Assembly: GCF_000430585.1 (NCBI RefSeq)
Contig: NZ_AUMH01000001.1
Coordinates: forward strand, 186,001 to 250,000
Direction of reading: 5' to 3'
Length of the DNA: 64,000 bases
DNA from: Alicyclobacillus herbarius DSM 13609
GTDB lineage: Bacteria > Bacillota > Bacilli > Alicyclobacillales > Alicyclobacillaceae
A program made the translations under genes and the position numbers. The notes under the pieces are model-generated. The model was not told where the DNA came from, ran no database searches, and was given only the letters and a program-made list of their open reading frames with translations. Shown here one piece after another: positions 1 through 64,000 of this stretch. Position 1 is the stretch's first letter. Each line of letters opens with the position of its first letter.

Positions 1-1
1 T

Positions 2-2872
2 TCCGACATGTCGCCGGCAGAGCGGGAGTTTGTGTTGACATTGGCGCAGCATGCGGATCGGACGGTGGTCACGCTGCCTGTGGATTTGGAGCACCCAGAA
101 CGGGGAATCTGTCCAACGGCCGAACGGCTGCTCGCGGAGTTTAAGGAGCGGGCCGAGGAGCTCTGCCTCGGTATATCCATCCACACCCTTGCCGGTTCCC
201 CTGCCCGTTTCCAGGACAATCCCGACCTGGCGGTCATGGAGCGGTTTGCCTTGGCGGATGACCAGCCGACCACACTTAGGGCGGCAGCGCGCATTCAGGT
301 GGCGGTTGCCCAGAATCGGCGCGTGGAGGCAGATAGCATTGCCGGGGAAATCGCTCGGCTGGTCCACCAAGAGGGGATGTCGTACGCGGATGTGGCTGTG
401 ATTGTCCCGCACCTGGAGGATTACGCAGCGGTCTTGGAAGAACGGTTTGCGGAGCATCAAATCCCTTGCCAACACGATGTCTATCCACCTTTGGCCTCGC
501 ATCCGCTGGCACGCTTCACCCTGGCGGCTTTGTCCGCCGTGGAGGAGGGGTGTTCGCTCGAATCCATGCTCCGCCTCATCCGCACGCCGTTTTGCACCTT
601 GTCGATGGCCGAAGCGGATTGGCTGGAGATGTACCTTGTCAAGCACGAGGTCGAGGGCGTCAAGGTTTGGCAGCAGGCCGAGCCGTGGACGTTCTCGCAG
701 CAGTCTCGGGCGGGGTTCAAAAGTGAGGAATCCCTGGTTCGGGAGGACCAGCGTGCGGATGACCTGCGCCGTCGGTTGAGAGATCACATGTTGCCGTTCT
801 TCGAGGCGCTCAGCCGTCCCAGCCTGGCTGCCGACGAACTCGCCCGGCAGCTCTGGGACCTGTTTGAGCGCGTCGACGCTCGCGCCGAGATTGCCCGCTG
901 GTTGGTCGCCGGCCGCAGTGGCGAGGAAGACCCGGTGGCGGCCGGTGTCCACGAACAAGCCTGGCAAAAGCTGCTTGGACTCCTCGACGACTTTGCCGGC
1001 ACGCTGCCAGGGGCAGTACTGCCGCGTGGATTCTTGTTTCAACTCGTGCGCGCCTACCTGCAAGGTGAAGCCCTGGCCACCATCCCGAGCGGCTTGAATC
1101 GGGTCGTGGTGAGCGACATGGCGCGGGCGGCCGGATGGGAGCGTAAGGTGGTGTTCCTCGTCGGGGCGACCGACGGCGCCCTGCCGCTCAGGGTACACGA
1201 AACCGGGTTGTTGCGGCAGGAGGAGCGCGAGCAGTTTCAACACTGGTTTGGCCGGCGTTTAGGTGGAACGCTCGCCGATAGGCGGGCGGAAGCCCGTGCC
1301 CAGGCGTATTTCGCCCTGACGCGCGCGACCGAGCGGTTGTATTTCAGTTATCCGCTCGCGGATGCCGCAGGACGCGAATTGCGTCCATCGCGGGTCGTGG
1401 AACGAACGCGGCAGTTGTTTGCCGATGGGAGCGTGCCGTGGACGGTACACCGGGCCACAGGGGGAACGGCCTACGCGGTGGAGGAGGCAGAGCGGCGGTT
1501 GCCGTCCACTCCGGCTGCGGCATTGGCCGACGCGGTTCGTCGCGTGCGCCAGCGGTCGGTCGATCCGCTCGCGGCCGCCGTCCTGTTATGGCACCTTACT
1601 CAACCCGCAGGGGAGAGCGTGGTTGAGACGGTGTACGCGGGTTTACGGCATCGGACTACCGCCGCCAAACTGCCGCCGGCCTTGGCCAAAGCCTTATTTG
1701 GCCATCCGCTGACGGTCAATGTCTATCAGTTGGAGACATTTGCGGCTTGTCCGTATCGCCACTTCGTCGAATACGGTCTGAAGCTGCAGGAAGAGGAGAC
1801 GGCAGACGTTACGGCGGCGTTTCGGGGAGCCTTGATGCACGATGCCTTGGACGCGTTCGTCGCCAGGCAGCGTCAAGACCTGAAAGCCTGGCGGCAGATG
1901 GGCGACGAGGATGCCGTAGCGGCGATGCGCGCGGTGTTTGCCGAGGTTCTCGCCGCCAAGGGGCTTCATGCGGGGCAGCGTCAGGCGCTGCGTCGCCAGC
2001 AGGCGCTGTCGATCTTGGCCGTGTTGGAGGACGCGGCGGTCGTACTCACTCGCCACCTTCGCTATGGACGTTTCGCCCCCAGTTTCACGGAGCTGTCGTT
2101 TGGCGACCACCCGGACAACACCCTACCCGCGTTCGAGGTGGCGGACGAGCACGGCAGGGTGGTGCGCTTGCGCGGACGAATTGACCGCGTGGACGTGGTT
2201 CAGGACGGTGAGACGGCAGGTTTCCGCGTGTTGGATTACAAGTCGAGCGTTCAGGACCTCGACCTGACCGAGGTCGCGCACGGCCTGCGCCTGCAGCTGC
2301 CCGTGTACACCGCCGTGGTCGGAGCGTACGCAGAGCAACTGTTCGGCGTGTCGCTGCCTGCGGCGGGCATGGTCTACGTGCCGATTCACCGCAAACTGCC
2401 CGTCGACTTGGCGCCCCCAGGCGAAACCGAGGCCACGGAACGGTCGTATAAAGAGATGCGCAGCCGCGGCTGGCTGCTCGCCGACGCGGATTTGGTGCAG
2501 GCGATGGATGAGCGCGCCGGCAGCCAGGCCACCGACCTGTTCCCCGCTTTCTTTAAACAGGACGGATCGTGGCGGAAAACAGCGCCCGTATTAAGTCCCA
2601 AGGAGTGGCAGTGGCTGTTGGGGCGCGCGCTTGGACACGTGGTAGAAATCGGGGCGCGGATTCAGGACGGGGAGGTGGCTATCGCTCCGTATGACCTGAA
2701 CCGCAAGACCGCTTGCCAGTATTGCCCATATCACGCGGTTTGCCACATCGACAGGCGCTGGGACGCGCGGCCGCTTCGCCGTCTCGAGCCGTTCTCTCGG
2801 GAACGGATGCGCGAATGGGCCGGGTACGCAGCCCGGACGGAAAGGGGGAAACGGAGTGGCGTTTCGCAATGA
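2..2872 (+). CDS. addB: ATP-dependent nuclease subunit B (AddB), 5' end missing
   Basis: AddB is the second helicase-like and nuclease subunit of the AddAB (RecBCD-equivalent) complex, which resects double-strand breaks for RecA. The frame is open from the left edge, so roughly the first 200 residues, including the Walker A region, lie outside; the first ATG at 8 is not the real start. Counting from base 2, the C-terminal nuclease motif LDYKSS is near residue 745. The four iron-sulfur cysteines are visible: one in FAACPYRH near 583, then C905, C908 and C914 with the family spacing CxxCx5C. The stop codon overlaps addA by 17 bp, so the two subunits are probably translationally coupled. Confidence 0.96.
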   Translation, partial: SDMSPAEREFVLTLAQHADRTVVTLPVDLEHPERGICPTAERLLAEFKERAEELCLGISIHTLAGSPARFQDNPDLAVMERFALADDQPTTLRAAARIQVAVAQNRRVEADSIAGEIARLVHQEGMSYADVAVIVPHLEDYAAVLEERFAEHQIPCQHDVYPPLASHPLARFTLAALSAVEEGCSLESMLRLIRTPFCTLSMAEADWLEMYLVKHEVEGVKVWQQAEPWTFSQQSRAGFKSEESLVREDQRADDLRRRLRDHMLPFFEALSRPSLAADELARQLWDLFERVDARAEIARWLVAGRSGEEDPVAAGVHEQAWQKLLGLLDDFAGTLPGAVLPRGFLFQLVRAYLQGEALATIPSGLNRVVVSDMARAAGWERKVVFLVGATDGALPLRVHETGLLRQEEREQFQHWFGRRLGGTLADRRAEARAQAYFALTRATERLYFSYPLADAAGRELRPSRVVERTRQLFADGSVPWTVHRATGGTAYAVEEAERRLPSTPAAALADAVRRVRQRSVDPLAAAVLLWHLTQPAGESVVETVYAGLRHRTTAAKLPPALAKALFGHPLTVNVYQLETFAACPYRHFVEYGLKLQEEETADVTAAFRGALMHDALDAFVARQRQDLKAWRQMGDEDAVAAMRAVFAEVLAAKGLHAGQRQALRRQQALSILAVLEDAAVVLTRHLRYGRFAPSFTELSFGDHPDNTLPAFEVADEHGRVVRLRGRIDRVDVVQDGETAGFRVLDYKSSVQDLDLTEVAHGLRLQLPVYTAVVGAYAEQLFGVSLPAAGMVYVPIHRKLPVDLAPPGETEATERSYKEMRSRGWLLADADLVQAMDERAGSQATDLFPAFFKQDGSWRKTAPVLSPKEWQWLLGRALGHVVEIGARIQDGEVAIAPYDLNRKTACQYCPYHAVCHIDRRWDARPLRRLEPFSRERMREWAGYAARTERGKRSGVSQ

Positions 2873-5800
2873 CCGTTGGTCAGACAGTCAGCTGCGGGCG
2901 ATTGAAACCGTCGGACACAACCTGCTCGTCTCTGCGGGCGCCGGATCGGGCAAGACATCGGTATTGGTGGAGCGCGTGGTCCGCCGGATTGCCGGGGAAC
3001 ACGCGGTCGATCTCGACCGTTTGCTGATTGTCACCTTCACCGAGGCGGCTGCGGCAGAGATGCGCAACCGAATTGCCTTGCGTCTGCAGGAGCTTTTGGC
3101 CAAGGCCAGACAAGAGCGAGACAAAGGTGCCGTCCGGCGTCTGTCCCGACAATTGCTGCTGCTTGACCAGGCGCAGATTTCCACGCTCCATAGTTTCTGC
3201 ATGGAGGTGGTGCGTCGGAACTTTTTGTTCCTTGGAATTGAGCCCACGTTTCGCATTCTCTCGGAAGAGGAATCCGCTCTCTTGCGCCGGGAACAGTTTG
3301 AACGCCTGTTGGAGTCGCGCCTCGCTCGGGACGAAGCGGGGGCGTTTGCGGACACCCTGGTTCGGTTTCAAGCGGCGAATCCGCTGCGTCTGGCGGAACT
3401 GGTGTTTCGCATGGACACCTTTTCGCGCAGTCAGCCGGATCCCGCCGCTTGGCTAGATCAGGTGCAGGCGTCGTACGCCGAGGCCGAGGCCGTAGGGTTC
3501 TCTGGGCTAGCCTGGACGCCTGTGTTTCTCGAGTGGCTGGCGGAGGAGCTGGCGTACGCAGAGAAACTGTGTACCACCGCCCTGAACCTGGCCGGGGGTG
3601 CAGACGAACTGGCACAGTATACGGACAACCTGACGGCCGTCCGCCAGGCGTTGCGAGAATGGCGCGGTCAGCTGGAGGCTCAAGGTCTTGATGCGTCCCT
3701 GCCGACGGCCCAGGCGCTGCAAGGGCTTTTGAACGCGTCCGTGCGCGGGAAGAACCACCCCTGCAAGGAGGAGGTGAAGGCTCTGCGCGATGAGGCCAAG
3801 AAGGTTCTGCAGAAGGTGATTGCGATTGCGGGGCGCGGCGAGGCGTCGTTATTGGCCGACATCCGGGAGCTGGCGCCGCACGTGCAAGCCCTGGTGGAGT
3901 TTATACGGGAGTTCCAAACGCTGTATGAGACGGCCAAACGGCGGCGGCAGGCGCTCGACTTTACCGACTTGGAGCACCTGGCTCTCCGCGTGTTGCAAGA
4001 CCCAGAGAGCGGCGAACGCCATCGCCTTCAGCATCAGTTTGTCGAGGTGTTTGTGGACGAATACCAAGATACCAGTCCCATTCAGGATACCCTGGTCTCA
4101 GCCATCGCGCGGCCAGAAGGAAACCTGTTTGTCGTCGGGGACGTCAAACAGAGCATTTACCGGTTTCGCATGGCGGAGCCCGGATTGTTCCTGCACCGCT
4201 ACCATACGATGGGACGGACGGAGCCCGGAGAAGTCATTGAGCTGACCGCTAACTATCGCAGTCGCGTCGAGGTGGTGGACGCGGTCAACTTTTTCTTCAT
4301 GCAGTGGTTTGTCCCGGCGCTGGGCGGGATTGCGTACACGGAGGAGACGTGGATGGTGGCCGGCGCCAAATACCCGAAGGCCGAGGAGAGCGTCCATACG
4401 CTGGCCGGGCCGGTGGAGGTTCACCTTGTGGAGCGGATGAACGACGAGCAAGGCAAAGCAGACAACGACAGCGCCAGCGAAGACGGATGGACGCCGGAGG
4501 GCAGCGACAGCCCGGACGCGCTCGGGGATGCGGAGGTGTCCATCGAGGACCTGAACGCCTTAGAGCTAGAAGGTACAGTAATTGCACAACGGATTTTGGA
4601 GCTGATGGGCCAGGTGGACGGTCATCCGGCGCACCAAGTGTGGGATGCAGGGCTCAAACAGTATCGACCCCTGCAGTACCGCGACATCGTCATCCTCCTC
4701 CGATCCGCCCGCGGCCGCACCAATACGCTCCTGGACGTGTTGGCCCGGCACAAGATTCCGGCTTATGGGGCGACGTCCACCGGTTTTTACGGGGCGCTGG
4801 AGGTGCGCTGGCTGACCAGCGCACTGGCTGCTATTGACAACCCGCGCCGCGAGGTGGCGCTGGCGGCCCTGCTCCGCTCGCCGCTGGTCGGGTTGAACGA
4901 CGTGGAGTTGGCGCAAATCCGGCTCTTTGCCAGCGGCAATTATTACGACGCTCTACGCCAGGCCGTGCGCGCCGCTGAGTCTGGCGAGGCGGGGAAGGAG
5001 ACGGAGGGGGATCAACCCGTTCTCTCGAAGGAGTTAGCGGAGCGTCTGCGCCGCTTCTGGCGTCGGTTTTCAGCCTGGCGGCAGGCGGCGCGGCAAGACC
5101 CGGTTGAGGTCGTGCTGCGTAAGGTCCTTGCGGACACCCACCTGATGGCGTTTCTTTTGGCGATGCCGGGAGGCGAAATCCGCCGCGCCAATGTCGAGCT
5201 TCTATTGGACAAGGCGCGTGAGTTTGATAACAGTACGCGGGACGGGGTGTTTGGCTTCGTTCGGCGGCTGGGCGACATCGTCTCGCACCAGATGGACACC
5301 GGTGAGGCCCAGGCCATTGCGGCCGGGGAGGATGTGGTCCGGGTGATGACGATTCACCAGAGCAAGGGCCTCGAATTCCCGGTCGTCTTCGTGGCGGATT
5401 TGGGTAAATCGTTCTATCAAGACCCGCAGGAGAAGGCGTATCCGTTGCACCCCGAGTTGGGGGTGGGACCCCAGTTTGTCGACGGGAGTGGCCGTCGCCG
5501 CTGGGTCACCATGCCGTCGGTGGCCTTGGCCGAGATCAATCGTCGTGAGTTTCTGGCGGAGGAAGCGCGGGTGCTCTACGTGGCCCTGACGCGGGCGCGG
5601 GAACGACTGATTTTGGTCGCCTCGATGAAAAACGTCGAAGAGCGGCTGCGTCGTGCACTGCAAGGGGTTCCCAGTGAAGGCAGGGCACTGCCCAGTTTTT
5701 GGCTCATGCGGGCCCGGGGCTATGTGGACTGGTTGCTCCCTGCGCTCCTGCGTCATCAAGATGGCAGCGGGCTGCGGCAGGCTGTACAGACGGACGCGGC

Positions 5801-6779
5801 CCATACCGGCGTGCTGCATCCTCTCGCGGGCGTCTATGACCATCCGGCTCGCTTTCACGTCCAGCTTTGGAACGCATCCTTGCCCGGAGCGAAGCCCATC
5901 CCGCTCATCGGCTGGCAGCCTGCCGAGACGGAAGAGTCAGGGCAATGGGTGGATTTCTCGGCCTTTTGCGCGTGGCTCAAGCAAAACACGGAGGATGCCA
6001 CCGAAAGCATGGTGTCGGCGGCGCTTCTTGGGGCTACGGACAGACCATTGTGGACGGACGTCCCGGGAAAAGTATCCGCCACCGATTTACGACGGCTTTG
6101 GGTGGCCCGAAGGCCTGCGCAGGGAAAGGCAAAGCCAGGACGGCTGTCGTTGGCCGCGGCCGAGAACCTGCTCGAGACGCCGCAGTTCATCGACGGCAAG
6201 GCGTCACCGCGCGCCAGCGGCAGCGCCTACCACGCGGTCATGCAGCACATTGACTTTACGGTACCATCGACCCGTACGGCGGTCGAAGCGGCCTTGGACG
6301 AGCTTTGCCGTTTAGGACGAATCAGCGCCGAGGAGCGCGAAACGGTGGTCGTGGACGACGTGTTGGCGTTTTTACAGTCTGACCTGGGCCAAAGGGCCGC
6401 TCGTGCCAAGCGCGTCTGGCGCGAGCAACCGTTCTTCGCCCGCCTTGAGCTTGCGCACCCAGAGACGGATGCCGTGCGGATCGACAAGGCGAACCCTGGC
6501 ACGGAGACGAACCGGTTTGTGGTGGTGCAGGGTGTCATCGATCTCATGTTCGAAGAGGAGGACGGATTTGTCTTGGTCGACTACAAAACGGATAAGGTGC
6601 AGGCGGGCAAGGTGACCGAGCATGCGGCAGAGTACGCCGCCCAGGTGGCCGCTTACCTGCGGGTTGTAGAGGCCGCAGTTCGTCCGCGACCGGTCTCGGC
6701 CTGGCTGTACTTTGTGCGCGCGCGCGCGGTGGTGCCGATGTCTGCAGTGGATTTGTCCAGCGTCTTCACGGACCAATGA
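2856..6779 (+). CDS. addA: ATP-dependent helicase/nuclease subunit A (AddA)
   Basis: AddA is the UvrD-like 3'-5' helicase plus nuclease subunit of AddAB. The GTG start follows AAAGGGGG (2841-2848) and lies inside the end of addB. Motifs in order are Walker A SAGAGSGKT (about residues 26-34), Walker B VDEYQDT (about 400), the helicase motifs TIHQSKGLEFP and LYVALTRARERL, and the nuclease motif LVDYKTDK (about 1240). At 1307 residues it is somewhat longer than the usual length of about 1230. Part of the excess is an acidic, Ser/Asp/Glu-rich stretch at about residues 529-568. No other gene of the pathway follows; the next gene has its own promoter. Confidence 0.97.
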   Translation: MAFRNDRWSDSQLRAIETVGHNLLVSAGAGSGKTSVLVERVVRRIAGEHAVDLDRLLIVTFTEAAAAEMRNRIALRLQELLAKARQERDKGAVRRLSRQLLLLDQAQISTLHSFCMEVVRRNFLFLGIEPTFRILSEEESALLRREQFERLLESRLARDEAGAFADTLVRFQAANPLRLAELVFRMDTFSRSQPDPAAWLDQVQASYAEAEAVGFSGLAWTPVFLEWLAEELAYAEKLCTTALNLAGGADELAQYTDNLTAVRQALREWRGQLEAQGLDASLPTAQALQGLLNASVRGKNHPCKEEVKALRDEAKKVLQKVIAIAGRGEASLLADIRELAPHVQALVEFIREFQTLYETAKRRRQALDFTDLEHLALRVLQDPESGERHRLQHQFVEVFVDEYQDTSPIQDTLVSAIARPEGNLFVVGDVKQSIYRFRMAEPGLFLHRYHTMGRTEPGEVIELTANYRSRVEVVDAVNFFFMQWFVPALGGIAYTEETWMVAGAKYPKAEESVHTLAGPVEVHLVERMNDEQGKADNDSASEDGWTPEGSDSPDALGDAEVSIEDLNALELEGTVIAQRILELMGQVDGHPAHQVWDAGLKQYRPLQYRDIVILLRSARGRTNTLLDVLARHKIPAYGATSTGFYGALEVRWLTSALAAIDNPRREVALAALLRSPLVGLNDVELAQIRLFASGNYYDALRQAVRAAESGEAGKETEGDQPVLSKELAERLRRFWRRFSAWRQAARQDPVEVVLRKVLADTHLMAFLLAMPGGEIRRANVELLLDKAREFDNSTRDGVFGFVRRLGDIVSHQMDTGEAQAIAAGEDVVRVMTIHQSKGLEFPVVFVADLGKSFYQDPQEKAYPLHPELGVGPQFVDGSGRRRWVTMPSVALAEINRREFLAEEARVLYVALTRARERLILVASMKNVEERLRRALQGVPSEGRALPSFWLMRARGYVDWLLPALLRHQDGSGLRQAVQTDAAHTGVLHPLAGVYDHPARFHVQLWNASLPGAKPIPLIGWQPAETEESGQWVDFSAFCAWLKQNTEDATESMVSAALLGATDRPLWTDVPGKVSATDLRRLWVARRPAQGKAKPGRLSLAAAENLLETPQFIDGKASPRASGSAYHAVMQHIDFTVPSTRTAVEAALDELCRLGRISAEERETVVVDDVLAFLQSDLGQRAARAKRVWREQPFFARLELAHPETDAVRIDKANPGTETNRFVVVQGVIDLMFEEEDGFVLVDYKTDKVQAGKVTEHAAEYAAQVAAYLRVVEAAVRPRPVSAWLYFVRARAVVPMSAVDLSSVFTDQ

Positions 6780-6791
6780 GATAGAACGCGT

Positions 6792-6840
6792 TTGACAAGT
6801 TTCCAAACGAAGGCATAGAATGGATTTGAGCAAGCGCTTG
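6792..6840 (+). promoter_or_regulatory. Promoter and palindromic operator of the TetR-paa operon
   Basis: TTGACA (6792-6797) and TAGAAT (6816-6821) are separated by 18 bp. A perfect 10-bp palindrome, CAAGCGCTTG (6831-6840), covers the expected transcription start, 25 bp before the regulator start codon. This is where an autoregulating TetR repressor would bind; that assignment is inference. Confidence 0.7.
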
Positions 6841-6865
6841 TTTGTTCGGAATGAGAGGTGGACCG

Positions 6866-7450
6866 ATGGCGGTACGTGGCCGGCGCCAACAGATTTTAGA
6901 AGCGGCGAGTGTGTTGTTCAGCACGAAAGGCTATCACGGGACGACCATTCGGGATATTGCCGATGAGAGTGGCTTGTTGTCAGGCAGTTTGTACGCTCAC
7001 ATTCGAACGAAGGAGGATTTGCTATTTGAAATTACCAATCACGTCGCGGATGCGTTTCTGGAGCGTCTGACGCCGATTGCGGCTAGTTCTGATCCGCCCG
7101 CGCACAAGTTTCGGGCCGCTTTGGCGGCGCATGTCGGCGTTGTGGCCGAAAACCTGCCGGCCGGTGCGGTGTTTTGCCACGAGTGGCGGGCCCTGGGCGG
7201 TGAGCGACGGCAGCTCATCCAGGAGAAACGGGATGCCTATGAGCAGTTGTGGGCACGCATCATTGAGGAAGGCGTCGAAAACGGGGATTTTGCTCCGGAA
7301 TTGTCTCGGTTTTCTCGCATCGTGACCCTGTCGGTCGCGAACTGGCTGTACCAATGGTACCATCCGGATGGCGACTTAACCCCGGAGGAAGTGTCCGACG
7401 CATTGGCGGACGTCATCCTGAACGGACTGGCGAGGAGGGAATGCTCGTGA
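6866..7450 (+). CDS. TetR family regulator of the paa genes
   Basis: The N-terminal TetR helix-turn-helix is clear (residues about 5-50: RRQQILEAASVLFSTKGYHGTTIRDIADESG, here given in broken form as RRQQILEAA, FSTKGYHGTTI and RDIADESG), followed by a variable ligand-binding domain; about 194 residues in all. An upstream TTG at 6842 is in frame, but ATG 6866 has GAGAGGTGG just before it. The stop overlaps paaA by 4 bp (GTGA), so regulator and epoxidase are co-translated. By position it is probably a phenylacetyl-CoA-responsive PaaR-like or FadR-like repressor of the operon and of itself. The ligand is not readable from the sequence. Confidence 0.85.
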   Translation: MAVRGRRQQILEAASVLFSTKGYHGTTIRDIADESGLLSGSLYAHIRTKEDLLFEITNHVADAFLERLTPIAASSDPPAHKFRAALAAHVGVVAENLPAGAVFCHEWRALGGERRQLIQEKRDAYEQLWARIIEEGVENGDFAPELSRFSRIVTLSVANWLYQWYHPDGDLTPEEVSDALADVILNGLARRECS

Positions 7451-8403
7451 GTGTGGCAGTCCAGCACGACGAAAGTGAAAAGCTCGAACAGTTTATGGCC
7501 CGCATTGAGCGCGGCGAAAAGATTGAGGCCACCGATTGGATGCCGGATGATTACCGCCGCATCCTGTTGAAGTTTATTCAGATGCACGGGGTCAGCGAGA
7601 TTATGGGGGCGTATCCGGAGAAAGAATGGGTGCCCAAGGCTCCGACGCTGCGCCGCAAGTTGGGTCTAATGTCAAAGGTTCAGGACGAGGTGGGGCACGG
7701 ACAGCTGCTCCTGCGCGTGGCGGAAGAACTCGGGGCGCCGCTCGGGGTAACCCGGGAGTCGCTGATTACGGACATCTTTTACGGACGTACAAAGTTTCAC
7801 AATGTCTTTCATATGGATTCTCCCACCTGGGCGGACGCCGGGGTCATCGGCTGGCTGGTCGATGGGGCAGCCATCATCGCGCAGACGGCCTTGCTGGATA
7901 CCTCCTACGCTCCGTATGGTCGGGTTCTCAAGCGCATTTGCGCCGAGGAGAGTTTCCACATGCAGCACGGCGAGTCCATTATCTTGTCCCTGGCGGAAGG
8001 TACGGCGGAGCAGCGGCAGATGCTGCAGGACGCGGTCAACCGCTGGTGGGAATCGCTGTACTTTTTCTTTGGCCCGCCGACCATCTCGCGTTCGGCCGAA
8101 CTGATGATGAAGTACCGAATTCGGGAGAAAACGAACGAGCAGTTGCGGCAAAAGTTCCTTTCTCGCTACGTGCCGCGAATCCGCGCCCTTGGTCTCACGG
8201 TGCCCGATCCGAACCTGCGTTTTGACGAGGAGACGCAGACCTGGTCATACACGCAGCCGGATTGGGAGCGTCTTGGCCGGATGGTGAGGGAGAACTGCGG
8301 TCCTAAGTCGCAGGAGCGAATTGCCTTGCGGAGGCAGGCGCATGAAGGCCAGCAATGGGTGCGAGAAGCCATGCGCCAAACAGGGCAGGCCGCAGCGGTT
8401 TGA
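7447..8403 (+). CDS. paaA: Phenylacetyl-CoA 1,2-epoxidase catalytic subunit PaaA
   Basis: PaaA is the di-iron oxygenase subunit that epoxidises the ring of phenylacetyl-CoA. It is a ferritin-like protein with the two iron-binding ExxH-type motifs visible: QDEVGHGQ (residues about 79-86) and CAEESFHMQHGES (about 165-177). The start is taken as GTG 7447 because the AGGAGGG at 7433-7439 lies 7 bp ahead. The in-frame ATG at 7441 is too close to that site, and longer versions run back into the TetR gene. The resulting 318 residues match the family length. It overlaps the regulator by GTGA and is followed by paaB, C and D. Confidence 0.96.
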   Translation: MSVAVQHDESEKLEQFMARIERGEKIEATDWMPDDYRRILLKFIQMHGVSEIMGAYPEKEWVPKAPTLRRKLGLMSKVQDEVGHGQLLLRVAEELGAPLGVTRESLITDIFYGRTKFHNVFHMDSPTWADAGVIGWLVDGAAIIAQTALLDTSYAPYGRVLKRICAEESFHMQHGESIILSLAEGTAEQRQMLQDAVNRWWESLYFFFGPPTISRSAELMMKYRIREKTNEQLRQKFLSRYVPRIRALGLTVPDPNLRFDEETQTWSYTQPDWERLGRMVRENCGPKSQERIALRRQAHEGQQWVREAMRQTGQAAAV

Positions 8404-8433
8404 GAACCCAAAGGCGTTGGGGGTGAACCAGAA

Positions 8434-8775
8434 ATGCGTTTGCAAGAGGCGGAAGGCCTGTATCACCCGTATGAGGTATTCGTCCAGTATGACCATCTAC
8501 AGCATCATCAGCACGTCGGCAGCGTCCTGGCTCCGTCTCCGGAAGTAGCCCTGCAGATGGCCCGTGAGAATTTCCTCCGCCGTGAGCGGGCGGTGAACAT
8601 CTGGGTGGTGGCCAAAGACCAAATTCACGCCACAGCCTATGAGGATACGGACTTTTTCGCGCAGGAGTTCGACCGTTCCTACCGCCGGGTGGACGGGTAT
8701 TCGGCGGAGAATGCACGGCGCTGGAAACGGTTCAAGCAGCGGGCGCTGCAACTGGAAGACATGATAAAGGACTGA
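8434..8775 (+). CDS. paaB: Phenylacetyl-CoA epoxidase subunit PaaB
   Basis: This 113-residue protein resembles the small PaaB subunit, with the signature run YEVFVQ, HVGSVLAPSPEVAL and AREN, then INxWVV-type strands. PaaB is needed for assembly or activity of the PaaA-PaaC complex and has no catalytic residues. A GGGGGTGAA ribosome site lies ahead of ATG 8434. It sits 30 bp after paaA and about 1 bp before paaC, as expected for one transcript. Confidence 0.92.
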   Translation: MRLQEAEGLYHPYEVFVQYDHLQHHQHVGSVLAPSPEVALQMARENFLRRERAVNIWVVAKDQIHATAYEDTDFFAQEFDRSYRRVDGYSAENARRWKRFKQRALQLEDMIKD

Positions 8776-8776
8776 T

Positions 8777-9583
8777 GTGAGGATGGCAACGGTTTGCACA
8801 AGCCCAGCCGATGTCCTGGCGCATCCGGAGTTCAAGGAGGCGTTGTTGGCCCTTCTGATGGACTTAGCGGACGACGAGTTGACGATAGGTCACCGGGATT
8901 CGGAATGGCTCGGTCTGGCGCCGGACATTGAAGGCGACATCGCGTTCAGCTCCATCGCCCAGGACGAGGTGGGACATGCGACCTTCTTCTTTGACCGCAT
9001 CTGCGAACTCACGGGTGAAGACGCGGATGAACTGGCGTTTGCCCGCGCTGCGGACAAGCGGCGTAACGCCCGACTCCTGGAGCGGGAAAACGGGGATTGG
9101 GCAGAGACCATTCTCCGCCATTACGTGTACGATGTGTTTGACCGCGTGCGTCTTGAGGCACTCACAGGGAGCAGTTACACTCCGCTGGCGGAGGGCGCCG
9201 TGAAGATGTTGCGTGAGGAGTATTATCACCTCCTGCACATGGAAACGGTGTTGGGCCGGCTGAGCGGCGGCGGGGAGGCTCGCCAGCGTGTGGAACGGGC
9301 GCTGGATGCCCTTCGTCCGGAGTTTGGAACCTTGTTCTCCGGTGCGCTGCAAGACCCGCGATTACAGCGTTTGGGCATTCTCACGGCGTCTGGAGAGGAG
9401 ATTGCGGCTGTCTGGCAGCGGGAAGTGCAGGACCATCTGCAAGCCTGGCGGCTTCCGGTCCCGCCGGAACTGCAGCGTGTCCAACCGATTCCGGATGGTC
9501 GGAGTACGCATACGCCGGCCCTGGAACGAATGCTCAAGGTGATGGCGGAGGTCTATGCAGCGAATCCATCCGCCGCGTGGTAA
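8777..9583 (+). CDS. paaC: Phenylacetyl-CoA epoxidase structural subunit PaaC
   Basis: PaaC is the ferritin-like, non-catalytic partner of PaaA. The fold is recognisable from LMDLADDELTIGHRDSEW and the conserved AQDEVGHATFF helix, with EEYYHLLHM further on (about residues 145-155). The GTG at 8777 directly follows the paaB stop, with AAAGGA ahead. ATG 8783 is an equally possible start and removes only two residues. Length (268) is normal for the family. Confidence 0.94.
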   Translation: MRMATVCTSPADVLAHPEFKEALLALLMDLADDELTIGHRDSEWLGLAPDIEGDIAFSSIAQDEVGHATFFFDRICELTGEDADELAFARAADKRRNARLLERENGDWAETILRHYVYDVFDRVRLEALTGSSYTPLAEGAVKMLREEYYHLLHMETVLGRLSGGGEARQRVERALDALRPEFGTLFSGALQDPRLQRLGILTASGEEIAAVWQREVQDHLQAWRLPVPPELQRVQPIPDGRSTHTPALERMLKVMAEVYAANPSAAW

Positions 9584-9714
9584 GAGAGATGTGTGGTGAG
9601 TGAGATCCGTCGAACCGTGGCGAGCAGCCCTAGAAGACGAAACAGGATGAGCAGTCCGGACACATCGACACTTTGGCGCAGGGACAACTGAGCCCGTCAA
9701 GAGGGGGGATAAAG

Positions 9715-10236
9715 GTGAACGAGAAGCGGACGACACCAGCGTTGGTGGAGGATGGGTCGCCAGCCAATATGGTCGGCCTACTGCAACAGGCATTGACAGA
9801 CGTGAAGGACCCGGAGATTCCCGCTTTGAGCATCGTGGAGCTCGGAATGGTCAATCACGTGACGTTTGCCGACGGGAAGGCCACGGTAGAGTTGACTCCG
9901 ACTTTCCTGGGCTGTCCGGCCTTATCCATCATTCAGCACCAGGTCGAGCGTCGGCTTGCCCAGGTAGACGGCGTCTCATCCGTGGAGGTGAAGTTTGTCT
10001 TTCATCCGCCGTGGACGACCGAACGCATCTCCGCGGAGGGGCGCGAGAAGCTGCGGGATTTTGGGATTGCACCACCGCCTTGCGCCCTGGCCGCAGGCCG
10101 CATGGAGAAACCCAAGTGTCCGTACTGCGGATCGGATCAAACGCGCTTGGAAAACCTGTTTGGTCCGACCGCGTGCCGGTCATTGTATTACTGTGAACAA
10201 TGTCGCCAGCCGTTTGAGGCAATGAAGCCCGTATGA
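9715..10236 (+). CDS. paaD: Phenylacetate degradation protein PaaD (MIP18/DUF59 with zinc ribbon)
   Basis: PaaD is an iron-sulfur maturation factor for the epoxidase system. The N-terminal DUF59/MIP18 domain shows VKDPEIPALSIVELGMV and the conserved FLGCPAL. The C-terminus carries a zinc ribbon with CPYCGS and YYCEQC pairs (about residues 137-165). GTG 9715 is chosen because GAGGGGGG precedes it; the in-frame upstream codon at 9673 lacks a ribosome site. A 131-bp gap separates it from paaC. No paaE (the reductase) follows: a terminator comes next and the neighbour is on the other strand. Confidence 0.93.
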   Translation: MNEKRTTPALVEDGSPANMVGLLQQALTDVKDPEIPALSIVELGMVNHVTFADGKATVELTPTFLGCPALSIIQHQVERRLAQVDGVSSVEVKFVFHPPWTTERISAEGREKLRDFGIAPPPCALAAGRMEKPKCPYCGSDQTRLENLFGPTACRSLYYCEQCRQPFEAMKPV

Positions 10237-10255
10237 GCGAAAAGAAGACAAGACA

Positions 10256-10298
10256 AAAACGACGACCCACGCGGCAAACGCTGCGCGGGTCGTCGTTT
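10256..10298. terminator. Bidirectional terminator between paaD and manC
   Basis: Inverted repeat with arms AAACGACGACCCACGC and GCGCGGGTCGTCGTTT around a short loop. The T-rich tail is better on the minus strand (TTTTTGTCTTGTC), so it may mainly stop manC transcription while also ending the paa operon. The genes converge here. Confidence 0.8.
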
Positions 10299-10378
10299 GC
10301 AAGGTACAGGGCAAGTCCATCCCCACTTAGGCGCCTTTTTTAGGCTCTCGTCAAGCCTACCACTGGGACGGACCTGTC

Positions 10379-11443
10379 TTACGACGACGTTCCGTTGGTG
10401 AGTTGGGGCAACCATTGTTTCATGTTACTGCTGGCTGCCTTGTTGGTGACCAGAACCTGCTGTTCATGACAGACCACGAGCAGGTCAGAGACATCATAGA
10501 GGAACACCTCGTGCTTGGGCGCGAACACAATCGAATTGTTGGTTTTAAGTGACTTAACCCGGCCAAATAGGTAATTCCCGTTTTCGTCTCGATTCAAGAC
10601 CCGCTCCAATGCGGTCCAGGAGCCGAGGTCGTTCCAGGCAAAGAATGCGGGAACCACGGCCAAGGCTGCGTGTTCACGCTCCAGCAGCCCATAGTCAATC
10701 GAAACCTTGGGCAGGGATAAAAACACCTCCGTCCGCGCTGTCCGATCCGTCAGTTCAAACAGCAGGGCGTGCTCAGGCAGGTGGCGGCGTATTGCCTGCA
10801 TGCCGGTATCGCAAGGGATGGCGAAAATCCCGCAGTTCCACAAATAACGTCCGGATCGAACCATCCGTAGCGCCGTTTCACGGTCTGGCTTCTCGTGGAA
10901 GCGGACGACTGGACACACCGGGTCGTCGCTGCGCTCGTATTCAATATACCCGTAGCCGGTTTCTGGATAGTTGGGCACGATGCCGAACAGGGTAATCCGT
11001 CGTTCTTCGGCCGCCGTTAAGAGCGCGGTGGCCAGGGCTTCATCCCACTCCGGGCTATCCACGATATGGTGGTCGGCCGGACAGAACAGGACGACGTCAT
11101 AGTCACCGCCTATCTCCGCGAGACTCAGGGCAATCGCGCCCGCCGTATCTCGACGGGCCGGTTCAATCAGGATATGGCTCCCCGTCACCGCAGGAAGCTG
11201 TTCAAGCACCGTGTCTACGAACGCATCTTGCGTGACAATGTAGATGTCATCGGCCGGAAATCGCTTGCGCAGGCGCTGATAGGTCTCCTGCAACATGGAA
11301 CGGTTGCTGACCAACGGCAAAAACTGCTTCGGGAGTTCTGCCTTGGAATACGGGAATAGGCGCTCACCAGCACCTCCGGCCAGAATGACCGCAGCCTGCG
11401 TACTTGCAGACGTCCCTCTGGAAACCCTCAGGCTCCGCTCCAT
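10379..11443 (-). CDS. manC: Mannose-1-phosphate guanylyltransferase
   Basis: Makes GDP-mannose from mannose-1-phosphate and GTP for envelope or exopolysaccharide. The nucleotidyltransferase signature ILAGGAGERLFP (about residues 20-31) and LPKQFLPL are present. They are followed by EPARRDTAGAIA, CPADH, FHEKPD, WNCGIF and the late SIDYGLLE and WNDLGSW motifs. At 354 residues it is the short form without the C-terminal phosphomannose isomerase cupin. AGGAGGT lies 10 bp before the ATG. It is downstream of galU on the same strand with a 38-bp gap, so probably one transcript. Confidence 0.9.
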   Translation of the reverse strand: MERSLRVSRGTSASTQAAVILAGGAGERLFPYSKAELPKQFLPLVSNRSMLQETYQRLRKRFPADDIYIVTQDAFVDTVLEQLPAVTGSHILIEPARRDTAGAIALSLAEIGGDYDVVLFCPADHHIVDSPEWDEALATALLTAAEERRITLFGIVPNYPETGYGYIEYERSDDPVCPVVRFHEKPDRETALRMVRSGRYLWNCGIFAIPCDTGMQAIRRHLPEHALLFELTDRTARTEVFLSLPKVSIDYGLLEREHAALAVVPAFFAWNDLGSWTALERVLNRDENGNYLFGRVKSLKTNNSIVFAPKHEVFLYDVSDLLVVCHEQQVLVTNKAASSNMKQWLPQLTNGTSS

Positions 11444-11481
11444 TCCCTGTTCGACCTCCTGTCTAGGCGTGATTGTAGTCT

Positions 11482-12372
11482 CTACAGTGCGCTCTGCTGC
11501 ACCGCGTTGTCATGTTCCGCTACCAGGTTGCGGACGGACTCCGCCAATGCGGGATTCGCCATGGCAAACGAAATATTCGCCTTCAGCCATCCTTCCAGGT
11601 TACCGATGTCATGGCGGACGCCCTCAAACTCGTAAGCGTATACCTTGCCGTCCTGAGCCAGACGCTGAATCGCGTCCGTCAACTGCAGCTCGCCACCGTG
11701 TCCGAGCGGCGTCTTCTCCAAGACTTCGAAGATACTGCTGGGCAAGATGTAGCGGCCGAGCACCGCTAGGTTGGACGGTGCATCTGTCTCTGCGGGCTTT
11801 TCGACCACGTTCTGAATCTGGATAGGATCCGTCGACGGCGTCGACGCCCCGGGATCGATAATCCCGTACTTCGATACGTGGCTGCGCGGGACAGGTTGGA
11901 CCCCTACGACCGCCGTGGCAGAGTCTTTGTAGACGTTCATCAGCTGTGCGGTGACGGGGGTACTGGACTGAATGATGTCGTCCCCGAGAAGGACCGCAAA
12001 CGGCTCATCGCCGACGAACGACTTCGCACACAGGACCGCATGGCCGAGACCGAGCGGGGTCTTTTGTCGGACGTAGTGGATGTCGACCAGGTCTGAGATG
12101 GCTTTGACCTCGGTGAGCATGGTCGACTTGCGGCTCTGCTCCAAGTGCAGTTCGAGCTCAGGCGAGCGATCAAAGTGGTCTTCAATCGCTTTTTTGGTTC
12201 TCCCTGTGATGATGAGGATTTCTTCAATGCCAGCATAGACCGCCTCTTCGACGATGTACTGGATGCACGGTTTGTTGAGAATCGGCAGCATTTCTTTCGG
12301 CACGGCCTTGGTCGCTGGAAGCATCCTTGTGCCGAAACCGGCGGCCGGAATGACGGCCTTGCGGACCTTCAT
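11482..12372 (-). CDS. galU: UTP-glucose-1-phosphate uridylyltransferase
   Basis: Forms UDP-glucose for glycolipids, teichoic acid glycosylation or polysaccharide. The motifs are AVIPAAGFGTRMLPATKAVPKEMLP at the N-terminus (split here as PAAGFGTRMLP and KAVPKEMLP), then LGLGHAVLCAK and VEKPAET. The start is ATG 12372, giving MKVRKAVIP, because AGAGGTGA lies 5-6 bp ahead. A longer version from 12393 adds only seven unconserved residues. A minus-strand TATAAT (12481-12486) could be the -10 of its promoter, leaving a leader of about 100 nt, but no convincing -35 was found. Confidence 0.93.
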   Translation of the reverse strand: MKVRKAVIPAAGFGTRMLPATKAVPKEMLPILNKPCIQYIVEEAVYAGIEEILIITGRTKKAIEDHFDRSPELELHLEQSRKSTMLTEVKAISDLVDIHYVRQKTPLGLGHAVLCAKSFVGDEPFAVLLGDDIIQSSTPVTAQLMNVYKDSATAVVGVQPVPRSHVSKYGIIDPGASTPSTDPIQIQNVVEKPAETDAPSNLAVLGRYILPSSIFEVLEKTPLGHGGELQLTDAIQRLAQDGKVYAYEFEGVRHDIGNLEGWLKANISFAMANPALAESVRNLVAEHDNAVQQSAL

Positions 12373-12501
12373 CAAAGTCACCTCTTTAGACACTCAGTCA
12401 ACAGAAACAGTCAATTTACTACGCTGCATCGGCACAGCGGATTCGGCACGGCGAATCAGAATCCTGTCAAAGCAACGTTCATTATACAATAAAATTCCCG
12501 G

Positions 12502-12918
12502 TCACGGTTTCCTTTTTCCGTATGTTGGTAGAGGCTTTGGTCGGAGTACGCGGAGACGGACCTGGGGAAGACCCAAGGACTCAACCTGAGTGGCATCGAC
12601 TACTTTACTCCGCCAGGAGTCTGGAATGCGGGCAAAAACCCCGTCCAGGTCTGCAACCAGCTGGCGAATGTCAAGACCAAGCGCGTCCGGCGCCGCCTGG
12701 ACCAGGCGCGGTCGGCCGCGGGTCCACATCCGCATCGCGCCTCGGATGTTGCCCGATTCCAGATGGTACAGACACACGGCTGCTTGGATAAGCCCTTTCA
12801 TAACTTCCGGGCGTCCACTGTCCAGCCATAACGACTCCAGATGCTCGTGGCACGCAAAATAGTCCTTTCGCACATTGAAGTCGTAAACATAGGCCTCAAG
12901 TCGCGGTTCCATGGGCAC
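12502..12918 (-). CDS. DUF309 family protein
   Basis: This 138-residue protein has the DUF309 hallmark: FNVRKDYFACHEHLESLW (residues about 14-31) with the HExxE-type helix, then LIQAAVCLYHLESGN. The family is all-helical and of unknown biochemical function; histidine and glutamate in the HEHLE helix may bind a ligand or metal. It lies upstream of galU but the promoter signals between them suggest separate transcription. It diverges from the nucleoside hydrolase. Confidence 0.8.
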   Translation of the reverse strand: MPMEPRLEAYVYDFNVRKDYFACHEHLESLWLDSGRPEVMKGLIQAAVCLYHLESGNIRGAMRMWTRGRPRLVQAAPDALGLDIRQLVADLDGVFARIPDSWRSKVVDATQVESLGLPQVRLRVLRPKPLPTYGKRKP

Positions 12919-12937
12919 CTCGTTATCCTCATCGCCA

Positions 12938-12966
12938 TTGGAGACGGTGGCGGTTTTCGTTATTAT
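12938..12966 (+). promoter_or_regulatory. Candidate sigma-A promoter of the nucleoside hydrolase
   Basis: TTGGAG (12938-12943) and TATTAT (12961-12966) with 17-bp spacing, 31 bp before the start codon. GGAGGG follows as ribosome site. Assigned by eye. Confidence 0.5.
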
Positions 12967-12996
12967 TCATCATAGCATGACGTCTGGAGGGATTTT

Positions 12997-13953
12997 ATGA
13001 CGGCGAATCCAATACAGAAGCACAAAGTCATTCTGGATGTCGATACCGGCGTCGATGACGCCCTGGCCATCCTTTACGCATTAAACGATCCAGATATTGA
13101 ACTGCTTGGTATCACCACCTGTTTCGGCAACGTGGACGTGGACACGGCTACCGACAACACCTTGGCGCTCCTGTATTTGGCAGGCGCAGATGTGCCGGTG
13201 TTTCGTGGGTCGGCAGCACCCCTCTTGCGGGAATGGGAGGGACCCGTGCCCTGGATACACGGGGACAATGGTCTGGGCGGGGCCACGCTGCCCAAGCATG
13301 ACCGCCGGCCGCAAGCGGGCGACGCCATGTCGTTCATCCGTGAGACGGTGCGGCGCTATCCGGGGGAAGTGACGTTGGTGCCGGTAGCGCGCATGACCAA
13401 TGTGGCCAAGGCGTTCGCCTTTGACCCCGAACTGCCCAGCCTGGTCCGGCGCGTGGTCATGATGGGCGGTGCTGCGGCCTGTCCAGGGAACGTCACTCCG
13501 GTTGCCGAGGCCAATATTTGGGGTGATCCGGAGGCCGCCCAGATGGTCTTCACCTCCGGGGTACCCATTACCATGGTCGGCCTGGATGTAACCATGCAGG
13601 CGCGGTTGACTGGGGAGCACTTAGATACGCTGGCGGACGACCTCCCCTACGCCCCGCTGCTCCGGGAAGCGGTCGGCTTTTACATGAATGCCTATCAGCG
13701 GGTTCAGCAATCCCAGGAGCCGTGGTGCGCCCTGCACGATCCACTGGCGGTCGCGATGGTTTCCGACCCTTCTCTCTGTCGCACGCGACGGATGCACGTC
13801 GCGGTCGAGACGCAGGGCCGTCTGACGACCGGTATGACGGTGGTCGATGGGCGTCCTGATGCACCGGGCAAGGTCAACGCGGACGTCTGTCTGGAGCTGG
13901 ATGCCAAACGGTTTTTGACTCGCTTTTGCAAACGCCTCGGAATGCGCGGTTGA
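12997..13953 (+). CDS. Inosine-uridine-preferring nucleoside hydrolase family protein
   Basis: Hydrolyses the N-glycosidic bond of ribonucleosides for purine or pyrimidine salvage. The calcium-binding N-terminal signature DVDTGVDDALAI (residues about 12-23) is intact, as are GITTCFGNV, NTLALL and the later MMGGA with a conserved Asn in EANIWGDPEAA. At 318 residues it has the normal family length. The ribosome site TGGAGGG is 8 bp ahead of the ATG. It stands alone. Substrate preference cannot be read from the sequence. Confidence 0.92.
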   Translation: MTANPIQKHKVILDVDTGVDDALAILYALNDPDIELLGITTCFGNVDVDTATDNTLALLYLAGADVPVFRGSAAPLLREWEGPVPWIHGDNGLGGATLPKHDRRPQAGDAMSFIRETVRRYPGEVTLVPVARMTNVAKAFAFDPELPSLVRRVVMMGGAAACPGNVTPVAEANIWGDPEAAQMVFTSGVPITMVGLDVTMQARLTGEHLDTLADDLPYAPLLREAVGFYMNAYQRVQQSQEPWCALHDPLAVAMVSDPSLCRTRRMHVAVETQGRLTTGMTVVDGRPDAPGKVNADVCLELDAKRFLTRFCKRLGMRG

Positions 13954-14305
13954 TGCACGAGTCGTAGCTGCCCGGAATCGTGATGCCTGGATGAGAGACA
14001 CAAAGACAGGGTGACCACGAACTCGCGGTAGAGCTGTGTGCTGTTTTCCATCGGTATCGTCGTATTCCGGGTGAACACCGAGTGGCCGGCAAACCTCGCA
14101 TGGTCACTGTCTAGCCCGCGTCTGCGCATACGCTGACCCCCTCTCCATGCTGAGGACTGTTTGCGCGACGCTTTCGGTATTCTATACAGATTTTGATAAA
14201 GCTTTAGAACTTCCCTGCTCCAGGTCGACTTTCTGCCGCGACTTGGTGCGGTGCGCGCGAATCCCCACCTGTTCTGGCCTAGGTGGACGTTCGGAGGTGA
14301 CGACG
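13954..14305 (+). other. 352-bp intergenic region with one candidate promoter
   Basis: No gene with a ribosome site is seen here. TTGCGC (14161-14166) and TATACA (14183-14188) with 16-bp spacing could serve the orphan ORF that starts at 14306. Long antisense frames cross the region but have no coding features. Confidence 0.35.
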
Positions 14306-14644
14306 ATGGGCGAATGGACATGGCTGCACACGGTCTTTCCCTTGGCCGACATCGAGCTGATGCAGCCGCCGATTGACGCCAAGACGGCCAACGTGCTTGT
14401 CCGCACGGTGCGGCGTTTACCCGCCGCCCCGACGGCGGATATAGATAAGGATGTCTGGTACGAGGTGCGCGTGGCGCCACATAACGTGGCCCCGTTTCGG
14501 GGTGGGCCGTGGCTGCACCACTTTCGACGGCAGGACCTCGAACACCCGGGCCCCGAAGTGGCCGCGTTTCGGGCGGCGTTGGCGAAGGCTATCGCAGAGT
14601 GCCAGAACCCTCACGGTTCGTCCAGAACCGAGGATCCTATGTAA
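14306..14644 (+). CDS. Hypothetical protein, 112 residues
   Basis: The start is ATG 14306 because GGAGGTGA lies 5-6 bp ahead; an in-frame start at 14147 would add about 50 residues with no such site. The product (MGEWTWLHTVFPLADIELMQ at its start) has no membrane segment and no motif I recognise. Half-way it shows WYEVRVAPHNVAP. It stands between a nucleoside hydrolase and the Ytr-like operon with its own candidate promoter. Function unknown. Confidence 0.6.
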   Translation: MGEWTWLHTVFPLADIELMQPPIDAKTANVLVRTVRRLPAAPTADIDKDVWYEVRVAPHNVAPFRGGPWLHHFRRQDLEHPGPEVAAFRAALAKAIAECQNPHGSSRTEDPM

Positions 14645-14666
14645 CAAACCGATATGTAACAATGGG

Positions 14667-14724
14667 TTGACTTTTCCAAAAAGTCTCCCGTATACTCCGA
14701 GTGTACCACATATACCGGTACATG
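14667..14724 (+). promoter_or_regulatory. Promoter with YtrA-type operator
   Basis: TTGACT (14667-14672) and TATACT (14691-14696) are spaced by 18 bp. Directly downstream, AGTGTA (14700-14705), 13 bp, then TACATG (14719-14724) matches in layout the inverted repeat AGTGTA-N13-TACACT that I recall for B. subtilis YtrA. A second reading is the perfect pair TGTACC (14702-14707) / GGTACA (14717-14722). The operator overlaps the start of transcription, which fits repression by the GntR protein encoded next. Confidence 0.75.
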
Positions 14725-14779
14725 CGGATCGATCGAAAGGAAATTCCAACCGCATCTCTATCTGTGAGGAGCAGAGCGT

Positions 14780-15178
14780 ATGTGGCTGCGCGTAGACGCG
14801 CGTTCATCCGTGCCGATGTACCAGCAGATTGTCGATCAGGTGAAAGCCCGCGTTGCGCAAGGACTGCTGCGGCCGGGTGACCGACTGCCATCGGTGCGCG
14901 ATTTGGCCGGTATGCTGGCAATCAACCACAACACCATCGCCAAGGCGTATCAGGAGCTGGAGCGGCAGCGGGTGATTGAAGTGGTGCGCGGGCGCGGGAC
15001 GTTCATCGCCGCTGTAGGCATTGCGCCTGACGCTGCGGAACGGCGGCAGGCACTCAGGGACTCGATGCGCAAGTGGGTGATTGAGGCGCATCACCTGGGG
15101 ATGGGGGAACAGGAGCTGCTGGAGCTGTTCCAACGGGTGCTCAAGGATTGGCGGACGCAACGGGAGGGGAAGCCGTGA
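14780..15178 (+). CDS. GntR family regulator, YtrA subfamily
   Basis: A 132-residue protein made of an N-terminal winged helix and a short helical tail, the architecture of the YtrA subfamily. Visible features are SVPMYQQIVDQVKARVAQG, GDRLPSVRDLAGMLAINHNTIAKAY (split as LPSVRDLA and INHNTIAKAY) and the wing VVRGRGTFIA. GAGGAG precedes the ATG. It is the first gene of an operon with two ATPase/permease pairs. YtrA-type repressors respond to cell-wall-active antibiotics in Bacillus, so an envelope-stress role is a reasonable inference. Confidence 0.9.
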   Translation: MWLRVDARSSVPMYQQIVDQVKARVAQGLLRPGDRLPSVRDLAGMLAINHNTIAKAYQELERQRVIEVVRGRGTFIAAVGIAPDAAERRQALRDSMRKWVIEAHHLGMGEQELLELFQRVLKDWRTQREGKP

Positions 15179-16134
15179 ACAAGGAGGCAGAAAACGGGGG
15201 GCCACGTTGGGCCGTAGAGACCGTTCGGGTGAGCAAGCGGCTCGGTGGGCGCCCCGTGCTCACGGACGTGGACTTGCAGGTGCCAATCGGCAGTGTGTAT
15301 GGGTTGCTCGGTGCGAACGGTGCCGGCAAGACGACTTTGCTTCGCCTATGCATGGGCTGGTACCGGCCGGATGCGGGCGAGGTTCGAGTCTTGGGCGAGC
15401 CGATGATTGCGGAGGCGGCTCGGCTGCGCCAGCGCATCGTGTACGTGGGAGAGGACGGGAACGCGCTGGCGCACTTCACGGTGGCCGAAGCGTTTCAATA
15501 CGCCAGTCACCTTTACGAAAACTGGGATGCGTCGCGTGCGGAGCGGTTGCTGCGCGGGCTCGAACTGCCACCCAAGCGCAGGTTGGCCCGGCTGTCGGTG
15601 GGTATGCGCCTGCAGGTGAAGGTCGCGATGGCCCTGTCCACCCGCCCATCGGTGCTCCTGCTCGATGAGCCGACGAACGGGCTCGATCCGGTCGTCCGTC
15701 ACCAGTTTCTGCAGCTGTTGTCACAGGAGGCAGCCGGCGGGGTGACGCTCGTCTTGGCCACGCATAACCTGGCGGACATCGAACGGATGATCGACCACGC
15801 GGCGTTCATGTACAAAGGGCGCATCGTGCGGGCGGCCGAACTGGAGGAGCTGCGGCAGCAAGTGCGCCAGGTCCGGGCCGTGCTGTCCGAGCCACTTCCC
15901 TCTCCCTTGCCTCCTCGTCTGGACGCCTGCGTGTGGCACATCGAACAGACGGGGCGCTGGTATGTCCTAACCGTGGAGCGAGAGACAGACGCACTCGTGG
16001 ATTTTCTCAGGAGCCTTGGGGCCGAGGTGGTCGATGTTGAAGCTTTGGATTTAGAGGCCCTGTTCCGGCTTATTATGCTGCGGGAGGGGTATGCACGCGA
16101 TGGGCTCTTACTTTCCGAAAGCGCTGGTCTATAA
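15175..16134 (+). CDS. ABC transporter ATP-binding protein (Ytr-like operon, first pair)
   Basis: Nucleotide-binding subunit of an ABC-2 type exporter. Walker A is LGANGAGKTTLL (about residues 43-54). The signature region is LSVGMRLQVKVAMAL, followed by Walker B VLLLDEPTNGLDP, and the His switch is in LATHNLAD. The GTG start overlaps the stop of the GntR gene (GTGA), with GGGAGGGGA ahead; the in-frame TTG at 15148 lies inside that gene. The 3' end overlaps the permease by 44 bp. Substrate unknown. Confidence 0.92.
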   Translation: MNKEAENGGPRWAVETVRVSKRLGGRPVLTDVDLQVPIGSVYGLLGANGAGKTTLLRLCMGWYRPDAGEVRVLGEPMIAEAARLRQRIVYVGEDGNALAHFTVAEAFQYASHLYENWDASRAERLLRGLELPPKRRLARLSVGMRLQVKVAMALSTRPSVLLLDEPTNGLDPVVRHQFLQLLSQEAAGGVTLVLATHNLADIERMIDHAAFMYKGRIVRAAELEELRQQVRQVRAVLSEPLPSPLPPRLDACVWHIEQTGRWYVLTVERETDALVDFLRSLGAEVVDVEALDLEALFRLIMLREGYARDGLLLSESAGL

Positions 16135-17101
16135 AGAGTGGCGGGAGACCCACGGGTGGCTCATCGGCGCCGGGCTATTCATCCTCAGTGAACCCCTTCT
16201 TCGCCTGTTGGTGCTCGGGCTGGGATTGGTCGAAGGTCAGAATGAATCGGGGCTGCGGGCGATGGCCTGGAACGCGTTTGCTTCTTACCTGACCGATGTG
16301 GTCACGCGGATGCACAGTGACGGAACCACAGGCTTTTTGGCCATCCTAGCGGTCATGGTTGTGGCTGAGGTACAGGTGGCCCAGGAGCGGTCTCAGGGGA
16401 GGCTGCTTTGCGTCTTGATGGGGCCAGTGACACGGGCGGATCTCCTGCGTGTCAAGTTTGTCCTTGGCGCTGCCTGGCTGTTCGCTCTCATCGTGGTGTT
16501 CACGCTCATCGTGACCGTTTCGGGTGCGTTTGCACCAGAGCGGCCGTCCCCCGCCACCTTGGCTGCCTTCGCGCTGGATGAACTGGCCATCCTGGCGGCC
16601 TTTTACGGAATGGCGTTTCTTGTCGCGTGCGTCGTCACGGGCGCTTTTCCGGTGCTCATCATCACGGCGATTCTTGTCGACGCGCCCATTTGGCTGCCCA
16701 ACCTGGTGGCTTTCAATTCCTCTCCAAATCAACCGCAACAGTGGCCAGGCGTGGTTGCCCACATCTCCCCGTGGTCGTGGTTGAACGCGCCCGTTCCCAT
16801 CCCATGGCTCGCTGTGCTGTGGTTGTTTTTCTTGGCGGCGTTTGGGTATTGGGCTGGCCAGCGCGCTTTTGCCCGCGTGCACGCGGAACATTTCCAGGAC
16901 CTATTTGGCCTGCCGGTTATCTGGCGGTTGGTGCCGTGGGTGGTCAGCCTGGCCTTAGGATTGATTCCGGCGGCGATGACTAGCAGGCACTTCAACGAAA
17001 CGCGATGGTTTCCGTTGGTCTGGCTTGTGTTAGCTTGTGTCCTCTATGCCGGTCTGCGCGGTGTCATGTGGGTGATATTCCGAAATCCGGACAACGACTG
17101 A
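16091..17101 (+). CDS. ABC-2 type permease (Ytr-like operon, first pair)
   Basis: A hydrophobic protein of 336 residues with about six membrane segments. These include LIGAGLFILSEPLLRLLVLG near the N-terminus and LFALIVVFTLIVTVSGAF in the middle. The N-terminal PKALVYKEWRETHGW is typical of ABC-2 permeases, which place such an amphipathic stretch before the first segment. GGGAGGGG precedes ATG 16091; ATG 16100 is also possible. It overlaps the ATPase gene and should form a transporter with it. Confidence 0.85.
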   Translation: MHAMGSYFPKALVYKEWRETHGWLIGAGLFILSEPLLRLLVLGLGLVEGQNESGLRAMAWNAFASYLTDVVTRMHSDGTTGFLAILAVMVVAEVQVAQERSQGRLLCVLMGPVTRADLLRVKFVLGAAWLFALIVVFTLIVTVSGAFAPERPSPATLAAFALDELAILAAFYGMAFLVACVVTGAFPVLIITAILVDAPIWLPNLVAFNSSPNQPQQWPGVVAHISPWSWLNAPVPIPWLAVLWLFFLAAFGYWAGQRAFARVHAEHFQDLFGLPVIWRLVPWVVSLALGLIPAAMTSRHFNETRWFPLVWLVLACVLYAGLRGVMWVIFRNPDND

Positions 17102-17159
17102 GCGCGTGACAGAACGGTCTGTCCGCGGTGGGGTTGGAGCCGAAAGGGGGAGAAGCAGG

Positions 17160-18134
17160 GTGTCGGTGTTAACGTTGCATCGGGTATCCAAACGAATTGG
17201 CAAACGGTGGATTGTCGAGGACCTGGACATGACGGTTGAAGCGGGGCAGGTGTATGGGTTCCTCGGACCCAATGGGGCCGGTAAGACCACGACCATTCGG
17301 ATGATTGTCGGTCTGGCTCGTCCGACGCGGGGACAGATTCGCGTGCTCGGCCATGACGTTTGGCGGGAACGGCGACAGGCCATGGCGGCGCTGGGAGCCA
17401 TTGTTGAAAACCCGGAGATGTATAGTTACCTGACTGGTCGCCAGAATCTGTTGCATTACGCGCGCCTGGCTGGGATTTCGGACGCAGGCAAACGGATTGA
17501 CGAGGTGGCGGAGTGGGTCCGCATGCGCGAGCGTCTCGATGACAAGGTGAAACGCTACTCGCTCGGCATGCGCCAGCGCCTGGGAGTAGCGCAAGCCCTG
17601 TTGGCGCGCCCGCGGCTGCTCGTCTTGGACGAGCCGACCAATGGACTCGATCCGGCAGGCATGCGCGAGTTTCGCGAGATGATGCGGGCCTTGGCGGCGC
17701 AAGGGATGAGCGTGTTTGTCTCCAGCCACCTGCTCAGCGAAATCCAGATGATGTGCGACCGGGTCGCCATCCTCAAGGGCGGGCGCATCATCGCTGAACG
17801 GGATGTCGCAGACCTGACCACGGGGCGGACCGGGACAGTGCGCGTGGGGGTCGGCGACGTGGACAAGGCGAGGTCTGTCCTGACTGAGGCCGGCTGGCCG
17901 CAGCCGCGAGCGGACGGGCAGGCCCTGTTGGTGGCGGCTGAGACGGACGACGTGCCCCGGCTCGTTCGGGCGTTGGTGGATGGCGGGGTGGACGTGTACG
18001 CCGTCGAGCCGATGCGCGGGTCGTTGGAACAGGCGTTCCTTGACCTGGTTGATGATGGTCCAGATAACACGGCCCGCTTCCGTTCTGCCGCAGCGCTGGA
18101 TGACCATGAGCGAGGGGGTGTAGCCCGTGCTTGA
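17160..18134 (+). CDS. ABC transporter ATP-binding protein (Ytr-like operon, second pair)
   Basis: BcrA-like ATPase with Walker A LGPNGAGKTTTIR, signature YSLGMRQRLGVAQALL, Walker B LLVLDEPTNGLDP and the H-loop VSSHLLSE. About 324 residues. GTG 17160 is preferred because AAAGGGGG (17143-17150) sits 9 bp ahead; the open frame reaches back to 17106 but those residues are not conserved. The end overlaps the next permease by 8 bp. The C-terminal 100 residues form the usual accessory domain of this ATPase class. Confidence 0.92.
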   Translation: MSVLTLHRVSKRIGKRWIVEDLDMTVEAGQVYGFLGPNGAGKTTTIRMIVGLARPTRGQIRVLGHDVWRERRQAMAALGAIVENPEMYSYLTGRQNLLHYARLAGISDAGKRIDEVAEWVRMRERLDDKVKRYSLGMRQRLGVAQALLARPRLLVLDEPTNGLDPAGMREFREMMRALAAQGMSVFVSSHLLSEIQMMCDRVAILKGGRIIAERDVADLTTGRTGTVRVGVGDVDKARSVLTEAGWPQPRADGQALLVAAETDDVPRLVRALVDGGVDVYAVEPMRGSLEQAFLDLVDDGPDNTARFRSAAALDDHERGGVARA

Positions 18135-19395
18135 ACTCTGGCGGGTCTATCAGAATGAGTGGATGAAACTGCTGCGTCGACGCCGGCTGTGGGTGGCCGG
18201 TTTGCTTGGGGTGGCCATGATTGCGTTGTTCGTCTACAAAACGTACCACGATCACCAAAATCAACTTCGGTATGACTCGCTGACCGCGTGGCAACAGCAG
18301 CTGACCATGGACAAGCAGGAGCTCAGTCAGTTGCAAAAAGAAAGGAGTCATTCAGATACGGCGTCCGGTCCGGGAGGCAATGCGGATGCCGCTTCGGAGA
18401 TTCAGATGCTGAAGGACAATATCCGTCGGTTGCAAGAGCAGATTGCCGAGGTCACAGAATCGGACACAAAGTGGCAGCGGGCACAAGCGAAGAGTGTGAA
18501 AGACGAGCAAGCGAATCTGAAACAACAGCTCGCGCAACCGAAGCCATCGAACGCACTCCAGGCCGCCCAGCAGTCCGCAGGCATCGCGCAAACGAGGTTG
18601 GACCTGCTCCAAGCTACCTACCGCCTGGAACACCACATTCGGCCGTTGCCCACGTGGTCACAGACGCCGTATGACATGGTGAGGGACTTTCTCGGCTTTA
18701 CAGCCCAGGTGTTCCTGCCTTTGCTGGCCGTCATTTTGACGGCAGACTTTGTTTCAGGCGAGGCGACCTCCGGCAGCATCAAACTGCTCTTAGTGCGGCC
18801 GGTGCCACGGTGGAAGGTGCTCTTAGGCAAGTGGTTGGTGGCGCTTATGGCGACCGCTGCGCTGACGGTCGGATTGTGTGGAGTGGTCTGGCTCATTGGC
18901 TGCCTACAATACGGCGCGACCGGCGGCAGACAGCCGCAGGTAGTGGGCCTCTCGTACGCGTTTCAGCGCTTTGTCAGCCCCGATGGCGGAACAGACACTG
19001 TCGTGACGCCGCTGTTAAGCCACGCGCACATCCTGCCGATGTGGGCGTTTACCCTGGCGGCCATCGGCTTGACCGCGCTGGCGATGATGGTGGTGGCGAC
19101 GATTGCCTTTGTGTGCACCACCTGTTTGAAGTCCGCCATGGCCAGCACCGCTGCGGCCCTAGGCGCGGTCGTCATCGGTTTCATCGTCACCCAGTTTTTG
19201 CAGGGGTCGCACTGGGTGGCGTTCCTCTTCCCGACGCACCTCAACCTGGCCGCGGACTGGACCGGATCGACCGCGACACAGCTCACCCTAACCGTATCCT
19301 TGCTGTCGGGTCTAGGTACCCTTGTTGTTTGGGGAGGATTGTCTATCCTCGGCGCGTTCATCTATTTTGTCCGTCGAGACGTTTTAAACGCGTGA
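18127..19395 (+). CDS. ABC-2 type permease with long coiled-coil extracytoplasmic insert
   Basis: A 422-residue permease. The first membrane segment (WVAGLLGVAMIALFVY, about residues 22-38) is followed by about 140 hydrophilic residues, rich in Gln, Lys and Glu, with heptad-like LKDNIRRLQEQIAEV. Five further segments follow from about residue 195. ATSGSIKLLLVRPVPRWKVLLGKW (given as GSIKLLLVRPVPR and LLGKW) is typical for ABC-2 permeases. GTG start with GAGGGGGTG ahead, overlapping the ATPase. The long insert between segments 1 and 2 is unusual for simple drug exporters. Confidence 0.87.
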   Translation: MLELWRVYQNEWMKLLRRRRLWVAGLLGVAMIALFVYKTYHDHQNQLRYDSLTAWQQQLTMDKQELSQLQKERSHSDTASGPGGNADAASEIQMLKDNIRRLQEQIAEVTESDTKWQRAQAKSVKDEQANLKQQLAQPKPSNALQAAQQSAGIAQTRLDLLQATYRLEHHIRPLPTWSQTPYDMVRDFLGFTAQVFLPLLAVILTADFVSGEATSGSIKLLLVRPVPRWKVLLGKWLVALMATAALTVGLCGVVWLIGCLQYGATGGRQPQVVGLSYAFQRFVSPDGGTDTVVTPLLSHAHILPMWAFTLAAIGLTALAMMVVATIAFVCTTCLKSAMASTAAALGAVVIGFIVTQFLQGSHWVAFLFPTHLNLAADWTGSTATQLTLTVSLLSGLGTLVVWGGLSILGAFIYFVRRDVLNA

Positions 19396-19480
19396 TCCAC
19401 TTCGGCCGCGGCCTCGTTCCGACGGGATGATGGGCCCAAGCCTCAAGGACGGCTTGGAGGTTCAAGGACGCGCTCGTGCG

Positions 19481-20089
19481 TCAATGAAAGTACCCCATGC
19501 GGCGGTAGGTGAAGTCGTCATACTTAGAAAATCCCAACTCGCGCCACATCCGTTCTTCACCTGCCGCCGGTTCGCAGGCCACCCACCCGTGCCACCCAAG
19601 CTCAATGCTACGGTCAATCGCCGCGACTAACAGGGCTTGGCGTACCTCGTGCGCATCTACGTCCCCTGTGGGGGAACAAACGGCCAGGTGATTGACGAAA
19701 AAATAGCGCTGACCGGCGTGACCAAGTCCAGATAAGACGCCACAAACCTGGTCGTGGCTTTCGGCGATGGCTACCTCCGGGTGCGGGGCAAGTCCACACT
19801 CCGCCTCCCAGATTTCCCAGCGTATCAGACCCAGCGTGTCGAGCGCCTCCGCATTCGTCGTCTCTTGCCACTGCCTTGCGATTCGACGCAGAAGTGACTT
19901 CATCTGATGGAACGCCAGCCACTTGGTTTCGACCTGGGTGCTGGCAGACCAGAGGCTGTAGGACGGCGAATCGAAACGGGACTCTTCGGGGATTTGGGCT
20001 TCCATATGTCTCCACTCCGGACGGCTCAGGCGAGCCAGTGTTTTTGGATCAGCTTGGCCCGGGAGTGTGATGTATAGACCTCGTGCCAC
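19481..20089 (-). CDS. GNAT-like acetyltransferase
   Basis: The C-terminal half resembles the GNAT acetyl-CoA fold: VAIAESHDQVCGVLSG (strand 4 region), then FFVNHLAVCSP, EVRQALLVAAIDRS, GWHGWVACEP and WRELGFSKYD. The usual Q/RxxGxG/A loop is degenerate (HEVRQALL), so activity is uncertain. The GTG at 20089 has no convincing ribosome site. ATG 20005 has GGAG about 8 bp ahead and may be the real start, giving about 174 residues. The gene is isolated; its substrate is unknown. Confidence 0.65.
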   Translation of the reverse strand: MARGLYITLPGQADPKTLARLSRPEWRHMEAQIPEESRFDSPSYSLWSASTQVETKWLAFHQMKSLLRRIARQWQETTNAEALDTLGLIRWEIWEAECGLAPHPEVAIAESHDQVCGVLSGLGHAGQRYFFVNHLAVCSPTGDVDAHEVRQALLVAAIDRSIELGWHGWVACEPAAGEERMWRELGFSKYDDFTYRRMGYFH

Positions 20090-20256
20090 GGAATTTCTCA
20101 GAGGTCGGACCAGGATGTACAGTCCCCGGCCGGATCCAGACCTTATTGTAATCAGACCCGGCGGGGATGGCCAAGGAGAACGATGACGATTTTCGCTCGG
20201 TATGCTAATCTAAATTGACATTGTGTCGGTTTATCGTGTAGGGTCAAATTTTGGTA

Positions 20257-20604
20257 TCACTTTTCGCGATCTCGATGTTCGGTCGCGAGGTGGGTCTCCT
20301 CGTGCGCGTAGGTCGATAGCGAGGGGTCCACGCGACGCCAGGTATTCAATTCCGTGATGCGGCTGGCGTAGTCCGAGATTTGCTGAAAGTATCCGGCGAT
20401 GGTGTTCCAGTCTTCTTCGTGATGCACCTGTTGCAGCACGTGTTCGATGCGCTGCTCCAAATCCAGGATACGTTCTGGGATGCGGGCGCGGATTTTTTCC
20501 CAGGTCACGAGCACCTCCTCCTGCACTTCGGGCGGCAGGCTGGCAAACGGGACGGGAAAGTGGGGGAGCTCAATCTGCAGGCGGTCGTCGTAGCGAAAGT
20601 ACAT
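20257..20604 (-). CDS. Hypothetical protein, 115 residues
   Basis: An excellent ribosome site (AGGAGGT, 6 bp before the ATG) supports a real gene. The product is mostly helical and hydrophilic, with the start MYFRYDDRLQIELPHFP, a Pro-rich patch and then helices such as VLVTWEKIRARIPERILDLEQRI. No membrane segment, cysteine or known motif was seen. It diverges from the methyltransferase gene; a 196-bp gap separates them. Function unknown. Confidence 0.7.
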   Translation of the reverse strand: MYFRYDDRLQIELPHFPVPFASLPPEVQEEVLVTWEKIRARIPERILDLEQRIEHVLQQVHHEEDWNTIAGYFQQISDYASRITELNTWRRVDPSLSTYAHEETHLATEHRDREK

Positions 20605-20806
20605 GGCGACACCTCCTGGGCGGTTTGTATAGCGTATGGAGCGGACACACGGTGTATGTGGCTTTGACGGGCGCAGAGAAACAGGTTTTCAGAAGTAGGA
20701 GAGATAGACGCGCCGGGAAGAGAACGACCGCGTCGAACACGGGGTCCACGCCGAAGATGTTGGCTGTATTATACGCGAGAATGAGACGTTTTGCGAGGGG
20801 ATGCGG

Positions 20807-22279
20807 GTGGAATACGAAGCGTGGATTCAAAACATCAAGAAGATGATGGACGCTGGCATTCTCATCGACCCGCTTTTGGTCAACACGTATTCTCAAGCTG
20901 TGTTCGGACGGGTATATGAGCAGGCATCGGCGATGACCGACAGCCTGTTTCAGCGCTTTACTCACTATGAACGCATGCGCAGCTTAGAGGATACGCCCTT
21001 CTCCCTCAATCTGGCGCAAAACGGATTGCTGGAGACTTTGTTGTCGACGGCGATGTCCATTATGCACGAGCACACGGGCAATGTGATTCCGACTCCGGCT
21101 GTCCTGCTGGAGGCGCACCGCCGCGTCTCCGCCTTTCTTAGTCAATATGGATTGGATACCCTCTATCGGCTCTACTACTGGGTTATCGGCCACGACATTT
21201 TGCAGCCGTTCTACTATCACAAGGAACTGGCCGAAGCGGAATATTTACAGGCCCGGCGTCACCATCCCTATCGGCCAGGGAGTTTGGACATGGTCTTGAT
21301 TCTTGGACTGGCCCGCGGTATGTTTCGAATTCGGCAGCGGGAGGACGAGAGGGTGGTGGCCATCACCCGACGCGGGCTGAAGACGTACGAGTTGCTGCAT
21401 CAGGTGTTTGTCGATTCAGGATACATTGCGAAACGAGTGATGATGTCCTACGTCTACCAGTTCGATCGGGCTGAAAACTTCGACGACCTGTTCAACGCGG
21501 TCTTTCCTGAAACCCCTCGGCAGCGACGTGAGTACATCGAATGGCTGGGCGATCTCGACGGTACCCACGTCTTGGAGGTGGCATGCGGAACTGGCGCGCT
21601 GACGTTTGACAGTGGTCTATATGAAGCGGTCGGCCGCCTCGGCATGTTGACAGCCACCGATATCTCGCAAGGCATGCTGGACCAGGCAGCGCGCAAGTGG
21701 CGGCAGCTGGGGTCTCCGCCGCAGGTGGTTCTGCAGCAGGCTTCTGTGGAAAATTTGCCATTTGCCGATGCGGTATTCGATGTGTGCTGCGGCAGCTACT
21801 TCATTCACTTTGTCGATGGCGCGAAGGCCCTCGCAGAAATGCGCCGCGTCGTGCGGCCGGGCGGACTGATTTCGATTTACCAGGGTCTACAGGTGGATTT
21901 GAACCGACCGTTCTTTCGCGAGTGGTTTGCGCCTCTATTGGAACTCTCCCGCGGGCGCAGCCATGACCGTCCGGCCAACTACCTGCCGACCCTGGAACGG
22001 TTGCATCAATATTTCGCTGGGGCTGGGCTGCACAGCCTGGAGATTGAGCACGTCAATACGCCGCTTTGTTTTGAGGATTCGGAACGGGTGGTGCAGTTTC
22101 TCGTGCGCGGGGTGAGCTACTTTCAAGTTGAGCTCATGGAGCTCCCTTGGGATGACCGTCGCGCCGTCATTTCTGAGCTGGTCGATCGCGGCGAGGATGT
22201 GTGCCGCAAATATCCGATATCGGAACGTATCATTGAGTTTCCGGCCGTCTGGCTGAAGGCCGTGCGCCCCCAAATGTAA
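20807..22279 (+). CDS. SAM-dependent methyltransferase with N-terminal helical domain
   Basis: About 490 residues. The first half (to about 225) is helical and not recognised. It ends in a possible winged-helix-like stretch (ARGMFRIRQREDERVVAITRRG, split as RGMFRIRQ and VVAITRRG). The second half is a class I methyltransferase of UbiE type: motif I HVLEVACGTGALTF, motif II TATDIS, then LPFADAVFDVCCGSYFIHFV and RVVRPGGLISIY. The frame opens at ATG 20801, but GAGGGG touches that codon, so GTG 20807 with 6-bp spacing is preferred. No operon partner. Substrate unknown. Confidence 0.8.
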   Translation: MEYEAWIQNIKKMMDAGILIDPLLVNTYSQAVFGRVYEQASAMTDSLFQRFTHYERMRSLEDTPFSLNLAQNGLLETLLSTAMSIMHEHTGNVIPTPAVLLEAHRRVSAFLSQYGLDTLYRLYYWVIGHDILQPFYYHKELAEAEYLQARRHHPYRPGSLDMVLILGLARGMFRIRQREDERVVAITRRGLKTYELLHQVFVDSGYIAKRVMMSYVYQFDRAENFDDLFNAVFPETPRQRREYIEWLGDLDGTHVLEVACGTGALTFDSGLYEAVGRLGMLTATDISQGMLDQAARKWRQLGSPPQVVLQQASVENLPFADAVFDVCCGSYFIHFVDGAKALAEMRRVVRPGGLISIYQGLQVDLNRPFFREWFAPLLELSRGRSHDRPANYLPTLERLHQYFAGAGLHSLEIEHVNTPLCFEDSERVVQFLVRGVSYFQVELMELPWDDRRAVISELVDRGEDVCRKYPISERIIEFPAVWLKAVRPQM

Positions 22280-22410
22280 ACGACCGCAACCGGTCGAAGT
22301 GCAAAGCTCCGCAACGGCAGCAAGTGAAGGGGTCCGCTTGGAAATTCTGCGCCCAGGCATACCCTAGACGTCCCAGGTTCATGGTATCATGAGAAGAAAG
22401 GAGGACGGGT

Positions 22411-23382
22411 ATGCAGCGGCGAGTGGCTTTTGTCAGCGCTGGTGCCAACGGGGTCGGATTTGCCGTTGTTCGGACGTTGTTGGAAGCGGGCTGGGATGTC
22501 GCGTTTACGTACCGGAGCAGCCGAACTGAGGCCGAGCAGTTGGTGAACACCGCGCATGCACTGGGTGTGCGGGCGGTGGCTGTGCAAGCGGACTTGCTCG
22601 TGCAGGCGCAAGTCGAGGCAGCCGTCCGGCAAAGCCTTGCGGAGTTTGGTCGTATTGATGCGCTCGTACATAACTTCGGTCCGTTTGTGTTTGAACGGAT
22701 TGCATTGGCCGATTATTCGGACGACATGTGGAGACGCATGATGGACGGCAACCTCAGCAACTTTTTATGGATGTATCGCCTCGTCGTGGACGGGATGCGC
22801 AAGCGAGCGTTCGGTCGGATTGTCACGGTCGGATTCGATGGCGCGGGGAGGGCGGCCGGCTGGCGGTATCGGGCGGCGTACGCGGCCGCTAAATCCGGCC
22901 TGGCGTCCTTGACGCGCAGTATTGCCCGGGAGGAGCGGCAGAGCGGCATCACGGCCAATATGGTTTGCCCGGGGGATGTGCGTGGGCCGTGGAAGACGCG
23001 TTTAATTCGGGAAGCCATGGTGCCCGCCGACCCGCTTTCGCGTCCTGCGGTCGGGGGAGACATCGCCCGTATCGTGGCTTTCCTTTGCCACGAGGACAGT
23101 CATCATGTCAGCGGCACGGTCACGGAGGTGACTGGCGGATACGACATTCTGGCCTATGACGATGGTCAGGACGTGGTGAACGAAGCACGCCGCTTCGCAG
23201 TCGGGGACAAGGTTTGGGTGTTCCCATGGGGTGTCGAGGCCGAGGTGGAGTCGGTAAACAAGGTCCCTAACCGCTACGCGGTCTACACAGTGCGTTCGGG
23301 ATCGCGCCAAGGAACCTTCACAATGTTTCAACTCAGCTGCGGTAAGGAAACGGAGGACGGCACGGATGGCACACGTGGATAA
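22411..23382 (+). CDS. Short-chain dehydrogenase, YtkK-like, with extra C-terminal domain
   Basis: Rossmann-type SDR: the cofactor loop is SAGANGVGFAVV in place of TGxxxGxG, and the catalytic Tyr-Lys pair is in YAAAKSGL. The place of the catalytic Ser holds TVGFDGA, as I recall for the B. subtilis YtkK group, so it may not be a classical reductase. After the SDR ends (about residue 250, VTGGYD) there are some 65 further residues, FAVGDKVWVFPWGVEAEVESV and YAVYTVRSGS, that look like a small beta-barrel. GGAGGACGG precedes the ATG. It overlaps the next gene by 17 bp. Confidence 0.82.
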   Translation: MQRRVAFVSAGANGVGFAVVRTLLEAGWDVAFTYRSSRTEAEQLVNTAHALGVRAVAVQADLLVQAQVEAAVRQSLAEFGRIDALVHNFGPFVFERIALADYSDDMWRRMMDGNLSNFLWMYRLVVDGMRKRAFGRIVTVGFDGAGRAAGWRYRAAYAAAKSGLASLTRSIAREERQSGITANMVCPGDVRGPWKTRLIREAMVPADPLSRPAVGGDIARIVAFLCHEDSHHVSGTVTEVTGGYDILAYDDGQDVVNEARRFAVGDKVWVFPWGVEAEVESVNKVPNRYAVYTVRSGSRQGTFTMFQLSCGKETEDGTDGTRG

Positions 23383-24529
23383 CCTGCGTCGGCATTTCCC
23401 CGCGCTGCGGCGCATCGTGTACCTGAACACGGGGAGCGCGGGGGCGCTTCCTGACGAAACGGTGCAAGCCATGACCGAGGCGATTTCGGCGCAGCTGCAC
23501 GAGGGAAGACGGGGGGACCGTTATTGGCAAACGCTGGCCCAGATGCGGCAGTTGGTGCGAAGTGAATTGGCCCACCTGTTTCATGCAAAGGATGAGGCGT
23601 TTGTCCTCACGTCGAGCACGACGGAAGGGATGAACCTCGCCCTCTGGAGCATTCCCTTGGCACCGGGGGACGAGATTATCACGACCGATGTGGAGCACCC
23701 TGGAGCGGCTCTACCGGTGGCGGTGCAGCGACAGCGCAGGGGCGTCCGCGTGCGGGTGCTCGACGGCACTTTGTCCAAGGAGGAACTGTGTCACCAGTTT
23801 GAACAGGCCATCACCCCGAAGACGCGGGTTTTGGTCTGCTCCCACGTCTCGTACGCGACCGGTCGCCGTTTTCCGCTGGAATCCCTCTCGGAAATCGCGC
23901 ATCGCTATGGGGTCTGGGTTGTGGTGGACGGCGCGCAGGGGGCGGGGGCGGAGGCACTCGACCTGGGGACGGTGGGGATTGACTTATACGCCTTTCCGGG
24001 ACACAAGTGGTTGTGTGGCCCGCAAGGCACAGGCGCCTTGTACGTTAACCCCCGACGCCTTCAGGAGTTGGACGTCACCTTTGCGGGAACGTCGTCGCTG
24101 CGTGAAGTCACGGCATGGACACCGGACGGGCATTATCTGCCTGCGCCGACCGCAGCCCGCTTTGAGCACAGCGAAGGGGAGGTCTCCCTGTGGCTGGGTT
24201 GGTGGCAAAGTCTACACTTTCTGCGGGTCACCGCAGGTTGGGAGTATATCTTCAGCCGCACGCACGGGCTGTCCGGGCTGTTGATGGATAAACTGTTTGA
24301 CCTACCGGGTGTCACAGTGGTCACGCCGCGCGACCAACGGGCGGGATTGGTGCATTTACGGTTGGATAAGGTCGACGCAAACGCTGCACTACGCGAGGCG
24401 CGGGCACGTGATATTGATATCCGCACCATTACGGACCGCGGCTTGTTGCGGGTGTCGACCGCGTTTTACAACACGGAAAATGAAGTTCAACGTTTCCTGC
24501 AGGTGATAGAGGGCCTTTGCCGCAGCTGA
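23366..24529 (+). CDS. Class V aminotransferase-fold PLP enzyme
   Basis: Fold-type I PLP protein of the cysteine desulfurase / isopenicillin N epimerase group, 387 residues. The PLP lysine is in FPGHKWLCGPQGTG (about residue 215). VVDGAQGAGA provides the Asp for the pyridine nitrogen, and SSTTEGMN the phosphate-binding region. No cysteine-loop motif as in IscS is seen near the C-terminus (RVSTAFYNT), so a desulfurase role is doubtful. ATG 23366 lies inside the SDR gene with GGAGG 10 bp ahead. The overlap suggests a shared pathway, not identified. Confidence 0.85.
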   Translation: MAHVDNLRRHFPALRRIVYLNTGSAGALPDETVQAMTEAISAQLHEGRRGDRYWQTLAQMRQLVRSELAHLFHAKDEAFVLTSSTTEGMNLALWSIPLAPGDEIITTDVEHPGAALPVAVQRQRRGVRVRVLDGTLSKEELCHQFEQAITPKTRVLVCSHVSYATGRRFPLESLSEIAHRYGVWVVVDGAQGAGAEALDLGTVGIDLYAFPGHKWLCGPQGTGALYVNPRRLQELDVTFAGTSSLREVTAWTPDGHYLPAPTAARFEHSEGEVSLWLGWWQSLHFLRVTAGWEYIFSRTHGLSGLLMDKLFDLPGVTVVTPRDQRAGLVHLRLDKVDANAALREARARDIDIRTITDRGLLRVSTAFYNTENEVQRFLQVIEGLCRS

Positions 24530-24565
24530 GGGCAACCTCCATGGCTCCTCGTATCCAGCTGCGGC
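24519..24565 (+). terminator. Inverted repeat at the end of the aminotransferase gene
   Basis: GCCGCAGCTG (24519-24528) and its exact reverse complement CAGCTGCGGC (24556-24565) are separated by 27 bp; the left arm includes the last sense codons. There is no T-run, so it may act as a weak or factor-aided terminator or protect the 3' end. Confidence 0.4.
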
Positions 24566-24611
24566 GTCAGCCAAAACGCGCTATCCGGATAACCTCCGAA
24601 CGGCGACCGTG

Positions 24612-24758
24612 TTAACGGCGGTCGTCCGGATCGTCAGACGAGGCACGGGCCACTTCGTCTGGCCGGTGCAACGCGCTGCGCAGACCGCGCGCCAAAACCC
24701 ACATGAGAACGAGCGCCAGAACGATGCATCCAGCATTGTACAACGGGTGGTAAATCAT
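24612..24758 (-). CDS. Small single-pass membrane protein, 48 residues
   Basis: The reading frame starts MIYHPLYNAGCIVLALVLMW, continues with a basic segment and ends in an acidic tail (SSDDPDDRR). One membrane helix (about residues 10-25) is followed by Arg-rich residues. AGGAGGGAGG on the minus strand, about 6-8 bp before the ATG, is a very strong ribosome site. It lies 38 bp after the YvlB-like gene on the same strand, so it is probably the third gene of that operon. No known family recognised; a small envelope-stress membrane peptide is a guess. Confidence 0.7.
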   Translation of the reverse strand: MIYHPLYNAGCIVLALVLMWVLARGLRSALHRPDEVARASSDDPDDRR

Positions 24759-24796
24759 CGCGGGTGCCTCCCTCCTGGGGATTCGCCGCTAACGTT

Positions 24797-25786
24797 TTAG
24801 GCATGAATGCGCACCGATCCGCTGTGGCTTTCGCAGTAGATGCGGGCCGCGCTTTCGATGGTCTCGCCGATTTGGAACCGCGTTGTCGATTGGCGAGGAT
24901 CACTTCCGGGTTCCATCGCCTCGACCTGTGCGCGTGCGCCAGTCACTTCGACGCGCCCAAGGTCACTGCGCGCGATGCCTGAAGCGTTGGTGTCGGCAGG
25001 AATCCCGTCTATGACAATCGTGCCGTTATCCGTCTTGGCGTATACACTCCGCGTCGTGGCAGATAGACTGTCATGGATGTCGAGACTGCCGTTGCGCGCT
25101 TCGATGCGAAGCCTTTGGACCGAGCAGTGGTGGACGCGCACGCCGCCGTTGTCAGTATTCATCTGAATTTCACTAGCCGTCACACCGTCGGCGTGCAGAG
25201 GCCCGTTTTGCGAACAAACTTCGATTTTTCGCATGTCGGCCGGCACCGAGAGTTCCAGGTGCGCGCCGACAACCCCTTCTTTGGCCTCATGAAGAATGGT
25301 CAAGAGGTACGATTCGTCGCCCTGTTGGGCTTGCAACGCCTTCTCCAGCGTTTCGCGGGCGGCTGATAGGTCGTCGGCCCGGACTCGGCCGCGGATGTGA
25401 ATGCGAATGTAGGACGCCTCCCAACCGACCACTTGAATCTCCCCGTCTTTCGTTTCGACATACAGGTCCTTGATGGTTGCGGGCAGGGAGATGTCCGTGC
25501 TCACAGCTAAGGTCGGGCCTTGCCCAAAGCTAAAGCTGCGGTTCAAGTTGCGCATCTCGTGTTCTAGGCTTCGGCGCGCCTCGGCCAGGGACTGACCCAA
25601 CAAAGACGACAGCTGCGTACCCCACTGCGTACGCAGTTGCTTCCACTCCGCGAGGTTTTTCAGATCCAGTGTACGTCCCCGCCGCGATTGCATCTTTTCG
25701 TCGAGCGCCTGCAGCAGCTGCTCCCCTTGTTCGGCGGTCAATTTTCCTTCTTGCACCAGTTCTAAGATTTTACGACGCTCATTCAT
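24797..25786 (-). CDS. YvlB/LiaX-like protein: SHOCT-like N-terminus plus DUF4097 beta-helix
   Basis: The first 35 residues (RRKILELVQEGKLTAEQGEQLLQAL) are the SHOCT-like helical hairpin found in YvlB and LiaX; this is quoted here as ILELVQEGKL and TAEQGEQLLQ. From about residue 95 on come repeated short strands of the DUF4097 type, such as IRIEARNGSLDIHD, VYAKTDNGTIVIDG and YCESHSGSVRIHA. Related proteins act in envelope-stress responses. The start overlaps the upstream DUF2089 gene by 8 bp. Confidence 0.85.
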   Translation of the reverse strand: MNERRKILELVQEGKLTAEQGEQLLQALDEKMQSRRGRTLDLKNLAEWKQLRTQWGTQLSSLLGQSLAEARRSLEHEMRNLNRSFSFGQGPTLAVSTDISLPATIKDLYVETKDGEIQVVGWEASYIRIHIRGRVRADDLSAARETLEKALQAQQGDESYLLTILHEAKEGVVGAHLELSVPADMRKIEVCSQNGPLHADGVTASEIQMNTDNGGVRVHHCSVQRLRIEARNGSLDIHDSLSATTRSVYAKTDNGTIVIDGIPADTNASGIARSDLGRVEVTGARAQVEAMEPGSDPRQSTTRFQIGETIESAARIYCESHSGSVRIHA

Positions 25787-26159
25787 TGCGATTCTCCTCC
25801 CGGATTAATTCCATCGCCTGTTCGAAGGTGAGTTCTCCGGTGTCCAATCCGTTGAGCACCTGTTCGGTGCGCTCATCCTCAGGTACAGCCGCCACCGGGT
25901 AGCCCAACGCGCGAATGACCTGATCGAGCCGGGAGCGCACCGTCGGGTAGGAGATCTTCAAGTCTCGTTCGACCTCTTTGATGTTCCCCCGACAGCGGAG
26001 GAAGGTTTCCACAAACTGCATTTGGTCGACCGTCAAGCGCAGTAGGGCCGGAGTCGGGAAACGGCCTTGAACGCGCGTATCGCACGCGGGACAGGTCAGT
26101 TCACTGACCTCCATGACCTGCTGGCAGGCAGGGCAATGAACCGGTAAGGTACGGTCCAC
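25779..26159 (-). CDS. DUF2089 family protein with N-terminal zinc ribbon
   Basis: A 126-residue protein with two CxxC pairs at the N-terminus (HCPACQ, TCPACD), then a helix-turn-helix-like segment. That segment has FVETFLRCRGNIKEVERDLKISYPTVRSRLD (in parts: RCRGNIKEVE, KISYPTVRSRLD). The tail TGELTFEQAMELIREE resembles the SHOCT-like hairpin of its neighbour. It is probably a small DNA-binding regulator of the operon with the YvlB-like gene. GTG start with GGAGGGG ahead. The AT-rich stretch at 26165-26235 should hold its promoter. Confidence 0.82.
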   Translation of the reverse strand: MDRTLPVHCPACQQVMEVSELTCPACDTRVQGRFPTPALLRLTVDQMQFVETFLRCRGNIKEVERDLKISYPTVRSRLDQVIRALGYPVAAVPEDERTEQVLNGLDTGELTFEQAMELIREENRNE

Positions 26160-26238
26160 CTCAACCCCTCCCTTTAAAAATTTGATGTATTTCTTTCGTA
26201 TTATTGATCATAAATCTTTATATATGCAAGAACCAACT

Positions 26239-27771
26239 TTAATGACCCGGGGTTATGTAGGGTTCGAGGTCGGTCCGCCGTAATCCTTTCGGGTAAAGGT
26301 TATTCGTGCGTCCGGGTACGCCTTTTCCCCATCCGAGTGGCCAGCCGTCGATATGGATAAGCCCCCATCCGCGCAGACCGGCATCAGGGAGGGATTCACC
26401 TCGCAGATACCGAATGGCGTCCGCCTCCTCAAGGGCAACCGCGTGTCGAGCCAGGTGGGGGATTGAGGCCATGGCCAAAGCGTGCTGCGGGTGTATACGG
26501 TTCCGTTCGCAGCTTGCCAGCCACAGCCCGGGCCGCTTTATCCGTATGGCCGCCGCCTGCAGGCGGTCGACGAGTGCCTTGTCCATCACCGCATACATCT
26601 GGTCGCAGAGGACATAGGGGTGACGCCACGAGTCGGGAACTCCCTCTGCATTGAGCCAGGCGTCAAGTTCGTCCTGCCATGCAGCTACGGACGGCTCGCG
26701 CTGGGCGAGGGGCCTGCCGCGGCGTCCAGAAAGACGCCGCCCTGACACGCGAAGAGACGGTTGCAGGCTGTCTGGCGCGGGCTGAACCTTGTCGTGGAAG
26801 CGAAAACGCGCGATGAAATGCCCTTCGCCGATTCCTTTGTGCGGCCAGAGGCGTCGGGTGTTCGAAATTTCCTCCCGGACCAAAGACGAGACTTGCCCGT
26901 CGAGCCAATCGGATCGTCCAACGTCCCAGCCGGGCCAAAGTGGCAGGGGCTCGAGAGACACCGGAAAGTGCTCCAGCACCCACGCGACCATTTGTTCGTT
27001 TTCCATCGGATTAAACGTGCAGGTGGAATAGACCAGGCGGCCGCCTGGTCGCAGCATGGAAAACGCGGCGGAGAGAATCTCCCGCTGTCGTGCGGCGCAT
27101 TGAATCGGAGAATTTTCTCGCCACTCTGCGCGGGCCTCCGGGTCTTTTCGGAATATGCCTTCGCCGGAGCACGGCGCATCCACTAATATGGCGTCAAAAT
27201 ACGAGCCGATGGCGGCTGCCAATTGCTCGGGATAGGCCTGGGTAACGCAGGCTGGGGTGCCGCAGCGCTCCAGATTCTCAACCAGAGTACGCACACGCGC
27301 CGGATGAGGCTCATTGGCCACGAAGACACCTTGGCCCTGCATGCGGCGCGCGATATCGGTCGCCTTGCTGCCGGGGGCGGCACACAAATCCAGCACGCGC
27401 TCCCCAGGCTGTGGATTAAGGGCGGGAACCGCAGCCATCGCGGATGGTTCCTGGATGTAACAGGCGCTGGTGAGCACCCAGACGCTGCGCCCCAACGTGG
27501 AGTCGGTTGGGAGTAAGCGAGCATCTTCCCGCCAAGGAACGCGTTCCGACAGCGACCCGAGGAGGCTGGCCCCGCGACGGTCATGGATAGGGCCTTCGTT
27601 TGCAAGGCCTTTATGCATAGGGCCGTCTCCGAGGCCGGCCGCTTCGCCCGGGCGGCGTGCCACCCGGACCGCGCGTACAGGGGGGTGTTCCAGCGCGTCG
27701 CGAAAATCGGACCATTCCTCCCCAAGCAGCGGTTTCATCCGTTGTTCGAATGCTCTTGGCAACCCCTGCAT
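26239..27771 (-). CDS. rsmF: RsmF-like RNA (cytosine-C5) methyltransferase
   Basis: NOL1/NOP2/Sun family m5C methyltransferase, 510 residues. In order: an N-terminal RNA-binding part; SAM motif I VLDLCAAPGSKATDIA (about residue 125); VDAPCSGEGIFRKD with the release cysteine; and YSTCTFNPMENE with the catalytic cysteine. The C-terminal third (from about residue 360) is the extra domain of RsmF/YebU-like proteins. The exact rRNA target cannot be read from sequence. The gene is monocistronic between a minus-strand operon and the plus-strand gerPC-like gene. Confidence 0.88.
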   Translation of the reverse strand: MQGLPRAFEQRMKPLLGEEWSDFRDALEHPPVRAVRVARRPGEAAGLGDGPMHKGLANEGPIHDRRGASLLGSLSERVPWREDARLLPTDSTLGRSVWVLTSACYIQEPSAMAAVPALNPQPGERVLDLCAAPGSKATDIARRMQGQGVFVANEPHPARVRTLVENLERCGTPACVTQAYPEQLAAAIGSYFDAILVDAPCSGEGIFRKDPEARAEWRENSPIQCAARQREILSAAFSMLRPGGRLVYSTCTFNPMENEQMVAWVLEHFPVSLEPLPLWPGWDVGRSDWLDGQVSSLVREEISNTRRLWPHKGIGEGHFIARFRFHDKVQPAPDSLQPSLRVSGRRLSGRRGRPLAQREPSVAAWQDELDAWLNAEGVPDSWRHPYVLCDQMYAVMDKALVDRLQAAAIRIKRPGLWLASCERNRIHPQHALAMASIPHLARHAVALEEADAIRYLRGESLPDAGLRGWGLIHIDGWPLGWGKGVPGRTNNLYPKGLRRTDLEPYITPGH

Positions 27772-27937
27772 GTTATACCTTCATCCTTTACGTTTTTTTG
27801 GTTCTATCGCCAGTGTTCCTCACCATACCACGCGGACAGGAAGGCCGCAATGCGTGTATACGAGCCCGGATAGGCACTCGCCCAGACGTGCTCGCATACG
27901 ATTGGGTAAAGCGTGTCTTGGAAGGGGCTGGGAGACG

Positions 27938-28219
27938 GTGACGAGCAGCGGACCGCAAAACCTGGACGAACTGGTTGCACAGGTGCAGTGGCTGTGGGAA
28001 CGTGTGTACGCGCTCGAGGCCGAACTCGCCTGGTGGCGGCAAAATGCATCGATTCGTGTCCATAAGCTCGAATATCACATCGACAAACTCGCCGTGCGCG
28101 ACCTCAGCGGGACCTTGACCATCGGCATCGCCGGCGGCCGCATGGTATGGCCTCCGGGCGGGCAACTCCGCCAGGTGTCGGATGGATGGCCCGAAGCCGA
28201 AGCAGACGACGACTTTTGA
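27938..28219 (+). CDS. Short GerPC-like spore germination protein
   Basis: GTG 27938 gives 93 residues; the open frame reaches back to 27470 but only across the antisense of the methyltransferase. The product has a short coiled coil (LVAQVQWLWERVYALEAEL) followed by VHKLEYHIDKLAVRDLSGTLTIGI (in parts VHKLEYHIDKL and LSGTLTIGI), which resembles the core of GerPC as I remember it. GerPC proteins are usually about 200 residues, so this is a short version, and no other gerP gene is next to it. The ribosome site is GGGAGA, weak. Confidence 0.55.
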   Translation: MTSSGPQNLDELVAQVQWLWERVYALEAELAWWRQNASIRVHKLEYHIDKLAVRDLSGTLTIGIAGGRMVWPPGGQLRQVSDGWPEAEADDDF

Positions 28220-28234
28220 TCTCCGCCGTACGGA

Positions 28235-28263
28235 TTGTCAGCTCGGCCCCCGCGCGGTATAGT
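28235..28263 (+). promoter_or_regulatory. Sigma-A promoter of queF
   Basis: TTGTCA (28235-28240) and TATAGT (28258-28263), spacing 17 bp. Transcription would start near 28270 and leave a leader of about 80 nt before queF. Confidence 0.7.
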
Positions 28264-28269
28264 GGTGCA

Positions 28270-28327
28270 GGGCGTGCCGTAGCTGACGCAGGCCCGCGTA
28301 CGGACAGGGAAAACCCTGTGGCACCCA
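28270..28327 (+). promoter_or_regulatory. Structured queF leader, possible three-way junction
   Basis: Three helices can be drawn by hand: GTGCC (28274-28278) with GGCAC (28320-28324), extended by GG/CC across a bulge; GTA plus CGC (28279-28289) with GCG plus TAC (28296-28301); and the perfect hairpin ACAGGG-AAAA-CCCTGT (28304-28319). It ends just before the ribosome site. The preQ1-I consensus is not seen. GC-rich sequence can fold by chance. Confidence 0.4.
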
Positions 28328-28350
28328 TACTTTGGATGGAGGTGGGACTC

Positions 28351-28725
28351 ATGGCGACGCGACCAACACGCGAACTGGTTGTGGTTCCGAATCCACATCC
28401 GGATCGGGTTTACGATGTGACCATGGAAACATCCGAATTTACGACGCTTTGTCCAATGACCGGACAACCGGACTTTGCTACCATTCGCATTCATTATCAG
28501 CCGGGGGCGCATTTGGTCGAACTCAAGTCTCTAAAGTTGTATCTGTGGAGTTTTCGCAACGAAAGTCATTATCACGAGGATGTCACGAACATCATCTTGA
28601 ACGATTTCGTGGCTGCGGCCAAGCCTCGCTACGCCGAGGTGACCGCAGACTTCACGATTCGTGGCGGCATTCACACCGTAGTGCGCACAGAGTGGCGGCG
28701 GGAGCAGGAGACTGAGAACCGCTGA
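28351..28725 (+). CDS. queF: NADPH-dependent 7-cyano-7-deazaguanine reductase
   Basis: Reduces preQ0 to preQ1 in queuosine biosynthesis. The 124-residue protein is of the short, YkvM-type class. The nucleophilic cysteine is C34 in TTLCPMTGQPDFA, with D41 as the partner acid. The QueF motif VELKSLKLYLWSFRNE and the following HE are present. The ATG at 28351 has GGAGGTGGG ahead; the frame extends to 28147 but only across the upstream gene. No queC, D or E is near. A structured leader precedes it. Confidence 0.95.
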   Translation: MATRPTRELVVVPNPHPDRVYDVTMETSEFTTLCPMTGQPDFATIRIHYQPGAHLVELKSLKLYLWSFRNESHYHEDVTNIILNDFVAAAKPRYAEVTADFTIRGGIHTVVRTEWRREQETENR

Positions 28726-28753
28726 CCGGTCTGCCGTCTGTCACATATGGTCT

Positions 28754-28785
28754 GAGAGGTTGTTCGGAAAGGGCTTAACGACTCC
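28754..28785 (+). repeat. Partial copy of the TCCGGAAAGGGG palindrome family
   Basis: GAGAGGTTGTTCGGAAAGGG matches the left end of the reverse-oriented repeat found elsewhere (AGAGGT.GTCCGGAAAGGGG); the right arm is missing. It lies between queF and panD and touches the 3' end of panD. Confidence 0.5.
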
Positions 28786-29161
28786 AGGTGGGTGCGCTAT
28801 GCTCCTGCACAATCCTTTCGATCCGGTTCCTCGCGTCGACAAACACCACCCGCGGCGCCACGCGTTCATACTCCTCATCCAGGACCTGAGCCAACGACAG
28901 GATGATGACCTCGTCCCCGACTTGAAAGTGGCGCGCGGGTGGGCCGTTGAGGCAGACTTCTCCGGATTGCGCCGGGGCCTCAATGGCGTACGTCTGCCAG
29001 ATTACCCCATTGGACAAGTTGGTGATTTGTACCATTTCGTATGGCCGAATGTCGGCCGCCGCCATCAGGTCCACGTCCAATGTGACGCTGCCCATGTAAT
29101 TCAGGTCGGCGGCTGTCACGGTGGCACGATGAATCTTCCCCTTACATATCGTCCTAAGCAT
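28775..29161 (-). CDS. panD: Aspartate 1-decarboxylase
   Basis: Makes beta-alanine for pantothenate and CoA. The proenzyme self-cleaves between G24 and S25 in YMGSVTLD to form the pyruvoyl cofactor; K9 and the following H11 of the family are in CKGKIHRA. About 128 residues, normal length. ATG 29161 is preceded by GAGGTG at 5-bp spacing; a longer frame to 29377 lacks support. panB and panC are not next to it. The last codons overlap a partial repeat. Confidence 0.95.
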   Translation of the reverse strand: MLRTICKGKIHRATVTAADLNYMGSVTLDVDLMAAADIRPYEMVQITNLSNGVIWQTYAIEAPAQSGEVCLNGPPARHFQVGDEVIILSLAQVLDEEYERVAPRVVFVDARNRIERIVQEHSAPTWSR

Positions 29162-29374
29162 GTGACACCTCAATCTGAAAGCGGCCAAAATATCGATGAC
29201 CGCTGAATCTGGCGGGCGGACAGAGGAGTGCCATTTTGGACGATCCGTCCACCGCGGCGTTACATTCTCATCGTGTGCGCAAGGAATGTCCAAAGTTCCG
29301 GGATTTACCGGATTGTGGGCAGGAACTTGCGTTGGGGCTAGCGAATATGGGAAGGTTGGGAAGGAGACAGACTT

Positions 29375-29415
29375 CATGAGGTTGTCCGAAAGGCGTCCCC
29401 CTTCCGGACACGCAC
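29375..29415 (+). repeat. Copy of the TCCGGAAAGGGG palindrome family (reverse orientation)
   Basis: GAGGTTGTCCGAAAGG, then CCCCCTTCCGGACACGC, with a shortened centre. It spans the in-frame ATG at 29376, which argues that this ATG is not the true start of the next gene. Confidence 0.6.
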
Positions 29416-29441
29416 TTCATCCTTTTGAGAGGACGGTTTTC

Positions 29442-31433
29442 GTGCGTACGTTCCAACGGCTCCACAAGCGGGCGTTCTCGGGGCTGCTGTTCACCGCCGC
29501 TTTCCTCGCAAGCACTTCCCTGTTCAGTGGCGGATTTCCGGGGACGGCACAGGCGGCGAGCTTGCAGATGAACTCCGTTGTGGGTCTGAACGGCTATTAT
29601 TCAAAAGACCGGCCGGTGCCGGTCGTGCTACATATCGTCAACCCTGGACCCGCTACGTCGGCGCGCTTGCAGGTTACCGTGCATCAGAGTCTGGGCAGCG
29701 ATCGTCTCATTGATGGGCGCTTGGTCTGGGATGTACGTTTGCCCGCGCATCAGGCGGTAGACCAACACATTGTGGTTCCTGGACAAGTGGTGGCCGCCGG
29801 TGCTCAGGTGGTCTGTTCGGCAAACGGGAAAACGGTCAGCACACCGCTGGGGGGCAATCCGTTCGGTCTCGTATCCCTGGTTGCCGTCGTATCCGACAAG
29901 GCGCAGGCGGCTCAGTTTCTCACCGGAAGTTCAAACGGTCAAAATGGCCAGCCCGTGCTGCCGGTACGGATTGCGCCGCGGTCGCTGCCGGATTTTCCAT
30001 ACTTACTAGAAGACTTGACGGCCGTTTCCATCACTCCAGAGACGCTAAGTCGTTTGAGCAACCGTCAGCGTGCTGCTCTTTCAATGTGGGTGAAATTGGG
30101 CGGTTTGCTGTTGGTAACGGGTGTGGCACCGGTCGATAAGTCCTGGCAGCAGCAATTGCCTCTGCGGCCGTCCCGGTCGCGCCAGGCGTCGGCCGACCTT
30201 TTAGCCTCCGTCATCGACGGCAGTGTCCCACCTCCAACTGGAAAGGTTACGATTTCCGGGCGCCTGACGGGGGAGGATACACAAGTCTGGGTGGGCACCC
30301 GTGCTGAGCCCTTGATCGCGGCTCGCGCGGTTGGACGCGGCATGGTAGTACAGACTTCGTTTTCGCCCTTGCAGCCGGTGGTCTTAGGGTGGCCTGGCAA
30401 TGCAACGCTGTGGACCTGGGTGATTAAGAACGGCAGCGTCAAGAGCCAACGGGCGCTTCCGCCGTTAACGGGAACAGACGGGGCGCTGAACCTGGCTACG
30501 GCGAGTGATGCCTTGCCGCCGTTGCGGGTGCCGTCTCTGCGCGTCTGGGGCACGTTGTTTGCCGTTTATGCGCTGGTCGTCGGGCCCGTTTTGTTCTTTT
30601 GGCTGCGGCGGCGCAAGCGGGAAAGCTGGGCATGGATTGTGTTGCCCAGCATCAGTCTGGTGACGACTGTCGGCATCTATGGCTTCGGTATCAGTCAACG
30701 ACCCAACGGCGTACTGACGGAAGGGGTTGGCGTACTCGAATTGGTCGGCGACGGCAGCGCTGAGGCATACGGCATGCGTGGCTTTATGTCACCCATGGTG
30801 ACGACGGCCAGCATGACCGCTGCGCACGCATTTTACGGACTGCCTCTGGCCGAGACGAACGTGCGCACCTTGGGCAACGCCCAGGTCTCGGAGGACCATG
30901 GTGTGACCGCCCAGTTTTCGGAGGTGGGTCGCTGGGGAGTCCGTTATCTGTATGCGATTGGTGCCGTGAACCAACAGGGGCAACTGAACGCGAGTTTGGA
31001 CGTCTCATTAGGGACCTTAAGTGGAATGGTCAGCAATGCGACCCCATACACCCTGGATGATGTGGCGTTGGTATGGAATCGCCATTTATACGAACTCGGT
31101 ACGCTGCGGCCAGGCCAGTCGGTGACTATCGACGAGCATACCAAGGTCTTGTCCTTGGATGGCAGTTGGGTAACCACGTACGGCCGCTACAACGGTGAAA
31201 TCACCCACGGAGTGGGTCGCTCCTTGGCCCAGCTGTTGGCGGCGGGCGATGGGATTAACGTGGGAGCGACCTCAGGGAGAGTGATGCTGGTCGCCACCTG
31301 CACAGCGAACACGCCGGCGATTCCGGAACTGCACACGTTGCAGAAGATTGCATCGGAGCAGCAGCTGACGGTCGTTCGTCAGTTTCAAGAAGTGACTCCC
31401 GTTTTTGCATCGAATAAGGTGATGCCCTCGTGA
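29442..31433 (+). CDS. Exported membrane-anchored protein of an envelope ABC operon
   Basis: GTG 29442 (GAGAGGA about 8 bp ahead) gives a textbook signal peptide: basic MRTFQRLHKRA, hydrophobic GLLFTAAFLASTSLF, cleavage after AQA. An upstream ATG at 29376 would add 22 residues encoded by a repeat. The mature part has beta-rich N-terminal strands, then a region like the amidotransferase-fold domain of such proteins (SMWVKLGGLLLVTG). Two membrane helices follow at about residues 370-420 (VYALVVGPVLFFWL and IVLPSISLVTTVGIYGFG), separated by RRRKRES. A C-terminal domain of about 220 residues is outside. It overlaps the ATPase gene by 4 bp. Function unknown. Confidence 0.8.
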   Translation: MRTFQRLHKRAFSGLLFTAAFLASTSLFSGGFPGTAQAASLQMNSVVGLNGYYSKDRPVPVVLHIVNPGPATSARLQVTVHQSLGSDRLIDGRLVWDVRLPAHQAVDQHIVVPGQVVAAGAQVVCSANGKTVSTPLGGNPFGLVSLVAVVSDKAQAAQFLTGSSNGQNGQPVLPVRIAPRSLPDFPYLLEDLTAVSITPETLSRLSNRQRAALSMWVKLGGLLLVTGVAPVDKSWQQQLPLRPSRSRQASADLLASVIDGSVPPPTGKVTISGRLTGEDTQVWVGTRAEPLIAARAVGRGMVVQTSFSPLQPVVLGWPGNATLWTWVIKNGSVKSQRALPPLTGTDGALNLATASDALPPLRVPSLRVWGTLFAVYALVVGPVLFFWLRRRKRESWAWIVLPSISLVTTVGIYGFGISQRPNGVLTEGVGVLELVGDGSAEAYGMRGFMSPMVTTASMTAAHAFYGLPLAETNVRTLGNAQVSEDHGVTAQFSEVGRWGVRYLYAIGAVNQQGQLNASLDVSLGTLSGMVSNATPYTLDDVALVWNRHLYELGTLRPGQSVTIDEHTKVLSLDGSWVTTYGRYNGEITHGVGRSLAQLLAAGDGINVGATSGRVMLVATCTANTPAIPELHTLQKIASEQQLTVVRQFQEVTPVFASNKVMPS

Positions 31434-32362
31434 TACGGACGCAAAACCTCGTCAAACGGTACGGGCGAGAAGTTGCCGTGAACCAATTGAACCTCACGGT
31501 TCGCAAAGGGACCGTCTTTGGCATCGTGGGGGAGAACGGGGCCGGGAAGACCACCACGCTGTCGATGTTGGCCACCCTGACCGTGCCGACTTCCGGCCAA
31601 GCGTTTATTGCCGGCTATGAGGTGAGCCATCAACCGCATGAGGTGCGGCGGGCCATCGGATATATGCCGGATTCGTTCGGGGTATACGACGAGTTGACGA
31701 CGGCTGAGTATTTGCGTTTTTACGCCGACTGCTACGGGGTAGATCGGAGAACCGCGGAGAAGCGGGCGGTGAAATTGCTGGAGTGGGTCGACTTAGCCCA
31801 TAAACGGGATAGTTACGTCAATGCGTTGTCGCGCGGGATGCAACAGCGTCTGGAGATTGCCCGCTGCCTGATGCACGACCCCGAGGTTCTCATCTTGGAC
31901 GAGCCGTCGTCCGGTCTCGATCCGCGATCGCGCCTGGAAATGCGGTCGGTGTTGCAGCGCTTGCGCTCACTAGGTAAAACGATTCTCATCAGTTCACACA
32001 TTCTGCACGAACTCGGATCGATCGCGGACGAAATTGGTATCATGCGGGGAGGGGAACTATCCGCTATCGCCTCGGTGAACGTCATGTTAGCGCACTCTGA
32101 CGCGTTTCGCACGTTATGGATTACCGGTGAGGGCCCGAAAGAAGCCTGGCACGCAGCCTTCCGCGAAGACCCGCACGTGCTGGATGTGATTGACAAAAGT
32201 CCGGCGGTCGAGGTTCTCTACGGGGGGACAGTCGAACAGCAGGCGCAGTTGATGAAATCCCTGATGGACAGGGGCATCGTTCTGTACCAGTTTGCGGAAC
32301 GCCCCACAGACATTGAGGAGCTGTTTTTGCGCCTGACGGACAGGGGGGAAGACCTCGATTGA
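31430..32362 (+). CDS. ABC transporter ATP-binding protein
   Basis: ATPase of 310 residues: Walker A VGENGAGKTTTLSM, signature LSRGMQQRLEIARCL, Walker B VLILDEPSSGLDP and H-loop ISSHILHE. It starts with GTG in a GTGA overlap with the exported protein and ends in a one-base overlap region with the permease. The set of ATPase, permease and a large exported protein resembles Gld-type or NatAB-like envelope systems. The substrate is unknown. Confidence 0.92.
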   Translation: MIRTQNLVKRYGREVAVNQLNLTVRKGTVFGIVGENGAGKTTTLSMLATLTVPTSGQAFIAGYEVSHQPHEVRRAIGYMPDSFGVYDELTTAEYLRFYADCYGVDRRTAEKRAVKLLEWVDLAHKRDSYVNALSRGMQQRLEIARCLMHDPEVLILDEPSSGLDPRSRLEMRSVLQRLRSLGKTILISSHILHELGSIADEIGIMRGGELSAIASVNVMLAHSDAFRTLWITGEGPKEAWHAAFREDPHVLDVIDKSPAVEVLYGGTVEQQAQLMKSLMDRGIVLYQFAERPTDIEELFLRLTDRGEDLD

Positions 32363-33186
32363 TGCGAGCCAACCCTTTACTGTACAAGGAATTCCGCCAG
32401 CGGATGCGGGCACGCCGCACGCCGTTGGTCGTTGCCGGATATTTCGTCTCGATGGCCGCTCTTACCTTCTTTCTACTGTACGAAAACGTGCAAGGACAAC
32501 TGGTGTTTGTGCTACCAGCCCGCAGTGAACAGGTTTTTTTGCTGTTAAGCCTGCTGCAGATGACGGTGGTGGCGTTCCTCACGCCCGCGTTTGCCGCTGG
32601 CGCCATCAGCGGCGAGCGGGAACGGCGTACGTTGGCCGTCCTATTGACCACACCGCTGTCCCCGATTGGCATCTTGGTTGGTAAGGTTCTGTCTTCCAGT
32701 GCATTGCTCGCTCTGCTCTTGGTGGTTACCCTGCCGTTATACAGTCTGGTCTTCCTGTTTGGCGGAGCGGTTCCCCAGGAGGTCCTGGCGGTGTTCGGGT
32801 TTCAAATGCTCAACATTATCCTGATAGCCGCGTTGAGCGTGCTGTGGTCCACCATTGCTCTCCGATCCGGATGGAGCACGGTTCTCAGCTACGCCACGGT
32901 CGGTTTCATGGTCATCTTCACAGGCGTCGTCGGTTATGGTTTACGCCTGTTGGCCCAGAGCCCGATGGAGTTTTTTGCCATGCAGTGGTCGAACGAGCTC
33001 CTCGGTCTAAATCCGCTCTGGATTGAGGCGTCGCTGGCCGGGGTTGTCACCACCGTCTCACACGCCTGGCTACGGTTTCTTGGGTTTTACGCGGCTCTGG
33101 TGGTCGTCTTGGCCATCCCAGCCGTGTTTCGACTGCGGCCACAGCTGTGGCGGTTCCTTCCAGGCGATGAACGGAACTATCAGTAG
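32362..33186 (+). CDS. ABC-2 type permease
   Basis: 274 residues with six likely membrane segments, for example LVVAGYFVSMAALTFFLLY, LLLSLLQMTVVAFLTPAFAAG and VGFMVIFTGVVGYGL. The N-terminal NPLLYKEFRQRMRARR and the first-loop ISGERERRTLAVLLTTPLSP are hallmark ABC-2 permease features. ATG 32362 overlaps the ATPase stop; a TTG one codon earlier is possible. It pairs with the preceding ATPase. Confidence 0.88.
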   Translation: MRANPLLYKEFRQRMRARRTPLVVAGYFVSMAALTFFLLYENVQGQLVFVLPARSEQVFLLLSLLQMTVVAFLTPAFAAGAISGERERRTLAVLLTTPLSPIGILVGKVLSSSALLALLLVVTLPLYSLVFLFGGAVPQEVLAVFGFQMLNIILIAALSVLWSTIALRSGWSTVLSYATVGFMVIFTGVVGYGLRLLAQSPMEFFAMQWSNELLGLNPLWIEASLAGVVTTVSHAWLRFLGFYAALVVVLAIPAVFRLRPQLWRFLPGDERNYQ

Positions 33187-33252
33187 TTGATGCGGCTGGG
33201 CAACGAAACCGCCGCCCTGCACGGGTATGTTGGAGGAAAGGAAGGTCTGAGC

Positions 33253-34086
33253 ATGATCTACGCTTTGATCGCCGTCGCGGCGGTGTTATGTGCGGTCTGG
33301 TTGTGGCTGAATGTGATTTTGGTCAAAGACAAGGAGGATACCCCGGCGAAAAGCGGCAATCACCGAGTGCCTGTGGAACGTAGGGACGAAGCCGGGGCAC
33401 AACAGCCAGTTGCACCCGCGAATACGAGTGTCGCCCCGCACCGTTTGGCTGCGGCTGGCGGAGCCCGTCCCGTTTTCAATCCAGACCTTGCCGGGCACAC
33501 AGACGACGCCGACGCTAACGCCAACGACGCGCGACCGGAAGACGCGGGTGCGGTGCACAGCCCGGTTTCCACGGGGGAGCGGGCGGACGACCCGACCACA
33601 TTGGACACGAGCGGATCGCCGGATGATTCGGAGGATCCGGCGGTGGCGGTATCGGACGTCGAAGTGTTGTCCCAAACTGGGTCTGGAAGTAAGTCAGTAT
33701 TTCGACGCGAGAATGCTCCGTTTCGCCTGTACACCCATCGCGTACCGATGTTTGCGACGGATACGTGGCAACGTGTCTTTACTCGCCTGACGGAGGAACC
33801 ATGGATTCTAGGTTGGATTGCGTTTCAAGATAAACGGGTGGGGGCAGCGGATAGCGATTATGAAGAGAGCCTGATTGCGGCGCTCTGCGAGTACTGGCAG
33901 ATGGCGAACCGGCTGCGCTTGGAAGTCGGCTTGTCTTCCTTCATGGAGACCTCCATCCAGGCAGAGGAGGGTAAGGTTTGGTTGATTACCGCGGTCGATG
34001 ACGCTTGGCTGGCGTTGTTCGTGGACGCGGATGCGGATCCCCGTGAACTGACCCACACGCTGCTGGATGACGTTCATCAGGACTAG
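33253..34086 (+). CDS. Membrane-anchored protein with C-terminal roadblock-like domain
   Basis: ATG 33253 has AAGGAAGGT ahead; the frame is open from 33187 but without a better site. The 277 residues comprise an N-terminal membrane helix (ALIAVAAVLCAVWLWLNVIL), a disordered, Asp/Ala/Pro-rich linker to about residue 150, and a C-terminal domain. This domain has VFTRLTEEPWILGWIAF and later KVWLITAVDDAWLALFVDADADP, which looks like a Roadblock/LC7 fold, an inference from pattern only. It ends the operon of exported protein, ATPase and permease and faces the cytoplasm if the N-terminus is outside. Confidence 0.65.
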   Translation: MIYALIAVAAVLCAVWLWLNVILVKDKEDTPAKSGNHRVPVERRDEAGAQQPVAPANTSVAPHRLAAAGGARPVFNPDLAGHTDDADANANDARPEDAGAVHSPVSTGERADDPTTLDTSGSPDDSEDPAVAVSDVEVLSQTGSGSKSVFRRENAPFRLYTHRVPMFATDTWQRVFTRLTEEPWILGWIAFQDKRVGAADSDYEESLIAALCEYWQMANRLRLEVGLSSFMETSIQAEEGKVWLITAVDDAWLALFVDADADPRELTHTLLDDVHQD

Positions 34087-34248
34087 TCGTTAGCTGGATA
34101 GAGGCGGCTACCCAGACCGGGCCGTGGCCTAGGTATTCAGGGTAGCGCATCAAGCTTTGTCGTAAAACCTCGCCTTACGGCTTGTCATATCTGACCTGCC
34201 CCGGACGTACAGTCTAGAGACGGACGTGCCTGGCAGGGGGGGATTGGC

Positions 34249-35340
34249 ATGCAGGTCGTGGTGGCTATCCTGCTGGCCCTGGCAATGATTTTATTTGGGG
34301 CAGAGTTGTTTACCAATGCGGTGGAGTGGCTAGGCCGTCGACTGGGCCTCAGTCAAGGTGCTGTAGGGAGCGTCCTCGCGGCCCTGGGGACCGCATTGCC
34401 AGAGACGGCGGTCCCGATTACAGCCATTATCCTTGGTGGCGGTTCTCGGGACGCTCAGGACGTCGGTATCGGTGGTATCCTGGGCGCACCGTTCCTCTTA
34501 GCGACACTCGGGTCGCTCATTATGGCCTTGGCGGCCCTGTTGGTGCGCAGGCGCAGCTTCCCTGCGCTGGAAGTGAATCCGGTTTCGTTTCAACGCGATA
34601 TGGCTTTTTTTCTTGTTGCCTATTCCCTCGCCCTGGTGGTTGGCGTCGTCAGACTCCCTCATTCCAAATCGTTCGTCCCTTGGGCTTTGATGGCGCTGTA
34701 TACACTTTTTCTGTTTTTGACGCTACGGGCCCGGGATTCCGCTGAGGCATCTGGACCGATTCATCCACTCTATCTACAGGGACAGGCGCCGCTACCCATG
34801 ATGCCCCATATCATGCTTCAACTGCTGTTGTCCCTGGGGCTTATTATCGGCGGCGCACATTTGCTCAGTAGCGGCGTGGAACAAATTGCAAAATGGTTGA
34901 ACATCCCGCCGTTTATCTTGTCTGCCCTCTTGATTCCGCTGGCTACGGAACTCCCAGAAACCTTGAACAGTGTGGTCTGGATACACCAGGGGAAGGATAC
35001 CTTAGCGGTTGGGAATATCACCGGGGCGATGGTTTTTCAAAGTACGCTCGTACCGGCTATCGGTATCCTGTTGACCCCTTGGCGACTGAACATGGACGCA
35101 CAGTTGACCGGCGGCCTGACCCTGGCAGCGGCTGCTTTCGTGTTTGGCATGTTCCGGTTGCATCAGGCGCTTTCCCCGGGGGTGTTGCTGTGCGCATCCT
35201 TACTGTACTGGGTGCTCCCCCTGCAAGCGCTGGCCTTGCGTTATGACCCCCACATTGTCTACTGGGTCAGCGGCGCCCTTCTTGGCGCCATGCTGCTTTT
35301 GACCTTGGGGATGCGGGCACGCTATCGCAGTGAACCGTAG
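34249..35340 (+). CDS. CaCA family cation antiporter (sodium/calcium exchanger-like)
   Basis: 363 residues, about ten or eleven membrane segments in two homologous halves. The alpha repeats are visible: GTALPETAVPITAII in the first half and PLATELPETLNSVVW plus GNITGAMVFQSTLVP in the second. Glutamates in LPET are the ion-binding residues of the family. The first repeat has ALPET where Ser is more common. GGGGGGGATT precedes ATG 34249. It stands alone between the ABC operon and trxA. Ion specificity is not clear. Confidence 0.87.
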   Translation: MQVVVAILLALAMILFGAELFTNAVEWLGRRLGLSQGAVGSVLAALGTALPETAVPITAIILGGGSRDAQDVGIGGILGAPFLLATLGSLIMALAALLVRRRSFPALEVNPVSFQRDMAFFLVAYSLALVVGVVRLPHSKSFVPWALMALYTLFLFLTLRARDSAEASGPIHPLYLQGQAPLPMMPHIMLQLLLSLGLIIGGAHLLSSGVEQIAKWLNIPPFILSALLIPLATELPETLNSVVWIHQGKDTLAVGNITGAMVFQSTLVPAIGILLTPWRLNMDAQLTGGLTLAAAAFVFGMFRLHQALSPGVLLCASLLYWVLPLQALALRYDPHIVYWVSGALLGAMLLLTLGMRARYRSEP

Positions 35341-35390
35341 GTATGTCCAAGCCTTTCACAGGTGAGTACTACAAGCAGGCCGCACGACTG

Positions 35391-35439
35391 TGGTACAATG
35401 AGAGCCGCATGGCAATACATTGATGTTGCACCGTATTGC
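35391..35439 (+). promoter_or_regulatory. Extended -10 promoter and leader hairpin of trxA
   Basis: TGGTACAAT (35391-35399) is an extended -10 element without a clear -35. In the leader, GCAATAC (35412-35418) and GTATTGC (35433-35439) form a perfect 7-bp stem. The remaining 50 nt to the start codon end in GGGGGGAGA. Confidence 0.5.
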
Positions 35440-35488
35440 AGGGCCGTGACCGCAATATGGATGCAATGGTTTCGCGGGGGGAGATAGA

Positions 35489-35806
35489 ATGCCGGAAGTC
35501 GTAACGGACGCGAATTTCGCTTCGTTCATTCAATCGGATAAACCGGTTCTGGTCGATTTTTGGGCGACCTGGTGCGGTCCGTGTAAGATGCTGGCACCGG
35601 TCATCGAAGATGTGGCCAAGGAGTATGCCGATAAGCTGAAGGTGGGGAAACTCGACGTCGACGAAAATCCAGAGACGACCCAGAAATTTGGGATTATGAG
35701 CGTGCCCACGGTGCTCGTGTTCAAAGGCGGCGAAGTGGTCAAGCAATTGGTCGGGTATCGTCCTAAGAGCGACATGGTTGCACAACTGGCGGACGTACTC
35801 AACTGA
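35489..35806 (+). CDS. trxA: Thioredoxin
   Basis: Cytoplasmic disulfide reductase. Active site WCGPC at residues 28-32, cis-proline in MSVPT (about 74), total 105 residues, standard. GGGGGGAGA lies ahead of the ATG. It has its own promoter and a strong terminator, so it is monocistronic. Confidence 0.98.
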   Translation: MPEVVTDANFASFIQSDKPVLVDFWATWCGPCKMLAPVIEDVAKEYADKLKVGKLDVDENPETTQKFGIMSVPTVLVFKGGEVVKQLVGYRPKSDMVAQLADVLN

Positions 35807-35821
35807 CCGATAGTCCAAGCA

Positions 35822-35870
35822 GAAATCAGCCCGCAGCGGAGAAAACCTCTCCGCCTGTGGGCTGATTTTT
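35822..35870 (+). terminator. Rho-independent terminator of trxA
   Basis: GAAATCAGCCCGCAGCGGAG pairs with CTCCGCCTGTGGGCTGATTT (one or two mismatches) and is followed by TTTTT. The gene on the other strand converges here, so it probably serves both sides. Confidence 0.92.
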
Positions 35871-35906
35871 CATGTACGCCATCGTTATCGACACAGGGTG
35901 AGTCCA

Positions 35907-37220
35907 TCACGAGGTGGCGGACATTTCTTGAAACGCCGCCGCGCATGCAGAGAGGGTCATGTCCACGTCTGCGTCGGTGTGCGGAGCCGAGACAAACCAG
36001 GCTTCGTATTTGGATGGCGCAATGAACACACCGCGTTTGAGCAGGGCATGGAAAAATTGCGCAAACCGCTGACTGTCGGTCGCTTGTGCGTCTGCGTAGT
36101 TGCGCACCGGTTGGGTGCCGAAAAAGACGGTGAACGCCCCCTTCACACGATTGATGGTCAGGTCAATCCCTTCGCTCTTCGCAGCCGCCTGAATGCCCTC
36201 CTGCAAACGTTGCCCCAACCGGTCGAGGTGCTCGTAAAAACCGGGTTGTGACAGAACTTCCAAACAGGCTAAGCCGCTGCGCATGGAGGCCGGATTGCCA
36301 GCCATCGTCCCGGCCTGATACGCAGGCCCCAACGGGGCGACTAGCTCCATGACTTCCCGTTTGCCGCCATAGGCGCCAATCGGGAGCCCACCCCCGATAA
36401 TCTTACCCAACGCGTATAAATCGGGATGGACGTCGTACAGCTGTGCGGCCGATCCGTAATGGAATCGAAACGCTGTGATGACTTCGTCGAAGATGACCAG
36501 CGCTCCGACCTGATGCGCCGCCTCAATGACGGCGGCCAAGTATCCGTCTTCGGGTGGAACAATGCCGAAATTGCCGACAATCGGTTCCACCAAGACCGCC
36601 GCCACGTCTCCCCCGTGAACTTTAAGCGCCTCAGTCAGTGCCGGCAGGTCGTTGTAGGGCACGGTTACGACCTCACCGGCCGTCGCGGCCGTGACGCCGG
36701 CGCTGTCTGGAACGCCGATGGATGACGGTCCCGACCCGGCTGCAACCAGCATCAGGTCAGAATGTCCATGATAGCACCCGGCGAACTTGATGACCTTAGT
36801 CCGGTTGGTGGCAGCACGGGCCACGCGGATGGTGGTCATGACCGCCTCCGTCCCCGAGTTGACGAAGCGAATCCGCTCTAAATCCGGGATCGCTTCGCGC
36901 AGGCGTTCCGCAAATTCCACCTCCCAGCGTGTCGGCGTCCCATACAGGATGCCATCGTAGGTGGCTTGTCGCAGCGCCTCCATCACATGCGGATGGGCAT
37001 GACCGAGTATGCCGGGGCCATATGCCCCCAGATAGTCGATGTAGCGGTTGCCGTCGACGTCAAACAGGTACGCCCCTTCTCCCCTCGCCATGACAATCGG
37101 TACGCCCCCGCCAACCGATTTAAACGAGCGGGAGGGGCTGTTGACCCCCCCGATGATGACTCCTTCCGCCCGTTCGTACCAGGCGCGTGACTGCGCAATG
37201 TTCATCACGGTTGAACTCAT
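35907..37220 (-). CDS. hemL: Glutamate-1-semialdehyde 2,1-aminomutase
   Basis: PLP enzyme of the C5 haem pathway, converting glutamate-1-semialdehyde to 5-aminolevulinate. The PLP lysine is in [17 protein letters not shown] (about residue 272); the family features [22 protein letters not shown] and [11 protein letters not shown] are intact. 437 residues, normal length. GGAGGAGAG is 5 bp ahead of ATG 37220. It is not next to other hem genes, so it may be a second copy or a dispersed one. Confidence 0.95.
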
Positions 37221-37515
37221 CCTTCGCTCTCCTCCGATACCAGATAAGGGTTGATCACGCCCATGATGGTATCACACTTTGCATGCTGCAACCGCAGATG
37301 GCGCACCCTAATCCGGAAAGGAAGGTGCGGCCGGAGGTGGGGATGTGGAGCGGTCTGAGGTATTCGAACATACAGGCAGACCCATGTCGGAGCTGGTGAT
37401 GGAGATTCGCGGCACGCGCATGGAGGCGGAGGCGGAGTGTATTCGCTGGCGTCCGGCGGACACGTCCTGGGCGCCGGGGGAGCGACCGGGAAGGGCAGGA
37501 CTCGCGCGGAGAAAT
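37221..37515 (+). other. Region before the hisS promoter, possible small ORF
   Basis: About 295 bp between the divergent hemL and the T-box promoter. One frame from GTG 37345 (GGAGGT 6 bp ahead) reads to 37554 with 69 residues, but its end runs through the perfect promoter below and it shows no motif. I regard it as doubtful. A fragment resembling the left arm of the palindrome family (AATCCGGAAAGGAAGG) lies at 37310-37325. Confidence 0.25.
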
Positions 37516-37544
37516 TGACAGGTTGCCAGCGTATGCGTATAATT
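37516..37544 (+). promoter_or_regulatory. Consensus sigma-A promoter of hisS-aspS
   Basis: TTGACA (37516-37521), 17 bp, TATAAT (37539-37544). Both hexamers are perfect. Transcription would start near 37551, just ahead of the T-box leader. Confidence 0.92.
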
Positions 37545-37550
37545 TGCAAT

Positions 37551-37883
37551 TAATTCTTTCTGGCAAAGTCAAACCATACGGATTTGATGACGAGGATGAG
37601 TACCGCTCTGGATGCACACAGAGAGACCTGCCTTGGCTGGAAGCAGGTTTGCAGATCGGACGGGAACGACACCTCTGAGAACCTTCTTCAACGACCTGTT
37701 AGTCAAGAGACTTCAAAGTCCGACGCACAGGTCCCAAGGGAAGGCGGCGGCGCCCGTTACGCGTACGAAAGAGGAGATATCGGGCTGATAAGCCTGGGAT
37801 GTCTCAAACAGGGTGGCACCGCGGAAGGCAGCGCCTTTCGTCCCTGTCGGTTTCCGGCAGATGGACGGAGGGCGCTTTTCGTT
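37551..37883 (+). ncRNA. T-box leader (histidine) of hisS-aspS
   Basis: The universal T-box AGGGTGGCACCGCG is at 37810-37823. Upstream, AGAGAGACC and GCTGGAAGC (37622-37645) are the distal Stem I motifs. CAC (37670-37672, histidine), followed by CTCTGAGA, is the likely specifier. A terminator competes with the antiterminator: GCGCC (37831-37835) through GGCGC with inner CTGTCGG/CCGGCAG and a TTTT tail near 37876-37883. Uncharged tRNA-His would allow read-through. Confidence 0.93.
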
Positions 37884-37945
37884 TGACTGGTGTCGGTTTT
37901 GGATGATTTGTGCTGTAGGTCATTTCAAGGAAAGAAGGTGACGGG

Positions 37946-39217
37946 ATGCTGGTTCAGCGCCCACGCGGCACTTCGGATGTGCTGCCGCAAGACGCGGGTG
38001 CCTGGCGTTACCTCGAAAGCGTCGTGAGGAGGACGTTTGCCGAGTACCACTACGCGGAGATCCGCACACCCATGTTTGAGCACACCGAGTTGTTTGCCCG
38101 CGGTGTTGGGGAGACCACCGATATTGTCGAAAAGGAAATGTATACATTTGATGACCGGGGCGGCCGCAGTCTCACGCTACGTCCCGAGGGCACAGCCGGC
38201 GTCATTCGTGCCTATGTGGAAAACAAGCTGTACGGACAGCCAGGCACTGTAAAGCTTTACTACATCGGGCCTATGTTTCGCTACGAAAAGCCGCAGAAGG
38301 GCCGTGAGCGACAGTTTCACCAGTACGGGTGCGAGGTCTTGGGCTCCGACGCTCCCGCGCTCGATGCAGAAGTGATTACCCTGCACCTCTATCAACTGCA
38401 CGCACTTGGCATACATCAGGCGCAGGCGGTCATCAACAGTGTCGGTTGCCCGGTGTGCCGTCCACAGCACCGTGAGCAGATGCTCGAGCGGCTGCGCCCG
38501 GTCAAAGACCGGCTCTGCAAGGACTGCCAAAATCGCCTGGAGCGCAACCCATTGCGCATATTTGACTGCAAGAATGACCGCTGTCAGGCGCTGTTGCAGG
38601 AGGTGGGCGCGCCGACCATTCTCGATAAGCTCTGTCCCGAGTGCGAATCCCACTTTGCCTCGGTGCGGCACTACTTGGACGCGCTTGGCGTCTCTTATTC
38701 GGTCGATCCGTACCTCGTACGTGGGCTGGACTACTACACGCGAACGGCTTGGGAGATGAAGGTGGCTGGATTTGGTACGATTGGCGGCGGCGGCCGGTAC
38801 AATTCGCTGGTGCGCGAAGTCGGGGGTCCCGAGACGCCGGGGGTCGGTTTTGCCACTGGCATCGAACGGGTACTGTTCATACTGTCCGAACAAGGTGCCC
38901 TGACGTCGATGCAGGATGAGCGCTTGGACGCTTATGTCGTGACCGCGGACGAGGAGGCCGACGTCTATGCGATGAGCGTCTTGCAGAGCTTGCGCAAAGC
39001 CGGGCTCCTCGCAGATAGGGACTATCAAGGGCGCAGCGTCAAAGCCCAATTCAAAGCAGCCGACCGGGAGCGGGCGCGCTTCGCCGTCGTCGTCGGTTCG
39101 CTGGAGCAAGAGCAGCAGCAGGTTACCGTCAAGGACCTGAATACGGGTGAGCAGACCACACTTCCATTGGTCGAGTTGGTCGAGCACATTCAGGCAGTCA
39201 AGGAGGGGCAGGCGTGA
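37946..39217 (+). CDS. hisS: Histidyl-tRNA synthetase
   Basis: Class II synthetase, 423 residues. N-terminal QRPRGTSDVLP, motif 2 region FRYEKPQKGRERQFHQYG, the HisA motif LVRGLDYYTRTAWEM, motif 3 GVGFATGIERV and the C-terminal anticodon-binding domain are all present. The middle insertion holds several cysteines (CPVCR, CKDCQ, CKNDRC, CPEC), typical of Bacillota HisRS. AAGGTGA precedes the ATG. It overlaps aspS by GTGA and is controlled by the T-box leader. Confidence 0.98.
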   Translation: MLVQRPRGTSDVLPQDAGAWRYLESVVRRTFAEYHYAEIRTPMFEHTELFARGVGETTDIVEKEMYTFDDRGGRSLTLRPEGTAGVIRAYVENKLYGQPGTVKLYYIGPMFRYEKPQKGRERQFHQYGCEVLGSDAPALDAEVITLHLYQLHALGIHQAQAVINSVGCPVCRPQHREQMLERLRPVKDRLCKDCQNRLERNPLRIFDCKNDRCQALLQEVGAPTILDKLCPECESHFASVRHYLDALGVSYSVDPYLVRGLDYYTRTAWEMKVAGFGTIGGGGRYNSLVREVGGPETPGVGFATGIERVLFILSEQGALTSMQDERLDAYVVTADEEADVYAMSVLQSLRKAGLLADRDYQGRSVKAQFKAADRERARFAVVVGSLEQEQQQVTVKDLNTGEQTTLPLVELVEHIQAVKEGQA

Positions 39218-41016
39218 ACGGTCCGACACTGATTCGATCTCACATGGTCCACGATACGTTGCAGGTGCCCGCGGGTGGGCAAGTGACGCTCACTGGTTGG
39301 GTCAGCCGGCGCCGCGACTTAGGCAGCATTGTCTTTATCGATTTGCGCGACCGGACGGGGATTATCCAGCTCGTCTTCGACGCCGAAAAGGGGACGCCCA
39401 AAGCGGTTTTGGAGCGGGCTGGGCAGCTGCGCAGCGAGTATGTGATTGCGGTTAAGGGTACGGTCGTTCAGCGGGATGAAAAGGTAGTCAATCCCAAAAT
39501 CGAGACCGGACACATTGAGCTCTCGGTCCAGGAGCTAGAGATTCTCAACGCCTCGAAGACACCGCCGTTTTACATTGAGGACGGGATTGAGGTGGATGAA
39601 GCCGTACGCCTGCGGTACCGTTACTTGGATTTGCGACGGCCGGAGATGCAGCAGATGCTGAAGCTGCGCCATCAAGTGGCGCGGGCGATGCGGAGATACC
39701 TGGATGAACACGGGTTTCTCGAAGTGGAAACGCCGATGTTGACCCGCAGCACGCCGGAGGGGGCGCGCGACTACTTGGTTCCGAGCCGTCTCCAGCCGGG
39801 GGAGTTCTACGCCTTGCCACAGTCGCCGCAGTTGTTCAAGCAACTCTTGATGGTCGCCGGTGTCGAGCGTTACTACCAGATGGCCCGGTGTTTTCGCGAT
39901 GAAGACCTGCGGGCCGACAGACAGCCGGAGTTCACGCAGTTTGATATTGAGCAGTCGTTCATCCCGAAGGAAACGTTCCAGTCAATGATGGAAGAGATGA
40001 TGGTCGAGGTCTTTCGCGACGTCCTCGGCGTAAACCTGGCGACTCCGTTTCTGCGCTTGAGCTACCAAGAGGCCATGGAGAGGTACGGATCGGATAAACC
40101 GGACATTCGCTTTGGTCTGGAATTGACGGATTTGGGCGATCTCGTAACGGAAACCGAGTTTCGCGTCTTTCGCGATGCCCTCGCTGCCGGCGGTGTCGTC
40201 AAGGCGGTGCGGGCACCCGGTTGCGCGACCTGGTCGCGCAAACAGCTGGACGAGTGGAACCAATTCGTGGCTTCCTACGGACTCCGGGGGCTCGCGACCA
40301 TCGCCTTGACAGAAGGCGGTGTGAAGTCGTCCATCGCCAAGTTTTTCACAGAAGACGAGCTGCGCGCGTTGGCCTCACGGGCCGGGGCCGAGATGGGCGA
40401 TTTGGTGTTCATTGCGGCCGGACCGCGCCAGGTGGTCCTGCCGGCGTTGGGGGCTGTGCGCAGCCGCCTGGGGGCCGACCTGAAGCTGGCCAAGGATGGT
40501 TTCCACTTCCTGTGGGTGGTCGATTTTCCGTTGCTCGAGTATGACGAAGAAGAGGGTCGGTACGTGGCCATGCACCACCCGTTCACCATGCCAAAGTGGG
40601 AAGACCTGCCGCTGCTTGCGGACAACCCGTTGGCGGTGCGTGCCGAGGCGTACGACCTGGTGCTCAACGGATTTGAGGTCGCCGGCGGGAGCATGCGCAT
40701 CTATCGGCGCGAGATTCAGAACCAGATGTTCGAACGACTTGGCTTCTCGCCCGAGGAGGCGTATGAGAAGTTCGGCTTCCTATTGGACGCGTTTGAGTAT
40801 GGCACACCGCCGCACGGGGGCATCGCGTTCGGGTTCGACCGACTGGTGATGATTATGGGGGGGCGGAAGTCCCTGCGTGATTGCATCGCGTTCCCCAAGA
40901 CCTCCAGCGGCACCGATTTGTTGACTGGGGCTCCGGGGGATGTCAGTCCCGAGCAGCTGGCCGTGCTCGGGTTAGATTTGGCCGAGCGTGTGCGATCCGC
41001 CAAGTCGCTTGTATGA
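39214..41016 (+). CDS. aspS: Aspartyl-tRNA synthetase
   Basis: Class IIb synthetase of the bacterial type, 600 residues. The N-terminal OB fold (TLTGWVSRRRDLGSIVFIDLRDR), the catalytic motif 2 (ARCFRDEDLRADRQPEFTQ), the GAD insertion domain in the middle and motif 3 (GIAFGFDRLVMI) are visible; long stretches here are quoted in parts only, e.g. GWVSRRRDLG, CFRDEDLRADR, GFDRLVM. GTG start overlaps the hisS stop, AGGAGGGG ahead. Cotranscribed with hisS. Confidence 0.98.
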   Translation: MNGPTLIRSHMVHDTLQVPAGGQVTLTGWVSRRRDLGSIVFIDLRDRTGIIQLVFDAEKGTPKAVLERAGQLRSEYVIAVKGTVVQRDEKVVNPKIETGHIELSVQELEILNASKTPPFYIEDGIEVDEAVRLRYRYLDLRRPEMQQMLKLRHQVARAMRRYLDEHGFLEVETPMLTRSTPEGARDYLVPSRLQPGEFYALPQSPQLFKQLLMVAGVERYYQMARCFRDEDLRADRQPEFTQFDIEQSFIPKETFQSMMEEMMVEVFRDVLGVNLATPFLRLSYQEAMERYGSDKPDIRFGLELTDLGDLVTETEFRVFRDALAAGGVVKAVRAPGCATWSRKQLDEWNQFVASYGLRGLATIALTEGGVKSSIAKFFTEDELRALASRAGAEMGDLVFIAAGPRQVVLPALGAVRSRLGADLKLAKDGFHFLWVVDFPLLEYDEEEGRYVAMHHPFTMPKWEDLPLLADNPLAVRAEAYDLVLNGFEVAGGSMRIYRREIQNQMFERLGFSPEEAYEKFGFLLDAFEYGTPPHGGIAFGFDRLVMIMGGRKSLRDCIAFPKTSSGTDLLTGAPGDVSPEQLAVLGLDLAERVRSAKSLV

Positions 41017-41080
41017 GGCTGCGTCATCGAGTCAGGCCATGTCATCGCGGATCAGCCAAAAAGTGTAATCGGCTGTCGAC

Positions 41081-41109
41081 TTGCGCGCGGACGGCGATGG
41101 TGATACGAT
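41081..41109 (+). promoter_or_regulatory. Promoter of the 6S RNA
   Basis: TTGCGC (41081-41086) and TACGAT (41104-41109), spacing 17 bp, about 10 bp ahead of the RNA 5' end. Confidence 0.6.
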
Positions 41110-41117
41110 AACAGCAC

Positions 41118-41310
41118 ACAACCGATGACGCCCTGCGCTGTTGGTGTAAGCCTCCTCGTTTTGAGCCAACACCCATTTGAAAGGGAGTTCGGAGTCTCTT
41201 TCGTGAACACCTGCCTCGTCACAAGAGGACTTGTCTCACGTCAGAGCAGGACACCCACCTGCGAGAGCAGGTTCAAAACTACAGGTTTCACGGCAGGGGC
41301 GGGGCGCATC
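41118..41310 (+). ncRNA. ssrS: 6S RNA
   Basis: The sequence GTGTAAGCCTCCTCG, TGAGCCAACACCC, GGGAGTTCGGAGTC and GAACACCTGCCT is the pattern I recall for Bacillota 6S RNA. The ends pair (CGCCCTGC at 41129-41136 with GCAGGGGCG at 41293-41301), giving about 190 nt, the usual length. Location between aspS and rarA is also usual. 6S RNA mimics an open promoter and sequesters sigma-A RNA polymerase. The exact ends are approximate. Confidence 0.88.
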
Positions 41311-41333
41311 GCGCATAACTTGCCGAACGTCAA

Positions 41334-41360
41334 GCAACGGGGATGTCCCGTTGCTTTTTT
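41334..41360 (+). terminator. Terminator downstream of 6S RNA
   Basis: GCAACGGG-GATGT-CCCGTTGC followed by TTTTTT. It would end the 6S precursor, which is then trimmed. Confidence 0.92.
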
Positions 41361-41473
41361 AAATTTTGCGGATGCTCATGATTCCGGAAGCTCGCGATTG
41401 ACGGGTGCTCGGCGAGGCTTGGCTGGAATCGAACGGGGTTCTACTGGAGATGCGACGGCCTCGGAGGGAACGG

Positions 41474-41503
41474 TTGCGCCGGAATGTTGATACTCCTTAT
41501 AAT
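41474..41503 (+). promoter_or_regulatory. Candidate promoter of rarA-cymR
   Basis: TTGCGC (41474-41479) and a perfect TATAAT (41498-41503), spacing 18 bp, 70 bp before the rarA start. Confidence 0.6.
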
Positions 41504-41573
41504 GGAATAATGTTGAGCGGGTTGCTTGGAAATAGAAAATTTCGGCTCAGGCCGTACAGGCAGGTCGATAAAA

Positions 41574-42899
41574 GTGGATTTGTTTACATGGCAGGCACAG
41601 GAGCAGCAGGACGAAAACGCGCCGCTGGCTTATCGGATGCGTCCCAGGACGTTTGACGAGGTGGTGGGCCAGGAGCACCTGGTAGGGCCGGGCAGCATGC
41701 TGCGGCGGGTCATGCAAGCTGGCCGCATGGTTTCGGTCCTGCTGTTTGGCCCACCGGGAACGGGGAAAACCACCTTGGCACAGGTGATGGCGAACGAAAC
41801 CAAGGCGCACTTCACCACCTTGAACGCCGTTTCAGCCGGTGTGGCCGATATTCGGCAGGTCGTGGAGACGGCCAAGGAAGAGCAGGCGCTCTACCAGCGG
41901 CGGACCCTTTTGTTCATCGACGAGATTCATCGCTTCAATAAGGCTCAGCAAGACGCTTTGTTGCCGCACGTGGAAGCCGGTCTGATTACACTGATTGGGG
42001 CCACTACGGAAAACCCGCACATCCATGTCAATCCTGCCTTGGTTTCAAGGTCGCACGTGTTTCGGCTGCGTCCGCTTCGCGAGGCGGACCTGCGGGTGCT
42101 GGTGCACCGTGCCCTCGCCGATAAAGAGCGCGGGCTGGGCCGCTACCAGGTCACCCTGAACGAGGACGCGGAGAGGCTCCTGATTCGCGGCGCGGGCGGA
42201 GATGCCCGGCGGGTACTGAACACGCTTGAGATGGCAACCATGGCCGCAGCGCTTGACGCCGACGGAAGCACGCGCATCACGCGCGACGTCATCCAGTCTG
42301 TGCTTCAGCAGCGGCCGGTGCTCTATGACCGAAACGGGGACGAGCACTACGATACAATTTCCGCCTTTATCAAGTCGGTGCGCGGATCGGATGCGAATGC
42401 GGCCCTACTCTGGCTGGCGAAAATGATTGAAGGCGGGGAGGACCCGCGCTTCATCGCCAGGCGTTTGATCATCCTGGCGTCCGAGGATATCGGAAACGCG
42501 GATGCGCAGGCACTGCCCTTGGCGGTGGCGGCTCTCCATGCCGTGGAAGCGATTGGCATGCCGGAAGGGCGTATCCCGTTAGCGCAGGTGACCACCTACT
42601 TGGCCACGGCGCCCAAATCCAACCATGCGTACAAAGGGATTAACCAGGCCCTGGCGGACGTTCGCGCCGGCATTTCGCTGACGGTGCCCGCGCATCTGCG
42701 CGGCACGGGATATAAAGGCGCGGAGCGCCTGGGGAGCGGCGTGGGTTATAAATACCCGCATGACTATCCAGGGGCCTATGTAGAACAGAACTACTGGCCG
42801 GAGGGGGTAACACCGCGCTGCTACTATGACGCGGATGCGGTTGCCCGGGTTTCCACCGTGTATCGACAGAGTGAGAGCGAATCCAAGGGGCTGAGGTGA
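41574..42899 (+). CDS. rarA: Replication-associated recombination protein A (RarA/MgsA)
   Basis: AAA+ ATPase acting at stalled forks. Walker A LLFGPPGTGKTTLAQ, Walker B LLFIDEIHRFNKAQQDALL (partly FIDEIHRFN), and the C-terminal tetramerisation part ending YKYPHDYPGAYVEQNYWPEG (in part YPHDYPG) are present. GTG 41574 gives the conserved N-terminus DLFTWQ...PLAYRMRPRTFDEVVGQ; the open frame begins at 41526 without a site. 441 residues. It overlaps the region of the cymR start. Confidence 0.95.
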   Translation: MDLFTWQAQEQQDENAPLAYRMRPRTFDEVVGQEHLVGPGSMLRRVMQAGRMVSVLLFGPPGTGKTTLAQVMANETKAHFTTLNAVSAGVADIRQVVETAKEEQALYQRRTLLFIDEIHRFNKAQQDALLPHVEAGLITLIGATTENPHIHVNPALVSRSHVFRLRPLREADLRVLVHRALADKERGLGRYQVTLNEDAERLLIRGAGGDARRVLNTLEMATMAAALDADGSTRITRDVIQSVLQQRPVLYDRNGDEHYDTISAFIKSVRGSDANAALLWLAKMIEGGEDPRFIARRLIILASEDIGNADAQALPLAVAALHAVEAIGMPEGRIPLAQVTTYLATAPKSNHAYKGINQALADVRAGISLTVPAHLRGTGYKGAERLGSGVGYKYPHDYPGAYVEQNYWPEGVTPRCYYDADAVARVSTVYRQSESESKGLR

Positions 42900-42901
42900 A
42901 G

Positions 42902-43312
42902 ATGAAGATTTCCACCAAAGGCCGCTACGGCCTGATGCTGATGGTTGATTTAGCGGCGAGTGAAGGCCACAATCCGGTCTCGGTCAAGTCGATTGCAGAA
43001 CGTCAATCTCTTTCGGAACACTACTTGGAACAATTAATTGCACCCTTGCGCAACGCGGGTCTGGTGCGCAGTATTCGTGGTGCATACGGCGGATATGTGC
43101 TTGCCAAAGGGAAAGACGAAATTACCGTAAAAGACGTCATTCTCACCCTGGAGGGACCGCTGGATCTGGTCGATGATGACATTGATGACGGCTTTGCTGA
43201 ACTCTGGGGTAAACTTCGTCAGGCTATCCTGTCCGTATTGGAGGGATTTACCCTGGAAGACCTGGTCAACATGAAGGATAAGCACGACGGAACCTTCATG
43301 TATTACATTTAA
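42902..43312 (+). CDS. cymR: Rrf2 family cysteine-metabolism regulator CymR
   Basis: The N-terminus MKISTKGRYGLMLMVDLA and the body LSEHYLEQL, LRNAGLVRSIRGAYGGYVL match B. subtilis CymR closely as I recall it. No cysteines are present, so it is not an iron-sulfur sensor like IscR. CymR represses cysteine uptake and synthesis genes in complex with CysK. ATG 42902 is preferred by homology; GTG 42896, overlapping the rarA stop, is possible. The next gene is a cysteine desulfurase, the usual neighbour. Confidence 0.93.
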   Translation: MKISTKGRYGLMLMVDLAASEGHNPVSVKSIAERQSLSEHYLEQLIAPLRNAGLVRSIRGAYGGYVLAKGKDEITVKDVILTLEGPLDLVDDDIDDGFAELWGKLRQAILSVLEGFTLEDLVNMKDKHDGTFMYYI

Positions 43313-43313
43313 A

Positions 43314-43360
43314 GCGCGTGTCCAGAAAGAGGAGTTCTGACCCTTTCTGGACAGCCTCTT
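43314..43360 (+). repeat. Copy of the palindrome family before the cysteine desulfurase
   Basis: GCGCGTGTCCAGAAAGAGG, AGTTCTGA, CCCTTTCTGGACAGCCTCTT: a hairpin with arms TCCAGAAAG/CTTTCTGGA. It lies directly after the cymR stop and immediately before the AAAGGAG ribosome site of the next gene. Confidence 0.8.
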
Positions 43361-43375
43361 AAAGGAGCAGGAACG

Positions 43376-44512
43376 GTGATTTATCTAGATCATGCAGCGA
43401 CGACCGCCCCGTATCCCGAGGTTGTCGAAGCCATGCAGGCTTGCCTGTCCGGTCCGCCGGGCAACCCGTCCAGCCTGCATCAGTATGGGCGACGGATGCG
43501 CGCGGCCATCGACGAGGCGCGGCTTGACCTGGCGCGTCTCATCGGGTGTAAGGCTCGAGACTTGGTCTTCACGGGGGGGGGCACGGAGGCGGTGCAGGCC
43601 GCGCTGGTCGGCGCGTTTCTTGCTGCGGGCGGAAAAGGTCATGTGGTCGTATCCGCAGTCGAACATCATGCTGTCCTTCACACCTGCGACTTGCTTGAGG
43701 CGCTTGGAGCTCGCGTTACGCAGGTGGACGTGGACGAGGCAGGACGAGTGGATGTGTCCCGACTGCTTTGTGCCATTGAGGCGGACACATGCGTGGTTTC
43801 TCTGATGGCGGTCAACAACGAGCTTGGCACCATCCAGCCGGTGCGTGAAGTCACAGCGGCAATCAAGGCTAAACATCCAGAGGTTGTGGTTCACTCCGAT
43901 ATGATTCAGGCTCTAGGTATCATCGACCTAGGTCCCGACGTGATGGGGGTGGACTTAGCCAGTTTCTCGGCCCATAAGGTTCACGGTCCTCAGGGTGTTG
44001 GCCTTTTGTACATCCGGCAGGGAACACGCTGGACCCCTGTCCTGCGGGGAGGAGCGCAGGAGAGAAACCGGCGTGCCGGAACCGAGAACGTCCCAGCCAT
44101 CGTCGGCTTTGGCGCCGCGGCTCGGCGGTTGTTGCAGACAGGGCCAGAGCGACGCGAACACATTCGGGCCGTACGGGACAGGTTTTGTCGTGGACTCGCG
44201 CAAATTCCTGGGGTATCGATGAACACGCCCACAGACGCGTCTCCTGCCATCGTCAATGTGAGCTTTGCGGGCGTTCGCAATGAGACACTGTTGATGCGGC
44301 TGGACTTGGAAGGGGTCGCTGCCTCCGCAGGCGCAGCCTGTTCGGCCGGCAGCCTGGAGCCGAGTCATGTTCTGTCTGCCTGCGGGCTGCCGGAAGACCG
44401 AGTTAGGTCGGCGGTGCGTTTCAGTTTTTCCGAAGACACACAGGAAACGGATATCGAACGTGCCCTGCAAATCCTCGCTTCCGTGTTGGCAGACCTGCGT
44501 CGAGACACCTGA
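43376..44512 (+). CDS. Cysteine desulfurase (IscS/NifS family, YrvO-like)
   Basis: PLP enzyme that moves sulfur from cysteine to tRNA-thiolation or iron-sulfur partners. The PLP lysine is in SFSAHKVHGPQGVG (about residue 203), and the catalytic cysteine loop is AACSAGSLEPSHVL (about 321). 378 residues, normal. GTG start with AAAGGAG ahead. CymR precedes it, but mnmA, often next to YrvO, is not found; an AT-rich gap follows. A palindrome repeat lies in the short gap to cymR. Confidence 0.92.
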   Translation: MIYLDHAATTAPYPEVVEAMQACLSGPPGNPSSLHQYGRRMRAAIDEARLDLARLIGCKARDLVFTGGGTEAVQAALVGAFLAAGGKGHVVVSAVEHHAVLHTCDLLEALGARVTQVDVDEAGRVDVSRLLCAIEADTCVVSLMAVNNELGTIQPVREVTAAIKAKHPEVVVHSDMIQALGIIDLGPDVMGVDLASFSAHKVHGPQGVGLLYIRQGTRWTPVLRGGAQERNRRAGTENVPAIVGFGAAARRLLQTGPERREHIRAVRDRFCRGLAQIPGVSMNTPTDASPAIVNVSFAGVRNETLLMRLDLEGVAASAGAACSAGSLEPSHVLSACGLPEDRVRSAVRFSFSEDTQETDIERALQILASVLADLRRDT

Positions 44513-44780
44513 TGCAAACATTTGGCGCGCCGTGTTTTCCTTTGCAGGATATGGGGTTAGCGAGGACTGTACCAATTCCTATATTGCAACAGTTGGACAG
44601 ATGGTTTACCATATCAATAGATTTTCGTGTACATATGTTTCTGTATACGAAATATTTATCTGTACAATATTTTCAGAAAAAGACACTCTTTTTCATGGAC
44701 TTCTTCTTTGCATCATCCGTTTGCAAAGATGTGCAAGTGGATAGGATAATGTTAGGACTTTTGGCAAAGGGGTCAGGACG
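44513..44780 (+). other. AT-rich intergenic region with promoter
   Basis: 268 bp, clearly richer in A+T than its surroundings, with runs such as AAATATTTATCTGTACAATATTTTC (here in parts: AAATATTT, ACAATATTTTC). TTGCAA (44721-44726) and GATAAT (44745-44750), spacing 18 bp, could drive the next gene. Frames across it have no ribosome site and no motif. Confidence 0.45.
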
Positions 44781-44975
44781 ATGAGATGTCCACATTGTAA
44801 TTGTCGCGACGTCGGGAAGATTGGGGCGAACCAGTACTATTGCTGGGGTTGCTTCATGGAGTTTAACGTGGCTGGCGAAGAGGTCAAGGTCTACGAAGTG
44901 GCAGAGGACGGCTCTTTGGTGGCGGTCGACCAATTGGAGGGCCCATCGGTGGGCTTAGGCTCGGAAGCCGTTTAA
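44781..44975 (+). CDS. Small zinc-ribbon protein, 64 residues
   Basis: Two CxxC pairs (CPHCNC and YYCWGC) at residues 3-24 form a zinc ribbon; the rest, FMEFNVAGEEVKVYEVAEDG, is a short beta-rich tail. AAAGGGG lies ahead of the ATG and a perfect terminator follows, so the gene is real and monocistronic. Such small ribbons are common in Bacilli; function unknown. Confidence 0.85.
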   Translation: MRCPHCNCRDVGKIGANQYYCWGCFMEFNVAGEEVKVYEVAEDGSLVAVDQLEGPSVGLGSEAV

Positions 44976-45005
44976 AGCGCGTTGGCTGTTCGATCATAAT
45001 TCGAT

Positions 45006-45051
45006 GTACCGAAAAAGGCGTGCAGGTCACCCTGCACGCCTTTTTCGGTAC
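45006..45051. terminator. Strong bidirectional terminator
   Basis: A perfect 21-bp inverted repeat, GTACCGAAAAAGGCGTGCAGG and its complement, with a 4-nt loop; T-runs occur on both strands within the arms. It separates the zinc-ribbon gene from the convergent crcB pair. Confidence 0.96.
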
Positions 45052-45091
45052 GCCCGGCATGGGGGCTCTATCCGTTCTTAACCACCAGCGG

Positions 45092-45472
45092 TTAGTGTGC
45101 GGTGGGTATCCCATACAGACCGAGCGCTGCTGCAGCGATGCCGCAGAAGGCCGAGGCCAAGATATAGACGGCTGCGGCTTCAAATCGGCGTTCGCGGAGC
45201 AGGATGACCGACTCGTACGAAAACGTCGAGAAGGTTGTATACGCCCCACACAGCCCGGTCCCCAATAACAGCATCGCAGCGGGACTGATGGACTCGGGCA
45301 GCAGCAGACCCAGATTGTGCGTCAACCATCCCAAGAGAAAGGAACCACTGACATTTATGATGAGAGTTGCCAACGGAAAAGAGACTATTATGCGTTCCCC
45401 AATCCAGCGCGACAACTGGTACCGGCACAAGGCGCCCAGGATACCGCCAACTCCGACCCACACCCACGCCAT
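45092..45472 (-). CDS. crcB: Fluoride channel protein CrcB, second of a pair
   Basis: 126 residues, four membrane helices. Family marks GALCRYQLSRWIG, TLIINVSGSFLLGWL (with the Asn of the ion path), and GLCGAYTTFSTFSYE with the Phe residues lining the pore. Start ATG 45472 with GGAGG 7-8 bp ahead; an open frame to 46123 is read-through across the upstream copy and has no meaning. Dual-topology halves encoded by two genes would form a heterodimer. Confidence 0.95.
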   Translation of the reverse strand: MAWVWVGVGGILGALCRYQLSRWIGERIIVSFPLATLIINVSGSFLLGWLTHNLGLLLPESISPAAMLLLGTGLCGAYTTFSTFSYESVILLRERRFEAAAVYILASAFCGIAAAALGLYGIPTAH

Positions 45473-45474
45473 AT

Positions 45475-45879
45475 TCACGCCTCCTCCCGAACGTCTTCCG
45501 GGATCGACAAACGCGACTTGCGATTCGCTATGTAGAAACCGGCCGCGGCGAGCAGCAGGCCGCCAAGAAATGAAGCGAGTACATACAATCCCGCCCACAG
45601 GTAGGCCCGTGCCACGATGAGCGTCCATACCTCGGTCGTAAATGTGGAGAACGTGGTAAACGCCCCTACCAGTCCGGTGCCAATTCCCAGTCGAAGGTGT
45701 GGGTGGATGGACACACGTTCCAGAGTAACGGTGTAGAACCAGGTCAAGAAGAAGCTGCCGGACCAATTGATGACTAGCGTCGCCACCGGGAAGCCGTGCA
45801 CCGTACCCACCCATTCGCTGATGAGGTAGCGCAGACAAGCGCCGATACATCCTCCGAGAGCGACGGCCAAATACGGCAT
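45475..45879 (-). CDS. crcB: Fluoride channel protein CrcB, first of a pair
   Basis: 134 residues with CLRYLISEWVG, TLVINWSGSFFLTWF and GLVGAFTTFSTFTTE, the same positions as its partner. Two paralogous genes 2 bp apart imply a heteromeric fluoride channel. The C-terminus is basic (NRKSRLS). No fluoride riboswitch consensus is visible in the leader on this strand. Confidence 0.94.
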   Translation of the reverse strand: MPYLAVALGGCIGACLRYLISEWVGTVHGFPVATLVINWSGSFFLTWFYTVTLERVSIHPHLRLGIGTGLVGAFTTFSTFTTEVWTLIVARAYLWAGLYVLASFLGGLLLAAAGFYIANRKSRLSIPEDVREEA

Positions 45880-45922
45880 AACGAGCTTCCCCTTTCCATA
45901 CGTTGGACGAGAATGTAGGTAG

Positions 45923-45952
45923 AGTATACGAAATTTTGAACACCGTGGACAA
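45923..45952 (-). promoter_or_regulatory. Promoter of the crcB pair
   Basis: On the minus strand TTGTCC (45952-45947), 18 bp, TATACT (45928-45923), about 44 bp ahead of the first crcB. Confidence 0.6.
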
Positions 45953-46112
45953 GCGCCACAAGGAACTCTCTGGGCATAACGGGGAGCGCAGAAAGCGGGT
46001 TCCGCAAACGCGTGTCTGGGCTACTTCCCGGCCAGGGAGAATGGAAGGGGGCCAAGCCTGCATATACTGCAACGAGAATGGTTTCGCTGTGTAGGGGCAG
46101 GGGGGATGGAAC

Positions 46113-47183
46113 TTGCGTGTCACCGATGGCTACCTGCGCTTTGTGGTCGCCGTTTTCGTCACCCTGCTCTGCTTGTATCTGATTGGTCAACTACGGGCGT
46201 TTTTTGGGGACATTTGGGCGGTCATCAAGGTCGTATTGATTCCGTTCCTCGCCGCCCTCATCATTTCCTACGTCCTGCAGCCCATTGTCGAGTTGTTGGT
46301 GCGCCGCCGGGTACCAAGGACGGCGGCGATTGCCCTGATTTACATCGCCTTTATCCTCTTGGTGGCCGTGCTCGTAGTCAATTGCATTCCGCTCGTATCC
46401 CAGCAAATCAATCAGCTGATGGTGCATTTGCCTGGACTCGTCAAGCGTGTCGACACGTGGCTGGACAATTTATCGGTCCACACGCGGTATTTGCCAGACA
46501 CTTTGCGAAAAACGGTGGAGTCGGCCACGGCCCACTTGGAACAGCGCGTCAACGCCTGGTTAACCCGTCTGATCTCCGGTCTGAGCGGAACCGTGAACGC
46601 CATTTTCGTAGCGTTTACCATCCCGTTTCTGGTGTTTTACATGCTCAAGGACGCGCGCGCCATCGGCCGTGCCATGGTGCGCCTGTTTCCTGCCCAACAC
46701 CGCGACGAAGTACGTCACATCCTCACCGGAATTGACGACACCCTGGGCCGCTACGTCCGGGGACAGCTCCTGGTCATGGTCGTGGTGGGGATCTTGACCT
46801 ATGCCGGACTCCTGATTGTCCATATGCCGTATGCGCTCCTTTTGGCTCTGCTCATGGCGTTGATGGATTTAGTTCCGTACATCGGGCCGTTTCTAGGCGC
46901 GACGCCAGCTGTCCTGTTGGCGTTTGCCATCAGTCCGCAAATGGCTCTGAAGGTCATCTTGGTCAACGCGGCTGTCCAGCAGCTGGAGGGGAATCTGATC
47001 TCCCCACAAATTATGGGCCGGACCTTGGATCTACACCCGATGTTGATTGTGGCGGCGATTTTGATTGGCGGAGAGATTGGGGGGATGTTGGGGCTCATCG
47101 CAGCCGTGCCCCTGGTCGCCGTCATCAAAGTGGCCTGGCAGCACATCCGTGAATATCGCAATCACACACCGCCCTCCGGCTAA
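46113..47183 (+). CDS. AI-2E family transporter (YrrI-like)
   Basis: 356 residues, eight or so membrane segments in the PerM/AI-2E family arrangement. The N-terminal pair and FLAALIISYVLQPIVELL come first, then a long amphipathic segment with INQLMVHLP. The C-terminal block follows, with MDLVPYIGPFLGATPAVLLA and EGNLISPQIMGRTLDLHPM (in parts DLVPYIGPF, NLISPQIMG). The TTG start has AGGGGGGATGG ahead. A YrrI homologue lies upstream of alaS in B. subtilis, as here. Substrate unknown. Confidence 0.88.
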   Translation: MRVTDGYLRFVVAVFVTLLCLYLIGQLRAFFGDIWAVIKVVLIPFLAALIISYVLQPIVELLVRRRVPRTAAIALIYIAFILLVAVLVVNCIPLVSQQINQLMVHLPGLVKRVDTWLDNLSVHTRYLPDTLRKTVESATAHLEQRVNAWLTRLISGLSGTVNAIFVAFTIPFLVFYMLKDARAIGRAMVRLFPAQHRDEVRHILTGIDDTLGRYVRGQLLVMVVVGILTYAGLLIVHMPYALLLALLMALMDLVPYIGPFLGATPAVLLAFAISPQMALKVILVNAAVQQLEGNLISPQIMGRTLDLHPMLIVAAILIGGEIGGMLGLIAAVPLVAVIKVAWQHIREYRNHTPPSG

Positions 47184-47271
47184 GGCCTAGACAGTTCAGA
47201 GATGGGCATGGCAAAATGGCCCCGAAAGCGATAAGCCGTACATAGGAGCGCCGCTCCAGGGAGGTGACTGT

Positions 47272-47550
47272 GTGCAGAGGATGGCCACCTTCGTCGCATT
47301 GGTGGACTGTGTTCTGTTCCTTGCGTTGGCGGTTTGTCGTGGTCTTTCTTTGCTGCCCTCATATCTTTTCTCCGGCTACGAGGTTTTGGCTGGCCTCGGC
47401 CTGCTCCTCGGAATTTACGGTTTCGTCGTCTTAATCCGATATAAAGAACGCTACCTACGCGATGCCACGCTGTGTGTGTTATTGGCGTTGGCTCCCGGCT
47501 GTCAAGCTCTAATTGCGCTGTTGAACTGGTTGGGCGGTCAACCTGTTTAA
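47272..47550 (+). CDS. Small hypothetical membrane protein, 92 residues
   Basis: Three probable membrane helices: VALVDCVLFLALAVC, VLAGLGLLLGIYGFVVLI and LCVLLALAPGCQALIALL. GTG start with GGGAGGTGA at good distance. It lies between the YrrI-like gene and isocitrate lyase and ends before a terminator. No family recognised. Confidence 0.72.
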   Translation: MQRMATFVALVDCVLFLALAVCRGLSLLPSYLFSGYEVLAGLGLLLGIYGFVVLIRYKERYLRDATLCVLLALAPGCQALIALLNWLGGQPV

Positions 47551-47595
47551 CTGCCCAGGACAGTATTCATACGAAATACAAAATTCCCATGAAAC

Positions 47596-47622
47596 AACCA
47601 AGGGTGCGTCCTTGGTTTTTTT
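47596..47622 (+). terminator. Rho-independent terminator
   Basis: AACCAAGG-GTGCGT-CCTTGGTT followed by TTTTT. It closes the YrrI-like transcription unit. Confidence 0.92.
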
Positions 47623-47697
47623 ATTCTTGGGAGAACTCATTAGGGAACGGGAATCTCGAACAGCGAATTGATTCAGACACAAAATGTTCACAGACCG

Positions 47698-47756
47698 GTG
47701 TTACATAACACATTTACATTATTGCTCGTGTTGTATTACAGTTAATTCACCAACAC
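47698..47756 (+). promoter_or_regulatory. Inverted repeats upstream of isocitrate lyase
   Basis: GTGTTA-CA-TAACAC (47698-47711) and a wider pair GTGTTG (47728-47733) / CAACAC (47751-47756). They sit within 80 bp of the aceA start, where an operator would be expected. The exact promoter was not clear. Confidence 0.45.
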
Positions 47757-47774
47757 AAAAGGGAGGGACTTTGC

Positions 47775-49058
47775 ATGGGACACTTTGAAACTGTGGAGGA
47801 GTTGCAGAGGTATTGGGAAACGGACAGTCGGTGGCAGGGCATCCAGCGGCCATACACTGCCGCGGATGTGATTCGCCTGCGTGGATCAATCCAGATTGAA
47901 CACACCCTGGCTCGGCTTGGTGCGGAGCGTCTGTGGCATCTGTTGCATACGGAGGACTTCGTGCGCGCGCTAGGCGCGTTGACGGGGAACCAGGCGGTTC
48001 AGCAGGTGAAGGCGGGGCTAAAGGCCATCTACCTGAGCGGCTGGCAGGTGGCGGCGGATGCCAACCTGGCCGGACAGATGTACCCAGACCAGAGCCTGTA
48101 TCCCGCAAACAGTGTCCCGCACGTGGTCAAACGCATCAACCAGGCGTTGTTGCGGGCGGATCAAATTCAGAAAGTGGAAGGAACGGGCGACACCCACTGG
48201 CTGGTACCGATTGTGGCGGATGCAGAGGCTGGATTCGGCGGACCGCTGAATGTGTTTGAATTGATGAAGCAGATGATTGAGGCGGGCGCGGCCGGCGTGC
48301 ACTTCGAGGACCAGTTGTCGTCCGAGAAAAAGTGCGGGCACATGGGCGGCAAGGTCTTGATTCCAACCTCGCACGCGGTTCGCAACTTGACTGCGGCCCG
48401 CCTTGCGGCCGACGTCATGGGTGTGCCCACCGTGCTCGTGGCACGGACCGACGCAAACGGGGCTTTCCTCATCACGAGCGACATTGACGAACGAGATCGA
48501 CCGTTCTTAACCGGGGAGCGGACACCCGAAGGATTTTATTGGATGCGGGGCGGTATCGAGGCGGCGATTGCGCGTGGGTTGGCTTATGCGCCATACGCGG
48601 ACCTGATTTGGTGTGAGACATCCGAGCCGAATTTGGACGAAGCCCGCCGGTTTGCTGAAGGGATTCACGCGGAATTCCCGGGCAAGCTGCTTGCCTACAA
48701 TTGTTCGCCTTCGTTTAACTGGAGAAAAAAACTTGATCCGAAGACCATTGCGGAATTCCAAGAGACTTTGGCGAAGATGGGCTATAAGTTTCAATTCGTC
48801 ACACTGGCTGGATTTCACGCGCTCAATCACAGCATGTTCGAACTCGCTTATGAATACAACCGCCGCGGCATGGCGGCGTATTCCGAACTCCAGCAGGCCG
48901 AGTTCCAAAGTGAAGCGCGAGGCTATACGGCGACCCGTCATCAGCGTGAAGTCGGTACCGGCTATTTTGACGAAGTCGCGCAGGTGATTGCGGGCGGTCT
49001 ATCGTCGACGACAGCGCTGACGGGGTCCACAGAGGAAGAGCAGTTCGCCAAGGCTTGA
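47775..49058 (+). CDS. aceA: Isocitrate lyase
   Basis: Splits isocitrate to glyoxylate and succinate in the glyoxylate shunt. The catalytic KKCGHMGGK (about residues 184-192) is intact, with [10 protein letters not shown] before it and YNCSPSFNW further on. 427 residues, normal. AGGGAGGG lies ahead of the ATG. No malate synthase follows; the next unit is alaS. With the paa genes it would serve growth on acetyl-CoA-yielding substrates (inference). Confidence 0.97.
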
Positions 49059-49105
49059 TGTGAAGGGACGGGTGGACGTGCGGCACAATTTGGTTGCGGG
49101 GTAGT

Positions 49106-49135
49106 TTGACAACCGCTTTCCGGCACGTGTACAAT
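49106..49135 (+). promoter_or_regulatory. Promoter of alaS
   Basis: TTGACA (49106-49111) and TACAAT (49130-49135) with 18-bp spacing, directly before the T-box leader. Confidence 0.85.
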
Positions 49136-49141
49136 AAGGCA

Positions 49142-49427
49142 AACTTTGCGTCAAGGCGAGACAGAAATAGGTAGTCTGAAAGGCCTTATATGCGAAAACG
49201 ATGAAGGACCCAAGTACGTCAGGGACACACGGGTGGTTCAGAGAGGGCGTCCCAGGCTGCGAGACGCTCCCCCCGGCTGACGGAAGCCAGTCTGGAGTGA
49301 CCTTTTTTACCGGGATCCGCCCGTTATTGCGGACACGAGTGACGTACAGCCATATCCGGGTTGTACGTAATCAGGGTGGTACCGCGAGTAGACTCCTCTC
49401 GTCCCTGTTGGGATGTGGGGAGTTTTT
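49142..49427 (+). ncRNA. T-box leader (alanine) of alaS
   Basis: AGGGTGGTACCGCG at 49373-49386 is the T-box. AGAGAGGGCGTC and GCTGCGAGACGC (49238-49268) form the distal Stem I part, and GCC (49286-49288, alanine) followed by AGTCTGGAG is the likely specifier. The terminator ACTCC...TCCC/GGGA...GGGAGT with TTTTT (49392-49427) competes with the antiterminator. Confidence 0.93.
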
Positions 49428-49459
49428 TGGTGAATGGTGAAATGGAGGAGACAGTCTCG

Positions 49460-52099
49460 ATGAAACGCCTCAGTGGACAAGAAATCCGTAGACTCTACAA
49501 AGAATTTTTCGCAGAGCGCGGGCATCTGGTATTTCCCAGCGCCAGCTTGGTTCCACATCACGACCCGACGCTGTTATGGATTAATGCTGGTATGGCACCC
49601 TTGAAGCCGTACTTTGACGGTCGGGAGATTCCTGAGCGCCCGCGCATTGTCAGCTCGCAAAAATGCATCCGCACCAATGATATCGAGAATGTGGGGCACA
49701 CTGCGCGCCACCAAACCTTCTTTGAGATGCTTGGCAATTTTTCGTTCGGGGACTATTTCAAGCGCGAAGCGATTACGTGGGCTTGGGAGTTCTTAACCCA
49801 GTATCTTGAACTTGATCCGGATCGCTTGTCGGTGACTGTGCACGTGACCGACGACGAAGCCTATCAAATCTGGCACGAGGTGGTCGGCCTGCCGGATGAG
49901 CGCATTGTCCGCGGCGAAGAGGACAACTTCTGGGAGATTGGTGAGGGTCCGTGCGGTCCCTGTGCGGAGATCTTCTACGACCGCGGGGTGGAGTTTGGCT
50001 GTGGTTCCCCCGATTGCGGCCCAGGCTGCGACTGCGACCGCTTCCTTGAGATCTGGAACCTGGTGTTTACTCAGTACAACAAAGACAAGTCCGGGGAATA
50101 CTCACCTCTGCCAAAAAAGAACATCGACACCGGCATGGGCTTGGAACGCATCGCATCCGTTCTACAGGAAGTCAACAGTAACTTCGAGACGGATTTGTTC
50201 CTGCCCATCCTCGAGCGCATAGCTGAGATCGCCAAGCGACCGTTTGGCCAGGATCCGGCTGCGGATGTGCACTTCAAGATTATCGCCGATCACGTCCGCA
50301 CCGTCGTGTTTGCGGTGGGCGATGGGGTCTTGCCGGGGAACGAAGGACGCCACTACATCATCCGCCGATTGCTGCGGCGGGCCGTACGCAGCGGGCGCAA
50401 GCTGGGGTTGGAGAAGCCGTTCCTGTATCAACTCGTGCCGGTGGTCTCGGCTATCATGGGCGACGATTACCCCGAGGTGCGCGAGAAACAGGAGCTCATA
50501 GGGCGCGTCGTGCGGACCGAAGAGGAGCGGTTTCAGGCGACCCTGGCCGAGGGTGAAGCCCTGCTCTTGGAACTGGTGGACCGGATTCGGCGTGCGGGCG
50601 GAGACCGCCTCTCGGGGGAAGAGGCGTTTCGGTTGTATGACACGTTTGGTTTTCCGGTCGATTTGACCGAGGAAATCACCCAAGAGCACGGCATCGCGGT
50701 CGACCGGGAAGGGTTCCAGGCGGAACTGGAGGCGCAGCGGGAGCGGGCCCGCGCCGCCCGTCAGTCGGTCGAGGGCATGAACGCAACCCGGGGTGCGCTC
50801 GAGTCCATTACCGCCGTCAGCCGCTTCATCGGCTACAATCAGCTCGAGTGTGAAGCGACCGTTCTCGCCATTGTGGAAAACGGGCAGTCGGTGGAGACCG
50901 CCGAGGACGGCGCCGAAGTCCAGGTAATTCTTGATCAAACGCCGTTTTACGCCGAGAGTGGCGGACAGATTGCCGATGCCGGTACCATAACGGCGGAACA
51001 CGTGCAGATGACCGTGTTGGATGTGCAAAAAGCCCCGCATGGCCAGAACGTGCACACCGTACGCGTCGATTCGGGTATTCTGCACACGGGCGACCGCGTT
51101 CACGCCGCAGTCGACAAGGCGGCGCGCCGGGACATCGCCAAGAACCACACGGCGACCCACCTGTTGCACAAGGCGTTGCGCGAGGTGTTGGGAACGCACG
51201 TGGCTCAGGCGGGATCGCTCGTGGAACCGGACCGGTTGCGGTTTGACTTCTCCCACTTTGGCGCTCTCAGCGCCCAGGAGCTGGAGCGCGTGGAGGAACT
51301 GGTCAACGACGCGATTTGGCGCGATGACGTGGTCGAGATCTTTGAGACGGATTTGGACGCGGCCAAAGCGATGGGGGCGATGGCCCTGTTCGGTGAGAAG
51401 TACGGCAAGCGGGTGCGCGTGGTCAAGGCGGGGGATTGGAGCATCGAACTGTGCGGCGGCTGCCACGTCGAACGGACGGGGCTGATTGGGCAGTTTCGGA
51501 TTGTCTCCGAGTCGGGCATCGGTTCCGGGGTGCGCCGGATTGAGGCGGTCACCGGACGCGGTGCGTATCGCTTCGCACAAAGCCAGGAACGGTTGCTAAG
51601 CGAGGCGGCCCAGCGGTTGAAGACCACCACTGCGGACCTGGTTGGGCGTATTGACCGCGTGCTCGAGGACCTGCACGAGCGGGATCGCGAACTGACGTCC
51701 CTGCGCAGTCGTCTGAGCCAGGCACGGGCGGACGAACTAGCCAATCAGGTGATCGACGTGGCCGGCATCCCGGTGGTCGCGGCGGTGGTTCCGGACACCG
51801 ACATGGAAGGACTGCGCCAGTTGGCCGACAGCTTGCGCGAACGCCTGGACAGCGTCGTGGTGGTGCTCGGCAGCCACCATGGCGGCAAGGTGCAGCTGGT
51901 GGCGGCCGTTTCCGCCGACTTGCAGACGCGCGGCCTGCACGCCGGCCAGATTATCCGCCAGGTCGCCCAAATCACTGGCGGCGGTGGCGGTGGGCGCGCG
52001 GACTTGGCGCAGGCCGGGGGACGAGACGCGGCGAAGCTCCCGGTGGCCATCGAGCGCGTCCCAGAGATCATCGCGGACGCCGTCAAGGTGAGCGGCTGA
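49460..52099 (+). CDS. alaS: Alanyl-tRNA synthetase
   Basis: 879 residues. Class II core with FPSASLVPHHDPTLLWINAGM (in parts), RTNDIENVGHTARHQTFFEMLGNFSFGDYFK, the editing domain zinc site HTATHLLHKAL and CGGCHV, and the C-terminal DHHA1 domain with GGGGGGRADLAQAGG. Long motifs are quoted partially, e.g. TARHQTFFEMLGNFSFGDYF. ATG 49460 (MKRLSGQEIR) has GGAGGAG 9 bp ahead; the frame from 49361 lies inside the T-box. Regulated by the alanine T-box. Confidence 0.97.
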   Translation: MKRLSGQEIRRLYKEFFAERGHLVFPSASLVPHHDPTLLWINAGMAPLKPYFDGREIPERPRIVSSQKCIRTNDIENVGHTARHQTFFEMLGNFSFGDYFKREAITWAWEFLTQYLELDPDRLSVTVHVTDDEAYQIWHEVVGLPDERIVRGEEDNFWEIGEGPCGPCAEIFYDRGVEFGCGSPDCGPGCDCDRFLEIWNLVFTQYNKDKSGEYSPLPKKNIDTGMGLERIASVLQEVNSNFETDLFLPILERIAEIAKRPFGQDPAADVHFKIIADHVRTVVFAVGDGVLPGNEGRHYIIRRLLRRAVRSGRKLGLEKPFLYQLVPVVSAIMGDDYPEVREKQELIGRVVRTEEERFQATLAEGEALLLELVDRIRRAGGDRLSGEEAFRLYDTFGFPVDLTEEITQEHGIAVDREGFQAELEAQRERARAARQSVEGMNATRGALESITAVSRFIGYNQLECEATVLAIVENGQSVETAEDGAEVQVILDQTPFYAESGGQIADAGTITAEHVQMTVLDVQKAPHGQNVHTVRVDSGILHTGDRVHAAVDKAARRDIAKNHTATHLLHKALREVLGTHVAQAGSLVEPDRLRFDFSHFGALSAQELERVEELVNDAIWRDDVVEIFETDLDAAKAMGAMALFGEKYGKRVRVVKAGDWSIELCGGCHVERTGLIGQFRIVSESGIGSGVRRIEAVTGRGAYRFAQSQERLLSEAAQRLKTTTADLVGRIDRVLEDLHERDRELTSLRSRLSQARADELANQVIDVAGIPVVAAVVPDTDMEGLRQLADSLRERLDSVVVVLGSHHGGKVQLVAAVSADLQTRGLHAGQIIRQVAQITGGGGGGRADLAQAGGRDAAKLPVAIERVPEIIADAVKVSG

Positions 52100-52171
52100 A
52101 CAGTTCTCAACATCGCGGCGAATCGATGGGGGAAGGGTCCCCGTCTTGCACGAAAATACAGTACAATAAAA

Positions 52172-52221
52172 GTGTGTGTGTCCGGAAAGGGGAGTTCTGA
52201 CGCCGTTCCGGACAACCCCTT
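52172..52221 (+). repeat. Copy of the palindrome family before ireB
   Basis: GTGTGTGTCCGGAAAGGGG, AGTTCTGA, CGCCGTTCCGGACAACCCCTTA. The right arm has two changes. It lies in the gap between alaS and ireB, 35 bp before the start codon. Confidence 0.82.
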
Positions 52222-52256
52222 ACAGGGGAACGGTAGACGGGGGGTAGGAGAACACC

Positions 52257-52532
52257 ATGGCATTCCGATCCGATGAAACAATGCGGTTCCAGTCTCGTCT
52301 CGAAAACACAGAGGCGCGCCGGGCGTTTCAATTGGCCTATCGCGCACTGTCCGAAAAAGGGTATAATCCCGTGTATCAGATTGCTGGCTATCTCATCTCT
52401 GGCGATCCAGCCTACATCACGAGTCATTTGGATGCGCGCAACACCATCCGTCGGATTGAGCGCGACGAATTGATTGAAGAGCTGGTTCGGTGCTACGCCG
52501 AACATGTGCAGGATGCGGGCCCTCGGCATTGA
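52257..52532 (+). CDS. ireB: IreB family regulatory phosphoprotein (YrzL, UPF0297)
   Basis: 91 residues with the family features DETMRF at the N-terminus and [23 protein letters not shown] (in parts [19 protein letters not shown]). IreB is a substrate of the IreK kinase in Enterococcus. The order alaS-ireB-ruvX is conserved in Bacilli. It overlaps ruvX by 20 bp. Confidence 0.93.
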
Positions 52533-52968
52533 CTACGGCCGCGCCCGCATCGGTGTCGCGGTGAGCGATCCGACCGGACTCTTGGCGCAGGGGCTGACTG
52601 TGTTGGAACGGAAAAGTGACGACGAGGCGGCCGAGGCGATTGCGCGCCTGGTGTTGGAGTACGGGGCAGAGATGGTCGTCGTCGGCCTGCCGCGTAAAAC
52701 GGACGGCACCCTCGGCGAACGGGCGGAGGCGTGCCAGGCATTTGCCAAGCGCTTGGCAAACCGGCTTGACACCCCGGTGGAGCTGTACGATGAACGATTT
52801 ACGACGGTTGCGGCAGAGCGGATGTTGATAGATGCCCATGTTCGCCGCGACAAGCGGCGGAAAGTGGTGGACAAGCTGGCCGCCGCTGTCATGCTGCAGG
52901 GATGGCTGGATCGCCATCGTGGACCCGCTGGGCCGCACGGACGGATGGCCGAGGATAGGAGCGAGTAA
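52513..52968 (+). CDS. ruvX: Holliday junction resolvase-like RuvX/YqgF
   Basis: RNase H fold: strand 1 [18 protein letters not shown] with the metal Asp, then [19 protein letters not shown] and [11 protein letters not shown] with the last Asp. About 151 residues. The start ATG 52513 is taken from family length; upstream M codons at 52504 and 52474 are inside ireB. No clear ribosome site, consistent with coupling to ireB. Recent work links it to rRNA processing. Confidence 0.92.
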
Positions 52969-52971
52969 CGG

Positions 52972-54072
52972 TTGTCAAGGTTTGGGATAGGCAAGTCACC
53001 TTCCCAGCAAGGTGCAGACGGATTGACCCGCTGGCGCCGCTTATGGTGGGCGGCACCTTTGCTTCTGGTGGTTTGCGCGGTTGTGGCGTTTGCGGCCTGG
53101 ATTGGGGTCAACCTGCGACCGCCAAGCCAAGATAGGGGCCGGGTACAGGTGATCATTCGGCCTGGAGAGTCGGTGTTCTCCATCGCAGAGAAATTGCAAG
53201 CGGCCGGGCTCATTCGCAATGCCACCGTTTTTCGTTGGTATCTTCGCTACACAGAGCAAGGGGTCGACCTGAAGGCGGGGACATACCGTTTGCCCCTGGG
53301 AGAGTCGCTGCCAAGCCTCGTGCACGACCTGGTGCGCGGGAAAGACGCGGCGGTCGTTCGCGTTACCATCCCGGAGGGGTTTACCGTCACCCAAATCGCT
53401 GACCGACTGCAGGCGGCCGGGGTGGTCAAGCGGCAGGCGTTTTTGCATGAGGTGGAACACGGACAGTTCTCCGAGCCCTTTCTCAAAAGTTTGCCAAACA
53501 ACAAGCAGGTTCGCTGGCGTTTGGAAGGCTACCTGTTTCCGGATACGTATGAGTTCGACAAGGGCGAATCGGCCCACGACGTCGTCGATGACATGTTGGC
53601 TGATTTCCAGCAACGGGTTGCTAGTCCATTAGGACCGGTCATCAAACAGCGGGGGTTGTCCCTGCCGGAGGTGATTACGGAAGCGTCGTTGATTGAAAAG
53701 GAGGCGAAGGTCAACCGCGAACGACCCATTATCGCGAGCGTGATCGACAACCGCCTCCACCACAAGCCGCCGATGAAGCTGCAAATTGATGCGACGATTG
53801 AGTACATCCTCGGTCATCGGAACGTGGTCACCGTCAAGGACACACGCGTCAAGAGCCCGTACAATACATACCTATACTACGGTCTGCCACCCGGGCCCAT
53901 CGCGAACCCTGGGTCGGCGTCCATTCGCGCGGTGCTCTACCCGGCGAAGACCGATTACCTGTACTACGTGGCGAAAAACAATGGCTCCGGGGAGCACTAC
54001 TTCGCGGTCACGTACGCGCAGCAGCTGCGCAATGAAGCGAAGAGTCAACACAACCTCAATATCCGCTCGTGA
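52972..54072 (+). CDS. mltG: Endolytic murein transglycosylase MltG
   Basis: YceG-like enzyme that cuts new glycan strands. One N-terminal membrane helix (WAAPLLLVVCAVVAFAAWIG) is followed by a LysM-like part (VFSIAEKLQAAGLI). The catalytic part has ITEASLIEKEAK (active Glu) and RERPIIASVIDNRL. The TTG at 52972 has a distant AGGAG; TTG 53023, with AAGGTG ahead, is another candidate and removes 17 residues. It follows ruvX by 3 bp. Confidence 0.93.
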   Translation: MSRFGIGKSPSQQGADGLTRWRRLWWAAPLLLVVCAVVAFAAWIGVNLRPPSQDRGRVQVIIRPGESVFSIAEKLQAAGLIRNATVFRWYLRYTEQGVDLKAGTYRLPLGESLPSLVHDLVRGKDAAVVRVTIPEGFTVTQIADRLQAAGVVKRQAFLHEVEHGQFSEPFLKSLPNNKQVRWRLEGYLFPDTYEFDKGESAHDVVDDMLADFQQRVASPLGPVIKQRGLSLPEVITEASLIEKEAKVNRERPIIASVIDNRLHHKPPMKLQIDATIEYILGHRNVVTVKDTRVKSPYNTYLYYGLPPGPIANPGSASIRAVLYPAKTDYLYYVAKNNGSGEHYFAVTYAQQLRNEAKSQHNLNIRS

Positions 54073-54153
54073 GCGGTTGTATGGTTCGTGCTCGGTAGCG
54101 GAACTGGAATAATACGGAATTTACTGCGGGCCTGCAGGGCACCCTGAGTGCAA

Positions 54154-54187
54154 GCGCGCATCCGAAAAGGGGTTCGGATAACCGCTT
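54154..54187 (+). repeat. Short copy of the palindrome family before the PBP gene
   Basis: GCGCGCATCCGAAAAGGGG, TTCGGATAACCGCTT: the loop and part of the right arm are missing, yet the flanks match the other copies. It lies 25 bp before the start codon, next to GGAGG. Confidence 0.6.
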
Positions 54188-54212
54188 CAAGGAGGTTGAA
54201 CTCAGGGCTGTC

Positions 54213-55721
54213 ATGAGTCGCAGGCGGTGGTTATGGATAACGTCTCTGTGCTTTGTTGGGTTAGCCGCCCTGTTGGGGCGGCTGTTTGTCGTCTCCGTAT
54301 GGCCTGCCGGCGGTCATCACCTAACCTTCGTACGTCCGGCTATCGCACTGGACGCGGAGCACTTTCACGTAATTCAGACGGATGACGGTCGGGGACGGAT
54401 TTTGTTCCGAAATGGCCAGCCGTGGTCGGGTACCACGCGCAGGTCCCACCTTGAGGCTCCAGACGGATTGGGCATCGACTGGCCGATTCATCAAGAGCGG
54501 GCCGCAGAGCGTCCGGATGCGGTCGTTGGCCTTGTCGGTCTTCCCGACCGTTGGCCCGATGTGCAACGGTCGGTACCCGTGCAAGGTCGATCCGGTCTCG
54601 AGTATCGGTTTGACCGCTTTTTATCCACCGGCAAGCCTGGCTTTCTCGCCTGGCTCGTGGATGCTCGAGGGAGAGCCCAAAGGGGGTGGTATAAACGCCC
54701 CGGAAACAGTGGATTGAACCTGCGCACGACGGTCGATGCGGCCTGGCAGACGACCGCAGACGCGATTCTCGACCAAATGGGCAGCCCGCGCGCGGCCCTG
54801 GTTGTGGTTGATGTGCAAACCCGCGACATTTTGGCCATGGCGAGTCGAGACGTGCATCATCCGTGGTTGAACCACGCTGTACGACCGGAAACGCCCGGGT
54901 CGATCTTTAAACTCATCACCGCGGCGGCCGCTCTCGAATCGTTTCGGTTTCAAGCCAATTCACGCTTCTTCTGTGCGGGGGTGGTGCCGTTGGCGGGGGT
55001 GAAGATGCACTGCTGGCGCCGACACGGACCGGAAACCTTCACCGAAGCCCTGGCGGAATCATGCGACGTAGCGTTTGCGCTCATCGGGGCGGCCGTTGGG
55101 CGAACCGGGGTTCAACGGATGGCTGAACAGCTCGGCATCCGGCAGACTGGCCTGCAGACGTTTCGCGGTAGGCCGGTCCTCCCTGAGGCCATACGTGGCC
55201 AGGTGTTCGTCCGCTCCGGTGACGACGCGGGGCTTTTGGCCAACACGGCCATTGGCCAAGAGGACGTACGCATGTCGCCACTCCAGGCGGCCAATCTGGC
55301 GGCTACCATCGGAGCAGGCGGGGTATACCGCGACGCGCGCTTGGCGACAGATCTGGAAACCCCTGACGGGGTCCGCACCGAGTTTTCCATGCACCCGGCG
55401 GTGCGTTCGATGTCGCCGGGGACGGCGTATATCTTACGGCAGGCGATGCGACAAGCTGTGGAAAATCCAGCAGGAACGGCCCACGTGCTCCACGACGCGG
55501 AAGAGCCATTGGCGGTTAAGACCGGTACGGCCGAGTTGCCGCATGCTGGGCGTGTTAATGCGTGGGTGGTCGGGCTCTTGCCTGCCGACCGGCCGCGTGT
55601 CGCGTTTGCTGTGGCCGTGCTGAACGCACCGGAGACTGCCGCGCACCGGCAGGTGTTCACAGCGGTCAGGAAGCTGGCGCACTGGTACAGGCAGTTTCAC
55701 GGGGTCTGCGGCATACGTTAG
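54213..55721 (+). CDS. Class B penicillin-binding protein (PbpI-like)
   Basis: 502 residues. A membrane anchor (WLWITSLCFVGLAALLGRLF) is followed by a short N-terminal domain and the transpeptidase domain. The latter has the catalytic serine in PGSIFK (SxxK), SxN replaced by SCD (AESCDVAFA) as also in some PBP2 proteins, and VKTGTAE as KTG. The spacing from GGAGGT to ATG 54213 is long (16 bp), so a nearer weak site may act. It lies between mltG and sigK; a sporulation role like PBP4b/PbpI is plausible. Confidence 0.88.
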   Translation: MSRRRWLWITSLCFVGLAALLGRLFVVSVWPAGGHHLTFVRPAIALDAEHFHVIQTDDGRGRILFRNGQPWSGTTRRSHLEAPDGLGIDWPIHQERAAERPDAVVGLVGLPDRWPDVQRSVPVQGRSGLEYRFDRFLSTGKPGFLAWLVDARGRAQRGWYKRPGNSGLNLRTTVDAAWQTTADAILDQMGSPRAALVVVDVQTRDILAMASRDVHHPWLNHAVRPETPGSIFKLITAAAALESFRFQANSRFFCAGVVPLAGVKMHCWRRHGPETFTEALAESCDVAFALIGAAVGRTGVQRMAEQLGIRQTGLQTFRGRPVLPEAIRGQVFVRSGDDAGLLANTAIGQEDVRMSPLQAANLAATIGAGGVYRDARLATDLETPDGVRTEFSMHPAVRSMSPGTAYILRQAMRQAVENPAGTAHVLHDAEEPLAVKTGTAELPHAGRVNAWVVGLLPADRPRVAFAVAVLNAPETAAHRQVFTAVRKLAHWYRQFHGVCGIR

Positions 55722-55751
55722 GAATAGTGCGCATCGTGCTTTTAGCGGTGA

Positions 55752-55936
55752 TCCGGAAAGGGGTCAGAACTCCCCTGCGCATTGCTTCGTCAGCGCCCAA
55801 AATGCTCCTTCACGTACCGAAAGACGTACGCACGGGCTGTCGCCGGCCTATACGGTCCCCACTGGGGACCAGGCCCAGATCGCATTTTGGGCTAGCTTCC
55901 TTGCACTGCTTGGGTCTTACCTAACCCCTTTCCGGA
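55752..55936 (+). repeat. Palindrome family copy split by a 149-bp structured insert
   Basis: TCCGGAAAGGGG (55752-55763), TCAGAACT, CCCC, then 149 bp (55776-55924), then CCCCTTTCCGGA (55925-55936). CCCC is present on both sides of the insert. Inside, GCATTGC (55779-55785) faces GCACTGC (55903-55909) with one mismatch. GCCCAAAATGC (55795-55805) pairs perfectly with GCATTTTGGGC (55882-55892). It encloses hairpins CGTAC/GTACG (55813-55830) and GGTCCCC-ACT-GGGGACC (55854-55870). No coding frame seen. Either an inserted small element or one large structured RNA. Confidence 0.7.
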
Positions 55937-55966
55937 CACGCGCTTTTACGAACGGGGGTGCGGACG

Positions 55967-56668
55967 ATGCCGGGATTGTTCACACTGCTGATGCTGGTGT
56001 TGAAGGATGTCTCCCTATTTGTCTCGTATGTCCGCAATAACACGTTTCCGCAGCCGCTGTCTGCCGAAGAAGAGCGAATGTACGCTGAGCGCATGCTCCG
56101 CGGAGACACTCACGCCCGAAACAAACTGATTGAGCACAACCTGCGCCTGGTCGCCCATCTGGTCAAGAAGTATGAAGGCACCGGAGAGGACCCGGAAGAC
56201 TTGATTTCCATCGGCACTATCGGCCTCATTAAAGCCGTGGAAAGCTATCACCCCAAGTACGGCACAAAACTGGCCACGTTTGCGGCGCGCTGTATCGACA
56301 ATGAGATCCTCATGTACCTTCGCAGTACGCGCAAGCACCGGCGGGACACGTCACTTGAGGAGCCGATTGGCCAGGATAAAGAAGGGAATGAGCTGACGCT
56401 GTCTGACCTCCTCGGCACACATCCAGACGAGGTGGTGCAGGCAGTCGACCTGTCGTGGGAGAAGCAAAAGATGTTCGAGCACCTACCCAATCTGCCAGAT
56501 CGGGAACGGGAGGTGTTGTGCAAGCGGTTCGGACTCCCGGACGGAGAAGAGAAGACGCAGCGCGAGATAGCCCAGGAACTGGGCATTTCGCGGTCCTATG
56601 TATCGCGGATTGAACGCAAGGCCTTAAATCGGCTGTATGAACAAATGCGGGCGGGTCGAGTTCATTGA
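55967..56668 (+). CDS. sigK: RNA polymerase sigma factor sigma-K, pro-form
   Basis: Late mother-cell sporulation sigma factor. The N-terminal pro-sequence ([25 protein letters not shown], hydrophobic, cut at about residue 20) is quoted in part: [19 protein letters not shown]. Then region 2 [28 protein letters not shown], and region 4 [20 protein letters not shown] (as [17 protein letters not shown]). 233 residues in one uninterrupted frame: no skin element. ATG 55967 has GGGGTG ahead. Confidence 0.96.
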
Positions 56669-56679
56669 CCTGCCTGCTC

Positions 56680-56708
56680 TTGGTCATCGCTGTTCGATGT
56701 GCTAGAGT
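56680..56708 (+). promoter_or_regulatory. Candidate promoter of the yqeG operon
   Basis: TTGGTC (56680-56685), 17 bp, TAGAGT (56703-56708), 28 bp before the yqeG start. Confidence 0.55.
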
Positions 56709-56736
56709 GAAAGCGATATGTCGGATGGGGGATGAA

Positions 56737-57273
56737 ATGCCAAAACTGTGGACCAACTTTATGCCGGATGAGTACGTCGAGAGCGTCTATGCCATCGATT
56801 TGGACAAGCTGTATCAGGACGGCCGGCGTTTATTGTTAACGGACTTGGATAACACGCTGGTGCCGTGGAACGATGAGGTCATCCCGGACGAATTGGTTGC
56901 GTGGTACGCGCGGGTCACGCGGTTAGGATTTGAGCTGTGCATTGTCTCGAACAATCGGGGTGTGCGTGTGGTGGAGTTTGCCGAGCGGTTGGGAGCTAGG
57001 GCGATTGCCGCGGCCCGCAAACCCAAGCCGGACGCGTTTCTGTCGGCGATGCAAGCGACTGGGGTCACGCCCCAGCAGACGGTGATGGTCGGCGACCAGC
57101 TGTTTACCGATATTCGCGGGGCCCGTCGACTCGGCATTTACACCATTTTAGTGTTGCCAATATCGGAGCGCGAGTGGTGGGGAACGCGCTTTACCCGCGT
57201 AGCTGAACGATTGGTTTTTCGGGGGTTGGAGCGCCGCGGTTTGGTCCGTCCGAATCGGGAGGGAAAGGCATAG
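56737..57273 (+). CDS. yqeG: YqeG family HAD-type phosphatase
   Basis: HAD fold: motif I LLTDLDNTLVPW (nucleophile Asp), motif II CIVSNN, motif III RKPKPDAF and the final MVGDQLFTDI. 178 residues. ATG 56737 (MPKLWTNFMPDEY) is chosen by homology and GGGGGA ahead. It starts the conserved run yqeG-yqeH-aroE-nadD-yqeK-rsfS-yqeM. The substrate is not established. Confidence 0.93.
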   Translation: MPKLWTNFMPDEYVESVYAIDLDKLYQDGRRLLLTDLDNTLVPWNDEVIPDELVAWYARVTRLGFELCIVSNNRGVRVVEFAERLGARAIAAARKPKPDAFLSAMQATGVTPQQTVMVGDQLFTDIRGARRLGIYTILVLPISEREWWGTRFTRVAERLVFRGLERRGLVRPNREGKA

Positions 57274-58449
57274 ATGAGGGAAACGTTGGTGTGCAGTGGG
57301 TGTGGGGTCGCGTTACAGACGGAACGCGAGGATGAACCAGGTTATGTGCCGGTGTCGGCGTTGACAAGGATCGATCCGGTCTGTCGGCGTTGTTACCGGA
57401 TCACCCATTACGGGGAGTTTTCCCCGATTGTGGTGCCTGTCGAGGAATATGAGCGGCAAGTGGCTGAGGTCGGCAAACACCCGGATTTAGTGCTGTACGT
57501 CCTTGACGTGTTCGATCTCGAAGGCAGCTTGGTGCCGGGGCTTCGTTCGCTGATTGGCAAAAGCAAGACGTTGGTGGTCGTCAACAAGGTTGATTTGCTT
57601 CCGCGGGAAGTCCGGGTGGATGCCCTTACCGACTGGGTGTCGCACGTCGTACGTGGCACTGGGATTGAACCGGCTGGCGTTTGTTTCGTCAGCGCCCGCC
57701 ACGGGCGCGGGCTAGAGCAGGTGGCTGCACAGATTGAGACCATGGCAGAGGCGCGTGCGTACGTGGTGGGTATGGCCAACGTCGGCAAGTCGACGTTGTT
57801 GAACCGGCTGCTGGCAGAGGGGAAATCGGGTGGCCTGAATTTCACCGTCTCGCGGGTGCCCGGAACCACCCTCGGGCTGGTGGGAACGGAGTATGAGACC
57901 CCAAATGGCCGGACCGTGCGGCTATTTGATACCCCTGGCCTCATCCGCGGACGGCGGGCGATTGACCTTTTGTGCGCCGATTGTTTAAAGGTAGCGGTGC
58001 CCGAGCAGCGGCTGCGCCCACGTATTTACCAGTTGAACCCGGGGCAGTCCCTCTGGATTGGGAACTTTGCCCGGTTTGACCTGGTCGAAGGGGAATACCA
58101 ACCGATTGTCTGCTACGTCAGCAATCGATTGACCGTGCATCGGACAAAACTCGAACGTGCCGAGGCGTTTGGCAAAAATCACGCGGATGACATTCTGCGT
58201 GTCCCCTGCCCTGCATGCCGCGCGCGTCTGGGCGAGCTACGCCGTGTTGCGATTGAAGGGCCGGTACGGCAGATGCCGCAAGCGGGGGCTGCCCAGATTC
58301 ACTTTGGGCGCAAGGGCGCAGATATCACACTTGCCGGGATTGGCTGGCTTTCCTTGTTTGGCCGCCGAATGCGCGGTAATCTATGGTTATCCAATCCGCT
58401 TACATACGCGGTGCGACCGCGGCTGTTGGGAGACCTCAGCCGCCGGTAA
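57274..58449 (+). CDS. yqeH: Ribosome biogenesis GTPase YqeH
   Basis: Circularly permuted GTPase for 30S assembly: an N-terminal zinc finger (CSGCG, CRRCYR), G4 NKVD, G5 VSARHG, then G1 GMANVGKST and G3 DTPG. A C-terminal domain with CPACRARL follows. 391 residues. ATG follows the yqeG stop without gap. Confidence 0.96.
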   Translation: MRETLVCSGCGVALQTEREDEPGYVPVSALTRIDPVCRRCYRITHYGEFSPIVVPVEEYERQVAEVGKHPDLVLYVLDVFDLEGSLVPGLRSLIGKSKTLVVVNKVDLLPREVRVDALTDWVSHVVRGTGIEPAGVCFVSARHGRGLEQVAAQIETMAEARAYVVGMANVGKSTLLNRLLAEGKSGGLNFTVSRVPGTTLGLVGTEYETPNGRTVRLFDTPGLIRGRRAIDLLCADCLKVAVPEQRLRPRIYQLNPGQSLWIGNFARFDLVEGEYQPIVCYVSNRLTVHRTKLERAEAFGKNHADDILRVPCPACRARLGELRRVAIEGPVRQMPQAGAAQIHFGRKGADITLAGIGWLSLFGRRMRGNLWLSNPLTYAVRPRLLGDLSRR

Positions 58450-58594
58450 CGGGGGTAACGGGACCCGGCATATTGCTCCAATCTTGCGAATACACCTACG
58501 ATAGCCGCCCAGTCCAATGGGCCAGCCCGAGTGAGGTTAGTTCGCAGGAGGAGCGTGACCAGAGGTGGGGTGCCGGGAGGTTGTCGTTACCGTG

Positions 58595-58759
58595 ATGCGA
58601 GAGAATCCGCTGCCTGTAGACCAGCTTCTCTATCAGATTCGCAAGTGTGTCCAAGTGGTTCGCCGAGAGCATCCAGAGCTAGCCGACAGTCGCCTGAACG
58701 ACGTACGGCTCCGGGTCAGCGATGGGAGCCTCGAGGCGGTCTTGCGGTTTCAGGGCTGA
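58595..58759 (+). CDS. Small hypothetical protein, 54 residues
   Basis: Reads MRENPLPVDQLLYQIRKCVQ at the start, then a polar segment and LNDVRLRVSDGSLEAVLRFQG at the end (quoted in part). GGGAGG (58575-58580) is 11 bp ahead of a GTG at 58592, just before the ATG; an earlier GTG at 58565 is also in frame. It lies between yqeH and aroE; no family recognised. Confidence 0.55.
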   Translation: MRENPLPVDQLLYQIRKCVQVVRREHPELADSRLNDVRLRVSDGSLEAVLRFQG

Positions 58760-58812
58760 TAGAGTAGGACACCGCGATGGCAGGCACGACCGGCCGCGCG
58801 AGTCGTGGAGCA

Positions 58813-58856
58813 TGTGTCCGGGAAGGGGAATTCTGACCCCTTTCCGGACTACCTCT
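58813..58856 (+). repeat. Copy of the palindrome family before aroE
   Basis: TGTGTCCGGGAAGGGG, AATTCTGA, CCCCTTTCCGGACTACCTCT. Arms pair with one G:T. It ends 25 bp before the aroE start. Confidence 0.85.
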
Positions 58857-58881
58857 GGCGGGTTGATGAGGGGGGAACGAG

Positions 58882-59748
58882 ATGCAGAAGCTGTATGGCG
58901 TGCTTGGCTGGCCTGTGGCCCATTCGGCGTCGCCGGCGATGATGAACGCGGCGTTTGCGGCCTCCGGCGTGGACGGCGTCTATCTCGCGTTTGCGGTGCC
59001 TAAAACTCACCTGCAGTCCGCCTTGGATGGGCTGTGGGCGCTTGGCGCAGGTGGAGTCAATATTACGATTCCGCACAAATTGGGCGCCTACCAGTGGGCG
59101 GCAGAGCACACTGACGAGGCGAAACTGGCTGGGGCTGTCAATACCTTACGCTTTCCAGCCGAGGTTCCCGACTCAAGCGAGGCGATGGCCGCAGCAGGGA
59201 CCATAGGGCATAACACCGACGTTTCGGGTTGGTGGACAAGCCTGCAAGCGGCCTTGCGAAAGCCGCCGCGGCGGGTTGTCATTCTCGGCGCCGGAGGGGC
59301 GGCCCGGGCTGCTTTGGCGGGCCTGGCTTTATATGCCAAGACGGCAGAGGTTCTGGTAGCTGCCCGCGACGAGCGGAAGGCTGCCGCGACCGTAGAATCG
59401 TTTCAAGAATACATATCCGTAAAGCCGATTGCGTGGGCAAAGCGGGAGGACGCCATTGCCGAGGCGGACGTCATTGTTAATGCGACCCCGATTGGCATGT
59501 GGCCAAACGATGAGGCGTCGCCGATTGACGATGAAGGGTGTTTGCAGCGCGGACAGGTCGTGCAGGATATGGTGTATCGTCCGCTGGCAACACGGCTCTT
59601 GCAACAGGCAGCCCGGCGTCAGGCGGTGCGGGTGGATGGCCTCGAGATGTTGGTGCATCAGGGTGCCGCCGCGTTTGAGTTTTGGACGGGCAAGACCGCT
59701 CCCGTGTCAGTAATGCGCAGCGCGGCGCGTGAGTTCCTGGGACTGTAA
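58882..59748 (+). CDS. aroE: Shikimate dehydrogenase
   Basis: Reduces 3-dehydroshikimate with NADPH. Substrate site GWPVAHSASPAMMNAAF, catalytic lysine in ITIPHKLGA, AGAVNTL, the nucleotide loop LGAGGAARAAL and the C-terminal GLEMLVHQGAAAFEFWTG (as GLEMLVHQGA). 288 residues. GAGGGGGGAA ahead of the ATG. nadD follows after 20 bp. Confidence 0.96.
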   Translation: MQKLYGVLGWPVAHSASPAMMNAAFAASGVDGVYLAFAVPKTHLQSALDGLWALGAGGVNITIPHKLGAYQWAAEHTDEAKLAGAVNTLRFPAEVPDSSEAMAAAGTIGHNTDVSGWWTSLQAALRKPPRRVVILGAGGAARAALAGLALYAKTAEVLVAARDERKAAATVESFQEYISVKPIAWAKREDAIAEADVIVNATPIGMWPNDEASPIDDEGCLQRGQVVQDMVYRPLATRLLQQAARRQAVRVDGLEMLVHQGAAAFEFWTGKTAPVSVMRSAAREFLGL

Positions 59749-59768
59749 GCCGGAAAGAGGGGATCAAC

Positions 59769-60416
59769 ACGGACATCATTCTTTTCGGTGGGACGTTCGA
59801 TCCGCCGCACATCGGGCACCTGGTGATGGCTGAGCTGGCGCTGGAGCAGACGGGCGCGGACGAAGTCTGGTTTGTGCCTGCGGCCGCCCCGCCCCACAAG
59901 CCCCAGCCGGAACGTGATTTCACTTGGCGAGTGGAGATGTTACGGGCGCTCATCGTGGGCAGGTCCCATTTTCAAATCTCGACGATTGAACAAGAATTGC
60001 CGCTGCCGTCCTACACGGTGGATACCGTGGCGGCCATTAAGCGGCGCTACCCAGGTGAACACTTTTGCTTCCTGATTGGCGCCGACAGCCTCGCTTCGTT
60101 GCCGACATGGCAGGGTGCCCCGCAGCTCGTGCGGCAGATCCCGTTTCTCGTGGCTCCGCGCAGCGGCTACGACATTTCGGAGGTCTATCGGCGCGTCGCG
60201 CAAAGCCTGCCCGGGCTTTTGCTGAAGACCCTGGACATGCCGATTATCGACGTCTCCTCAACCTGGCTGAGACAGCGCCTGTTGGCCGGAAAGTCAGCCT
60301 GCGGGCTGATGCCAGACCGGGTGCTGGAGATTTGGAACCAGGCACCCGATAGTGTCCACAAACCGGATCGGAAAAAAGCTGGGTCAGTGTCGGGAGGGGA
60401 GAAAAGGCATGAGTGA
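59769..60416 (+). CDS. nadD: Nicotinate-nucleotide adenylyltransferase, probable ACG start
   Basis: Makes deamido-NAD. The N-terminal site DIILFGGTFDPPHIGHL and later SSTWLRQRLLAGKSACGLMPDRV (in part SSTWLRQRL) are typical. The first ATG/GTG/TTG in frame (GTG 59823) lies after the GGTFDPPHIGH motif, and the frame has a TGA at 59730-59732 with no canonical start between. ACG 59769 has AAAGAGGGG ending 6 bp ahead and gives the correct N-terminus; ATC 59763 is closer to that site. It overlaps yqeK by 8 bp. A sequence error (ATG to ACG) is possible. Confidence 0.88.
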   Translation, partial: TDIILFGGTFDPPHIGHLVMAELALEQTGADEVWFVPAAAPPHKPQPERDFTWRVEMLRALIVGRSHFQISTIEQELPLPSYTVDTVAAIKRRYPGEHFCFLIGADSLASLPTWQGAPQLVRQIPFLVAPRSGYDISEVYRRVAQSLPGLLLKTLDMPIIDVSSTWLRQRLLAGKSACGLMPDRVLEIWNQAPDSVHKPDRKKAGSVSGGEKRHE

Positions 60417-61014
60417 GGAGCAGATTGTCGACGCGGTGCGAGCGGGGCTGAGCCCGGAACGGTTCAAACACGTCCAAGGGGTGGTGGAAACCGCGACTCA
60501 TCTGGCCGTAAGACACGGCGTGGACGTGGGTAAGGCCCGGCTGGCAGCTTGGCTCCATGATTACGCCCGTGAGTGGCCCGTCGAGCGGCTGTGGTCATAC
60601 GCGCAAACGCTAGGCTTGCCAGCGGACATGATGGCGATCCCAGAGCTTCTGCATGGGCCGGTGGCTGCGCAGGAAGCGTACGTCCGCTTTCAAATACAGG
60701 ATGAGGAGATCCGAAACGCCTTATTCTATCACACGACGGGGAGAGTGGGCATGTCGCAACTGGAGTGCATCCTTTGCCTCGCGGATGCGATAGAGCCTTC
60801 CCGCTCGTATCCACGTGTGGAACACCTGCGGGAGCTAGCGGAACGGAATCTGACGCAGGCGCTTGCGGAATCGTTCGACTCGACCATTCAGTACTTGCTA
60901 CTTCGCCATGCGCCCATTTATCCTGGCACGGTCGCGGCACGCAACGAACTTTGGCACCGCGTGCAAGCGGCCGAGGCGGGGAACCTGGATTCACAGGGCA
61001 GCACCAATTTGTGA
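60409..61014 (+). CDS. yqeK: YqeK family HD-domain hydrolase
   Basis: HD-domain protein of the YqeK (Ap4A hydrolase) group. RFKHVQGVVETATHLA gives the first metal His, AAWLHDYARE the HD pair, LHGPVAA and YHTTGR the following histidines. 201 residues. ATG 60409 has GGGAGGGGA 8 bp ahead; the frame opens at 60352 within nadD. It overlaps nadD by 8 bp. Confidence 0.92.
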   Translation: MSEEQIVDAVRAGLSPERFKHVQGVVETATHLAVRHGVDVGKARLAAWLHDYAREWPVERLWSYAQTLGLPADMMAIPELLHGPVAAQEAYVRFQIQDEEIRNALFYHTTGRVGMSQLECILCLADAIEPSRSYPRVEHLRELAERNLTQALAESFDSTIQYLLLRHAPIYPGTVAARNELWHRVQAAEAGNLDSQGSTNL

Positions 61015-61027
61015 GGGAGGAACATGC

Positions 61028-61375
61028 ATGCCAGCATCCATCTTGGAACTGGCGCGAGCTGCAGCCGATGCAGCCGCGGATAAAAAGGCGCAGGACATTG
61101 TGGCGCTGGACATCCATGAGTTGACGCCAATTGCGGATTGCTTTGTGATTTGTTCAGCCCGGTCAGGAACTCAGGTTGAGGCGGTCACGCGGGCGGTTCG
61201 CGACAAGCTGGCGGAGATGGGTGTGGATTGCAAAGGAACCGAGGGGTTGGAGGAGGCCCGTTGGGTGCTCATCGACTTCGGGGACTTGGTCGTGCATGTC
61301 TTTCGTCCGGAGGAGCGGGAGTTCTATCACTTGGAGCGGCTCTGGGGTGACGCCAAGGAGATTCCGCTGACATGA
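61028..61375 (+). CDS. rsfS: Ribosome silencing factor RsfS
   Basis: Binds L14 and prevents subunit joining. 115 residues with DIVALDIHELTPIADCFVICSARS (as LDIHELTPIADCFVI) and WVLIDFGDLVVHVFRPEEREFYHLERLW (as IDFGDLVVHVF, YHLERLW). ATG 61028, GGGAGG ahead. Its stop overlaps the next gene (ATGA). Confidence 0.96.
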   Translation: MPASILELARAAADAAADKKAQDIVALDIHELTPIADCFVICSARSGTQVEAVTRAVRDKLAEMGVDCKGTEGLEEARWVLIDFGDLVVHVFRPEEREFYHLERLWGDAKEIPLT

Positions 61376-62109
61376 GCGCACCGTACACCCTGCTGGCGTC
61401 CGTCTACGACCGATTCATGGCGGACGCCCCGGATGACGCCTGGCTACAGTGGATAGCCGCCCACATCCCAGACTTAAGCCGCAGGTCGGCAGCCGATTTG
61501 GGGTGTGGCACGGGACGTTTCACCGTGCGCTTGGCCCCCTTGGTCCGGCGCCTAATTGGTGTCGACGCCTCCAATGACATGTTGGCACTGGCGCACAATC
61601 GCGCCCGACAAACGCGGGTTCAGGTGGAGTGGTTGTGCCAAGACCTTGTTCAGTTAAAACTTCCGTCTCCAGTCGACCTGATGGTGGCCACCTGCGACAG
61701 TCTGAACTACCTGGTTGACAAGGAGGATCTACGCCAGGCCTTTCAAGCGATGAGAAACAACCTGACGGAGGACGGGTGGCTGTGTTTTGACCTGATTGGC
61801 CCCAGCCGCTTAGCCGCGCTTCGAGAAGGTTTATCTTATGAACTGGCCGACGATGCGGCCGTATTGTTCGAAAGCGTGGTTCAGGAAGACGGCAGGATTG
61901 ACTACGAAGTCCATGCTTTTATCCAGAAGGAGAATGGGGACTACCAACGGATTATCGAAGCGCACCAGCAACGCTATTATGCGTACGAGGAAATCCGAGA
62001 CCTGCTGAGGAAAAGCGGTTTTTCACGCGTGGAAGTAACCGGTGATTTTGGCGCCTCTCCCTTGCCGCTGGCGGAACGGTGGCTGGTCGTGGCGAGATCG
62101 GACGCTTAA
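61372..62109 (+). CDS. yqeM: Class I SAM-dependent methyltransferase YqeM
   Basis: 245 residues. N-terminal YDRFMAD, motif I ADLGCGTGRFTV, motif II LIGVDAS, then CDSLNYL and GWLCFDL. The order after rsfS fits YqeM. The start overlaps rsfS by ATGA. The methylated substrate is unknown. Confidence 0.92.
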   Translation: MSAPYTLLASVYDRFMADAPDDAWLQWIAAHIPDLSRRSAADLGCGTGRFTVRLAPLVRRLIGVDASNDMLALAHNRARQTRVQVEWLCQDLVQLKLPSPVDLMVATCDSLNYLVDKEDLRQAFQAMRNNLTEDGWLCFDLIGPSRLAALREGLSYELADDAAVLFESVVQEDGRIDYEVHAFIQKENGDYQRIIEAHQQRYYAYEEIRDLLRKSGFSRVEVTGDFGASPLPLAERWLVVARSDA

Positions 62110-62179
62110 GCGTGTGGGTAAACATCAGTGAAAACGTCCGGGGGCTTTGGTGTTGCCGTCACCCATCGGTCGAGCTTCC

Positions 62180-62623
62180 CTATTCGTCGGTCTTTCCTGC
62201 CTGTTTGCGCTGCTCCTGGAAGGCCTGAAAGCCAGCCAAGCACTCAGGGTGTTCGTCGAAGAACAAAACCAGGGACTGGAGCGAGTCAAGCGTGCTGGGA
62301 CTGACGTGGTGCTCAATGCCCTCCACATCTTTTTGAATGATGTCTTCCTCAATGCCGAGCATGCGGAGAAACTCCGCCAGTCGATGATGGCGCTGTTTCA
62401 TCAGTTTACCGAGCTGTTGCCCGCGCGAGGTCAAAACGATGCCCCGGTATTTCTCATAGGTGACGTAATCGTTCTCATCCAACTTTTGCAACATCTTTGT
62501 CACAGAAGAAGGCTGCACATCGAGCGAGGATGCGATGTCGGAGACGCGCGCATACCCCTTTTCATTCATTAGTTCATAAATCTTCTCTAAATAATCCTCC
62601 ATACTTGGAGTCAACAAGTTCAT
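62180..62623 (-). CDS. mntR: Manganese transport regulator MntR (DtxR family)
   Basis: The sequence TPSMEDYLEKIYELMNEKGYARVSDIA (in parts TPSMEDYLEKIY, KGYARVSDIA), SSVTKMLQKL, YEKYRGIVLTS and DVEGIEHHVS follows B. subtilis MntR. Metal ligands correspond to D10, E13, a His in QRHHRLAEFL and the E/E/H of VEGIEHH. ATG 62623 or GTG 62632 may be the start. It lies alone, converging with yqeM and divergent from comEA. Confidence 0.94.
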   Translation of the reverse strand: MNLLTPSMEDYLEKIYELMNEKGYARVSDIASSLDVQPSSVTKMLQKLDENDYVTYEKYRGIVLTSRGQQLGKLMKQRHHRLAEFLRMLGIEEDIIQKDVEGIEHHVSPSTLDSLQSLVLFFDEHPECLAGFQAFQEQRKQAGKTDE

Positions 62624-62832
62624 AACCCCCACTGGGCCCCATCCATCTGGCGGGCGTGTGCCTCTCTATCTTACACATACGAGTGCTTATCGGCAATGTA
62701 TGCAGGTGAGTACGCAAAGTGTTGTCTTTCTTCAACGATAGCAAACAGGAGCCCAGGGTACTGCAAACGAATTTGAAGCGTGTGTCCTGTCAAACGCTTG
62801 AGCGAAAACCAAGGGGATGGAGGAGGCAAAAG

Positions 62833-63864
62833 ATGCAAGCCGCAGGCCAGGCAAAACCGTGTCATCGATGGGAAGAAGGCCATTCGTCAAGGTCCGACGA
62901 GGTGGTGTTTCTGACCGAAGCCGAGTGGCCCGAAGACCCAGAACAAGCGCTCGACGTTTCATTCACCTTCGCGGAGGAAGCGAGGGAGCTCGATGACCAG
63001 GTAGTATCCCTGACGAGCGAGGATAGGGACGGAGAGGAGGGACAGAAGCGGTCGCTCCGGTTTGGGCAACGGTCGCATCGAAGTTGGATCAGAAGTAGGG
63101 TCACTCGTCTACTTCAGGTCTTTTCGGCAGCGCTTGTGTTGATTGCTGGGGGGTATATATTAGGCGGTCTTCATGCCCGGACCGTGCCAAACGCTTCCGT
63201 GTCCGTGACCGCGTCAGCGCCCTCCGGGCAATCAACAGGAAAATCTGGCGTCTCTGCCAGCCGCTCATCGGAAGGGAATCAAATTATAATTGATATACAT
63301 GGAGACGTAAAAAAACCGGGGCTTTACAAACTGGCCGCTGGCGCACGCATCGCGGACGCCGTCCGGGCGGCGGGAGGCTATCGCCACGCAGAGGATGCCG
63401 GGGTCGTCAACGCGGCGGAACTGCTCGACGACGGGCAAGAGGTTGTGATTCCGAACGCAGCGGGACGGACGCAACAGACGCAGGACGGTGGGGCGAGCGC
63501 GGCCACGGTGAACCGGTCGACGCCGGGCGGCGGTTCGAACACTGCGGCGGCGTCGGGGGGATTGCAGGCGCTGGCGGGTACCAACGGTGCAGCGTCCACC
63601 GGAACGGCAGGCGGCGGTAATACAGACAAAGAGACTGGCGTATCCGGCAAGATCGATTTGAATACGGCCGACGCAGCAACCCTTGAGACACTGCCCGGGA
63701 TTGGACCTGCGCGCGCGACAGCCATCATCCAGTATCGCGAACAACATGGACCGTTTGCCTCCGTACAAGATTTAGACAAGGTGACGGGGATTGGGGCAGC
63801 CACTTTGGCGCGGCTCTCTCCGTATCTCTATGTGTCGGACGCGGGGACAACGTCTGCACCGTAG
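62833..63864 (+). CDS. comEA: ComEA-like DNA-binding competence protein
   Basis: 343 residues. A hydrophilic N-terminus of about 95 residues precedes the single membrane helix (LLQVFSAALVLIAGGYILGG). Then come an SLBB domain (IDIHGDVKKPGLYKLAAGARIADAVRAAGG, in part), a Gly/Ala/Thr/Ser-rich linker and a helix-hairpin-helix pair (KIDLNTADAATLETLPGIG, as LNTADAATLETLPGIG). The N-terminal extension is not usual. AGGAGG 6 bp before ATG 62833. ComEA takes up DNA outside the membrane. Confidence 0.9.
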   Translation: MQAAGQAKPCHRWEEGHSSRSDEVVFLTEAEWPEDPEQALDVSFTFAEEARELDDQVVSLTSEDRDGEEGQKRSLRFGQRSHRSWIRSRVTRLLQVFSAALVLIAGGYILGGLHARTVPNASVSVTASAPSGQSTGKSGVSASRSSEGNQIIIDIHGDVKKPGLYKLAAGARIADAVRAAGGYRHAEDAGVVNAAELLDDGQEVVIPNAAGRTQQTQDGGASAATVNRSTPGGGSNTAAASGGLQALAGTNGAASTGTAGGGNTDKETGVSGKIDLNTADAATLETLPGIGPARATAIIQYREQHGPFASVQDLDKVTGIGAATLARLSPYLYVSDAGTTSAP

Positions 63865-63933
63865 CTCACCCTGAGTTCCGGAGCCACTCCCGTTCAGGGA
63901 ACAAGTCGATCGAGAAACATGAGGAGGGTTTTG

Positions 63934-64000
63934 GTGGATATCAACTGGGTCACTGCAGGACTTGCCATCATCTTTGTGTTGTCAGCATTTGCAGGACTCA
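63934..64000 (+). CDS. Membrane protein, 3' end outside window
   Basis: GTG 63934 with GAGGAGGG ahead; the 22 visible residues, INWVTAGLAIIFVLSAFAGL included, are one membrane helix. It could begin a CvpA-like protein; ComEC is the other usual follower of comEA. Too short to decide. Confidence 0.45.
   Translation, partial: MDINWVTAGLAIIFVLSAFAGL

Follow-up and report, generated by a model that had tools for sequence, protein, structure and literature searches.

The short region between a penicillin-binding-protein (PBP) gene and sigK in Alicyclobacillus herbarius DSM 13609 holds an inverted repeat that is split by a strongly folded stretch. Such a structure may be a small mobile element, a structured non-coding RNA or a leader affecting sigK, and the initial annotation had left these readings side by side. 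The question of which one applies was addressed by comparison of sequences, starting from the 64,000 nucleotides of DNA analysed here as a whole (the window).

Extent and Parts of the Element

The elements of the structure that had first been described are present. The palindrome has perfect 12-bp arms (55752–55763 and 55925–55936), and CCCC stands on both sides of a 149-bp stretch (55776–55924), which contains a perfect 11-bp stem. The folding energy is well beyond that of shuffled sequences on either strand, with −96.6 kcal/mol on the plus strand (z −6.8) and −111.1 kcal/mol on the minus strand (z −8.3), none of 200 shuffles being as good in each case. Two negative statements did not hold. 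The insert was said to have no terminal inverted repeats (TIR) of its own, whereas a larger unit, 55745–55943, flanked by TTTTA, has the outer palindrome as its TIR. It was also said to have no coding frame, while a mechanical ORF of 120 amino acids (55562–55924), starting within the upstream gene in a different frame, crosses the element. The parts of the unit are as follows (TSD, target-site duplication):

55740–55744, no strand: left copy of the TSD, TTTTA, of the TWWWA type of the family
55745–55943, minus: whole mobile element of 199 bp, read as an IS1182-type MITE from an exact match of model R2 and the TIR/TSD layout
55745–55763, plus: left TIR, GCGGTGATCCGGAAAGGGG, with near-identical ends on IS1182-like insertion sequences (IS)
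55764–55924, minus: interior, a conserved structured core matched by model R3, split here by a nested hairpin
55795–55805, plus: 11-bp core stem, 5′ side, pairing with 55882–55892 and covarying in the family
About 55811–55831, plus: conserved apical hairpin CACGTAC..GTACGC, which pairs and covaries
55834–55876, plus: nested hairpin repeat "D", GGGCTGTCGCCGGCC...GGTCCCCACTGGGGACCAGGCCC, seen alone elsewhere and, in other copies, at different points
55882–55892, plus: 11-bp core stem, 3′ side, pairing with 55795–55805
55925–55943, minus: right TIR, CCCCTTTCCGGACACGCGC on the plus strand, with near-identical ends on IS1182-like IS
55944–55948, no strand: right copy of the TSD, TTTTA, from the flanking sequence

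The strand given for the whole element is the sense of the conserved core in copies among rRNA and tRNA genes. On this strand, 55943–55745 matches model R2 exactly with 70.3 bits and an E-value of 6.5e-18; the training set of the model did not contain the window copy but did contain a copy from the same genome (L134). Model R3, built from core copies with other closing stems, matches 55760–55927 on the same strand (31.9 bits, E 8.7e-6). The family consensus of the TIR is GAGGnTGTYCRRAAAG, from which the window copy deviates at a few bases, and the 11-bp stem occurs in the family as the covarying variants GCCCAAAATGC, GCCAAGAATGC and GCCCCAAATGC. As for the two hairpins that were thought to belong to the insert, the apical one is conserved in the family, while the other is a separate 43-bp repeat that is absent from many members.

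A Dispersed Family

The covariance search that had been proposed for this region found homologues both in the same genome and in others. In the genome of the window (G000), a 211-bp query returned 80 matches at E ≤ 10, scattered along the genome; fragments and palindromes matched in both directions make up many of these. With covariance model R1, built from 22 copies, 30 matches were obtained at E ≤ 0.01, corresponding to 24 distinct places after removing 6 opposite-strand duplicates; short forms account for 8 of the 24. Within the order, 16 of 59 genomes had R1 matches at E ≤ 1e-6, with at least 51 in G018 and in G038, 38 in G046, and 35 in G003 and in G039, numbers that are rough, capped at the 51 candidates scored per genome, and in which a copy may count on both strands. 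The remaining 43 genomes, including the congeners G001 and G002, gave no R1 match at E ≤ 1e-6 with filters that lose weak matches; one weak match in G001 appeared in the class-wide search, and fragments are present in both congeners. In the class, a match at E ≤ 0.001 was found in 34 of 398 genomes, with 7 candidates scored in each.

A search of named genomes with the inverted-repeat ends alone returned at least 118 stretches. The matches listed come from Terrilactibacillus, Lentibacillus, Oceanobacillus, Pseudalkalibacillus, Evansella, Paenibacillus, Lederbergia and Aquibacillus, as well as from a Desulfotomaculum MAG and Bacillota MAGs, several sources having many copies. From 80 listed loci of these stretches, 83 end-selected elements were obtained. 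The apical hairpin motif is present in 79 of them, in one orientation in 78, and the length is 153–157 bp in 79, in agreement with a family unit of about 155 bp. Both this unit and the 199-bp window copy are too short for a transposase gene. In a gene-context test of 133 elements, little orientation bias was seen (51:33 among co-directional neighbors); genes stand on both sides of 116 of them, and a crude rule places 3 within an ORF. Plasmid and phage collections gave no match except one of 27 bp in a single Paenibacillus record, in the plasmid search with three family members as queries.

Some unusual arrangements were also observed. In Evansella caseinilytica, the element forms a tandem array with left ends 160 bp apart (L231:417-1270), and left ends are spaced by 187–188 bp in G336:C7. 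Two related copies of about 280 bp have the same ends and a different interior (L212:1505-1787 and L221:4225-4504), possibly a second cargo. In G045, a different palindromic element of about 120 bp, GGGGAGCAGTGATAA...TTATCACTGCTCCCC, is nested in a family copy (L090:466-743).

Target Duplications and Empty Sites

Target duplications were evaluated on 147 elements (114 from named loci and 33 from G genomes, many of them from a few genera), selected for the apical-hairpin motif, for near-consensus sequence at both ends and for freedom from N; one has no flanks. A perfect 5-bp duplication is present in 116 of the remaining 146 distinct complete elements, and 19 more have one mismatch. The duplicated target is A/T-rich with the consensus TWWWA, and the window copy has TTTTA on both sides. 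With the comparison shifted by −3, −2, −1 and +1, only 0, 1, 0 and 4 of 146 showed a duplication.

Empty sites were found in the two same-genus genomes, where the junction between the PBP gene and sigK is uninterrupted, with 84 and 82 bp between anchors versus 284 bp here. Since the site is empty in both congeners, the window copy is inferred to have inserted between these two genes after the split from them.

A Probable IS1182-like Partner

Ends of the form GAGnnTGTYCRRAAAG are common to the MITE family and to IS in G063, G038, G147 and, in a broken copy, G003. G063 has 16 copies of a 1,636-bp IS whose ends are GAGCGTGTCCGAAAAG and GAGGTTGTCCGAAAAG. Of these, 14 are flanked by perfect 5-bp duplications, A/T-rich like those of the MITEs. 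The single MITE match of this genome (L137) has the end GAGGATGTCCGAAAAG, and TGTCCGAAAAG is common to L137 and the IS. In G147, such an end pair surrounds 1.6 kb with the transposase in two overlapping frames, a frameshifted copy, and the flanks TTTAA and TATAA differ by one base. In G038, the complete IS ends in TGTCCGGAAAG as compared with TGTTCAAAAAG in the MITEs of that genome, the difference being in variable bases, and a second IS has MITE-type sequence at one end only.

The transposases match Pfam DUF772 and DDE_Tnp_1 above the cut-off. For three proteins, the best NCBIfam model is IS1182, with E-values of 1.3e-28 to 6.6e-32; the scores of 100–111 bits are under the curated cut-off of 270, and the partner is therefore named "IS1182-like". 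Using one protein as the query (P0001) at E ≤ 1e-15, matches were found in 5 of 23 genomes (G003, G038, G039 as a fragment, G063 and G147), while none was found in the genome of the window or in the MITE-rich G018, G045 and G046. An autonomous partner in the same genome as the window element was thus not found; it is not a strict requirement, since partners can be lost. In G063, 16 IS copies stand against a single MITE match.

The interior of the MITE is not sequence of these IS. When 147 MITE interiors were compared with the three IS by blastn, no match was obtained at E ≤ 0.01; an internal-deletion derivative would resemble the IS sequence next to the ends, and no such similarity is seen. 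Because the ends are near-identical and the target duplications are the same, the IS would act on the MITE in trans, and an IS1182-type MITE mobilized in this way is the best reading of the element. The earlier suggestion of a new small mobile element is borne out by the dispersed family, the empty sites, the 5-bp target duplications and the IS with near-identical ends.

A Conserved Fold between the Ends

The core between the ends is about 120 nt long and folds into a single long hairpin whose internal loops are fixed, a fold conserved in lineages scattered across Bacillota. Representatives were chosen by a greedy 85% rule, and 2 of the 27 (L265 and L294, internal deletions) were excluded from the alignment. 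The consensus of the remaining 25 has 34 pairs. The compensatory changes that were expected of a maintained stem are present, 20 of the 34 pairs having changes on both sides. The covariation score was 0.431, compared with 0.136 for shuffled alignments (0 of 500 reach it) and at most 0.112 for slid controls, a score that is favored by deriving the tested structure from the same alignment. What supports the earlier proposal of a structured non-coding RNA is the conserved fold of the interior, rather than a demonstrated transcript. Promoter and terminator scans found nothing.

At the gathering score, Rfam gave no match at the window element or in the scanned loci of the family and the core; a permissive scan at the element gave one chance-level match only, to a CRISPR repeat (E 3.1). 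Elsewhere in the window, Rfam identifies T-box leaders at 37578–37848 and 49192–49409 and the 6S RNA at 41127–41309. This last RNA was considered for the element and rejected, there being no match to it.

The core also occurs outside the MITE. Matches of model R2 (25 MITEs) at E ≤ 1e-6, in 25 of 398 phylum genomes with 7 candidates scored per genome, include full elements and core copies with other closing stems. Among 36 other-stem copies examined at 33 loci, a TIR within 3 mismatches is present at neither end in 28, at one end in 7 and at both in 1. Since 8 of the 36 have one or two TIR-like ends, MITE copies and other-stem copies may form a continuum. The closing stem is common to five copies in G525, while within G774 and within G645 it differs with the pairing kept. 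Model R3, with the 36 other-stem copies as rows, finds all 25 MITE representatives between their ends (E 1.4e-21 to 1.3e-4), a test that is reciprocal and not independent, since R2 served to find and align the rows of R3.

Several of these copies are neighbors of stable-RNA genes. The core lies between 16S and 23S in L141, after 5S in two copies in L192, and between tRNA genes in L190 (two copies), L193 and L370, while in L373 it precedes 16S by about 100 nt; L190 and L193 are probably orthologous, both from one genus. Among the remaining loci, the core follows a cobalamin riboswitch in L375 and is near the tmRNA gene in L389.

These copies bear on whether the core is maintained as RNA or as DNA. 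It may be selected at the DNA level only, as a hairpin or cruciform in transposition or host-protein binding, the copies among rRNA and tRNA genes then marking permissive insertion sites. Stem covariation is satisfied by either strand, and the little orientation bias among MITE copies agrees with such a role. In addition, counts of G-U versus A-C on the pairs common to both strands are equivocal, with 19:11 in the set of 25 and 13:13 in the first set, so the strand is undecided by them. An rRNA or tRNA gene is present within the fetched stretch at only 6 of the 33 other-stem loci, 20 of which are covered by stretches of about 620 bases. Against a purely DNA-level role, the copies at these 6 loci keep the core despite their other stems and have it in the transcript sense in 8 of 8 cases, and in 23 of the 25 representatives the better fold is that of the strand matching those transcripts, minus in the window. 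We regard selection on DNA alone as rather unlikely, while still deserving serious consideration; the core would rather act at the RNA level.

Short Palindromes and Nested Hairpins

A total of 21 short palindromes of 36–75 bp have the same or similar ends, some with perfect duplications. The window holds four short palindromes:

29378–29415, minus: short palindrome, a hit of the family model (E 1.2e-8)
43314–43356, minus: short palindrome of the same family from the family search, no core, with a 5-bp duplication on both sides (ttaaa, L096)
52174–52219, plus: short palindrome of the same family from the family search, no core
58810–58853, minus: short palindrome of the same family from the family search, no core

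Many of the 21 keep core remnants, and a few have no recognizable remnant. L314 keeps AAAACTCCAC, to which CTTAACCAC is added in L326 and further GGATTGC in L318, and L041 of G000 keeps core parts from both sides. Since the parts differ from one short form to another, many of these palindromes look like internal deletions of the full element. The deletion joint is at CCAC in L314, to be compared with CCCC in G000, and the presence of short palindromes in the genome accounts for the earlier impression of a palindrome interrupted at CCCC with a 4-bp target duplication.

Taken literally, that impression means two steps, a short palindrome first and the structured 149-bp element later into its CCCC, with 4 bp duplicated. 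Core-less short palindromes with the same ends do exist in G000 and G147, several with perfect 5-bp duplications, and no core remnant is recognizable in L226:5245, L231:4052 and L231:7391; the closing stems of the core also differ strongly between lineages, as if it fitted different palindromes. But the two congeners have no palindrome at this locus either, the differing core parts of several short forms point to deletion, and the length of the core and its placement between the TIRs are near constant, as seen in the 153–157 bp of 79 of the 83 end-selected elements. Nesting in two steps is improbable on this evidence, and the CCCC on both sides is probably a coincidence.

Nesting is seen with the smaller repeat D. 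In the window, a 43-bp variant adjoins the apical hairpin. Three other G000 copies (L039, L043 and L047) have an insertion of 46 bp, which appears to consist of 44 bp and a CC duplication and is located after CT in a C run, at two different points, one in L039 and L043 and the other in L047. Module D is also found alone and within copies of itself. Another genus (g10) has it too, and a variant is present in g2. More generally, double-hairpin repeats of 43–46 bp were observed as clean inserts in C runs, inside other repeats and inside themselves, in more than one genus (window 55834–55876; L039, L043, L047, L053, L055–L057 and L081–L084). In L046, L048, L049 and L051, a further hairpin, GGGACAACAGTCC..GGACTGTTGTCC, is within this repeat or replaces part of it. 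Known examples of small nested hairpin repeats are the small dispersed repeats of Nostoc and the double-hairpin elements of Allomyces mtDNA. Likened to them by description only, module D also inserts cleanly inside other repeats, in a different lineage.

Position Relative to sigK

The likely start of sigK is the ATG at 55967, with GGGGGTG ahead of it. At the end of the upstream gene (55712–55720) and upstream of the element lies CATACGTTA, which we take to resemble a SigE/SigK −10 element. A CATAC-like string was observed at the corresponding place in the two congeners and in L102.

That the element is a conserved regulatory leader of sigK is very improbable: it is strongly folded, ends 23 bp upstream of the likely start and lies downstream of CATACGTTA, so it may be within the transcript, but a sigK-specific leader is unsupported because both same-genus relatives lack the element here, copies occur at many unrelated sites and the strand of the core runs antisense to sigK. 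The element may affect sigK, but nothing indicates that it serves this gene; any such effect would be incidental to its insertion into the short region ahead of sigK.

Comparison with Known Systems

REP/REPIN and BIME elements are short dispersed palindromes moved in trans by RAYT transposases. The family described here is likewise made of short dispersed palindromes that would be moved in trans, with 5-bp duplications of the DDE type.

In Methanosarcina acetivorans, MITEs of 160 and 169 bp are paired with ISMac2 of the IS1182 family (PMC3852290). The excerpted table of that source has one row with 14 copies and the values 26 and 4, and another with 7 copies and the values 25 and 0, these being repeat and duplication sizes in uncertain order (PMC3852290). 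As far as that excerpt goes, the ISMac2 MITEs are like the present family in their similar size, in inverted repeats common with an IS1182-family IS and in having no transposase of their own. The present family differs from them in the 5-bp duplication and in an interior that is a conserved covarying fold common to other-stem copies, structure being a point on which the excerpt is silent for the ISMac2 MITEs.

In the Bacillus cereus group, excerpts of three sources describe bcr1 as a MITE-like repeat of 147 or 167 bp with an average of 39 copies per strain, a TTTAT site motif and a conserved structure, restricted to this group; bcr repeats of all 18 families are within transcripts in 84 of 165 and 62 of 155 cases in two strains (PMC6542083, PMC3446304, PMC2267715). 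Compared by these partial descriptions only, bcr1 and the present family are alike in size, in MITE-like nature and in having a conserved structure.

A Probable Mobile Element with a Structured Cargo

At the level of sequence, a dispersed family, IS-like ends, 5-bp duplications, an empty site and a conserved fold are established. We consider it very likely that the element is a non-autonomous MITE which uses an IS1182-like transposase in trans and a 5-bp TWWWA target and carries a captured conserved fold as cargo. The ends of 55745–55943 would be recognized by an IS1182-like DDE transposase and insertion would occur at the A/T-rich target, which becomes duplicated, as the flanks show. Between the ends, the domain of about 120 nt is not IS sequence; its long hairpin, also found with other closing stems, would be a functional RNA fold that was taken up as cargo between IS1182-like ends and dispersed along with them. 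The window copy, holding in addition a 43-bp nested hairpin, would have landed in front of sigK as one such event.

A broader proposal is more tentative, and we give it a somewhat less than even chance. The core would be a structured Bacillota RNA of about 120 nt with the apical motif GGAGCGUAC-nnn-GUACGUGAG, working in rRNA and tRNA transcripts and elsewhere, which was also captured between IS1182-like ends as a "functional-RNA MITE" scattered by tens. If this is true, the core is either a host RNA element riding a transposon or a transposon part domesticated in stable-RNA operons. No earlier description of such elements was found among the open-license papers listed by the literature searches or in Rfam 15.

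The usual view of a MITE is that of an insertion sequence emptied of its interior. The present family is unusual in that its cargo is a conserved structured domain and not IS sequence, kept by compensatory change across distant lineages. Its core also occurs in elements with other ends, some of them among rRNA and tRNA genes, and this makes the family a case in which an exchange of parts between a structured RNA and a transposon can be tested. Many of the unannotated hairpins in Bacillota genomes may have the same explanation, among them insertions immediately ahead of genes such as sigK.
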